Shown: positions 1-36,532 of the stretch, one piece after another
Numbering within the stretch: the first letter of the stretch is position 1
How the letters are laid out: every line of letters begins with the position of its first letter
Assembly: GCA_035516965.1 (NCBI GenBank)
Contig: DATIZR010000075.1
Coordinates: forward strand, 1-36,532
DNA: 36,532 nucleotides
Source of the DNA: Nitrospirota bacterium
GTDB taxonomy: Bacteria; Nitrospirota; UBA9217
Direction: 5' to 3'
Made by a program: the position numbers and the translations under genes
The notes under the pieces: model-generated
The model's input: only the letters and a program-made list of their open reading frames with translations
Databases searched by the model: none
What the model was told of the DNA's origin: nothing

Positions 1-78
1 CTGATGAAGTAGTCTGTCGGAAAAGCTCCCAGGCGGCAGCATGCCCGATCGCTCGGGAGAACGAGGAGAAGGGAAGCA

Positions 79-411
79 ATGGAACTGGTGATCAGTATTA
101 ACAAGGCTTCACAATCGATCACGATCGAAAATCCGTTTCGGCTCGATCTCGAGGGTATCCTGGAAGGGATCGAACGGCTCGCCTTGGACCAGGGAGCGTC
201 CGTGGAAGGACTCGATATTCGCGGCCTGCTGCCCTTGATGGTGAAGGGCATTGCGGGGTGCGAGGCCGGATGCCCGGCGGATGCCCAGCGTGTCGTGTCC
301 CGGGGATATGGCAACTTCGCCCTCCAGTACGTTGAGGGAGGGATCCTGACGGCAGCGGCGCCGACGGGTGACGGTAAGACGCTTTCGCTCAAGCTGTTCC
401 CGGACTTTTGA
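79..411 (+). CDS. Small protein of unknown function (110 aa)
   Basis: I do not recognise this family. The ATG is preceded by a purine-rich Shine-Dalgarno stretch (GAGGAGAAGGGA). No signal peptide or membrane segment is visible, so the product is probably cytosolic. Residues 54-75 hold two cysteines in a GCEAGCPADA context, which might bind a metal or form a disulfide. The second half (GYGNFALQYVEGGILTAAA) looks like beta strand. The next gene on the same strand, 80 bases on, is a REC-PilZ protein; co-transcription is possible but not shown. That this frame is coding rests on the good ribosome binding site and a composition like that of the neighbours; the minus-strand overlap looks like a shadow. 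Confidence 0.6.
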   Translation: MELVISINKASQSITIENPFRLDLEGILEGIERLALDQGASVEGLDIRGLLPLMVKGIAGCEAGCPADAQRVVSRGYGNFALQYVEGGILTAAAPTGDGKTLSLKLFPDF

Positions 412-493
412 ACGGGGGACCGGGAACATTTCGACCGGGGCAACCGTCTGATTTTTTCACCGGCCGGAGCGGTTCATCAAGGGGGTGACTTTC

Positions 494-1252
494 ATGGCGG
501 ATCAGCCGATCAGGGGAAGCGAACGCAGTGAGCGGGAAAAGAGCATCGCCGTCCTGGTCGACGGGTACGCCAAGGATCTGTTCGCGGCGGGCATGATGCT
601 CCAGCGGATGGACCACGACGTGTACATTGTGAGCAGCGCCGAGGAAGCGCTCAGGATCATCGATGCCGCCCTGCCCGCCCTGGTCGTGACCGAGCTGACG
701 CTCCCGCAGATGTCCGGACTCGAGCTCCTCATCCGCATCAAGCACGATCCCCGGACAAAGGCCGTTCCGGTGATCGTCCATACCTCGAGCGACGATGAAA
801 AGAAAAAAGAGCTTTGCCGGGTATCGGGCTGCTCTGCTTATCTGCGGAAGTGGGTCGACCCCGGAGTTCTGTACAGCGTGATCCAGGAGGCCACGGCGCC
901 GATACCGCGGCAGTTCATCCGTCTGCGGACGCTCCTGCCGGTCATGGTGGGAGGCCAGGCTGCCTCCGGCAACGCCGCTGGCACCGAATACGTGACAGAG
1001 CTTTCCGAGGCAGGCATCTTCGTCCGCACCCTTCATCCCCGACCGGTCAACGCCGTCCTGCCGGTCACGATCATTATTCGCACGATGCCGATCAAGCTGA
1101 AGGCTATGGTCGTGCACAGTGAGCCCCTGGTGCCCGGGCTCGCCGGGGAGCCGGGTATGGGCATGAAGTTTGTTGAGATCTCGACCACGGACCGTGAAGT
1201 GGTCAGAAACGTGATCAAGGGACAGATCCTGAAGGATATCACGGGGCCGTAG
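494..1252 (+). CDS. REC-PilZ protein with degenerate receiver domain
   Basis: A receiver-like domain (residues about 10-130) is followed by a PilZ domain (about 135-245), the family that binds cyclic di-GMP. The receiver is degenerate: the residue expected to be the phospho-accepting Asp is Glu67 (VVTELTLP), the N-terminal acidic pair is only partly kept (VDGYAKD), and the Lys (K119) is kept but followed by Trp instead of Pro. Aspartyl phosphorylation is therefore unlikely, and the Glu may mimic the phosphorylated state. The PilZ part keeps an RxxxR-type motif (RQFIR) and an ELSEAG segment corresponding to D/NxSxxG. I chose the ATG at 494 rather than the GTG nine bases earlier because AAGGGGGTG lies at good spacing before it. 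The product probably couples c-di-GMP to an output through protein contacts. Confidence 0.85.
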   Translation: MADQPIRGSERSEREKSIAVLVDGYAKDLFAAGMMLQRMDHDVYIVSSAEEALRIIDAALPALVVTELTLPQMSGLELLIRIKHDPRTKAVPVIVHTSSDDEKKKELCRVSGCSAYLRKWVDPGVLYSVIQEATAPIPRQFIRLRTLLPVMVGGQAASGNAAGTEYVTELSEAGIFVRTLHPRPVNAVLPVTIIIRTMPIKLKAMVVHSEPLVPGLAGEPGMGMKFVEISTTDREVVRNVIKGQILKDITGP

Positions 1253-1305
1253 GGAACCGGGCATCCGGGGAAAGCCCCGGGCCATGCCGGCAGAGGAGCC
1301 AGTTG

Positions 1306-1590
1306 ATGCCGTTGCAAGGAACAAACGGTATGTGCTGGTGACCGACAATGTTGACGGCCGGTTCGGAATATGGCATGTTCTACCAGACCATCGATCCGCA
1401 GCCGGTAAAATCACAACTGCCGATGATCATCGAGATCAACGGCAGGACGATTCGGCTCACGGCACTGGTCCTATACAGCTCCGCGCTGGAATCCAGTCTC
1501 TTCTCGGTGTCGTGCATGGGCATGATTCACAACTATCAGCCGAGATGACCAGGCGTTTATCAAGGCCTATATCCTCAGAGCAGGTGCAGG
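1306..1590 (+). pseudogene. Frameshifted PilZ-domain remnant, paralogue of the preceding gene
   Basis: Three reading-frame pieces in order match the PilZ half of the gene at 494-1252. YVLVTDN (around 1328-1350) corresponds to EYVTELS. SEYGMFYQTIDPQPV (from about 1363, frame of 1348) corresponds to SEAGIFVRTLHPRPV and runs on through VLYSS and CMGM, matching VVHSE and GMGM. After an early stop at 1546, the frame starting at 1538 gives SRDDQAFIKAYILR, matching STTDREVVRNVIKGQILK. At least two frameshifts are therefore needed to read it through, and the receiver domain is absent. I interpret it as a decayed tandem duplicate. A sequencing error at both places is possible but less likely. Confidence 0.65.
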
Positions 1591-1758
1591 GCGGCATACT
1601 TCGGCCAATCCGTTATGCGTGATAGAATCCACAGGCATCCGGCCCGGACAGGGGGGAGATAAAGTCATATCACAAATAAGAAGAAAGTATGATATAATAT
1701 TGGGTATTATAGCCGGGAGAGGTCTCCTGGAGAGACATTTCAGATACGGAGGGGCCAC

Positions 1759-2070
1759 ATGAAAAAAATATTTTTGTGTTCCGCGGTTCTGGTTCTGTTC
1801 GCGTTCAACGCCGAGGCTGCTACGGGCGGCGGCGACCGGCTTTTCACGCCGAAGGACGCCAAGCCGGTGTTCTTCAGCCATGAACAGCATGTGAGCGTGA
1901 AAGGCATGAAGTGCAGCGCCTGCCACTACCACACGTTTCAGATGTCTCAGGAATCTTACGCAATGAACATGGCAAAGATCACCAAGGGCGAATTCTGCGG
2001 GATCTGCCACAACGGAGAGCGTTCCTTTGATGTGAAGGACAAGGCAAATTGCGTCCGGTGTCATAAGTAA
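1759..2070 (+). CDS. c7-type triheme cytochrome, periplasmic
   Basis: The 103-residue product starts with a classical signal peptide (MKKIFLCSAVLVLFAFNAEA, cleavage near residue 20-21) and carries three CxxCH haem sites: CSACH, CGICH and CVRCH. Additional His residues (FFSHEQHV, HYHTF) can supply the sixth ligands. This is the layout of the cytochrome c7/c3 triheme family, small periplasmic electron carriers common in metal- and sulfur-respiring bacteria. The start follows GGAGGGG at good spacing. A TATAAT at 1693-1698 may be the -10 of its promoter. A strong terminator follows, so the gene is probably monocistronic. Haem attachment and maturation genes are not in the window. Confidence 0.92.
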   Translation: MKKIFLCSAVLVLFAFNAEAATGGGDRLFTPKDAKPVFFSHEQHVSVKGMKCSACHYHTFQMSQESYAMNMAKITKGEFCGICHNGERSFDVKDKANCVRCHK

Positions 2071-2099
2071 CGATTGCAGAAACTCACCATCACATCACT

Positions 2100-2133
2100 A
2101 AGCAGGTTCCCATCGCGGGACCTGCTTTTTTTG
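2100..2133 (+). terminator. Rho-independent terminator after the c7 cytochrome
   Basis: AAGCAGGT-CCC pairs with GGG-ACCTGCTT across a short loop, with a single unpaired T, followed by a run of seven T residues. It lies 30 bases after the cytochrome stop codon and before the convergent minus-strand gene. Confidence 0.9.
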
Positions 2134-2185
2134 GGAAAACTTCCGTTTCCGCTGTCAGCGGCCAGATGGCCCGGTACGGGACATC

Positions 2186-3082
2186 CTAGGCCGCAGCCTT
2201 CCGCATATAGATCGGAACGAATACGGTATCGCAGAACTCGCTGAAGGTCGTCCCGGTGCAACTTTCCGCTGAGCGCGGTGCAGAGATGCGCCCCTCATTG
2301 AAGGCCCGGCTCATCTCGATGTAGCGTCTGCTCACATCTTTTGAAAGTCCGGCGTTGACCAGCCTGCGCTCCGCCTCGACATACGAAAAAGCGACATAGC
2401 GAAGGTTTGGCTGACCAATCTTGATGCCGATGGTCATGGTGGCCTCGTTCAGGCTTATATCTCCCCAGCCGAGCAGATACCCTATCGAGGAACCGCTGAA
2501 ATCACGCTTCGCGAGCCGTTCCGCGGCAAATTCTGCGATGTCCTGTGCTGCGATCATGGGTATCTTGACATCCCCCCTGATCGCGCTCCCGTTGATCCCG
2601 CTGGACTTGATCAGCGCGATGCTCGTGAGCAGGTTTTCCATGAAATAGCCAGCCCGCAGATGCAACACGTTCAGACCCGTAATGCGATTCAGGCGCTCCT
2701 CCTGGTTGTGAAGCCCGACAATGGGTCCTGTCCCCTTAACGAGCTCGGCGCCCACACTCGACAGGTTCACGACGAAGGGGAGGCGGACGATCTCCGCGGC
2801 GCGGGCTATGCTGTTTCCCACGGCATCGGCATAGGTCAGGAAATCGTCGGACCTCCTTTGTGGCGGGATCAGCGCGAACAAGGCGTCCACGTCTTGAAAT
2901 GCCTTGACGAGGAATTGCGTGTCCAGGGCATCTCCAACCATTGCTTCAGCCTGCCTGCCCACCACACGCCGGAGGTCGTCTGCGGACCTTGCGATGAGCC
3001 TGACCTTTTCGCTGCTCTTCTGTTTCAGGATATCGGCGATCTTTCCGCCGACCTGCCCGGTTGCTCCCAAAATGGCAATCAC
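2186..3082 (-). CDS. NmrA-like NAD(P)-binding oxidoreductase
   Basis: The product begins VIAILGATGQVGGKIADIL, a Rossmann-fold nucleotide-binding motif (GATGQVG) typical of the NmrA/atypical short-chain dehydrogenase family, with ARSADDLRR as the likely cofactor-specificity region and a later NLSSVGA segment. At about 298 residues it has the normal family length. The start is a GTG at 3082, preceded by AGGAGTG at good spacing; the open frame extends upstream to 3208, but that stretch has no matching family sequence. The substrate cannot be told: relatives include quinone or NAD(P)H sensors and nucleotide-sugar-like enzymes. It is convergent with the cytochrome and divergent from clpS. Confidence 0.8.
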   Translation of the reverse strand: MIAILGATGQVGGKIADILKQKSSEKVRLIARSADDLRRVVGRQAEAMVGDALDTQFLVKAFQDVDALFALIPPQRRSDDFLTYADAVGNSIARAAEIVRLPFVVNLSSVGAELVKGTGPIVGLHNQEERLNRITGLNVLHLRAGYFMENLLTSIALIKSSGINGSAIRGDVKIPMIAAQDIAEFAAERLAKRDFSGSSIGYLLGWGDISLNEATMTIGIKIGQPNLRYVAFSYVEAERRLVNAGLSKDVSRRYIEMSRAFNEGRISAPRSAESCTGTTFSEFCDTVFVPIYMRKAAA

Positions 3083-3313
3083 GATACACTCCTTTCCGGA
3101 ACGATGCCTGAAAGGGTAGAACACTTTTTCACCTAAAAGGTAGCACCACGAGGCGCTGATGTCAAACCGCCTGGCGGGGAGGCAGGGCGGCCGACAGAGA
3201 GAAGACACAATACTCCCTCGGGAGGGATGCGGGTTGTTGACAAGTGACCGCCTTTTGATTTACAGTTCTTCAAGGATGCAGCATGAACGATGAGGGCACA
3301 GGGGTGGCTTGCG

Positions 3314-3592
3314 ATGACAGAGACGCTTCCGGAAACACTTCTCGGACGGAACACCACGACCGCCCCTCTCTACAAGGTCCTTCTCCACAACGACGACAGG
3401 AACAGCATGGACCATGTGGTCCGGGCATTGATGAAGGTATTCCGATATGACGAGCCGGAGGCGGTTCGCATCATGCTGGAAGCGCATCAAACCGGGCTTG
3501 CCCTGTGTGCCGTAGAGCCCTTCGAACAGGCCGAGTTCCACCGCGACCAGCTGGTCGCTCTGTCACTGACTGCGACCATTGAGCAGGAATAG
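3314..3592 (+). CDS. clpS: ClpS, adaptor of the ClpAP protease
   Basis: The core is the ClpS signature: PLYKVLLHNDDRNSMDHVV, then a helix ending in RIMLEAHQTG, then a conserved VEPFEQAE and a final helix. ClpS delivers substrates with N-terminal destabilising residues to ClpA for degradation (the N-end rule); the HNDD segment forms part of the degron pocket. The start at 3314 is chosen because AGGGG lies six to eight bases before it and the resulting N-terminal tail has the usual length; an in-frame ATG at 3290 would add eight residues. clpA, often the next gene, is not adjacent here. Confidence 0.9.
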   Translation: MTETLPETLLGRNTTTAPLYKVLLHNDDRNSMDHVVRALMKVFRYDEPEAVRIMLEAHQTGLALCAVEPFEQAEFHRDQLVALSLTATIEQE

Positions 3593-4107
3593 AAACGAGA
3601 GACCGAGGGCAAAGAAAAGGCAGGAACCGTGTATTGCCACGGCCCCTGACCTAGGGGGAACCCCTGGAAACAGCATCAGGGGTGGGGAAAAGCCCTAGGA
3701 TTCCTCGTTGCGGGGCGGTTCTCAAGCACGTTCAAGTCCGTTCAAGCCTTCCGGTTGCAATTACCTTCGTTATTCCGCTTCTGCACCGCGTACCTGCCGC
3801 CCCTCTGTTCAGGACTTAGTTCGAACGTAGCACTGGCAGCGCTCGTTGTCAAGGCAGCTTAACCCTATGCTCTCCGGGACGTTGCATGAAGGCGAATGGC
3901 GCTCCTCCCTTGGCTCTCCCGAAGAGGACTGAAGCGATTTTGCTGGAGAGGGACGAGAAAATTTGATAGTATCGTACCCGGCTTGGCCGTTATTCGCCGT
4001 TATTCGCGACGGAACGCCCGGGGATGGAGCCGGGGAACAAGAACAGCCTCTCAGGGTCGTTGATGATCGCAGCGCGACGGGGGATGTGGAGAAGGGGGAT
4101 GTCGAAC
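3593..4107. other. Intergenic region with short repeats, no gene recognised
   Basis: About 500 bases separate clpS from the cysteine-cluster gene. I see GC-rich imperfect inverted segments around 3645-3700 (CCTAGGGGG, CCCCTG, CAGGGG, CCCTAGG), a repeated GTTCAAG at about 3730-3745, and a near-tandem CCGTTATTCG at 3988-4008. Open frames on either strand have no recognisable family features. The folded GC-rich part just after clpS could act as a weak terminator, but no T-run follows. Confidence 0.4.
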
Positions 4108-4584
4108 ATGAACGCGTATTGTGAAGGGATCCGGTTCCAGTGCCAGGGTGACGGCAGATGCTGCATATCGCGCGGAAAGTACGGCTACGTGTACCTTTCA
4201 TTCAAGGACCGGCGGCGGCTCGCATCGCACTTCGGTATGACGACAACGGAATTTACCGTTCGATACACGGAAAAGGAGGACGGTCTGTTCCAGCTGAGAT
4301 ACACCGGTAGGGACTGTCCGTTCTTTCGCGACAACCGCTGCTCCGTTTACGAGGCCCGGCCCTGGCAGTGCAGAACATGGCCGTTCTGGCCTGAGAACCG
4401 GGACCGCTCGGTATGGGAACGCGAAGTTGTCTCCTTCTGCCCCGGCATCGGGAAGGGCAAATTCTATTCGGCCGTGGAAATAGAAGAGATCCTTGCAAAG
4501 AAGAGAGATGTAGATGGGGTCCTTGTGAAAAGCCGGGCGTCTTTGAAAAGAGCCTCAAAGAGCAGGCACATCTCCGGGAAATGA
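4108..4584 (+). CDS. YkgJ-type cysteine-cluster protein (UPF0153-like)
   Basis: The sequence has the YkgJ family pattern: an N-terminal C-x5-C-C group (FQCQGDGRCC), then CPFF-x3-RCSVYEARPWQCRTWPFW, and a later Cys (SFCPG). These cysteines are predicted to hold a zinc ion or an iron-sulfur cluster; the function of the family is unknown. At 158 residues it is of typical length, with a basic C-terminus rich in Lys and Arg. The ATG at 4108 has GAGAAGGGGG at suitable distance; another ATG at 4099 lies too close to that site. No partner gene is obvious. Confidence 0.8.
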   Translation: MNAYCEGIRFQCQGDGRCCISRGKYGYVYLSFKDRRRLASHFGMTTTEFTVRYTEKEDGLFQLRYTGRDCPFFRDNRCSVYEARPWQCRTWPFWPENRDRSVWEREVVSFCPGIGKGKFYSAVEIEEILAKKRDVDGVLVKSRASLKRASKSRHISGK

Positions 4585-4850
4585 CAGGTCAGCCGGAAAC
4601 CGTATCCCCTTCCCGGGAACCGGACCCTCCAATCCACAACACGCCGTGTAAAATCGTAACCGAACTATGCAGAGAGAATTATCGATTCCTTGCTGTTTGT
4701 AATTAGAATTTGACAGGGCGGATTCGGGGAGCTACTGTAAGTTCAGGATGCAGCCTGCGTTGCCGCCTGTTTCCGGAGAGGCGCAGCGCCGACCGTCGGA
4801 TTATCTCAAGGGGGCTCGGTACGTTGAGCCGAGGAAGGGAGGATATGCAT

Positions 4851-5294
4851 ATGCGTACGTCAATAACGGTAAGTCAGATCCTGAATGCAAAGGGCCATGA
4901 GTATTGGTATATGGGTCCTTCGGCCACCGCGTATGAAGCATTGGAGCACATGGCGGACAAGAATGTGGGTGCCCTGCTCGTGATGGAGGAAGGCAGGCTC
5001 GAGGGTGTCTTCTCAGAGCGCGACTACGCCCGGAAGGTGATCCTGAAGGGGAAATCATCGAAGAACACAAAGGTCGGCGACCTGATGACCAGGGAGCCCA
5101 TCACCATCACTCCGGACCAGTCCCTGCGGGAATGCATGGTGCTCATGACGAACAATCACATCCGGCACGTGCCTGTCGTGGACGGTGATACGGTCCTGGG
5201 CATCGTCAGCATCGGCGATGTCGTCAATACCATCATTGCGGAACAGGAAGCGACCATCGAGGACCTCGAGAGCTACATCACGGTCGGCTATTAA
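4851..5294 (+). CDS. CBS-domain pair protein
   Basis: The 147-residue product is essentially two CBS domains: residues about 8-65 (TAYEALEHMADKNVGALLV, GVFSERDYARKVIL) and about 75-135 (VGDLMTREPITITPDQSL, HVPVVDGDTVLGIVSIGDVV). CBS pairs bind adenine nucleotides and act as energy or ion sensors on a partner protein. Both carry the S-x-x-D nucleotide-ribose motif (SERD, SIGD). I place the start at the ATG at 4851, eight bases after GGGAGG; the ATG at 4845 is too close, and the frame upstream is not CBS-like. The gene stands alone, so the partner is unknown. Confidence 0.88.
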   Translation: MRTSITVSQILNAKGHEYWYMGPSATAYEALEHMADKNVGALLVMEEGRLEGVFSERDYARKVILKGKSSKNTKVGDLMTREPITITPDQSLRECMVLMTNNHIRHVPVVDGDTVLGIVSIGDVVNTIIAEQEATIEDLESYITVGY

Positions 5295-5691
5295 GCGGAC
5301 TTGTCCGGCTGAACAGGACATGGGCGGTTCCTGAGGCGTGCCTGCCACAGGGACCGCGAATTCTTTGCTGCGCCTTTCTCCTCCCTCCGGAATCCCGGCC
5401 ACAGTACCGCCGCATCTCCCCCTCGGCATGAACCGCCTCCAGGCAACCGTCTTTGTCAGCGCGAAATACCGTACGCGCCACTCCCGTGGCATTTCCGTCT
5501 CGAGTGCTCCCGGACGACGGCCGGAGTGCGGATAACAGAAGCCGGAAAATTGCACTTGAAAGGCGACATGAATCTGATACAATGAAACCCCAGGGTTCTA
5601 GAAACCCGGGACCGGAGCGCCGGACCAAGGCGGGCACGAGCCCGCCGGAGTAGAGGCGCCGACCGCACGCCGGGATGGGGAGGAACGGATC
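5295..5691. other. Intergenic region, no gene recognised
   Basis: Open frames on both strands here are Arg/Pro/Ser-rich and look like shadows of GC-rich DNA. The only structure I noticed is an imperfect palindrome around GGGTTCTAGAAACCC at about 5592-5606. A good ribosome binding site for the next gene (GGGGAGG) lies at the right end. Confidence 0.4.
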
Positions 5692-6192
5692 ATGGAAGGC
5701 CATGCCATGCCGCAGGAAAAAAAGCTGATGCTGCACGGAGTGCTCGCCGGCGCGCTGCCCCCCATAGTTTTTCTCGCCGTTGTCCTCGCCTTTGCGCACC
5801 AGAGGCAAGGCCTGATCATGCTCGTGGCCGGGCTGGCAGCCTCGACGCTGCTTCTGGGAGCGGTCATGGGAGCGTATCAGGCCCTCGGGTCCGTCCTTTC
5901 CCTCATCATCGGGATCGCCGGCGGCATCGCCCTCGTCCTCCTGTACGGCGCGATTCTTCAGCACCGGGACCTGACCGGCCGGGGATGGCTGTTCATCGCC
6001 TGCTGGGCGCTGGTCTCGGCACTGGCGGAATACTGGGGCGTTCTGCGCGCGGCGCGCAAGACCGCGGAGAAATATCCCGAAATCGAAAAGGGGAGGGTCG
6101 TGCGCATCCTCCTTTACGGGAATGCCGCTGCCGCTATCGGTTCCCTCATCGTCATGGTCTATCTCACCGTCATTGCGAAGGTCATCAGTTGA
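5692..6192 (+). CDS. Multi-pass membrane protein of unknown function
   Basis: The 166-residue product has about four to five hydrophobic segments: roughly residues 14-33, 38-60, 66-85, 98-115 and 144-163. A charged cytosolic-looking stretch (RAARKTAEKYPEIEKGR) sits between the last two. I do not recognise the family. The start at 5692 has GGGGAGG eight bases upstream; a second ATG at 5707 is possible. It is followed 83 bases later by another small gene of unknown role, with no sign of translational coupling. Confidence 0.7.
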   Translation: MEGHAMPQEKKLMLHGVLAGALPPIVFLAVVLAFAHQRQGLIMLVAGLAASTLLLGAVMGAYQALGSVLSLIIGIAGGIALVLLYGAILQHRDLTGRGWLFIACWALVSALAEYWGVLRAARKTAEKYPEIEKGRVVRILLYGNAAAAIGSLIVMVYLTVIAKVIS

Positions 6193-6275
6193 TGGAACAA
6201 CGTTCCGGAAATCCCCGTCCCTCGCGCGAGACACCCTGATCGTCATTGGCGCGACGACGGCCTGCGTGACCGGGC

Positions 6276-6530
6276 ATGACAGATGTTCGCATCGAAATCG
6301 GATCCTATTCGGGATACAGGGGTGAGGAGAGCCCGCGGGTCTTCTTTGCGCACGGCAAGAAGATCACGGTCACCTGCATTCTCAGGATGTGGGTCGCGGA
6401 GGAGGAGTCGGGCCGCAGGCGCAGGCGTTTCTTCCGGGTGGAGGGCGGCGACGGCTTCACCCACACCCTGTACTACGACGAAGAGACCCAGGAGTGGTTC
6501 TGCCGCGAATTTGAACGGAACGCGACATGA
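6276..6530 (+). CDS. Small hypothetical protein (84 aa)
   Basis: I do not recognise the family. The product is soluble, with alternating hydrophobic and charged residues suggesting a small beta-rich fold (VRIEIGSYSGYRG, KKITVTCILRMWV, THTLYYDEETQEWFC) and a basic RRRRRFF stretch in the middle. Two Cys residues are far apart. No strong Shine-Dalgarno sequence is visible before the ATG, which lowers confidence. It ends six bases before the stop codon of the convergent pyrophosphatase gene, so the two transcripts would overlap. Confidence 0.5.
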   Translation: MTDVRIEIGSYSGYRGEESPRVFFAHGKKITVTCILRMWVAEEESGRRRRRFFRVEGGDGFTHTLYYDEETQEWFCREFERNAT

Positions 6531-6536
6531 CTTGGA

Positions 6537-8198
6537 TCATCTGCCCGGATGGCCCATGCTCAGCACTTGCCCGATGGCCGGAATAAAATCCTTCTTGCGG
6601 GACATGACGCGGTAGACGGTGCAGGTATCGTTCACGACCTTCACGCTGAAGGCCTTTTCCACGATCCAGGTTTCACCCCGGAGCAGGATGCGTTCCTGCC
6701 CTTTGCCAAGGGGGTTCAAGACCAGGAGCACCGTCAGGTCGTAGTTGTTCGCCAGACGCAGCCGTTCCAGCTCCCCGACGAGCTCTCGCTCCCGGCTGTC
6801 GATCTCCGCGCAGTCCAGGGACATCATCTGGCTCACCCCCAGCTTTTTCCCGCCGATCAGGAACTCCTTGAAGTCCGCCGCGACGAGCTCCGTCGCTGTC
6901 TTGTCCTCGAGATTGATGCTGGCATGGAGCAGTTCCTTGGCGAAGGCGGGAATGTCGACCCCCGCTTCTTCGGCCAGACGCTGTGCCGCAGTGCGGTCCC
7001 GCTCGGTGGTCGTGGAAAGGGTCAGGAGCAGCGTATCAGAAAGGATGCCCGAGAGCAGGAGGCCAGCGATCTCGCGCGGGATGTGCGTCTGGTACAGGAA
7101 CATGATCCCGGCTACTACCGTGCAGGTGCTGCCAACCGGGTCGTTGTAGACATAGATCGGGGCTGTCGTGGAGATGTCGCCCACCCGGTGGTGGTCGATG
7201 ATTTCGAGGATCTCGGCCTCCTCGATGCCGTCCACGGCCTGGGACAGCTCGTTGTGGTCCACGAGGATCGCCATTCTCCTGACCGGCTTCAGGAGGTCCG
7301 TGCGCGTGATGAAGCCGATTAGGCGGTTGTCGCTGTCCACGACGACGACGGAGCGGTATTCCGACTCCACGATCTTCGTCCTCACTTCCGCGATGGGAGT
7401 GTAGAGCCCGACGGTGGGGCAGGTGGCCGTCATGATGGACGAGACCGGTTCGGACATGGTCATGAACTGGACCGTGGCAAAGGCCGGATGGGGCGATGAG
7501 ATCAAGAGCACGTTTTTTTCGCCGGCGGCCATGATCACTTCACTGGAGATCGGGGCGCTGTCGGTCACGATCACGGCCGAGCAGCTCATGCGGATGAGCT
7601 CCAACTGCACGTCGTTCTGGTCGCCGACCACAACCACGTCGCCGGGCCGCACGCGGTTCAGCATGGTCCCTCGCTGCATGGCCGCGATAAGGACCCGGCC
7701 GGTCAGGACGGTCAGTTGCCTGGCATTGCTGATCACGCGGCCGTTCAAGGTTGTAAGCAGGATGTCGAGTTCAATGGGCGCCTTCGACAGGTCGGCGAAT
7801 CCGACGCTGTCCATGTAGTGGCGGGCGATGTCCTTCAGGCCCACGACGCCAGCCAGCCTTCCGGCGTCGTCCGCTACGGGCACGGAACGGACGCCCTGCT
7901 CGCGCATCAGCTGCGCGAGAACCTGAACAGAGTCGCGGACGCCTACGGCGATCGGGCGCTTGAGGTTCAGGTCGCTCACGGTGGCGACGAGGCTCTCGAT
8001 CTCGACCGGCGCCGGCACGCCGAACCTCTGGAGCACGAATTCGCTTTCATGGTTCAGCTTTCCCGCCCGCACCGGCGTGAACACGAACCGTTTGTCCGTG
8101 ACGCTTTTGAAGTAGGCATAGGCAATTGCGGAACAGACGGAGTCCGTATCGGGGTTGGTGTGGCCGGTGACAAAGACCGTTTTCGTCCCCTCGTTCAT
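6537..8198 (-). CDS. ppaC: Manganese-dependent inorganic pyrophosphatase with CBS and DRTGG domains
   Basis: This is a 553-residue DHH-family pyrophosphatase that hydrolyses pyrophosphate to phosphate with Mn2+ (or Co2+). The N-terminus carries GHTNPDTDSVCSA. A regulatory insert follows with a CBS domain (about 65-130), a DRTGG domain (about 165-245) and a second CBS domain (about 250-300, FITRTDLL). The DHH core then resumes (VDHNE, IDHHRVGD), and the DHHA2 domain forms the C-terminal 200 residues. In CBS-containing relatives adenine nucleotides tune activity, and AMP or ADP commonly inhibit. The ATG at 8198 follows GAGGAGACC. This enzyme lies just outside the integrated element but depends on the metal that element transports. 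Confidence 0.92.
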   Translation of the reverse strand: MNEGTKTVFVTGHTNPDTDSVCSAIAYAYFKSVTDKRFVFTPVRAGKLNHESEFVLQRFGVPAPVEIESLVATVSDLNLKRPIAVGVRDSVQVLAQLMREQGVRSVPVADDAGRLAGVVGLKDIARHYMDSVGFADLSKAPIELDILLTTLNGRVISNARQLTVLTGRVLIAAMQRGTMLNRVRPGDVVVVGDQNDVQLELIRMSCSAVIVTDSAPISSEVIMAAGEKNVLLISSPHPAFATVQFMTMSEPVSSIMTATCPTVGLYTPIAEVRTKIVESEYRSVVVVDSDNRLIGFITRTDLLKPVRRMAILVDHNELSQAVDGIEEAEILEIIDHHRVGDISTTAPIYVYNDPVGSTCTVVAGIMFLYQTHIPREIAGLLLSGILSDTLLLTLSTTTERDRTAAQRLAEEAGVDIPAFAKELLHASINLEDKTATELVAADFKEFLIGGKKLGVSQMMSLDCAEIDSRERELVGELERLRLANNYDLTVLLVLNPLGKGQERILLRGETWIVEKAFSVKVVNDTCTVYRVMSRKKDFIPAIGQVLSMGHPGR

Positions 8199-8322
8199 GC
8201 TGATCAGGTCTCCTCTCGTTGAATTCCTCTTCAGTATTACTGAGCATGAGAGCTGATGTCAAGCATATTTGTCTGCGCGCGGCGCAGGCCGAGAACTGCC
8301 CGTGAAATCACGATTTTTGCCC

Positions 8323-8351
8323 TTGACACCCATTCCGGTTTTGTATATAGT
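8323..8351 (+). promoter_or_regulatory. Sigma-70 promoter for the tRNA-Gln/tRNA-Glu genes
   Basis: TTGACA at 8323-8328, a 17-base spacer and TATAGT at 8346-8351 form a near-consensus promoter, with the tRNA-Gln 5' end 19 bases after the -10. It probably drives both tRNAs. Confidence 0.75.
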
Positions 8352-8369
8352 GCTAGCTCTGTTTACGAC

Positions 8370-8443
8370 TGGGGGATCGTCCAGTGGTAGGACGACAGGC
8401 TCTGAACCTGTTTACGGGGGTTCGAATCCTCCTCCCCCAACCA
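8370..8443 (+). tRNA. tRNA-Gln (anticodon CTG)
   Basis: The acceptor stem TGGGGGA pairs with TCCCCCA (8433-8439). The anticodon stem ACAGG/CCTGT holds the loop CTCTGAA with anticodon CTG at 8402-8404. A T-arm with GGTTCGAATCC is present. The discriminator A and an encoded CCA follow at 8440-8443. Confidence 0.97.
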
Positions 8444-8546
8444 GACAATCAGAGACGTGCGGCGAGAGGGGAGACTCGAGAGGAATATCCTGTTTCACGG
8501 GAGGCTCTCGTTACTCGTCACTTGTCCCTCGTCACTTTCCCTATAT

Positions 8547-8622
8547 GGTCCCATCGTCTAGCGGCCTAGGACGCTGGCCTCTCACGCCGGAGACACGGGT
8601 TCGATTCCCGTTGGGACCACCA
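8547..8622 (+). tRNA. tRNA-Glu (anticodon CTC), integration target
   Basis: The acceptor stem GGTCCCA pairs with TGGGACC (8612-8618). The anticodon stem CTGGC/GCCGG holds CTC at 8581-8583. The T-arm has GGTTCGATTCC, and an encoded CCA ends at 8622. The last 14 bases of the gene are part of a direct repeat found again at 25342, so the tRNA was used as an integration site and was left intact. Confidence 0.97.
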
Positions 8623-8623
8623 T
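8609..8623 (+). repeat. attL-side core repeat of the integrated element
   Basis: CGTTGGGACCACCAT at the 3' end of tRNA-Glu recurs exactly at 25342-25356. The integrase gene starts 178 bases further on, the usual layout for tRNA-targeting tyrosine integrases. Confidence 0.88.
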
Positions 8624-8653
8624 TCGATAGTCCGAACAAATCCAATGAAGTAT

Positions 8654-8681
8654 AAAGCCCCTTGAAAAAAGGGGCTTTTTT
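8654..8681 (+). terminator. Rho-independent terminator just inside the island
   Basis: AAAGCCCC pairs with GGGGCTTT around an A-rich loop and is followed by T residues. It ends the tRNA transcript in the present arrangement and insulates the integrase promoter. Confidence 0.85.
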
Positions 8682-8715
8682 AGTTTCTGCATCCTCCGTG
8701 GTCCCGTCTGATTCG

Positions 8716-8783
8716 TTGACATTTAGGGGTATTTGGGGGTAGAATTGGGGGTATCGTAGCCCAGGCGAGAGCAAAATACCCCC
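8716..8783 (+). promoter_or_regulatory. Integrase promoter overlapping GGGGTA repeats (probable arm-type Int sites)
   Basis: TTGACA at 8716-8721 and TAGAAT at 8740-8745 (18-base spacer) form a strong promoter. Inside and just after it lie three direct repeats ending in GGGGTA (8725-8731, 8735-8741, 8747-8753) and one inverted copy TACCCCC (8777-8783). Short repeats beside an integrase gene are typical arm-type binding sites; their overlap with the promoter suggests that integrase represses its own gene. The binding role is inference. Confidence 0.6.
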
Positions 8784-8801
8784 ACGACTGGAGGAGCCCC
8801 T

Positions 8802-10019
8802 ATGTTGACGGATATAAAAGTCAAAAGCGCAAAGCCGAAAGAGAAACAATACAAAATCACTGACGGTCAGGGACTCTATTTGCTCGTGACGCCTCAAGGC
8901 GGGAAGCTTTGGCGCTTCAAGTATCGATTCAACAACAAGGAAAAAGTGCGTGCATTCGGCACCTATCCGGAAATATCTCTTGCTGATGCACGCGAGAAGC
9001 GCGACGCTGCGCGTAAGCTAGTCGCAAACGACATCGACCCGGGTGAAGTTCACAAGGCACAGAAGAAGGCCGAGCAGGATGTCACCGAAAACAGCTTCGA
9101 AGTCGTGGCGCGTGAGTGGCACCAAAAGTTCAAACAGACTTGGGCCAAGAGTCATGCGGATACGACGTTGCGGCGAATCGAGTTGAATGTGTTCCCCTGG
9201 CTCGGCGCGCGCCCGATCGGCGAAATCAAGCCTCCCGAGTTGCTGTCCGTATTGCGCCGCATTGAATCAAGAGGAGCGCAGGAGACAGCGCACCGGGTCA
9301 AGACCATATGCGGCCAGATCTTCCGCTATGCAGTGGCGACCGGCAGGGCTGAGCGAGACCCGGCAGCGGACCTGAAAGGCGCATTGCCGCCGGCACCCAA
9401 GACCCATCTTGCAGCTGTGACCGATCCGAAGGAGGTAGCGAACCTCCTTAAGGCGATTGACGTTTACCAGGGCTCATTCGTGACTAAATGCGCTCTTCAA
9501 CTGGCACCGCTGGTTTTCGTCAGGCCCGGCGAACTGAGGCAGGCGCAGTGGTCGGAGATCGATCTTGAAACAGCGGAATGGAATATCCCCGCTGCCAGGA
9601 TGAAGATGAAACAGGCGCACCTGGTTCCGTTGTCGCGTCAGGCTGTGCAAATTCTCCGGGATATCAAGCCGCTCACCGGCAGCAGTCCGTATGTCTTTCC
9701 GTCCGTGCGGTCCTCTGCCCGCGCTATGAGCAACAACGCAATCCTCGCCGCGCTTCGTCGTATGGGATACACTAAAGACGAAATGACCGGCCATGGATTT
9801 CGCGCAATGGCCCGGACGATCCTTGACGAAATCCTCCATGTCCGCCCTGAATACATCGAGCATCAACTCGCGCATGCAGTCCGCGACCCGAACGGACGGG
9901 CTTACAATCGCACCGCTCACATCGAAGAGCGCAGGAAGATGATGCAGATGTGGAGTGACTACCTGGACGGTTTGAAGTCAGGAGCGAAGGTTGTGCCGTT
10001 TGTAAAAGCTGCTGGATGA
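8802..10019 (+). CDS. P4-type tyrosine integrase
   Basis: The 405-residue enzyme has the N-terminal DUF4102 arm-binding domain (residues 1-90, ITDGQGLYLLVTPQGGKLWR), a core-binding SAM-like domain (about 95-200) and a catalytic domain. Active-site residues can be assigned: Arg241 (VRPGELR), Lys near 268-270, His331 and Arg334 (GHGFRAMAR), His358 (QLAHAV) and the nucleophile Tyr368 (RAYNRTAH). It catalyses site-specific recombination between element and chromosome at tRNA-Glu. The ATG at 8802 follows GGAGGAG. No excisionase is adjacent; the AlpA-like protein at 17118 could serve as a directionality factor or activator. Confidence 0.96.
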   Translation: MLTDIKVKSAKPKEKQYKITDGQGLYLLVTPQGGKLWRFKYRFNNKEKVRAFGTYPEISLADAREKRDAARKLVANDIDPGEVHKAQKKAEQDVTENSFEVVAREWHQKFKQTWAKSHADTTLRRIELNVFPWLGARPIGEIKPPELLSVLRRIESRGAQETAHRVKTICGQIFRYAVATGRAERDPAADLKGALPPAPKTHLAAVTDPKEVANLLKAIDVYQGSFVTKCALQLAPLVFVRPGELRQAQWSEIDLETAEWNIPAARMKMKQAHLVPLSRQAVQILRDIKPLTGSSPYVFPSVRSSARAMSNNAILAALRRMGYTKDEMTGHGFRAMARTILDEILHVRPEYIEHQLAHAVRDPNGRAYNRTAHIEERRKMMQMWSDYLDGLKSGAKVVPFVKAAG

Positions 10020-10137
10020 GAATTGGCACATCCCATCCGAACGAAAATGTTTTAGATGAACCCGAAGCCAGGCTCTTTAAAATACAATAAAGACAGTGCT
10101 GCATGACCTTAACGATGAGCGCGGACGAGGATGAGAT

Positions 10138-10845
10138 ATGAGCCAAATCTTTAATGTCTATTGTGATGAAAGCGGTCACCTTGAAAATGACCTTGAAAAG
10201 GTAATGGTCTTGGGCGCTGTGTGGTGCCCCCAGGAAAAAGCCAGAGAAATTTCTGTCCGGATTCGGGAGATAAAAAATCGTCATGGACTTAAGAAAGATT
10301 TCGAAATCAAATGGACGAAGGTTTCTCCTGCGAAGAAGCAATTTTATCTCGATGTGATGGATTATTTTTTTGACGACGGTGATCTTCATTTCCGGGCTTT
10401 GATAGTACCAGATAAATCTAAATTGCGACACGAGGAACATGGCCAGACGCATGATGACTGGTACTACAAGATGTATTTCGACATGCTCAAGGTGATTTTG
10501 AGCCCGAGTGCAAAATACCGGATCTATCTGGATATCAAGGATACGAGAAGCGCGTCAAAGATAGCAAAATTGCATGAGGTCTTGTGCAACTCGCTCTATG
10601 ATTTCTCCCGGGCAATTGTCGAACGAGTTCAAACAGTCCGCTCCCACGAGATTGAACTGTTGCAGGTTGCTGACCTTCTGATCGGCGCTACAGCCTATGT
10701 GAACAGGGCACGATCGGGTAATGCCGGTAAGGAGGCTCTGATTGCAAGAATGAAGGAGCGTTCCGGGTATGCGCTTACGATCACCACGCTCCTCCGGGAA
10801 GAGAAAGTAAATCTGTTCCGCTGGCACGCATCGGAGGCGCAATAA
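10138..10845 (+). CDS. DUF3800 protein (predicted RNase H-like fold)
   Basis: The 235-residue product opens with YCDESGHLEND, the acidic motif of DUF3800. DIKDTRS near residue 140 and LLQVADLLIGA near 180 give further conserved acidic residues. The family is predicted to adopt an RNase H-like nuclease fold and is frequent on phages and mobile elements; its biochemical role is not established. The stop codon overlaps the start of the next gene (TAATG), so the two are translationally coupled. It lies next to the integrase, where accessory or defence genes are often found. A weak GAGGATGAG precedes the ATG. Confidence 0.85.
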   Translation: MSQIFNVYCDESGHLENDLEKVMVLGAVWCPQEKAREISVRIREIKNRHGLKKDFEIKWTKVSPAKKQFYLDVMDYFFDDGDLHFRALIVPDKSKLRHEEHGQTHDDWYYKMYFDMLKVILSPSAKYRIYLDIKDTRSASKIAKLHEVLCNSLYDFSRAIVERVQTVRSHEIELLQVADLLIGATAYVNRARSGNAGKEALIARMKERSGYALTITTLLREEKVNLFRWHASEAQ

Positions 10846-11345
10846 TGACGAGTCTTTCTTGGCTGCCGGCACTCGTTCCGTTCGAACAATATGGCGGTGA
10901 CTGGACAAAGTATCTCGATGCTTTATATGCATGTTTCAAGGTGGATTTTATCGATAGCCGGCCGTTTTATAATGGGAAGCGTGTCGGCTTGAAACGATAC
11001 CCGTTGTCGCAGGGTAAGGAAGCTACCTTCTGGCATTTTATTTCTGAAGGCAGTAGTGAGAAAGATCGCATACCAGATATGCGACGTTGCGAGAGGATCA
11101 GATGGCCGCGTCCCATTATTGAACACTCCGGCGAGAGAGTGTTGAAGGTATGGAAGAACAGGCGCAATGGTGAAACTCGGATATGTCTTTGGTTAGAGGC
11201 AGAAGAATATCTCGTGATTTTAGCGGAGCGAAAAGATCATGTTATGCCGTGGACGGCTTACATGGTAGACAAGGATCATCGGAAACAAAAGCTTCAGAAG
11301 GAATATGATGAATACTGGAGGGGAAAAAGGCCCAAAAATGGCTGA
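10845..11345 (+). CDS. Unknown protein coupled to DUF3800, possible small nuclease
   Basis: I do not recognise this 166-residue protein with certainty. Its start codon shares a base with the upstream stop (TAATG), so the pair makes a two-gene module. The C-terminal half (residues about 85-150) has the rhythm of BECR-fold phage or toxin RNases: RCERIRWPRPIIEHS, then VKVWKNRRN-like strands, CLWLEAEEYLVILAER, then HVMPWTAYMV and a charged final helix (KQKLQKEYDEYWR). That assignment is inference by pattern only. The module could be a toxin with its partner, a defence pair, or a DNA-processing function of the element. Confidence 0.6.
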   Translation: MTSLSWLPALVPFEQYGGDWTKYLDALYACFKVDFIDSRPFYNGKRVGLKRYPLSQGKEATFWHFISEGSSEKDRIPDMRRCERIRWPRPIIEHSGERVLKVWKNRRNGETRICLWLEAEEYLVILAERKDHVMPWTAYMVDKDHRKQKLQKEYDEYWRGKRPKNG

Positions 11346-11613
11346 AGCCGCCTCCTTGCGGAAACGGCCTCGTTACTCCTTCTACACTTGGTAGATGAGC
11401 TAAGTTTATTATAACGCAGATAAGTTCAGAGTCAAGCGAATTCTAATTAAAGTCGCACAATTTGGTTACCGAATTGAAGTCTGTATTAGCAATGAAACAA
11501 GAGCAAATTTGGTCATATTTTGCAGTTCAAGCATAGAATCATAGCGCTCATAGCTCTTCTTAAACCCCTGCCATCAGTATAACTCCAAGGCGTACAATCG
11601 AAAAAGATCTAGA

Positions 11614-11661
11614 TTTTTCCACCACAAATTATATAATTTCTACATGAATGTGGTGGAAAAA
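11614..11661 (+). promoter_or_regulatory. 13-bp inverted repeat spanning promoter and start codon
   Basis: TTTTTCCACCACA (11614-11626) is repeated exactly inverted as TGTGGTGGAAAAA (11649-11661). Between the arms lie a TATAAT (11632-11637) and the ATG at 11644, and the right arm lies inside the coding region. The -10 to ATG distance would put the transcription start at or next to the ATG, giving a leaderless mRNA. The repeat could be an operator for a dimeric repressor, possibly the product itself. No clear -35 is seen. Confidence 0.5.
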
Positions 11662-11979
11662 GACAAGGTCATCAGCGGTATGCTTCAGGATGAGTTGATG
11701 CGGTGCCGAGAAATGCTTGCCGGCCTGCAGAAATCGGCTGCCAGCCTTCCTAAAGGTGTTCTTCAGAGGCGAAAGAAGCGATACAAGAACAAATCGTATT
11801 CGTACTACGCGCTCAAATTTCGCGATGGGGAAAAGGTCGTCAATCAGCATATTCCTAGCGATCAGGTGCCGGTCCTGTTGAAAAAACTAGAGCATAGAAA
11901 AAAAATAGATAAAGAATCGCGTGCGTATCAAAACAAAATCGCCTATTTGTCGAAGATCCTGAAAGCTTGCAAGCGATAA
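11644..11979 (+). CDS. Small basic protein, DUF6788-like
   Basis: The 111-residue product has an N-terminal helix (VISGMLQDELMRCREMLAGLQ), a central GVLQRRKKRYKNKSYSYYALKF strand region, and a basic helical C-terminus. This pattern matches small proteins (DUF6788-like) common on mobile elements, in which the middle part resembles the arm-binding segment of some recombinases; the assignment is from memory. The high Lys/Arg content suggests nucleic-acid binding. There is no Shine-Dalgarno sequence, and the ATG follows a TATAAT so closely that the mRNA may be leaderless. It is flanked by regions without genes, so it appears to be a single-gene unit. Confidence 0.6.
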   Translation: MNVVEKDKVISGMLQDELMRCREMLAGLQKSAASLPKGVLQRRKKRYKNKSYSYYALKFRDGEKVVNQHIPSDQVPVLLKKLEHRKKIDKESRAYQNKIAYLSKILKACKR

Positions 11980-12362
11980 TCTAGTCAACGGTAAGGCTTC
12001 GCGTCTTCGCTTTCTCTACGACGCCAAGCCGGTTGATTGGCTCGGTCGCGCGCGTCCTCGCACCCTGCCCGCCCTCGCGCGTGAGAGACCGCTCAATTTC
12101 ATTGCGCGGACACTCTCGCGCACCCATCTGTCCCGTTTACGGGACTCCCAAAATCCATTTCATGCAGTAATAATCAGCCTTTTATATCAAAACACGCCCC
12201 AAAATGGGGCGTGTTGAGTGAAAAAATACCACCATTTTGGTACGTGGACAAAGTAATTCGAATTTATTATGTTAGGTGAATGCAGCGCCACAACTCTTAC
12301 CCGTCTTTACCTAATGCAGAACAATACCACTACAGCATAGCTCAAGACAAGGAGAAGTACCC
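11980..12362. other. Non-coding region before the relaxase, candidate oriT
   Basis: No gene is seen. At 12191-12215, AACACGCCCC pairs perfectly with GGGGCGTGTT around a 5-base loop, without a following T-run, so it is not a terminator. A related CCATTTTGG core recurs at about 12231-12240 inside an imperfect repeat (TACCA/TGGTA). Inverted repeats just upstream of a relaxase gene are the usual place for an origin of transfer. The left part (12040-12130) is rich in CGCGCG and TCTCGCGC repeats. A possible promoter is TGGACA 12245-12250 with TATGTT 12268-12273. Confidence 0.45.
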
Positions 12363-15119
12363 GTGCTGAGCGTAACGCCGATATCGGTCAGACAAGCGGG
12401 TACCTATTACGAGAAAGACAGCTACTACTCATCCGAAAAGCCAGGCGAATGGGCGGGCAGAGCTGCGGATGAGTTAGGACTCCGCGACGAGATCAACGGT
12501 GAGGACTGGCAGCGGGTGATCCGGGGACAAGATCCACGGACCGGAGAGCAACTGGTCCAGGCCGGAGCGAACGGAGAACACCGCTCTGCAACTGATACAA
12601 CCTTCTCAGCTCCGAAGTCAGCCTCAGTGCTAGCGCTCTTGCTGAATCGAACAGACATTATTGAAGCTCACCGTAAAGCAGTCGAAGTAGCTATCAAATA
12701 TATGGAACAAGACGCAGCCCAGGCGCGTGTCACTGTCGACGGGCTGACAGAGAGGGTGCATACCGGTAATCTGCTTATAGCGATCTACGAGCACACTAGA
12801 AGCCGGGAGCTTGACCCGCAGCTGCACACTCATTGCCCTGTCCTGAATATGACCGAGATGCCCGATGGATCGTGGAAAGCCGTGAGTAATGAACGGTTCT
12901 TCGAGAACAAACTATTCTACGGACAGATATACCGTAACGAGCTGGCAGCAAATCTAAAGGAGCTCGGCTACCAGATCGAATACAGCAAAGACGGCCTGTT
13001 CGAAATAGCAGGCATCGATAAATCCATCCTCGAAACTTTTTCCCGCCGTTCAGAGCAGATCAAAGAAGCCATGAATGAAATCCGCGAGAAGTACCCTCAT
13101 GCGGATGAATCACAACTTCGTGAATATGCCACTCTCGGAAGCCGGGTGGCAAAACAGAAGAACATCGATAATGACGCCGTACATGCGAGCTGGGTCGAAA
13201 GGCTTCGCAGTCTCGGACTCAGTCCCGATGATCTAAACAGAACCATTGATGTGACAATCGAAACGACGGATCGTGGAAAAGAGTCAATGAATGCCGACGA
13301 CGCCATCAGCATGGCCGGTAAGCTCATTACTGAGCAGGAGTTAACGTTCCCGAAAGAACAACTTCTCCGTATCGCCGGTCAGTTTTCGCTCGGCAGTGCC
13401 CGGATTAGCGATCTTGAGCGAGCAGCCAGAGACCAGCTCCGATCCGGACAGATCTTGCAACGCAAGGATGGCAGCTACACCACGGCAGAAAAGGTCCAAG
13501 AAGTCAGCGAGACAGTCCAGATGATGAAGGACGGCACGGGCAAATGTATGCCAATAATGACCAAAGAGGAATCCCTGAAGGTCCTGGAGGGCCGGGGCCT
13601 CACCCAAAGCCAGATTGATCTCAATATCCATGTTCTTACTTCCCCAGACCTGGTAATGGGCGGGCAGGGATACGCAGGTGTCGGCAAAACGACCGCGCTT
13701 GACACTCTCCGCGAGATTCTCGAAAGCCGGAGCCAGACGGTAAGAGGATTAGCCTTTACCGGCAAGGCTGCAGACGGCATCGAGCAGGAAGCCGGGATCG
13801 AAAGCAATACAATCGCCAGGGAACTACACTTATCGGGGCGAACCGACTGGATTGTACTTGACGAGGCAAGCATGGTCGGATCGAAAGATATGCACGACAT
13901 CCTGAAACTCGCCCGTGAGCATAACAGCCGCGTTCTGATAATCGGCGATGCCGACCAGTTGCCGAGCATCGCAGCCGGCAGAATATTCAAAGATCTGAAA
14001 GAATCCGGCATGAGCACGGTCGAGATGAAGGAGATTGTCAGGCAGAAAGACGGAACCTACAAAGATGTAGTCCAATCCATTGTCAGCAAGCGTATCGACG
14101 ACGCTTTCAATAAACTCGCTAAAACAGGCCATATCCACGAGATCAAGGACCAAAATGAACGCATAGGAGGCATTGCGAAAGACTACACCGACCGGCAAAA
14201 CTGGAGAAACACGATCGTCCTCTCTGGAAAGAACGCCGACGCCCGGGAGTTAAACAGCGCAATCCGGTCCATACTTAAGGAGCGCGGGGAGATCGGGCAG
14301 CAGGATAATGAGATAACAGTGCGCGTCCCGGTCTCGCTGTCGCCGACAGAGCAGCGGTTCGGGCAGTCCTACGAACCAGGTCAGTACATCTTTGCACGAA
14401 AAGCAGGCGTCGGAGGGCTGCGGGCGGGGGATGAAGCCAGGATTGTTGCGGTTGACAAAGTTCGGCATACGCTTTCGATTGAAACTAAACAAGGTGCAGA
14501 ACGGATCATCGACCTCATCCAGGACGGCGGGAACATATCGGCTTATGAGGAAAGGCAGGATAAGTTCAGCGAGCGGGAGAAGATCATCTTTACCAAGAAC
14601 GACTCGAAGCTCAAGGTCCGGAACGGGCAGATTGGCGAGATCCTGAAAATCGATGAAAGCGGGCAACTGATAATCGCGATGCAAGACGGCAGCACCCGGC
14701 ATATCGATCCCGCCAAGTACCAGTACGTCAACCATGGTGATGCCGTAACCACCTACAAAGCTCAGGGCATGACCCAGAATAACGTCATCGTAAATGCGCC
14801 GGCAGACGGAATGCAGACCTACAACGCGATGTACGTCCAGGCAACTCGCGGCAAATACGACCTGCAGGTCTATACCGATTCCACGGAGAAGCTGATCGAG
14901 AGGGTAAAGATCGAGCAGGAGAAGACAACGACGCTTGACAGGCCCATTGAGCAAGAGCGCGACAGCCAGGCGCAAGTCATTCAGATAAGCGAACCGCCCA
15001 AGACGGCAAGCAAGGATAAGAAGGCAAAGCAAGATAAGGATCAGGATAAGCCCGATAGCGACTCACTGGAGCTGAGTAAAGCTCCGGTTCGGGATCGGGA
15101 AATTGAAATGGAGATGTGA
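12363..15119 (+). CDS. MobF-family conjugative relaxase with helicase domain (TrwC/TraI-like)
   Basis: The 918-residue protein nicks the origin of transfer and unwinds DNA. The N-terminal relaxase domain (about 1-300) has clustered tyrosines (YYEKDSYYSS, residues near 15-23) and the metal-binding histidine triad H144, H155, H157 (EHTRSRELDPQLHTH). The helicase half (about 400-860) has Walker A GYAGVGKTT (Lys442), Walker B LDEAS (Asp500-Glu501), GDADQLPS, and a late YKAQGMTQ motif VI. The C-terminal tail is Lys/Asp-rich and disordered-looking. The start is a GTG after AAGGAGAAG. TraI and TrwC usually cooperate with a coupling ATPase and mating-pore genes; none is present, which suggests mobilization in trans. 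Confidence 0.95.
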   Translation: MLSVTPISVRQAGTYYEKDSYYSSEKPGEWAGRAADELGLRDEINGEDWQRVIRGQDPRTGEQLVQAGANGEHRSATDTTFSAPKSASVLALLLNRTDIIEAHRKAVEVAIKYMEQDAAQARVTVDGLTERVHTGNLLIAIYEHTRSRELDPQLHTHCPVLNMTEMPDGSWKAVSNERFFENKLFYGQIYRNELAANLKELGYQIEYSKDGLFEIAGIDKSILETFSRRSEQIKEAMNEIREKYPHADESQLREYATLGSRVAKQKNIDNDAVHASWVERLRSLGLSPDDLNRTIDVTIETTDRGKESMNADDAISMAGKLITEQELTFPKEQLLRIAGQFSLGSARISDLERAARDQLRSGQILQRKDGSYTTAEKVQEVSETVQMMKDGTGKCMPIMTKEESLKVLEGRGLTQSQIDLNIHVLTSPDLVMGGQGYAGVGKTTALDTLREILESRSQTVRGLAFTGKAADGIEQEAGIESNTIARELHLSGRTDWIVLDEASMVGSKDMHDILKLAREHNSRVLIIGDADQLPSIAAGRIFKDLKESGMSTVEMKEIVRQKDGTYKDVVQSIVSKRIDDAFNKLAKTGHIHEIKDQNERIGGIAKDYTDRQNWRNTIVLSGKNADARELNSAIRSILKERGEIGQQDNEITVRVPVSLSPTEQRFGQSYEPGQYIFARKAGVGGLRAGDEARIVAVDKVRHTLSIETKQGAERIIDLIQDGGNISAYEERQDKFSEREKIIFTKNDSKLKVRNGQIGEILKIDESGQLIIAMQDGSTRHIDPAKYQYVNHGDAVTTYKAQGMTQNNVIVNAPADGMQTYNAMYVQATRGKYDLQVYTDSTEKLIERVKIEQEKTTTLDRPIEQERDSQAQVIQISEPPKTASKDKKAKQDKDQDKPDSDSLELSKAPVRDREIEMEM

Positions 15120-15206
15120 TGATAGAGAAAAGGCACAATGCAGAGGCCACAGCTCCACACCGCTCGTCATTCTCGCACACCCGACGCAACTTGCATTGCG
15201 CCGTGT

Positions 15207-15337
15207 GTATACAAATATATAGTCCTCCATTTATTAGAAATTCTATTTCAACCTATTACGGAGAATACAAAACGTATACAGACAGTCCTGAAAAAGCGAA
15301 CCGGAGCCGCGTCAGCAGCGGCGTATACAGCGTATAC
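15207..15337 (+). repeat. Four GTATAC repeats upstream of parM-like gene (putative centromere/operator)
   Basis: GTATAC occurs at 15207, 15274, 15323 and 15332; the last three copies extend to CGTATAC. They lie in the 270-base gap between the relaxase and the ParM-like gene, together with TGTTGTG/CACAACA at 15348-15368. In ParMRC systems the ParR adaptor binds repeats upstream of parM that serve both as centromere and operator. The role here is inferred from position. Short open frames crossing this stretch look non-coding. Confidence 0.55.
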
Positions 15338-15393
15338 GTGGAAAACATGTTGTGTTGGCAGCACAACACATTACAACAAAGGAGGCAATCCGA

Positions 15394-16383
15394 ATGAGCC
15401 ATAAGATCGGAATGGATTTGGGAAAGGGCCATATCAAGTACCAGACGGCAACAGGCACCGGAGAAATTCCAGCCTGGTTGTCCCGAGGCCGCATTACCCA
15501 GGTCATGGGCAAGGGTAACGGCACCGGTGGAATCAGGTATCAGGATCAGGAGTATATAATCGGCAGAGACGCGATCCTGGGCAATGGATTCTCCTGGTCA
15601 GCGACAGAAACTAAAGATGACCTCCGGAATCTTCTCTTTGCGCTCTATGTGCTCGGGTCGGCCGGCATCGACGAAGTTGATATGGTTATCGGATTGCCGG
15701 TATCAGCGGCTGGCAGTCCGGCAGCGGTCGAGCGGATCAAATCACTATTGAACGGGACTCATGAATGCGTCATAGGAGAAAAGCCGACGTCGATTATCAT
15801 CCGGGTAGGAGTTCTGGCGGAGCCTTTGGGCACTTATTTCAGCCTTTGCCTGGATGTCGAAGGCAAGCCAATCACAAGTTCTCCCTACTTCAATGAACTG
15901 ATCGGAATCGTAGATATCGGTTACCGGACCTTGGACATCATCGCGATCGAGGGAGGGAAGCTTTCATCAGCCGGCAAAGACAGTACCCTTTCAGGAATTG
16001 CGGTTCTGTTCAGTCGCGTCTGTAAAGCTCTTGAGGAGAATCACGGAATGCTGAGGCCTCATGAGATAGAAAAAGTACATACCTGGCTGACGGGAGGATG
16101 CCAGGAGCTGATCAAGATCGGCGGCCTACCTGTTAGACCGGATATTCCCGCAGAGGTGGCAAGGTTTAAGGCTGAATTTGCCGGGCAGATTATGGATGAA
16201 GTCCAAAGCCTGTTGTCCGGCATTCGGCCGGATCGAATTGTTATGACAGGTGGCGGCGCAGCCCTTCTGCGAAATGAGCTCATCAAGATCAACCCAGATC
16301 TGACCTTTCATCCCAATCCGAGATTTGCCAACGCCATCGGCTTTTACCGTGCAGCAGTAGCCAGGGGCAGGCAGAATGCCTAA
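15394..16383 (+). CDS. parM: ParM/StbA-like actin ATPase (plasmid-type segregation)
   Basis: The product is a 329-residue actin-fold protein: phosphate-1 loop KIGMDLGKGHIKYQ, phosphate-2 IGIVDIGYRTLDIIAI, and adenosine motif IVMTGGGAALLRNEL. These are the marks of the ParM/StbA/Alp family, whose filaments push DNA copies apart. The ATG at 15394 follows AAAGGAGG; an open frame from 15352 has no such site. The next gene overlaps the 3' end by eight bases and has the size and charge of a ParR adaptor. Finding this pair in a tRNA-integrated element implies that it persists as a circle at times. Confidence 0.88.
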   Translation: MSHKIGMDLGKGHIKYQTATGTGEIPAWLSRGRITQVMGKGNGTGGIRYQDQEYIIGRDAILGNGFSWSATETKDDLRNLLFALYVLGSAGIDEVDMVIGLPVSAAGSPAAVERIKSLLNGTHECVIGEKPTSIIIRVGVLAEPLGTYFSLCLDVEGKPITSSPYFNELIGIVDIGYRTLDIIAIEGGKLSSAGKDSTLSGIAVLFSRVCKALEENHGMLRPHEIEKVHTWLTGGCQELIKIGGLPVRPDIPAEVARFKAEFAGQIMDEVQSLLSGIRPDRIVMTGGGAALLRNELIKINPDLTFHPNPRFANAIGFYRAAVARGRQNA

Positions 16384-16714
16384 CCTTGTGGCTTATCTGC
16401 ATGTTCGGCTGAACTTGAATATAGCCGAGGACGCGGAGATCTACCAGAGTCTTACAAAGCTGCCGGAAGGCGAGCGGAGCAGGATGGTAAGAATTGCTCT
16501 ACTGGCGTACTTCAAGGGATCGTTTGTGAGCGGTGAGAGGCGTACGAAAAGGACGAAGACGAGGCAGGCCGAAATTGAACCGGCAGAAAGACCAAGACCA
16601 ATTCCGTCCATCAGTCCGCAACCGACTCCTGTCGCATCTAATCAAGAATCGCAAACGACGACGAAAAACAGTTCAGAGGCAGCTTTGAGCGAGATGCTCG
16701 ACCTGATTCAATGA
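16376..16714 (+). CDS. ParR/StbB-like adaptor of the segregation system
   Basis: The 112-residue product overlaps the ParM-like gene, the normal arrangement of parM-parR. Residues 5-50 (LVAYLHVRLNLNIAEDAEIYQSL to RSRMVRIALLAYFKG) look like a ribbon-helix-helix DNA-binding domain: one strand and two helices. The remainder is basic and then Pro/Ser/Thr-rich, ending in a short helix (ALSEMLDLIQ) that could contact the actin filament, as the ParR C-terminus does. Sequence identity to a named family is not claimed; the call rests on position, length and layout. Confidence 0.65.
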   Translation: MPNLVAYLHVRLNLNIAEDAEIYQSLTKLPEGERSRMVRIALLAYFKGSFVSGERRTKRTKTRQAEIEPAERPRPIPSISPQPTPVASNQESQTTTKNSSEAALSEMLDLIQ

Positions 16715-16730
16715 GAGAAGAGAACGACCA

Positions 16731-17093
16731 ATGAACAAAGAAAACATACTAACATTCAGGCTGCCAGGAGATCTTTACAGAGACCTCTCCCAGCGAGCGG
16801 TAAAGGAAGGCAGTACCATCTCTGATCTTGCGAGGAAGATCATCATGGAGCATGCGAGAGCTGAAGAGATGAGCCGTGCTCTGGAGGACATAACAAGGAA
16901 ACACTCGGTCGAACATGCCCAGATTCAGGATTTGATCAAACGGCTCGCCGTGAGTTTAGGAGCAAATAAAGGCGTAAGAAACTTGGATGAAGACATCCGA
17001 AAAATAATTATTCTCGTAAGTTGTATCGTAGATACCTTACCCGGCGCATCAGCCAGGCGACGCGAATACGGGTTGGATAAACTACAATTCTGA
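16731..17093 (+). CDS. Ribbon-helix-helix (CopG-like) protein with coiled C-terminus
   Basis: Residues 5-45 (NILTFRLPGDLYRDLSQRAVKEGSTISDLARKII) form a clear ribbon-helix-helix domain: a strand, helix A, and helix B introduced by GSTISDLAR. Residues 45-80 look helical and may be coiled coil. The ATG at 16731 lies 17 bases after the ParR-like gene, with AGAGAAG upstream, so it is probably in the same operon. It could be a second DNA-binding factor for the GTATAC repeats, a transfer accessory protein acting near oriT (as TraY or TrwA do), or an antitoxin. No toxin is adjacent. Confidence 0.7.
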   Translation: MNKENILTFRLPGDLYRDLSQRAVKEGSTISDLARKIIMEHARAEEMSRALEDITRKHSVEHAQIQDLIKRLAVSLGANKGVRNLDEDIRKIIILVSCIVDTLPGASARRREYGLDKLQF

Positions 17094-17117
17094 TTATCGG
17101 GTTATCGAGGAGAGATG

Positions 17118-17477
17118 ATGAAAACAAAATTACAAATCGATGCGAGTCAGTTGACGTCCGAAGTAACGCAAGAAGTGCTTAGGGTAATAAAGCCTCTTCT
17201 TCCAGACAAAGAAAAATATACCCAAAGAGCGAGCATTTCTGAATCCGTTCAGCAGACAGCAATAAACGCTCTTCCTCAATTCGGGCTTTTACGATTGTGG
17301 CAGATTCTTGGAAACAGGAGAAAGGGAATTCCGCCAATCATCCCCGTAAGCAAAAGCTCTTGGTGGGCAGGAGTAAAATCGGGAAAATATCCGAAACCAG
17401 TGAAGCTGTCAGCGCGGTGCACTTGTTGGCGTACTGAGGATATCCGGGAATTGTTAGAACGGATGGGAAGGCCATAA
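17118..17477 (+). CDS. AlpA-like DNA-binding regulator
   Basis: The C-terminal half (residues about 55-118) matches the AlpA/excisionase-like winged helix: GLLRLWQIL, then VSKSSWWAGVKSGKYPKPVKLS, then CWRTEDIRELLERM. AlpA proteins of P4-type elements activate or assist integrase and excision. The N-terminal 50 residues are an extra segment of unknown role (QLTSEVTQEVLRVIKPLL). GAGGAG lies five bases before the ATG at 17118; an ATG directly before it at 17115 is equally in frame. It closes the maintenance cluster, after which the metal cargo begins. Confidence 0.82.
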   Translation: MKTKLQIDASQLTSEVTQEVLRVIKPLLPDKEKYTQRASISESVQQTAINALPQFGLLRLWQILGNRRKGIPPIIPVSKSSWWAGVKSGKYPKPVKLSARCTCWRTEDIRELLERMGRP

Positions 17478-17793
17478 CCATTCTCTGTTTACGCGTTATA
17501 GAGGTTACGCTTCAACAACCATTTTCGCGGCAACTCGTGGCCATTAAGAGAAACCGCGATATCCTTATGCCGTATAAGAAATTGCGATGATTGCCTATAC
17601 CTACTGGCGAGTAGACAGGCCGGAGTGAGAAGGGCTTACTGTGAGCTTACTGCTAGTTCCCGCTATTTATTCTTTTTTAATAAATGGGAGCTATTTATTA
17701 GCATCAATTTAATTACTCAAGCCCTATAATTATTATAAAAAGAAGCCTACGCTTAAGAGATCGTATTGCTCAGGGAAGGAAGGAGTGATGCAC
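17478..17793. other. AT-rich intergenic region with hairpin
   Basis: The region separates the maintenance genes from the metal genes. ATTTATT and AATAAAT (about 17674-17695) pair around a loop of mainly T residues, flanked by CCC and GGG, and could terminate transcription in either direction. A TATAAT-like segment lies near 17727. No gene is seen. Confidence 0.45.
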
Positions 17794-18183
17794 ATGAAGA
17801 AGTTGGTCCTGATTCAAGGCATTTTGTTAATATTGCTGGTGATGAGTGTCCCGATGATAGTCGAAGCTGTTTCCTATCCCGTCCTCGAGGAACATCGTCT
17901 AATAAGAACCAAAGCTGTTTTCAGCTCTGGATCGACACTTTACCTATTTGAAAGTGGTACTCCAGACGTGAAACAAGGAATAAGTGTCAATGATGTACTG
18001 ACTGTTTATCGCATGAATGACGACAACAGACTGTTCGAAGTGGGCAAAATCAAAGTCCTGTCTTTTGTCGGTGATTTTTATATAAAAGGTCAAGTTACAA
18101 CGGGCGAAATAAGGCATGATGACATAGCGAAAAAGGGGAATGTTTCATGCCTTGTCATTCTGCTGGACAGAGAGCCCAAGTAA
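17794..18183 (+). CDS. Exported protein of unknown function, FlgT C-terminal-like
   Basis: A signal peptide (MKKLVLIQGILLILLVMSV, cleavage near EA-VS at about residue 26) is followed by a roughly 100-residue beta-rich domain: STLYLFESG, GISVNDVLTVYR, VGKIKVLSFVGDFYIKGQV, then a final strand. The pattern resembles C-terminal SH3-like domains of FlgT-type exported proteins; this is a guess from pattern. The ATG at 17794 is eight bases after GGAAGGAG; another ATG at 17788 is too close. Its position before the CDF gene suggests cargo, but no metal-binding motif is visible. Confidence 0.65.
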   Translation: MKKLVLIQGILLILLVMSVPMIVEAVSYPVLEEHRLIRTKAVFSSGSTLYLFESGTPDVKQGISVNDVLTVYRMNDDNRLFEVGKIKVLSFVGDFYIKGQVTTGEIRHDDIAKKGNVSCLVILLDREPK

Positions 18184-18219
18184 AACCTATAATCAAGACT
18201 GCGTTGTGTGGTAAATTCG

Positions 18220-18257
18220 AAATTCATATCGCATTTCTAGAGGCCGGTGGGAATAAT
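18220..18257 (+). repeat. Possible vestige of the porin-leader element
   Basis: Two exact matches to the leader elements downstream occur here in the same order: AAATTCATATCGC (18220-18232) matches the 5' arm region of copy 1 at 19429-19441, and GGTGGGAATAAT (18246-18257) matches the start-codon region of copy 2 at 20024-20035. There is no leader peptide or 3' arm between them. It may be a decayed copy or chance. Confidence 0.35.
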
Positions 18258-18298
18258 TTAGAATAAAAGATCAACTGGCCAGCTCATCCCGTAGTTAA

Positions 18299-19243
18299 TT
18301 GCAAACCTTGAAAGCAATCGATGAACGCATGCAACACCATCTGAAAACTCGAGCTGCAATTGTATCTATCACTTCGAACTCGGTTCTGATCATTCTTAAA
18401 CTGGCTGCTGGATTGTTCATGCACTCAGTCAGCGTGATCTCCGAAGCCGTCCATTCCGCAATTGATCTTGTTGCCGCCATTGTTGCTTTTATGTCTGTTC
18501 GCCATTCGGGGAAACCGGCAGACAAAGATCATCATTACGGCCACGGGAAAATAGAGAACATTTCGGCCACAATAGAAGCGCTGCTCATCTTCGGAGCTGC
18601 TGTTTATATCATCTATCAGGCTGTACAAAAGCTGGAACACGGCAATATAGAAGTTGAAAGCCTCGGCCTTGGTACATTGGTCATGGCCGCGTCCGCTGCC
18701 GTCAACTTCATCGTCTCACGCTATCTTTTCAAAGTTGCCCACCTGACTGACTCTGCTGCTCTCCGCGGAGATGCGCTCCACCTGAGAACCGATGTCTGGA
18801 CTTCCCTCGGCGTTTTAGGCGGGCTTGCAGCAATTAAACTGACCGGTCTCGAGGTTCTGGACCCTGTTGTTGCTATCGTTGTTGCTCTTCTAATCATTAA
18901 AGCGGCCTGGGAACTGACCAAGGAGTCATTCTCGGACATACTCGATACGCGAATTCCTGCCAAGGATGAAGAACTAATCCACCGGGTTCTGGCCGAGCAT
19001 TCTCATGCTATTACCGACTACCATAAACTACGTACCCGCAAATCAGGCCATGTCCGCTATATCGATCTTCATATCGTGGTTCCCGGGCGAAGCATGGTCA
19101 AAGATGCTCATTCGTTAAGCGATCTCATCACTTCCCGGATCAAAGAGCGTCTGGCAAACAGCCACGTGTTAGTCCATATTGAGCCTTGCGACGGAATGTG
19201 TAACGGGTGTCATCTGGACTGTAAATCCATGGCTCATTCCTGA
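18299..19243 (+). CDS. Cation diffusion facilitator metal exporter with Cys-rich tail
   Basis: The product is a CDF-family antiporter of about 304-314 residues that exports divalent metal in exchange for protons. It has six membrane segments and then a cytosolic ferredoxin-like domain. Metal-site residues follow an HxxxD/HxxxD pattern: AVHSAIDL in TM2 and ALHLRTDV in TM5, typical of zinc-type rather than manganese-type CDFs; the GHGKIEN motif follows TM2. The last 20 residues add four cysteines (CDGMCNGCHLDC), an uncommon possible metal-binding tail. The start is uncertain: TTG at 18299 or ATG at 18329, neither with a good Shine-Dalgarno sequence. Confidence 0.9.
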   Translation: MQTLKAIDERMQHHLKTRAAIVSITSNSVLIILKLAAGLFMHSVSVISEAVHSAIDLVAAIVAFMSVRHSGKPADKDHHYGHGKIENISATIEALLIFGAAVYIIYQAVQKLEHGNIEVESLGLGTLVMAASAAVNFIVSRYLFKVAHLTDSAALRGDALHLRTDVWTSLGVLGGLAAIKLTGLEVLDPVVAIVVALLIIKAAWELTKESFSDILDTRIPAKDEELIHRVLAEHSHAITDYHKLRTRKSGHVRYIDLHIVVPGRSMVKDAHSLSDLITSRIKERLANSHVLVHIEPCDGMCNGCHLDCKSMAHS

Positions 19244-19319
19244 TGTTCATCCAGCTCACGCCTTTTTACCTCCCGTTATAAAAAATTAATAAAAAAATGA
19301 TCGAGCATTCATAAAAAGC

Positions 19320-19348
19320 TTGACATCCTTATCATCGTCTGTTATAAG
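19320..19348 (+). promoter_or_regulatory. Sigma-70 promoter of the leader/porin/NRAMP operon
   Basis: TTGACA at 19320-19325 and TATAAG at 19343-19348 are separated by exactly 17 bases. Transcription would start near 19355, about 680 bases before the porin start codon, leaving a very long leader that holds the two elements described next. Confidence 0.75.
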
Positions 19349-19390
19349 CCGCCTAGCATTTTTTCACATCATATTTTAACAGTCAGGAGG

Positions 19391-19588
19391 TGATGTCAAT
19401 GGACGGTGGCCCAAGTCACATGTGCAGCAAATTCATATCGCTATCGAAAATAGTGCCGGAGAACCGTTCATTGCTCGCCTTCGTCATGCCTTTTTCTTCC
19501 TAACGGCTCTCACTCTTATCCATTATTTTACGATAGCGCATCCTGCCCGCGATCTCGCGGGACATTATGGAGGTGCGGATAATGGGTA
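19391..19588 (+). promoter_or_regulatory. Leader-peptide RNA switch, copy 1
   Basis: The 5' arm at 19439-19455 lies in the leader reading frame. It pairs with the 3' arm at 19521-19538 over 17 pairs (one G-U, one bulged A). The 3' arm overlaps a second segment, TATCCATTAT (19517-19526), that can instead pair over 10 positions with ATAATGGGTA (19579-19588), which contains the next start codon. A hairpin CCCGCG-ATCT-CGCGGG (19546-19561) lies between. The two pairings exclude each other, the design of a translational attenuator. Copy 2 keeps the same plan with different bases. Confidence 0.72.
19399..19503 (+). CDS. Leader peptide 1 (34 aa)
   Basis: A perfect Shine-Dalgarno sequence AGGAGGTGAT lies just upstream of the ATG at 19399. 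The peptide begins MDGGPSHMCSKFISLSK and ends MPFSS. Its first 13 residues parallel leader peptide 2 (MEAGPAHRCNKIS), and synonymous differences (CCA/CCT for Pro, CAC/CAT for His) indicate that the amino acids matter. Codons 14-19 form the 5' arm of the RNA switch, so a ribosome passing them would prevent the arm from pairing. Probably a cis-acting regulatory peptide. Confidence 0.7.
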   Translation: MDGGPSHMCSKFISLSKIVPENRSLLAFVMPFSS

Positions 19589-19788
19589 TCATTACGATTC
19601 CTTCTGTTTCTCAACACATTCCGAATCATGAACTATTGTGTCCTTATTTCACTATAGGGACGAATACCTGCCTGGCATCGATTTTCTTTCTGATAATCGA
19701 CGCGGGAAAGGCCGAAGACCGCTGTCTGTCCGAAAACTGGGACGACTGCCCAATGGTCCTTTCAAAGCTGCTCAGAAGCAAAAACTGA
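19582..19788 (+). CDS. Small unknown protein controlled by leader copy 1 (68 aa)
   Basis: The ATG at 19582 follows GGAGG and sits where the porin start sits in copy 2. The start regions correspond: GGAGGTGCGGATAATGG here and GGAGGTGGGAATAATGG at the porin. I do not recognise the product. It has a hydrophobic stretch near residues 27-42 (IGTNTCLASIFFLIID), four cysteines, and a C-terminus reading CLSENWDDCPMVLSKLL. It may be a small membrane protein, or a remnant left when the leader was duplicated. It ends 45 bases before leader peptide 2. Confidence 0.5.
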   Translation: MGIITIPSVSQHIPNHELLCPYFTIGTNTCLASIFFLIIDAGKAEDRCLSENWDDCPMVLSKLLRSKN

Positions 19789-19833
19789 TTTTACCCGATT
19801 AATTTAACTAATGGAGAATGGGAGGTGATGTTT

Positions 19834-19899
19834 ATGGAAGCTGGCCCTGCTCATAGATGCAATAAAATTTCACGATTATTAACGCCGCTACGGGAATAA
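19834..19899 (+). CDS. Leader peptide 2 (21 aa)
   Basis: GGGAGGTGATG precedes the ATG at 19834 at normal spacing. The peptide is MEAGPAHRCNKISRLLTPLR plus a final Glu. It shares M-(D/E)-x-G-P-x-H-x-C-x-K with leader peptide 1. Its last codons and stop (19886-19899) form the 5' arm of RNA switch 2, so a terminating ribosome would cover the arm. The acidic/proline N-terminus recalls MgtL, in which low Mg2+ makes ribosomes drop off early; this comparison is inference. Confidence 0.7.
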   Translation: MEAGPAHRCNKISRLLTPLRE

Positions 19900-20037
19900 T
19901 ACAAGGGGGAGTTACTGCTTGCCCTTCACCACCTCGATCCATCTTCCGTTTATTCTCTTCTTTCCATTATTCCCGATAGCGCATCCCGCTCCATTACGTG
20001 GTGCGGAACAATCCAACGTCGGAGGTGGGAATAATGG
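19886..20037 (+). promoter_or_regulatory. Leader-peptide RNA switch, copy 2, at the porin start codon
   Basis: The 5' arm at 19886-19900 pairs with ATTATTCCCGATAGCG (19966-19981) over 15 pairs with one bulged A. The same 3' segment extended, CCATTATTCCC (19964-19974), is the exact reverse complement of GGGAATAATGG (20027-20037), which contains the porin start codon. Between them lies a hairpin with stem CCGC-CCA/TGG-GCGG (about 19986-20006). If the 5' arm is free, the start codon is exposed; if a ribosome occupies the arm, the start codon is captured. Compared with copy 1, the variable stem part changes from AAAATA/TATTTT to GGGAATA/TATTCCC, a compensatory change. Confidence 0.75.
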
Positions 20038-21401
20038 TCCTCATCGCAATTATTTCACTTTGTAAAAAACTTCTGAAAAAGAGCGCTTTTATTAGCGCCA
20101 GCGTGCTCCTTGTCGGCGTCGCGAACGCGGAAACTCCGTCTGAACCCGGTTGGGCGCCGCAACTGCTCGGAATGCAAGCGACTATCATCTATCAGAACAT
20201 GCCCGCGTTCTCAAGCCCGTATGAAGGTCCCCAAAGCCTGACATTCAAAAACGGAGAAGGTCATGGGCATACCGAAACGTACGGGATCTATCTCGGATCG
20301 CAGATCTTACCCCGTTTGCAGGCTTATCTCGATGTCGAGCAGGCGCGGGGCAATGGGATCGGCCATGCAGTCGGTTTGGGTGGTATCACAAACGGCGACG
20401 TCATCCGTCAGGGTTCGACTGATCTTGGGCAGAATCCGTATATAGCACGGCTGTTCCTTCGTTATCTCATTCCTTTGTCAAGGGAGACTGCATCGGTAGA
20501 AAGGGCAATGGACCAACTGCCGGGGGAAGAGCCTCTCAGCAGGATCGAAATAAAAGGCGGGTTAATGGCCGCAACTGACGATTTTGATCAAAATCGCTAT
20601 GCCAATAATACCCGTATCCAGTTCCTCAACTGGGGATTCATCAATAACACAGCATGGGATTTCGCTGCCAACACACGAGGATACAGCTACGGACTTCTCG
20701 TTTCTTACATAAGGCCATCATGGAAGCTTGCTTATGGAATCTACAAAATGCCCACGACGGCCAACGGCAACGAGTTCGATCATATCGGAACATCGAGCGG
20801 AAATAACCTGGAACTTACTCTTAGACCTAACCAGGAGGGAACGGTTATGCGTTTCCTCGCCTATTACAACACAGGGCGCATGGGCAATTATGAAGAGGCG
20901 ATCTCGACAGGCCAGGCAACCGGGATGGAACCCGATATCGCCAAGGACAACAGGCCGGGACGGCATAAATACGGGTTCGGCTTCAACGTGGAGCAGCCTC
21001 TCGCGGATGCAGGCGAAACGGGGGCCTTTGCCAGGATCGGCTGGAACGACGGGCATACTGAGGACTTTGCTTTTACCGAGGTGGACCGGCACCTGAGCAC
21101 GGGCATGCAGGTAAGCGGCGTTCACTGGGGTCGCACTGAGGATCGTCTTGGAGTCGCTTATGTATGGCACGGCTTGTCGCCCGAGCATCGTGAGTATCTT
21201 GCGGCGGGGGGGACAGGTTTTCTGCTCGGCGACGGCAAGCTCAATTACGGTCTGGAGCAGATATTTGAAACGTATTACCGAGTTCAACTTGGACAGTATG
21301 CGCAGCTATCTCCCGACTTCCAGTACATCCAGAATCCAGGATACAATCGTGACCGGGGGCCGGTCGAAGTTTATTCGGTGCGCTTACGACTGAGCTACTA
21401 A
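20034..21401 (+). CDS. OprB-like outer-membrane porin
   Basis: The 455-residue product has a signal peptide (basic start, ISASVLLVGVANA, cleavage near residue 31) and a long alternating beta-strand sequence ending in an aromatic residue (VRLRLSY), as outer-membrane barrels do. The C-terminal third has the hallmark of carbohydrate-selective porins: FARIGWNDGHTEDFAF, GVHWGR, GLSPEHREYLAAGGTGFLLG and NPGYNRDRGPV. Here it is joined to a metal transporter, 24 bases upstream of it, so the likely substrate is a divalent cation crossing the outer membrane, similar in idea to manganese-specific porins. The start at 20034 follows GGAGG and is the codon captured by RNA switch 2. Confidence 0.85.
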   Translation: MVLIAIISLCKKLLKKSAFISASVLLVGVANAETPSEPGWAPQLLGMQATIIYQNMPAFSSPYEGPQSLTFKNGEGHGHTETYGIYLGSQILPRLQAYLDVEQARGNGIGHAVGLGGITNGDVIRQGSTDLGQNPYIARLFLRYLIPLSRETASVERAMDQLPGEEPLSRIEIKGGLMAATDDFDQNRYANNTRIQFLNWGFINNTAWDFAANTRGYSYGLLVSYIRPSWKLAYGIYKMPTTANGNEFDHIGTSSGNNLELTLRPNQEGTVMRFLAYYNTGRMGNYEEAISTGQATGMEPDIAKDNRPGRHKYGFGFNVEQPLADAGETGAFARIGWNDGHTEDFAFTEVDRHLSTGMQVSGVHWGRTEDRLGVAYVWHGLSPEHREYLAAGGTGFLLGDGKLNYGLEQIFETYYRVQLGQYAQLSPDFQYIQNPGYNRDRGPVEVYSVRLRLSY

Positions 21402-21425
21402 TTTAATTGAGAAGGAGGATGGCCA

Positions 21426-22697
21426 ATGAACATCTTTAACCAGTTTTACTACCAGTACCGCCGCTTCGCCAAGGCGATCAGGCTTTTTTTACTCACAGCC
21501 GGTCCCGGAATCATCGTGATGGTTGCCGACAACGACGCGGGTGGAATCACGACCTACACAGCAACCGGAGCAAAATACGGCATGCATCTTCTGTGGTTCC
21601 TGGTTCTCCTCGGACCTGTGGCGTACTACGTCCAGGAGATGACCGTTCGTCTTGGAGCGGTAACGAAACGCGGCCATGCCGAAGCGATCTTTTCCGCCTT
21701 CGGCCGGTTCTGGGGCTGGTTCTCGCTGCTGGATCTGGTCCTGACCGACTGGCTCACCATGATCACCGAGTTTATCGGTATGACCGCCGCTATGAGCATT
21801 TTTCATATTCCGCCGGTCCTGACCGTTGTCATCTGCTGGCTCATCATGGGCGCTATGATCATGAGCGGGCGCTATTGGACTTGGGAAAAAATTGCGCTTC
21901 TGTTCTGCGTCCTTAATCTCATTTATATTCCCGCCGCCTTCATGGTTCATCCGTCGGTAAAGGACATTGCGTTCAACAGCTTCGTGCCTCATTTCCCGCC
22001 GGGCGGATTCACTAATGAACTCTTCTTCCTTCTCATGGCCAACATCGGCACGACGATCGCGCCCTGGATGCTGTTCTTCCAACAAAGCTCGGTCGTGGAC
22101 AAAGGTCTTCATGAGAAGGACATCAAATTCGGGAAGATCGATACCGCAATAGGATCGCTCCTCACCGTCATTGTTGCAACCGTACTGATCATCGTTTGCG
22201 GCAAACTGCTCTACGGCGTGCCGGTGGATGACGCTGCGGTCGCCGCCAAGCAGATCATGCCTCAAAACAGCATCATTGGGACCCTCATAGCGATCGGATT
22301 GTTCGATGCCGGTCTGCTCGGTGCAATCTGTATATCTCTGGCGAGTTCGTGGGCCTTCGGGGAGGTCTTCGGCTGGGCTCATTCCCTCAATCAGAAAGTC
22401 AGAGAAGCGCCGTGGTTCTATGCGTACTATTTCTTCGACCTTCTCCTTGCCGGGACCGTCGTCTTGATCCCCGGAGCGCCACTCGTTCTGATCACGCTGT
22501 TTGTTCAGGTGATCGCAACGACCCTGCTTCCTGCCGCCTTGGTTTTCCTGATCCTTCTTCTGAACGACAAGAAGACCATGGGCGAATATGTCAATACCAC
22601 GTGGCAGAACATTGTCAATATCAGCATCGTCGCTGTTATCATTGCCCTTTCCACGATGTACGGCGTAAGCACACTATTCCCTGATATGTTCAAATAG
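21426..22697 (+). CDS. NRAMP-related divalent metal transporter with altered metal site
   Basis: The 423-residue, roughly 11-segment protein belongs to the NRAMP/SLC11 fold. In TM1 the canonical DPGN is replaced by DAGG (VADNDAGGITTYTATG). In TM6 the canonical MPH is replaced by APW (GTTIAPWMLFFQQSS). Loss of the Met ligand, which selects against Mg2+ and Ca2+, and of the Asn ligand is what I recall for NRAMP-related magnesium transporters, so Mg2+ or a broad Mg/Mn specificity is more likely than classical Mn/Fe uptake. It is in one operon with the porin, a small membrane protein and an MgtE-like sensor protein. AAGGAGG precedes the ATG. Confidence 0.9.
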   Translation: MNIFNQFYYQYRRFAKAIRLFLLTAGPGIIVMVADNDAGGITTYTATGAKYGMHLLWFLVLLGPVAYYVQEMTVRLGAVTKRGHAEAIFSAFGRFWGWFSLLDLVLTDWLTMITEFIGMTAAMSIFHIPPVLTVVICWLIMGAMIMSGRYWTWEKIALLFCVLNLIYIPAAFMVHPSVKDIAFNSFVPHFPPGGFTNELFFLLMANIGTTIAPWMLFFQQSSVVDKGLHEKDIKFGKIDTAIGSLLTVIVATVLIIVCGKLLYGVPVDDAAVAAKQIMPQNSIIGTLIAIGLFDAGLLGAICISLASSWAFGEVFGWAHSLNQKVREAPWFYAYYFFDLLLAGTVVLIPGAPLVLITLFVQVIATTLLPAALVFLILLLNDKKTMGEYVNTTWQNIVNISIVAVIIALSTMYGVSTLFPDMFK

Positions 22698-22709
22698 GAG
22701 GAGTAAATC

Positions 22710-22886
22710 ATGATAAAGACCTTCTTCACTCACAGCTATGCCAAGATTCGCGAGATCAATCAAAAATACGAGAAGCCGAGAATTGAGATGTCCAGATGGG
22801 TAAGGGCATCCCTGATCCTGCTGCGTGTCTATCTGTTTTCGTTAATAGGTCTATCGGTTTATAAATTCATTACGCTGCTTAAATAG
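22710..22886 (+). CDS. Small single-pass membrane protein (58 aa)
   Basis: GGAGGAG lies seven bases before the ATG at 22710. The product has a charged, Lys/Arg/Glu-rich N-terminal half (KIREINQKYEKPRIEMSRWVR) and one C-terminal membrane segment (LILLRVYLFSLIGLSVYKFI). It lies 12 bases after the NRAMP-related gene and 11 bases before the MgtE-like gene, so it is in the same operon. I do not recognise a family. By position it may be an accessory or regulatory subunit of the transporter, as small membrane proteins are for several Mg and Mn transporters. Confidence 0.75.
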   Translation: MIKTFFTHSYAKIREINQKYEKPRIEMSRWVRASLILLRVYLFSLIGLSVYKFITLLK

Positions 22887-22897
22887 GGAGGTGAGCG

Positions 22898-24175
22898 ATG
22901 AACACGGCGCTGAATAAAAATCAGGAAACCGTCGATGCCGTATTTTTTCTGAGCGATCTAATCGGGACGAAAGTCCTGAACGGCGATAAGAGAATAGGTA
23001 AATTAGGAGATCTCGCAATTATTGAAAGAGAAAAACTTCCAGTTGTAACTCATTTCATCGTAAAGAGGCCGTTCGGAAGAAAATCTCTGCTTGTTCCCTG
23101 GGAGCGGGTTGTCGCGGTCTCAGCACGAAGGCTTATTATCGATCTCGAAGAGCCGGAGCAGTATGAAGGAGAGCCTGCGGAATCTCAGGTCCTGCTCGGC
23201 GATCATGTTCTGGACAAAAAAGTCCTCGATATGGACGACAATGAGATTGACATCGTCTATGACGTGAAACTCGCCCGGCGCAATAAAGTCCTTTACGTTA
23301 CCGATGTGGATTTCAGCAGGTACGCCCTGTTTAAACGGCTCGGCCTTATCCGGCTCATGGAACTGCTCTTCAGCGGGACGAATCTATTAAAGAAAGAAAC
23401 GCTTTCATGGTCCTACGTACAGCCATTGCCCGAACATCTCGGAAGTTTCAAGGGGAACGTCAAGCTGAACGTTCTGAAGGAGAAACTTACGGAAATTCAG
23501 CCGGTAGATCTTGCCGATATTCTCGAAGAACTGAGCGGGGAGCAGCGGCTTGCGATTTTTAATCAACTCGAGACCGAACACGCATCGGACACGCTTGAAG
23601 AGGTCGAGCCCCGAGTACAGCGTCAGCTTATTTCCTCGATAAAGAAAGAGCGCGCAGCCGAACTGATCAACGCCATGACCCCTGCGCAGGCTGCGGATAT
23701 CCTTGCCATTTTGCCTGGAAGCGAAGCAGATGATATCCTGAAGCTGATCGACAGGGAAAACGCGACGAAGATTCAATCGATGCTTGAAAAGCAGGACCAA
23801 AAGATAATAAACTTTTCCACATCGCAGTTCATCAAACTCCCGCCCGATACTGCGGTAGGTTATGTTGAGGACCGGTTCCCCGAAATCGCACGGGATAAAG
23901 ATGAGATCATGTACATCTATGTCGTAGACGAAAAGAACGTTTTATTGGGAGTAGTAGATCTTAAAGAAGTGCTGAAAACGAAAAACGAAGAGAAACTTGC
24001 GGACATCATGACAACAAATGTGATTCAGTTAAATCCTGAAAATACTCTTCTCGAAGCAGCCGAAATGTTTTCGCGCTATAGCTTCCGGTCACTTCCCGTG
24101 GTCGATGAAAAAAATGTCATCATCGGAGTGATTCCCTATAGAGATGTTATGAACCTGAAACACAAATTTGTTTAA
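22898..24175 (+). CDS. Soluble PRC-barrel / MgtE-N / CBS protein (MgtE sensor without its channel)
   Basis: The 425-residue protein begins with two PRC-barrel-like repeats (about 15-90 and 100-150). An MgtE N-terminal helical domain follows (about 185-300, LKEKLTEIQPVDLADILEEL, AAELINAMTPAQAADIL). It ends with a CBS pair (about 300-425, LGVVDLKEVL, IIGVIPYRDVMNL). In MgtE magnesium channels, the N and CBS domains bind Mg2+ in the cytosol and close the membrane pore. No membrane segment follows here: the protein stops after the CBS pair. Its place in the operon of an NRAMP-related transporter suggests that it gates or senses for that transporter. GGGAGG precedes the ATG. Confidence 0.9.
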   Translation: MNTALNKNQETVDAVFFLSDLIGTKVLNGDKRIGKLGDLAIIEREKLPVVTHFIVKRPFGRKSLLVPWERVVAVSARRLIIDLEEPEQYEGEPAESQVLLGDHVLDKKVLDMDDNEIDIVYDVKLARRNKVLYVTDVDFSRYALFKRLGLIRLMELLFSGTNLLKKETLSWSYVQPLPEHLGSFKGNVKLNVLKEKLTEIQPVDLADILEELSGEQRLAIFNQLETEHASDTLEEVEPRVQRQLISSIKKERAAELINAMTPAQAADILAILPGSEADDILKLIDRENATKIQSMLEKQDQKIINFSTSQFIKLPPDTAVGYVEDRFPEIARDKDEIMYIYVVDEKNVLLGVVDLKEVLKTKNEEKLADIMTTNVIQLNPENTLLEAAEMFSRYSFRSLPVVDEKNVIIGVIPYRDVMNLKHKFV

Positions 24176-24253
24176 GGCAATGTGGGCAAGAGATATGTCG
24201 CACGGCAACATGGTGGCTGCCGTAGCTTCCATCCAAGTCAAAATGCATAATTC

Positions 24254-24282
24254 TTGACTTCTTTGTCATGATAGAGTAAAAA
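24254..24282 (+). promoter_or_regulatory. Promoter of the manganese riboswitch and exporter
   Basis: TTGACT at 24254-24259, a 17-base spacer and TAAAAA at 24277-24282 place transcription start near 24289, exactly where the riboswitch begins. Confidence 0.55.
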
Positions 24283-24283
24283 G

Positions 24284-24428
24284 AGGTTCAGTCCCGAGGG
24301 GGAGTAGCTCCATCGTACAGGGTCAACATACTGGCTTTTAAAGCCTGGCCCTGCAATTGGTTTGAACCAATGAGCGAGACCTTCGGCGTTGCGGTTATCC
24401 TGCCGCGCGCCGGAAGTCTCGCTTTTTT
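24284..24428 (+). ncRNA. yybP-ykoY manganese riboswitch with intrinsic terminator
   Basis: The aptamer shows the family landmarks: GGGGGAGTAGCTCC in the first loop arm (about 24298-24311), ACAGGGTCAACATACTGG in the second (about 24317-24334), and the GCGAGACC closing segment. The expression platform is a long terminator (24374-24428): GCGAGAC-x-TTCGGCG ... CGCCGGAA-GTCTCGC followed by TTTTTT. Mn2+ binding docks the two arms and stabilises the aptamer, which prevents terminator formation, so the exporter gene is switched on when manganese is high. Confidence 0.88.
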
Positions 24429-24449
24429 ATTTTAAAGGAGATCGCGCAA

Positions 24450-25100
24450 ATGACAGCTTTTCTTACCTCGATGCTGTTTGTGGTCCTTGCTGAAATGGGA
24501 GACAAGACCCAGCTCCTGGCAATTGCTTTTGCAACACGGTTCAAGGCGTCTACTGTACTCTGGGCGGTCTTTGTGTCTACCGCTGCCAACCATTTTATCG
24601 CTGTCGAAGTCGGGACGTGGCTCACGAATTTTATTCCGATTAGCTATATTCAGATAGCTGCGTCCGCTTCTTTCATCTTTTTCGGCCTCTGGACCATTCG
24701 TGGCGACCAGTTGGAGGATGAGGATAAACGCTTCAGCTTTAGCCCATTCTGGACTGTTGCATTTGCCTTCTTCATTGCAGAGATGGGGGATAAGACGCAG
24801 CTCGCAACAGTTGCTCTCGCTGCGAAATATCAAACAGTACTGCCGGTATGGATGGGATCGACAACCGGGATGATGATTGCAGATGCGGTCGGAATTGGAG
24901 TAGGTGTCGTGCTCGGGAAGAAGAGTCCTGAGAAAGTAATGAAATGGGGCGCAGCGGGCATTTTCATCCTTTTTGGCTTTTACGGCTTGCATGAAGCCCT
25001 TCCAGTCCGTTTTTTAACTCAATTCTTCGAAATTGGTGCAATCATTCTCGTCACTGGAGCGGTGCTACTCATCGGCCGACCATGGATCAGCCGTCGCTGA
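24450..25100 (+). CDS. GDT1/UPF0016 manganese exporter (MneA-like)
   Basis: The 216-residue membrane protein carries the two inverted-repeat signatures of the UPF0016/TMEM165 family: AEMGDKTQLLAI near residue 15 and AEMGDKTQLATV near residue 109, each in a predicted membrane helix. A charged loop (DQLEDEDKR) joins the halves. Family members exchange Mn2+ or Ca2+ for protons; bacterial MneA exports manganese. The yybP-ykoY riboswitch upstream confirms manganese as the likely substrate. AAAGGAG precedes the ATG. It is the last gene of the island and lies outside the NRAMP operon, with its own promoter. Confidence 0.94.
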   Translation: MTAFLTSMLFVVLAEMGDKTQLLAIAFATRFKASTVLWAVFVSTAANHFIAVEVGTWLTNFIPISYIQIAASASFIFFGLWTIRGDQLEDEDKRFSFSPFWTVAFAFFIAEMGDKTQLATVALAAKYQTVLPVWMGSTTGMMIADAVGIGVGVVLGKKSPEKVMKWGAAGIFILFGFYGLHEALPVRFLTQFFEIGAIILVTGAVLLIGRPWISRR

Positions 25101-25277
25101 ATAATGACCGGCATGAATCGAGATCCGATATATAAACACAACATGATTGTAAGATGGATTTATCTATCCCAAAAGAGATCTCACCAATTGATTTCTCAAC
25201 ATGTTTATTATTGGCTCTCGGGATCAGGTTCAATTGCGGCTCACTATGAAAAAAATCCGGGGATATTCTTTGGGGTA

Positions 25278-25300
25278 TTTTGAAAAGCATTTTTTCAAAA
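25278..25300. repeat. 9-bp inverted repeat near the right island end
   Basis: TTTTGAAAA and TTTTCAAAA flank a 5-base spacer, about 42 bases inside the right end. The region from 25101 holds no gene. It may be an integrase or excision-factor site, or a weak terminator for the exporter. Confidence 0.4.
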
Positions 25301-25341
25301 AACATTCTGAATTCAAATTCTTGTACAAACTGATTCGCGGA

Positions 25342-25356
25342 CGTTGGGACCACCAT
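25342..25356 (+). repeat. attR-side core repeat of the integrated element
   Basis: CGTTGGGACCACCAT is identical to the 3' end of tRNA-Glu at 8609-8623. It is not part of any tRNA here, as expected for the duplicated core left at the far end of an integrated element. Confidence 0.88.
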
Positions 25357-25385
25357 GACATAGTCTGAAGAAATGCAACCAGGTG

Positions 25386-25420
25386 AATAAGCCCCATGAT
25401 AGAAATGGGGCTTATTTTTT
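25386..25420 (+). terminator. Terminator right after attR, probably the original tRNA-Glu terminator
   Basis: AATAAGCCCCAT pairs perfectly with ATGGGGCTTATT over 12 pairs around a 7-base loop and is followed by Ts. It lies 29 bases outside the island, where the uninterrupted tRNA-Glu transcript would have ended. Confidence 0.9.
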
Positions 25421-26594
25421 TTCTTCTGCCGACGGCAGATCCCTCTATACAGGCAAAACGCAACAGGAAAGAAGCCCTTCGAAGTGTAACACTGCAAGCT
25501 GGCACAGGGACGAGGGCTCTATCTGCATATCCCCCTGTCGCCGCCGGGAGAAGCGGGCAGTTGCGTGATCGACCAGCCAATGCGACTCCTACGCACGTTG
25601 TCCAGACGACGTCCTGTCCTATTGATAACAGGTTCAACTTGCCTATCATGCATTCTCGTACTTAGCCCCGCAGACGGTCAAAAAAGCGTTGCGAGGATGA
25701 TGCTGTTAACATCTGAGATGCACCGCCACGATGTATTGCATTTGATGTAATTTTGTATCAAGGCAATATCCCCTTACATTTTCTTGCAGTGAACTACATC
25801 GAATGACAAGTTTATTCTCGTTATAAACAGTATGTTGCATATGGTGAGATGACCAATTTCAGCGTACAAATGCTCATCATTGCAATAGATTTTTGTAAGG
25901 TGAAAATTCAAAATGCTTTGATTTTATACATTTTTATCGTGTGGTGTAGTTCTTGCTGTTACATGCATATATTGGCCATCGTGCTGCCGGCGCATCCAGA
26001 CTTTGTAATGAAAGTACTACAGAATAGTTAGTGCGGGTTAATCGTGAAAAAAGAGTCAATCGGTCATTAAAATGTCGAAAATAGTCGAAAATCATTGATT
26101 AAATCATCCTGAATGATTTATTCTTCAAGGTTACGATTCTCTTCCCTTTTATAGGGTTATCGACTCAGACGTGTAAGTCCGTTTAAGGGTTCACACTCAT
26201 GAGCTCCGGACGTCTCAAAGATCGACATTCATAAAGCCTAATATGCTGTGGCTGTCGTGCAAACCTCCTTACCAGGGACTTCAACCCCTGAATCAGTGAT
26301 GTAAAAAACAGAGAGCATTGGTCGGCTTCAGCCATGGATATTCGGAGTTCTCGTGACATCAATGCAAGAAGAGCGGAGGCGAACGTTCCGCAATTGCGGA
26401 GAGTTGATTGCTGAAAGGCGAACCCGCCGAGCCGCATCTTTGCCTTGATTATCCGGACCGGAAGCCGGCAGGGATCTTTTCGCGCGCAATGACCGCGAGC
26501 CGGTAACGAGTGCAATGGGCGCGTCTTGAAAGGGACAACGCCGCAGCGCCCCGAGTTGTCAGAAGGAAGTCGGAAAGAGAAGACCGGACTGATC
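25421..26594. other. Long gene-poor chromosomal stretch
   Basis: About 1.2 kb without a convincing gene. The middle (about 25750-26160) is AT-rich with short open frames lacking ribosome binding sites; one of 60 residues at 25849 is hydrophobic but has no other support. The segment 26183-26520 is open on the minus strand only as a shadow. GTCGAAAATAGTCGAAAATC near 26072-26092 is a short tandem repeat. Next to an insertion site, this may be decayed DNA from earlier integrations. Confidence 0.4.
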
Positions 26595-27956
26595 GTGAAG
26601 AAAAACATCATCATAGTCCAGATCGTCTTATCCCTCCTCGCTGTCGCCGGCGGCGGGTACCTGTTTCTGATGGCAGGCAGGTCAGGTGACTTCAGCCGTC
26701 CGGCCGTCCTGCTCGTCATTGCAGGTCCGCTGATGGTCGCCGTGCTGGGATGGGTTTCACTGCGCAGGTTCTTGAAGCCGGCTCGGCTCGAAGGGCTCAA
26801 TGACGAGTTTGCCGGGTTCTCCCCGGCCTTCGACAACGATACGGGGCAGCCCCAGAAGCACCCGAAGGCCATCGAAGAAAGCCTGAGGCAATATGGGGCA
26901 TTGTTCGAAAGCGCCGCCGACGCGATGTTCATTCTGGACGGCGAAAAGGGTCGGCAGGGCAAGATATTGAAGGCCAACGGGGCGGCGTCACGGATGTACG
27001 GCTACACCGTCGAAGAGCTGCTCAAGATGAACATCAGCGATCTCGACACACCCGGACCGGCCGCAATCGTGCGGGAACGGATCGACCGCTTGGTGGCGGG
27101 GGAGACGCTGCGTGTCGAGGCCGATCGTCGCAGGAAGAACGGCACGGTGTTCGCCGTGGATATCAGCGCCGCTGCCTTTGAGACCAGCGGCCGCAAGTAC
27201 ATCCTGGCGATCGACCGCGACAGCGATGAAAAGCGGCGTTCTGCGGAGGCAATACAGCGGGAGCGTCAAAATGCGTTCGTGGCGGAACTGGCCTCCGGCC
27301 TGGCTCATGAAATCAAGAACCCGCTGGCCGGGATCAAAGCAACGATCGACGTGCTCTCGGAAGAGTCAGGCATGCCCGCAGAGGACCGGAGCGCGCTCAA
27401 GAACGTGGTCCCCAAAATCAAGCGCATCGAGTCCCTCTTGAAAATCCTGCTCAACTTCGCGAGACCGCCGAAACCGCAATTCAGCAGAACGCAGGTGAAC
27501 GCCGTCCTCGACAACGCCGTCGATCTGGCGCTGCGGGACCGGTCACACGCCAGTGACGCTGAAACAGCCGTTCGGGTGATCAGAGAGTATGATGATACCC
27601 TGCCGGAAATCGACGCGGACCCGATGCAACTGCAACAGATATTCACGAATCTGCTCCTGAATGCTTCGGAGGCAATGCCGAAGGGCGGGACCGTGTTCTT
27701 GAAGACGCTCCTCGATGCCACAACACGGACCCTCGAGGTTCGGATTTCCGATACGGGACCGGGAATCGATGAAGAAGCACGGAAGCATATCTTCCAACCG
27801 TTTTATTCAAAAAAAGCGGCGGGGCCGGGCTTGGCGATCGCCAGCCGGCTCGTCGAGGAACACGGGGGGAGCATCGGCGTACAATGTCCTGAAAACAGGG
27901 GCTCCCTGTTCATGGTACGGCTTCCCGTGAACCAGGCACAAAGGAGGCAGATATGA
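26595..27956 (+). CDS. PAS-domain sensor histidine kinase
   Basis: About 453 residues from the GTG at 26595: two N-terminal membrane segments (about 3-25 and 35-55), a PAS domain (about 95-215), a HisKA dimerisation domain with LAHEIKNPLAG (phosphorylated His238) and an ATPase domain with an N box (NLLLNASEAM) and G1 box (DTGPGID). The second glycine box is weak: AAGPGLAI in place of GTGLGLAI. The start is uncertain; the frame opens at a TTG at 26526, but GTG-AAG-AAA gives a normal membrane-protein start. The stop overlaps the response-regulator start (ATGA), so this kinase probably phosphorylates that regulator. Confidence 0.88.
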   Translation: MKKNIIIVQIVLSLLAVAGGGYLFLMAGRSGDFSRPAVLLVIAGPLMVAVLGWVSLRRFLKPARLEGLNDEFAGFSPAFDNDTGQPQKHPKAIEESLRQYGALFESAADAMFILDGEKGRQGKILKANGAASRMYGYTVEELLKMNISDLDTPGPAAIVRERIDRLVAGETLRVEADRRRKNGTVFAVDISAAAFETSGRKYILAIDRDSDEKRRSAEAIQRERQNAFVAELASGLAHEIKNPLAGIKATIDVLSEESGMPAEDRSALKNVVPKIKRIESLLKILLNFARPPKPQFSRTQVNAVLDNAVDLALRDRSHASDAETAVRVIREYDDTLPEIDADPMQLQQIFTNLLLNASEAMPKGGTVFLKTLLDATTRTLEVRISDTGPGIDEEARKHIFQPFYSKKAAGPGLAIASRLVEEHGGSIGVQCPENRGSLFMVRLPVNQAQRRQI

Positions 27957-29419
27957 CGAGTGAAGAAAAAATCTATGTTGTCGACGACGATGAGCTGATT
28001 GTTGCCACGCTCACACGGACTCTGAAAAGCAGCGGCTACGAGGTTCGCTCGTCGACCACAACAGACGGTATAATCGGCAAGATACAATCGTGGTCTCCCG
28101 ATGTCGTACTGCTCGACATCCGCCTGGGGAACCAGAACGGCATAGATGTCCTGAGGGACATTGTGAAGCGGGAACTGCCTGTACAGGTCGTTATGCTGAC
28201 GGCGGATGACAAGGCGGAAACCGCCGTGAAGGCAATGAAAATCGGCGCCGCGGATTACCTTACGAAGCCGTTCAACATCGAAGAGGTCAAGATCGTGATC
28301 CGCAACATCATCGAAAAGAACCGTCTGCAGCAGGAGGTCGCCTATCTCAGAAAGGTCCAAGCGGAGACCTTCGAGAAGGAAATCATCGGCGAGTCAAAAA
28401 CGGTGCAGGAAATCAAGGCAAAGATAAGAAAAATCGCGGCGGCATCGGTTTCCACGCTGCTGATCACCGGAGAAAGCGGGACCGGGAAGGAGTTGTTCGC
28501 CCGGTACGCGCATCGCCTGTTCCATGAGCACGCGAAGAAGGGCTTTGCCCCCTTCATCAAGGTCAATTGCGCTGCGCTTCCGGAAACACTGCTCGAGAGC
28601 GAGCTCTTCGGCTACGAGAAGGGCTCATTCACCGATGCAAAGTCGGACAAGAAGGGACTGTTCGAGCAGGCGCAGGGCGGGTCCATCCTTCTCGATGAGA
28701 TCGGCGATATGAAAATGAACCTCCAGGGGAAACTGCTCCGGGTGCTGGAGGAGCGGATGATCCGGCCCGTAGGAGGTAGCGAGGAGATCCCGATCGATGT
28801 CACCGTTATCGCCACCACGAACCGGAATCTCGCGGAAGCAGTCGAGGAGGGAGCGTTCCGCGCGGACCTGTTCTTCCGGTTGAGCACGTTCTACCTGCAC
28901 GTACCACCCCTCCGGGAACGGAAGGAGGACATCCCGCCTATCATCCGGTACTTTCTGACGCAATTCGCCGGCCGGTACAAACAGAAGGCGTCTTCCTGCA
29001 TCTCTCCGGAGGTTGAAAAGATCCTGACCTCTTTTCACTGGCCGGGGAACATCAGAGAGCTCAGGAACCTGCTTGAGCGGCTCGTGGTCCTCGAAGGGGC
29101 GGAAGAAATCCGTCCCGAGCATTTACCGGGCTGGCTGATGGGCAAGTCCGGCGTGCTCTCTTCGCCCTCCGCGCTTCGGATCTCACTTCCTGCGCAGGGG
29201 GTGTCGCTGGACGACGTCGAAAAGGACCTCATCCTCCAGGCGCTTGGACGTACGAACAACAATAAATCACAGGCGGCAAAACTCTTGAATATCAGCTATG
29301 ATGCCTTTCGATATCAGGTGAAGAAATTCGGGTTGGAAGTAGGAGGAGCCGTGCCGTCGAATGGTCGAAGTTCTTACCCGGACGCCGCATGCGCCGATCG
29401 CACAACAACGGAAAAATGA
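27953..29419 (+). CDS. NtrC-family sigma-54-dependent response regulator
   Basis: The 488-residue protein has a receiver (1-120, VDDDE, phospho-Asp55 in LLDIRLG, Lys in TKPF), an AAA+ domain (about 140-375) with Walker A GESGTGKE (Lys179), and a Fis-type helix-turn-helix (about 420-460, NNKSQAAKLLNISYDAFRYQVKKFG). The sigma-54 contact loop, normally GAFTGA, reads GSFTDA (224-229): Ser for Ala and Asp for the second Gly, a notable change at a sensitive place. It overlaps the kinase gene by four bases and has AAAGGAGG upstream. Likely targets are the sigma-54 promoters at 30434 and 34890. Confidence 0.93.
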   Translation: MTSEEKIYVVDDDELIVATLTRTLKSSGYEVRSSTTTDGIIGKIQSWSPDVVLLDIRLGNQNGIDVLRDIVKRELPVQVVMLTADDKAETAVKAMKIGAADYLTKPFNIEEVKIVIRNIIEKNRLQQEVAYLRKVQAETFEKEIIGESKTVQEIKAKIRKIAAASVSTLLITGESGTGKELFARYAHRLFHEHAKKGFAPFIKVNCAALPETLLESELFGYEKGSFTDAKSDKKGLFEQAQGGSILLDEIGDMKMNLQGKLLRVLEERMIRPVGGSEEIPIDVTVIATTNRNLAEAVEEGAFRADLFFRLSTFYLHVPPLRERKEDIPPIIRYFLTQFAGRYKQKASSCISPEVEKILTSFHWPGNIRELRNLLERLVVLEGAEEIRPEHLPGWLMGKSGVLSSPSALRISLPAQGVSLDDVEKDLILQALGRTNNNKSQAAKLLNISYDAFRYQVKKFGLEVGGAVPSNGRSSYPDAACADRTTTEK

Positions 29420-29423
29420 ATGG

Positions 29424-30140
29424 CTAAACAGGCGCAATCGGAGGCGACGTGAACTGAACTCCCGACAGGTAGGTTGCTACCGTTTCTCCGCTGCGGCACC
29501 ATCTGACCACGCCGGTGCAATGTGTTTGTTCATCGCGCAGCGTCAGGACGCGGCCTGGAGCGAGGGGATGATTAATCCTGATGCACATGCCGGCGTCGCT
29601 GATATCAAGGACGCTGGCTGCAAGCGTAAGGGGATCCCTCTCGTTGGGCGAAGGAAGGGTAAAGCATGTAATAGACTTGTAGACCGGCTTTCGCTCATGC
29701 TTTCGGACATCGCTGCTGATCCACTTGATAAAATCATTGGCGTCTTTTAAGGCCCTGCTCTCATCGCGGAGCAGCGGCTTACCCGTCATCAGGATCCGAT
29801 CCACAAACTTCTTTACCACCTCAAGGTCGAAAGGCTTGTCCATGAGCAGGTGAGCGTTACCCTCGATCACTTCCATCATCGGTCTTGTTATCTCGTCTCC
29901 CGACATCATGATTATCCTCGTTCCCGGCGAAGAGTGCCTGACCTTTTTCATAATATCCAGACCGCACATGTCCGGAAGGTTCAGGTCGAGAATGCATACG
30001 TCGAATCGATCCCTGTCGAGCGCCGCAAGTGCCGCCGCACCCGTGGAAGCAGTCACAACCGTGGTATCATGATCTCTGAAGGTAGCACAGAGCCCATACA
30101 GGATGAGGTTTTCATCGTCAACGAGAAGTATTTTTCTCAT
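29424..30140 (-). CDS. REC-PilZ response regulator
   Basis: A complete receiver (residues 1-118: LLVDDEN, phospho-Asp in CILDLNLPDM, MSGDE, Lys in MDKPFD) is followed by a PilZ domain (about 145-235) with RKHER (RxxxR) and DISDAG (DxSxxG), the two cyclic di-GMP contact motifs. Unlike the REC-PilZ protein at 494-1252, this one keeps all phosphorylation residues. It is convergent with the sigma-54 regulator gene, the stops being four bases apart, so it is transcribed separately. It may link a histidine kinase, possibly the one nearby, to c-di-GMP-controlled output. Confidence 0.92.
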   Translation of the reverse strand: MRKILLVDDENLILYGLCATFRDHDTTVVTASTGAAALAALDRDRFDVCILDLNLPDMCGLDIMKKVRHSSPGTRIIMMSGDEITRPMMEVIEGNAHLLMDKPFDLEVVKKFVDRILMTGKPLLRDESRALKDANDFIKWISSDVRKHERKPVYKSITCFTLPSPNERDPLTLAASVLDISDAGMCIRINHPLAPGRVLTLRDEQTHCTGVVRWCRSGETVATYLSGVQFTSPPIAPV

Positions 30141-30433
30141 TCTATCAGTATCAACAATTCTTCTCTCTGTTAAGATCTGTGAACAAAATGCGCCGACATG
30201 CTCATGGCTTCATTATTAAAAAGCAATTACTGTACCATTCAGGTGCTGAATGCGCATGTCCAAACATTTCAGAGCATTACTACCGGTCATAGCAGGGAGG
30301 GTGCCTCGGACGGCCGAGCTCTTCCGGTGAAAAGACCTCATCTCTGCGGGAATTTTCCGAATGGGGTATAAAGATAGGCAGCACGCGTTAACCTAACTGG
30401 TTGTATTTTGATAAATGGTATTGATGATAAGAC

Positions 30434-30450
30434 TGGCATGCGAATTGCTA
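30434..30450 (+). promoter_or_regulatory. Sigma-54 promoter before the TPR gene cluster
   Basis: TGGCATGCGAATTGCTA matches the -24/-12 consensus (TGGCAC-N5-TTGCW), with exactly ten bases between the invariant GG and GC. Transcription would start near 30460, leaving a leader of about 170 bases. Confidence 0.72.
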
Positions 30451-30632
30451 GTACTGCAGCGCTAGCGCAGAGGTTTGATGGTCACCGGGGAAGAAGTAGG
30501 GATGTGGCGGCTATCGGGCTGATGGGTGGAACTAAGCAGCAGTGCGTATGATTCGCTGTTGTCAATCCCGCGACTTGGATTCCCCGGCTCCAGCCGGGGA
30601 GGAAGGCATCGTGAACCGTGGGAGGTCGCGTT
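30451..30632 (+). other. Leader of the TPR cluster with strong hairpin
   Basis: TCCCCGGC (30581-30588) pairs with GCCGGGGA (30593-30600) around a 4-base loop, 33 bases before the first gene and without a T-run. GCGCTAGCGC near 30459 is palindromic. I see no known riboswitch here. Confidence 0.45.
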
Positions 30633-31556
30633 ATGATAGGGAGCCTCTGGCTCCAGCCGCAGCGGGTTCCCCTGATACCCATGAAAGCGCAATTCTGGCG
30701 TCGTACCGGGAGCAACGGCATCCCGGACGATCGTCCCGTTTCGAAGGTCCGGACATCCTTGCCCGGACTTTCGTCGGCAAAGAGAGCCGGCACAGCAATG
30801 GCAACAGCGCTGGCCCTGGGAATCGTTGCTGTTTTGGCGACGGCGGCCTTATTGAGAAATACTGTCTGGCATACCAGGCTCGATCTCTGGCAGAACGTGG
30901 TCGCGAAAAGCCCGGAGAAGGCCAGACCGCGTAACAACCTGGGAAGTTCGCTCTACACAGGCGGACGATACGAAGATGCAATCAGGGAATTTCGGATTGC
31001 CCTGCGCATCTCACCGAACTATGCGGAGGCCCGCTATAATCTCGGCAACACGCTCGGGAAAGAGGGACGCTTTGCGGAGGCAGAGGAGGAACTGCTCGCC
31101 GCGATCCGTCTTGCCCCGGATTATTTCAAGGCGCACCTGACCCTGGGTGAGATCTACTCAAGGATTGGCCGTGTGGAGGAAGCGCTGAGCGAACTCGAAA
31201 CCGCGAAAAGCCTGCGTCCTCTCGATCCCGCCGTGGACTTCAACCGGGCGGAAGTGTACGACCGGCAAGGCAGGTTTGCGGAAGCCGTCAGTGCATACCA
31301 TGAGTCCCTCAAGAAAGATCCTGATTACCGGCAGGCACACAACAACTTGGGCGCCCTCTATGGGAAGCTCGGGCGTTATCAGGAGGCCATGGGGGAATTT
31401 CAGGCGGTGATCCGCATTGATCCCGGCGATGCCGGCGCCCATTATAATCTTGGCGTGATCTACGGAAAGCTCGGCCTCGCCGAGGAGAGCAGGGAGGAAT
31501 TCCGCGCATTCGAGGCGTTGCGTGCTTCCCGCCCGGGGGCCGCGATTGCGCCGTAA
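30633..31556 (+). CDS. Membrane-anchored TPR protein, truncated paralogue 1
   Basis: After about 45 N-terminal residues comes one membrane segment (MATALALGIVAVLATAALLR), then the sequence WHTRLDLWQNVVAKSPEKARPRNNLG, then about six TPR repeats (EDAIREFRIALRISPNYAEARYNLG and similar). The membrane-plus-linker part matches the last membrane helix and linker of the full-length protein at 32652 (WEDVIQKSPEKARGYNGLG). This gene therefore keeps only the C-terminal portion of that architecture. The ATG at 30633 lies seven bases after GGGAGG; a GTG at 30618 is also in frame. TPR repeats usually scaffold protein complexes. It follows a sigma-54 promoter. Confidence 0.82.
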   Translation: MIGSLWLQPQRVPLIPMKAQFWRRTGSNGIPDDRPVSKVRTSLPGLSSAKRAGTAMATALALGIVAVLATAALLRNTVWHTRLDLWQNVVAKSPEKARPRNNLGSSLYTGGRYEDAIREFRIALRISPNYAEARYNLGNTLGKEGRFAEAEEELLAAIRLAPDYFKAHLTLGEIYSRIGRVEEALSELETAKSLRPLDPAVDFNRAEVYDRQGRFAEAVSAYHESLKKDPDYRQAHNNLGALYGKLGRYQEAMGEFQAVIRIDPGDAGAHYNLGVIYGKLGLAEESREEFRAFEALRASRPGAAIAP

Positions 31557-31626
31557 ATGTCGGGGCGCCTCTGCCGGAGGGGCCGATCGGGGTCCCGGGG
31601 ATGGACGGGCCATCGCGGGAAATCTC

Positions 31627-32577
31627 ATGGTTAACCCTCAGAGGGGGAAGTCGTCAAGGGACAAGCATGCCGGCAGATTTTTGGTCTCCCTGGCCGCAAT
31701 CCTTGTCCTCTTGTTTGCCGGAGCGACGCGGGCGCGCAACCGGTTGTGGAGCGATGATCTCGCGTTGTGGCAAGGCGTTGCGGCAAAAAGCCCGGGCAAG
31801 GTCCGCCCCCACTACGGCCTCGCGCGCGCTTACCACACTCGCGGGCGCCTTGACGAGGCGATCCGGGAATACCAGGCAGCGCTCAGCATCGACCCCCTGT
31901 ACGATAAGGCACTCAACAACCTCGGCAGCATTTACGGAAAGCAGGACCGCTTCGACGAGGCCATCGGGCTGTTTCAGGCTGTGCTTGCGAGGACGCCGGA
32001 TGACGCCACGGCGCATGCCAACCTCGGGTCCGTGTACGTGAAGCAGGGGCGGTTCAACGAGGCTGTCAAGGAATTCCGACAGGCCCTGAGCGCCGACGCC
32101 GACAGCACGGCGGCGCATTACGGCCTGGGTAACGCGTACCAGGAACAAGGACGCATCGAAGATGCTGTGCGCGAGTACCAAACGGTGATCCAGATCGATC
32201 CCTCTCACGCTGACGCGCTCATCAATCTGGGCATGCTGTACGGAAGCAGGGGATGGTGGACAGAAGCCGTCCGCTCTCTCCAGGCGGCGATCCGAAGCCG
32301 GCCCGACGCTTATGAGGCATACAACAACCTGGGGATCGTCTACGCTCAACAGCGCAACTATGACGCAGCCATCGATTTGTTCCAGCAGGCGCTGATCTAC
32401 AGTCCTCAGAATGCCGCGATCCATTACAACATTGGCATCGCGTATCAGAACGAGGGCCGGAGCGATGACGCTCTGCGGGAGTTCCAGGCCGCGCTGCGGC
32501 TCGATCCCGGCCACGAGGGCGCCCGCAGAGGTCTGGAACGGCTTTCCCGCGGAGGGGCCGGAGGTCCGGGGCATTGA
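31627..32577 (+). CDS. Membrane-anchored TPR protein, truncated paralogue 2
   Basis: A short basic N-terminus and one membrane segment (RFLVSLAAILVLLFAGATRA) lead into WSDDLALWQGVAAKSPGKVRPHYGLA and about seven TPR repeats (LDEAIREYQAALSIDPLYDKALNNLG and similar). Like the gene before it, it has the last helix, the linker with its KSPGK motif, and the TPR part of the full-length protein at 32652, without the multi-pass domain. The start at ATG 31627 has only a weak ribosome binding site, and the frame is open 105 bases further upstream. It is probably co-transcribed with both neighbours. Confidence 0.82.
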   Translation: MVNPQRGKSSRDKHAGRFLVSLAAILVLLFAGATRARNRLWSDDLALWQGVAAKSPGKVRPHYGLARAYHTRGRLDEAIREYQAALSIDPLYDKALNNLGSIYGKQDRFDEAIGLFQAVLARTPDDATAHANLGSVYVKQGRFNEAVKEFRQALSADADSTAAHYGLGNAYQEQGRIEDAVREYQTVIQIDPSHADALINLGMLYGSRGWWTEAVRSLQAAIRSRPDAYEAYNNLGIVYAQQRNYDAAIDLFQQALIYSPQNAAIHYNIGIAYQNEGRSDDALREFQAALRLDPGHEGARRGLERLSRGGAGGPGH

Positions 32578-32651
32578 ACAGCCCGTGCCGGTACCCGAGT
32601 CGAAACGGCCGGCAGGCCTTGTTGTGAAGCGGCAGGAAGACCGAGAAAACT

Positions 32652-34757
32652 ATGCCCCCCAAACAGCCCAGCGTGCCGCGTCGCGATCCGCCTCTCCAAT
32701 CCCGGCTGAACCGGCCATTCATCCACGGAGCGCTGCTCGTCCTCATCGGACTCGCCGTGTATTCCAACACGTTCTCCGTCCCGTTCCAGTTCGATGATCC
32801 CTCGAACATAACCGACAACCCCATTGTCCGGGATATCGGATCCTTCCTGAAATGGGAAGCCGCCACGCAGCCGAGATCGCTCACCTACTTTACCTTCGCC
32901 CTGAACTACCGGCTTCACGGAACGGGCGTTGCCGGATACCATATCGTGAACCTCGCGATCCATATCATCAACGCCCTTCTCGTCTATTGGCTCATCTCGC
33001 TCTGCTTTCGGACCCCGCCCCTGCGGCAGTCGCTGCCCCGGCTCCCCGCGTCGACGATCGCCTTCTTCGCGGCACTTCTGTTCATCAGCCACCCGGTCCA
33101 GACCCAGGCGGTCACCTACATCGTCCAGCGCCTGGCTTCTTTGGCCGCGCTGTTCTCCCTCGCCAGCCTGACTGCTTACCTGAAATGGCGGCTTGCGGAC
33201 AGCGAGCCTGAGGCTTCGCGTGGGCGATGGGCCTGGTATGCACTGTCGCTGTTCTGCGCGGTGCTTGCCATGAAGAGCAAGGAAACGGCCTTCACCCTTC
33301 CCCTTCTTATCGTGCTCGTCGAGTTCCTTTTCTTTGCCGGAAACCGTCGGAGAAGGACCGCGCTGCTCCTGCCGTTCCTGTTCACCTTGGTGATCATCCC
33401 CCTGTCGATGCTCAAACACGGATCAACGGCGGGAGAGCTCATCGGCGACGTCAGCGCCGCAACCCGGCTCGCAACGGACCTCACGCGCAGTGATTATCTG
33501 CTGACAGAATTCACGGTGATCACCACCTATCTGCGGCTGCTGTTCCTTCCAATGAACCAGAACCTGGACTACGACTATCCGGTGTACCGCTCGCTCCTGG
33601 TCCCCGAGGTGGCGGTCTCTCTCCTTCTGCTCGCATCGATTGTTGCCGGGGCCCTCTTTCTTCTCCGGCAAGAGCGCCGGCGGACTTCCCCGGGCAGGCT
33701 TGTCGCCTTCGGCATCCTCTGGTTTTTTGTCACCCTCTCCGTCGAGTCGAGCGTCATTCCCATAGCGGACGTGATCTTTGAACACCGGCTGTATCTGCCG
33801 TCGGTGGGGTTCTTTCTGTCGCTCACGACGGCCCTTTTCTGGGGCGCCGAACGGCTGAAGAGCAGGTGGGCCTTCTCGGAGCGGGCCCTCGTTTCATTCC
33901 TTGCGGTTGCCGTCGTCCTCTGCGGCGTCCTCGGCTTTCGGCGGAATATGATATGGCAGACCGAGACGGGCATGTGGGAGGACGTGATCCAAAAGAGCCC
34001 GGAGAAGGCGCGGGGATACAACGGTCTCGGTCTGGCCTACCTCGACGGGGCTCAGTATGAGGCGGCGGCGCGCGCCCTCACGACGGCCGTTTCTCTCTAT
34101 CCGACGTACGGTTCCGCTCTGAATAACCTGGGGAGCGCCTGGTATCACCTCGGCAACCTTGACCGGGCAGTCGAGGCACAAACGAAGGCGATAGCGGTCG
34201 AGCCGAACAATGCCGTGTTCCGCGACGGCCGGGGAGTGTCATTGACCGCCATGGGTTCCTACGACCGCGCTATCGAGGACTTTACCCATGCGATCGCCCT
34301 CGATCCGGCCTATGCAAAGGCGTATCATAACCTCGGCGCTGTTTACCATCGCGAGGGCCTCTATCTTCAGGCAATCGAAGAATATACGCGGGCCATCTCC
34401 CTTGCCCCGGACAACGATGTTTTTTACACCAACCGTGGTTTGGCCTACGCGCAGAGCGGAGATACGCAGCGCGCTCTCGAGGATTATTCGCATGCCCTTC
34501 ATCTGAATCCCAAAGCTGTTTATGCTTACAGCGGCAGGGGAGAGGTCTACGGACGTCTTCACCACTACGACGAAGCTATTGCTGATTTTACCCGTGCAAT
34601 GTCGCTGGATCCCACTCAGTCCCTGTTCCATCTCCTGCGCGGCATTGCTTATCAAGGCGCGGGCAGGCGGGCGGATGCGCTTGCCGATTTCGCGGCCGCC
34701 TGCGAGAAGGGAAATGAGCGGGGATGCAACGAAGTGCAACGGAATGGTGGTCGGTGA
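32652..34757 (+). CDS. Multi-pass membrane protein with TPR repeats, TMTC/GT-C-like
   Basis: The 701-residue protein has about ten membrane helices (residues about 25-430) and then about seven TPR repeats (about 450-690). The first loop has FQFDDPSNITDNP, with an acidic pair after the first helix, as in GT-C glycosyltransferases of the O-mannosyltransferase/TMTC type. A second conserved region reads HPVQTQAVTYIVQR and KSKETAFTLP. Such proteins are thought to transfer a lipid-linked sugar to exported proteins. The linker QKSPEKARGYNGLG joins the helices to the repeats. It is the only one of three tandem paralogues with the full domain set. No strong Shine-Dalgarno sequence precedes the ATG. 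Confidence 0.87.
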   Translation: MPPKQPSVPRRDPPLQSRLNRPFIHGALLVLIGLAVYSNTFSVPFQFDDPSNITDNPIVRDIGSFLKWEAATQPRSLTYFTFALNYRLHGTGVAGYHIVNLAIHIINALLVYWLISLCFRTPPLRQSLPRLPASTIAFFAALLFISHPVQTQAVTYIVQRLASLAALFSLASLTAYLKWRLADSEPEASRGRWAWYALSLFCAVLAMKSKETAFTLPLLIVLVEFLFFAGNRRRRTALLLPFLFTLVIIPLSMLKHGSTAGELIGDVSAATRLATDLTRSDYLLTEFTVITTYLRLLFLPMNQNLDYDYPVYRSLLVPEVAVSLLLLASIVAGALFLLRQERRRTSPGRLVAFGILWFFVTLSVESSVIPIADVIFEHRLYLPSVGFFLSLTTALFWGAERLKSRWAFSERALVSFLAVAVVLCGVLGFRRNMIWQTETGMWEDVIQKSPEKARGYNGLGLAYLDGAQYEAAARALTTAVSLYPTYGSALNNLGSAWYHLGNLDRAVEAQTKAIAVEPNNAVFRDGRGVSLTAMGSYDRAIEDFTHAIALDPAYAKAYHNLGAVYHREGLYLQAIEEYTRAISLAPDNDVFYTNRGLAYAQSGDTQRALEDYSHALHLNPKAVYAYSGRGEVYGRLHHYDEAIADFTRAMSLDPTQSLFHLLRGIAYQGAGRRADALADFAAACEKGNERGCNEVQRNGGR

Positions 34758-34889
34758 AGTATCAAGAACAAGAGCCAACTAGGGAAAAAAACCGTACCTA
34801 CTGGTGAATACATCGAATCAACGGCAGCTTTTTTTGGGTATCTTATTTTAACGTGCCATATTTATTCACTATTAATCAATCCCGCCAAG

Positions 34890-34906
34890 CGGCACGATCC
34901 TTGCTA
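34890..34906 (+). promoter_or_regulatory. Sigma-54 promoter before the NHL gene
   Basis: GGCACG-ATCC-TTGCT matches the -24/-12 consensus with ten bases between GG and GC. Transcription would start near 34916, about 50 bases before the c-di-GMP riboswitch. Confidence 0.8.
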
Positions 34907-34967
34907 TATACTGCGCATAGAAGTAACCTCACCACTATCATCCATACAACTTAAGGCTGTACAGCGA

Positions 34968-35060
34968 TATTCCCGATAAAGCCTAACCCTTTCGTGAGAA
35001 GGGGGATGGAAAGCAACGGGTCTTCCGAACCGGAAGACGACGGGGCCGCCGAAGGAATGC
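34968..35060 (+). ncRNA. Cyclic di-GMP-I riboswitch (GEMM) before the NHL gene
   Basis: The conserved parts of the class appear in order: TAACCC-TTTCGTGAGAA-GGGGGATGGAAAGCAACGGGTC as the first hairpin arm and joining strand, then a second hairpin (TCTTCC/GGAAGA), then GACGGGGCCGCCGAAGG. Some positions differ from the best consensus (TAACCC for CAAACC, GCAACGGG for GCCACGGG). Downstream, GGGCTGATC-C-GATCAGCCC (35101-35119) is a strong hairpin close to the start codon and may be the expression platform. Confidence 0.8.
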
Positions 35061-35134
35061 GGGAGGAATTGCACGATAACATCCCCCCGCGAAACGGATG
35101 GGGCTGATCCGATCAGCCCGTTGATCACAGCAGC

Positions 35135-36118
35135 ATGCGGCGAAAGCTTATGGGAACCTCTGGACAGAAACGATTTATTACCATCGGCATTATTGTCGCG
35201 TGTACCTTGGCGGTGCTGTTCAGCCGACCCGCTCCGGTGCAGGCAGTGACGACATCGTTCCTGTATGACCTGTCTGATTTTACCGGCCCCTTGCGCTACG
35301 GAGGCGCATCGGTGTTCGTCGACAAGTATCGCAATGAGGCCTATGTGCTCTCGGAAAACATCGTACAGGTGTTCAATGACAACGGCATGGAGGTCTATCA
35401 GTTCACGGCAGCAGATACGATGGGAACAATCGAGTCCCTTGCTTTCGACCGTGACGGCACTATCTTCGCCCTGACGTACCAGAACGGACTTTCCGTATCG
35501 ACCTACGAGATCACTCGTCTGAATTTCCGGGGAGAGGTTATCGGCCATATCGCCATTACCGGCATGCCCCAGGATTTTTCAGCGTTCACGCCGGTCTACA
35601 TGGAATATCACGACGGACGGTTCTATATTGCCGACTCCATGAGCCTGAGGATCGTCATTGCCGGCCTGACCGGCGAGGTGCAGAAGAGCTATGATCTCAT
35701 CCGCCTGCTTGAACTCAAGGAGAGCGACCGCGGCGATATCCAGATGGGCGGCTTCAGCGTGGACGAATCGGGAAACATGCTGTTCACCGTGCCGGTCCTC
35801 TTCAGTGCAAGCGTGCTGTCTCCGGAAGGGACCCTTCGGTCCTTCGGGCAGCCGGGGAGCTTGCCGGGGAAATTCTCAATCGCCTCGAGCATCATCAGGG
35901 ACGGCCAGGGCAACATCCTGGTGGCGGACAAACTGAAAAGCGTGGTGAATGTCTATAATAAGGACTTCAAATTTCTGCTGGAGTTCGGAGGACGGGGCAA
36001 CGCTCCTGGCAATACCGTTGTCCCGAATGGGTTGGCATGCGACAACAGTGACAGGCTCTACGTGACCCAGGCCAGCAACAGAGGGGTTAGTGTTTTCCGG
36101 ATGCGGTACAACAACTGA
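35135..36118 (+). CDS. Exported NHL-like beta-propeller protein
   Basis: The 327-residue product has a signal peptide (basic start, FITIGIIVACTLAVLFS, cleavage near VQA-VT) and then repeated blades typical of NHL or 6-bladed propellers: VFVDKYRNEAYVLSENIVQVFN, LAFDRDGTIFALTYQ, FSVDESGNMLFTVPV, IIRDGQGNILVADKLKSVVNVYN and LACDNSDRLYVTQASNRGVSVF. NHL-like exported proteins often lie beside multihaem cytochrome genes in Geobacter-type bacteria, as here. Expression is probably controlled twice: by sigma-54 at 34890 and by the c-di-GMP riboswitch. The start at 35135 has a weak ribosome binding site; ATG 35150 is an alternative. Confidence 0.85.
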   Translation: MRRKLMGTSGQKRFITIGIIVACTLAVLFSRPAPVQAVTTSFLYDLSDFTGPLRYGGASVFVDKYRNEAYVLSENIVQVFNDNGMEVYQFTAADTMGTIESLAFDRDGTIFALTYQNGLSVSTYEITRLNFRGEVIGHIAITGMPQDFSAFTPVYMEYHDGRFYIADSMSLRIVIAGLTGEVQKSYDLIRLLELKESDRGDIQMGGFSVDESGNMLFTVPVLFSASVLSPEGTLRSFGQPGSLPGKFSIASSIIRDGQGNILVADKLKSVVNVYNKDFKFLLEFGGRGNAPGNTVVPNGLACDNSDRLYVTQASNRGVSVFRMRYNN

Positions 36119-36273
36119 GAGCCCCTTGTCCAGCGTAAGAGGAGGTGATGAAGAAAGGCAAAAAACGACAGGCAGTATACAGTATGACCGTAGCAGTATC
36201 AGGCAGTTGAGCAGTACCAGGTATCACGGCAGCACCATTCGAGAACCTGCCGGAATTAGTCCGGCAGGCGAGA
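36119..36273 (+). other. Intergenic repeats and hairpin before the second riboswitch
   Basis: CAGTA-like pentamers recur about five times at 36173-36221. CCTGCCGGA pairs perfectly with TCCGGCAGG (36246-36268) around a 5-base loop, without a T-run. GAGGAGGTG at 36140 precedes a 20-codon open frame starting at 36148; spacing is short and I do not call it a gene. Confidence 0.4.
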
Positions 36274-36359
36274 TCCTCCGATAAGAGTAAACCCATTGCA
36301 AGGTGGGGGCACAAAGCCTTCGGGTCCTGTGGGAACAGGACGGCCGGGCTGCCGGAGCA
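36274..36359 (+). ncRNA. Cyclic di-GMP-I riboswitch (GEMM) before the OmcS-like cytochrome
   Basis: This is a near-consensus example: P1 CTCCG (36276-36280) pairs with CGGAG (36353-36357). TAAACCCATTGCAAGGTGGG forms the first hairpin with its GNRA-type loop. GCACAAAGCCTTCGGGTC is the joining region that contacts the ligand. CCTGTGGGAACAGG is the second hairpin, and ACGGCCGGGCTGCCGG closes it. It sits 22 bases before the cytochrome start codon, so translation control is likely. Confidence 0.94.
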
Positions 36360-36381
36360 CAAAACTAACTGGAGGATTTAA

Positions 36382-36532
36382 ATGAAGATAGCCAAATTAA
36401 GCATCATCCTTGTCGCTGCAGCCGCGATCGTATTCGGCCTGAGCGGACTCAGCTTCGCATTCCATAGCGGCGGCGTCGCCGAATGTACGGGTTGCCATGA
36501 AATGCACGGCGCGAACAGCTCCCCCCTGCTCA
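36382..36532 (+). CDS. OmcS-like multihaem c-type cytochrome (5' part only)
   Basis: The window ends after 50 codons. A signal peptide (MKIAKLSIILVAAAAIVFGL, cleavage after SFA) is followed by FHSGGVAECTGCHEMHGANS, which carries the first CxxCH haem site. The mature start FHSGGVAEC-x-GCH-x-MH closely matches the Geobacter nanowire cytochrome OmcS as I remember it. OmcS polymerises into extracellular filaments that carry electrons out of the cell. CTGGAGG precedes the ATG. Expression is under the c-di-GMP riboswitch directly upstream. The number of haems cannot be told from this fragment. Confidence 0.88.
   Translation, partial: MKIAKLSIILVAAAAIVFGLSGLSFAFHSGGVAECTGCHEMHGANSSPLL

Follow-up and report, generated by a model that had tools for sequence, protein, structure and literature searches.

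Metal sensing by leader peptides that are hard to translate, through intrinsic ribosome destabilisation, has been described for the Mg2+ genes of enterobacteria. In the mgtL leader of E. coli, ribosomes drop off at the EPDP codons when Mg2+ is low, the Rho terminator is hidden and mgtA is transcribed (PMC11282234). The mgtA and corA leaders each hold a uORF in a stem-loop beside pyrimidine-rich rut regions and can form alternative stems (PMC11552253), and in mgtQ the residues Asp2 and Glu5 are required to free the mgtB ribosome site (PMC8092293). A first-pass annotation of the stretch of DNA analysed here (the window, a 36.5-kb contig of a 3.8 Mb genome) described two leaders in front of a metal uptake operon and knew of no described element with the same plan. 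That claim does not stand, as the mgtL/mgtA, corL/corA and mgtQ/mgtB leaders have it (PMC11282234, PMC11552253, PMC8092293).

The window leader, from its sequence, is most like mgtL, corL and mgtQ in plan and is not recognisably homologous to any of them. As in mgtL of E. coli and Salmonella, a uORF with acidic and proline codons at its very start (EPDP in mgtL) precedes the gene of a Mg2+ importer (a predicted one in the window), the RNA has putative alternative structures and a candidate Rho region, and translation of the uORF would oppose transporter expression as mgtL translation does. The peptide differs, however, and the mgtL transporter is a P-type ATPase; the window leader is without an Rfam match, has an SD/AUG hairpin whose 3' strand falls within the uORF and occurs in two copies in three operons, and its Mg2+ response and use of Rho are predictions. 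The corL leader of corA likewise has its uORF inside a stem-loop near pyrimidine-rich rut regions, its ON and OFF stems being alternatives, but corL has a UUG start and a single proline, and no sequence relation to the window leader was found. The mgtQ uORF before mgtB in Salmonella, an intergenic copy inside an operon, is comparable in its AGGAGG SD, Asp2 and one Pro; its acidic codons are needed, and it controls the release of the next gene's ribosome site. It is only 8 aa long, however, without the long uORF body and distal arm. The M-box uORF of Mycobacterium tuberculosis (rv1805A) is similar as a conserved uORF with an N-terminal proline and Rho-dependent termination in a Mg2+-responsive operon, but it needs the M-box aptamer, which is absent from the window, and its peptide is described as mycobacteria-specific.

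The nrmT operon

We refer to copy 1 and copy 2 in the window as W1 and W2, to the loci of relatives by labels of the form L0xx or L1xx and to genomes as Gxxx. The genes around the leaders are as follows.

Ends at 19243: CDF (efflux) gene upstream of the leader
19582-19788, + strand: 68-aa orphan ORF after copy 1, start codon at 19582
20034-21401, + strand: OprB-family porin, the operon's first intact gene (PF04966, E = 4.7e-34)
21426-22697, + strand: nrmT, NRAMP-related Mg2+/Mn2+ transporter by homology (PF01566)
22898-24175, + strand: PRC - MgtE_N - CBS protein, the usual nrmT partner (PF05239, PF03448, PF00571)
24450-25100: GDT1-family gene, downstream in the operon region

The best solved relative of the window transporter was EleNRMT, structure 7qia (E = 6e-62, against 2e-15 for MntH). 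Being closest to NRMT, carrying the NDAG and TIAPW motifs and having an MgtE_N partner gene, the protein is assigned as a putative NrmT. The leader of this Mg2+ transporter gene, as identified by homology, holds a short uORF that has an SD of its own. The context of nrmT with an MgtE_N partner gene has been described previously, and the NrmT of Acidobacterium capsulatum rescued Mn uptake fully and Mg uptake poorly (PMC4072509). The 68-aa ORF at 19582-19788 gave no match in Pfam or NCBIfam, and only its first codons are common to the porin gene and to the outer-membrane gene of L068a; it is probably a gene remnant behind a retained leader.

Several other features of the region were noted. A 58-aa ORF with a likely membrane helix lies between nrmT and the MgtE_N gene (22710-22886, +), and a similar ORF occupies the equivalent place in L102 (about 5430-5601). 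Directly 5' of the GDT1 gene, at 24294-24371 (+), there is a weak match to the yybP-ykoY Mn2+ riboswitch (22.7 bits against a gathering threshold of 45, E = 1.4e-4) that carries a GGGGAGUAGC and GUCAACAUACU core and is possibly a short variant. Two c-di-GMP-I riboswitches, 1.2 kb apart, were found at 34971-35053 and 36276-36356 (+).

Leader peptides, hairpin and pairing arms

The elements of the two leaders, all on the + strand, are listed in order of position.

19320-19348, +: operon promoter of the sigma-70 type (TTGACA and TATAAG, 17 nt apart), 50 nt upstream of the start of the uORF
19386-19392, +: SD of uORF 1, GGAGGTG, kept in nearly all homologues
19386-19407, +: 5' strand of hairpin H1, comprising the SD and start codon of uORF 1; pairs with 19463-19482
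19399-19503, +: uORF 1, leader peptide MDGGPSHMCSKFISLSKIVPENRSLLAFVMPFSS
19439-19455, +: 5' arm A of copy 1; 17 pairs with 19521-19538
19463-19482, +: 3' strand of H1 (anti-SD/anti-AUG), inside the uORF near its end
19483-19542, +: pyrimidine-rich C>G tract, candidate rut region (C 18, G 7)
19521-19538, +: 3' arm B of copy 1, with complementarity to the start codon at 19582 as well
19546-19561, +: spacer hairpin CCCGCGATCTCGCGGG, without a T run
19834-19899, +: uORF 2, leader peptide MEAGPAHRCNKISRLLTPLRE, SD at 19821-19827
19886-19900, +: 5' arm A of copy 2, including the uORF 2 stop codon; 15 pairs with 19966-19981
19966-19981, +: 3' arm B of copy 2, with complementarity to the start codon of the porin gene as well

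The two diverged copies that had been annotated, each with an SD, a short ORF, arms and complementarity to a start codon, are present in full in the sequence. Homology among copy 1, copy 2 and L068a, from a sister genome, begins at the SD and continues into the opening codons of the gene that follows, and copy 2 matches the covariance model with E = 4.7e-4. Across 14 Nitrospirota leaders the peptide begins M-[D/E]-x-[G/D]-P, with an acidic residue (Asp or Glu) at codon 2 in every leader and Pro at codon 5 in 13; L060a has Arg in place of the conserved Pro. Third codon positions vary within this conserved start. The distance from the AUG to the anti-SD segment takes five distinct values in seven leaders (62, 65, 68, 74 or 83), all of them 2 mod 3, and deviates in L058/L064 (73) and W2 (81). 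Acidic codon 2, Pro codon 5, third-position variation and lengths of 2 mod 3 are the properties that make the uORF coding-like. The peptides are 21-54 codons long with middles that vary freely; the C-terminus is similar (RSLLASIM) in several leaders, and His or Cys is frequent at positions 7-10 (SSHCS, SHMC) and absent there in L068a and L068b. Many peptides have just one acidic residue (MDGGP), a weaker signal than the EPDP of MgtL. An out-of-frame stop close to the PSS codons looked conserved by eye in some leaders but proved not to be general.

Hairpin H1, which had gone unreported in the first-pass annotation, was judged a stronger feature than those that it did report. In copy 1 the SD and start codon of uORF 1 form 20 near-perfect pairs with the strand inside the uORF, and 2 of 1000 shuffles were equally stable. 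The corresponding counts were 4 for L068a, 10 for L060b, 15 for L068b, 17 for L055 and 20 for L064; the hairpin was weaker in L073 and L058 (65 and 85 of 1000), and copy 2 has no clear version (575 of 1000 shuffles as stable). Over 13 homologues 87.5% of the cells in the helix were paired, compared with 38-50% when a strand was slid, and RNAalifold recovered the AUGGAC:GUYCAU helix independently. Covariation in H1 is modest, as expected, because one strand is the SD and start codon. The uORF stop lies 31-34 nt past the start of the anti-SD segment in five head copies, so a terminating ribosome would just clear this segment. Since 5' arm A (19439-19455) sits in the loop of H1, the hairpin and the arm pairing would be alternatives or form a pseudoknot.

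Arms of 17 and 15 pairs with one bulged A each had been annotated; we confirmed both, with the bulge on the 3' side. Among 2000 dinucleotide shuffles, 16 gave a duplex as stable as that of copy 1 and 11 as stable as that of copy 2. The z-scores of the arm pairing were -2.9, -3.1 and -2.3 for copy 1, copy 2 and L068a, and -4.5 and -5.1 for L058 and L064; in the shuffle test the pairing was not significant in L055, L060a and L068b and was weak in L073. Direct comparison of the sequences of copy 1, copy 2 and L068a showed double compensatory changes at three arm pairs (A-U/G-C at two pairs, U-A/C-G at one). The 3' arm is also complementary to the start-codon region over about 10 pairs in copy 1 and 11 in copy 2, and this pairing by itself is within chance, being equalled by 140 and 131 of 1000 shuffles. 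Of the two alternative pairings in the original proposal, the arm pairing thus beats shuffles, but the start-codon pairing, though present, does not do so alone.

The window promoter has 11 of 12 consensus bases, and 3 of 500 shuffles scored as well. Good sigma-70 promoters lie 41-67 nt before the AUG in most operon-head copies; L102 and L105 scored poorly in the promoter scan, which found none before the internal copies W2, L068b and L060b. A C-rich, G-poor tract follows all 11 operon-head leaders and W2, within the top 0.3-8% of windows at each locus (for copy 1, 3.6% of 60-nt windows are equally extreme), and the uORF arm pairs with part of it in W2, L068a, L058 and L064. The tract is absent after the internal copies L068b and L060b, and the uORF of L068b extends nearly to the next gene, so these copies may act by translational coupling. 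No intrinsic terminator was found in 19240-20060 and none is common to the leaders; the spacer hairpin does not qualify because it has no T run. A rho gene is present in the genome. Rfam release 15, searched with 19300-20060 at E up to 10, gave no match to a Mg2+-responsive leader RNA, and the M-box (RF00380) had no match in the window. The family has in common the SD/AUG hairpin, a peptide that starts M-[D/E]-x-[G/D]-P and, where a copy heads an operon, the C-rich, G-poor tract.

Leaders in Nitrospirota and other phyla

We scanned 396 Nitrospirota genomes with a 28-base pattern at 3 mismatches, which matched seven genomes, six with real leaders and one by chance. A scan of genome contigs with 18 specified bases returned the Nitrospirota leaders plus unrelated matches. 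The covariance-model search for homologous leaders that the first-pass annotation had suggested added the second L060 copy and leaders in G387, G393, G145 and, weakly, G133. Close nrmT genes, defined by at least 69% identity, occur in 12 of the 396 genomes, and the related leaders exist as anticipated: 10 of these 12 carry one in the nrmT operon (nrmT with its MgtE_N partner). No leader was found near the nrmT of G067, and G327, counted in the 12, has a masked N gap at the leader position. Three operons (the window, L068 and L060) have two elements, each before a different gene. The pattern revealed no further copies in the window genome, where its two other matches were unrelated sequence, and there were no plasmid homologues of the leader. 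An MgtC-family gene in L060 (1183-1884, +) is divergent from the adjoining leader L060a.

Outside Nitrospirota, nrmT is present in 6 of 395 genomes in the phylum of a Desulfarculus genome and in 18 of 297 in that of an Acidobacteriaceae genome. The covariance model found no RNA homologue of the leader in Desulfobacterota, and an H1-like hairpin was not significant in most leaders of Acidobacteriota and Desulfobacterota. The nrmT leaders of these two phyla do have uORFs with acidic-then-Pro starts (MEPPS, MEDDP, ENDDQPPSS), among them MEDDPGGHQ, VTDSDGPSSCCC, MIENDDQPPSS and MKENDDKPPS; in Desulfobacterota some of the uORFs were chosen by eye. MEPPS[STCRD] occurs in seven Acidobacteriota loci. 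The string ATG-GAR-CCN-CCN was found 8 times in 15.2 kb upstream of nrmT outside Nitrospirota and not once in 140 kb of background, the independent events being fewer than eight because some loci are close relatives. In all three phyla most leaders use AGT for the Ser that follows the conserved Pro, a hint of shared ancestry or of a constraint on the codon itself. An M-box Mg2+ riboswitch precedes nrmT in three relatives (L119 4105-4282, L121 3710-3889 and L140 3034-3210, all on the - strand), which ties the gene family to Mg2+; in L119 and L121 an acidic/PP uORF lies between the M-box and nrmT.

Proposed mechanism and alternatives

At the level of sequence, the leader is a conserved leader-peptide regulatory element, with a conserved uORF, a hairpin, arm pairing in two independent groups, a tract, promoters, a shared gene context and a class of peptide found in three phyla. 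It is probably a ribosome-read switch for metal supply. To that extent the first-pass reading, tandem RNA switches tied to leader peptides ahead of a metal uptake operon, is supported. On balance, and with some reserve, we favour a peptide-dependent attenuator of the nrmT operon, similar to mgtL, corL and mgtQ. Transcription would start about 40 nt before the uORF, and by codon 5 of the uORF a ribosome would have met an acidic residue and then a proline. Under a shortage of the divalent metal, which is most likely Mg2+, ribosomes would tend to drop off or pause there. After an early drop-off, the free uORF body would pair with the downstream pyrimidine-rich region and hide the Rho-loading site; in the window copies it would also hide the arm that otherwise grips the next start codon, and the operon would be expressed. 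With ample metal, ribosomes would reach the stop codon and cover the uORF body, leaving the downstream region exposed, such that Rho would halt transcription, the 3' arm would seal the start codon, or both, and the operon would be off. A ribosome terminating just past the anti-SD segment would let the SD/AUG hairpin close and so limit new rounds of uORF translation. As modelled folding agrees clearly for copy 1 only, we infer the drop-off, the sensed metal, the role of Rho and the direction of control by analogy.

The first-pass annotation had instead put forward a switch that acts on translation alone: the 3' arm would grip either the uORF arm or the next start codon, and neither Rho nor the peptide sequence would have a part. 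Copy 1, copy 2 and L068a do have both pairings, and an intrinsic terminator was not found. In folding with a modelled ribosome, 16.2 kcal/mol were needed to open the start codon of copy 1 when the whole uORF was covered, 6.0 with the ribosome at codons 5-6 and 9.6 without one. This rise from 6.0 to 16.2 with ribosome coverage agrees with the proposal that full translation turns the gene off, but copy 2 and L068a gave no comparably clear contrast. Start-codon capture, within chance when taken alone, was found in these three leaders only and is absent from the others, and is therefore not the general mechanism. Moreover, capturing the start codon after copy 1 would regulate little of value, since the gene there is apparently a remnant, and in other phyla the peptide start is found again in the absence of the RNA. 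We consider the purely translational switch unlikely; its start-codon mechanism may be an added layer in the window copies rather than the general one.

A leader-peptide plan that responds to Mn2+ or another transition metal, perhaps through His or Cys of the peptide, seems to us just as doubtful. His and Cys are frequent at positions 7-10, the downstream GDT1 gene has a weak yybP-ykoY match, Acidobacterium NrmT transports Mn2+ and a CDF efflux gene lies upstream; the M-box riboswitches before nrmT in three relatives and the MgtE_N and MgtC neighbours argue for Mg2+ instead, and L068a and L068b have neither His nor Cys in that stretch. It is less probable again that H1 is itself the sensor, folding at high Mg2+ (or low temperature) and shutting the uORF with the peptide as a mere relay: H1 is the most widely shared RNA feature among the Nitrospirota leaders, but no conserved aptamer-like core was seen beyond the helix, which has no Rfam match and is not evident in most of the leaders from Acidobacteriota and Desulfobacterota in which the peptide start is retained. 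Finally, the conserved N-terminus and the RSLLASIM-like C-terminus of several leaders would suit a small functional peptide, for instance a transporter regulator, with secondary effects in cis. Lengths and middles that vary so freely speak against this reading, as do the two diverged copies in three operons and a 3' part that follows the RNA pairing even where the frame differs (L058, L064), and we rate it the least probable of those considered.

Returning to the peptide-dependent attenuator, we suggest more tentatively, as a possibility somewhat less likely than not, that nrmT operons of at least three phyla are under the control of one ancient leader-peptide family (M-acidic-...-[G/P]P-S-S). 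Peptide-induced drop-off at early codons would serve this family to sense divalent metal in the cytoplasm, and the surrounding RNA would have been remade on several occasions, one of them giving the SD-sealing, rut-hiding leader of Nitrospirota. If true, the logic described for enterobacterial Mg2+ genes would operate in Nitrospirota, Acidobacteriota and Desulfobacterota with another transporter, peptide and RNA, making it a widespread strategy. The leaders would offer a natural set of variants for finding out which properties of a nascent peptide render ribosomes sensitive to metal, and regulation would be assigned to nrmT operons that have no M-box.
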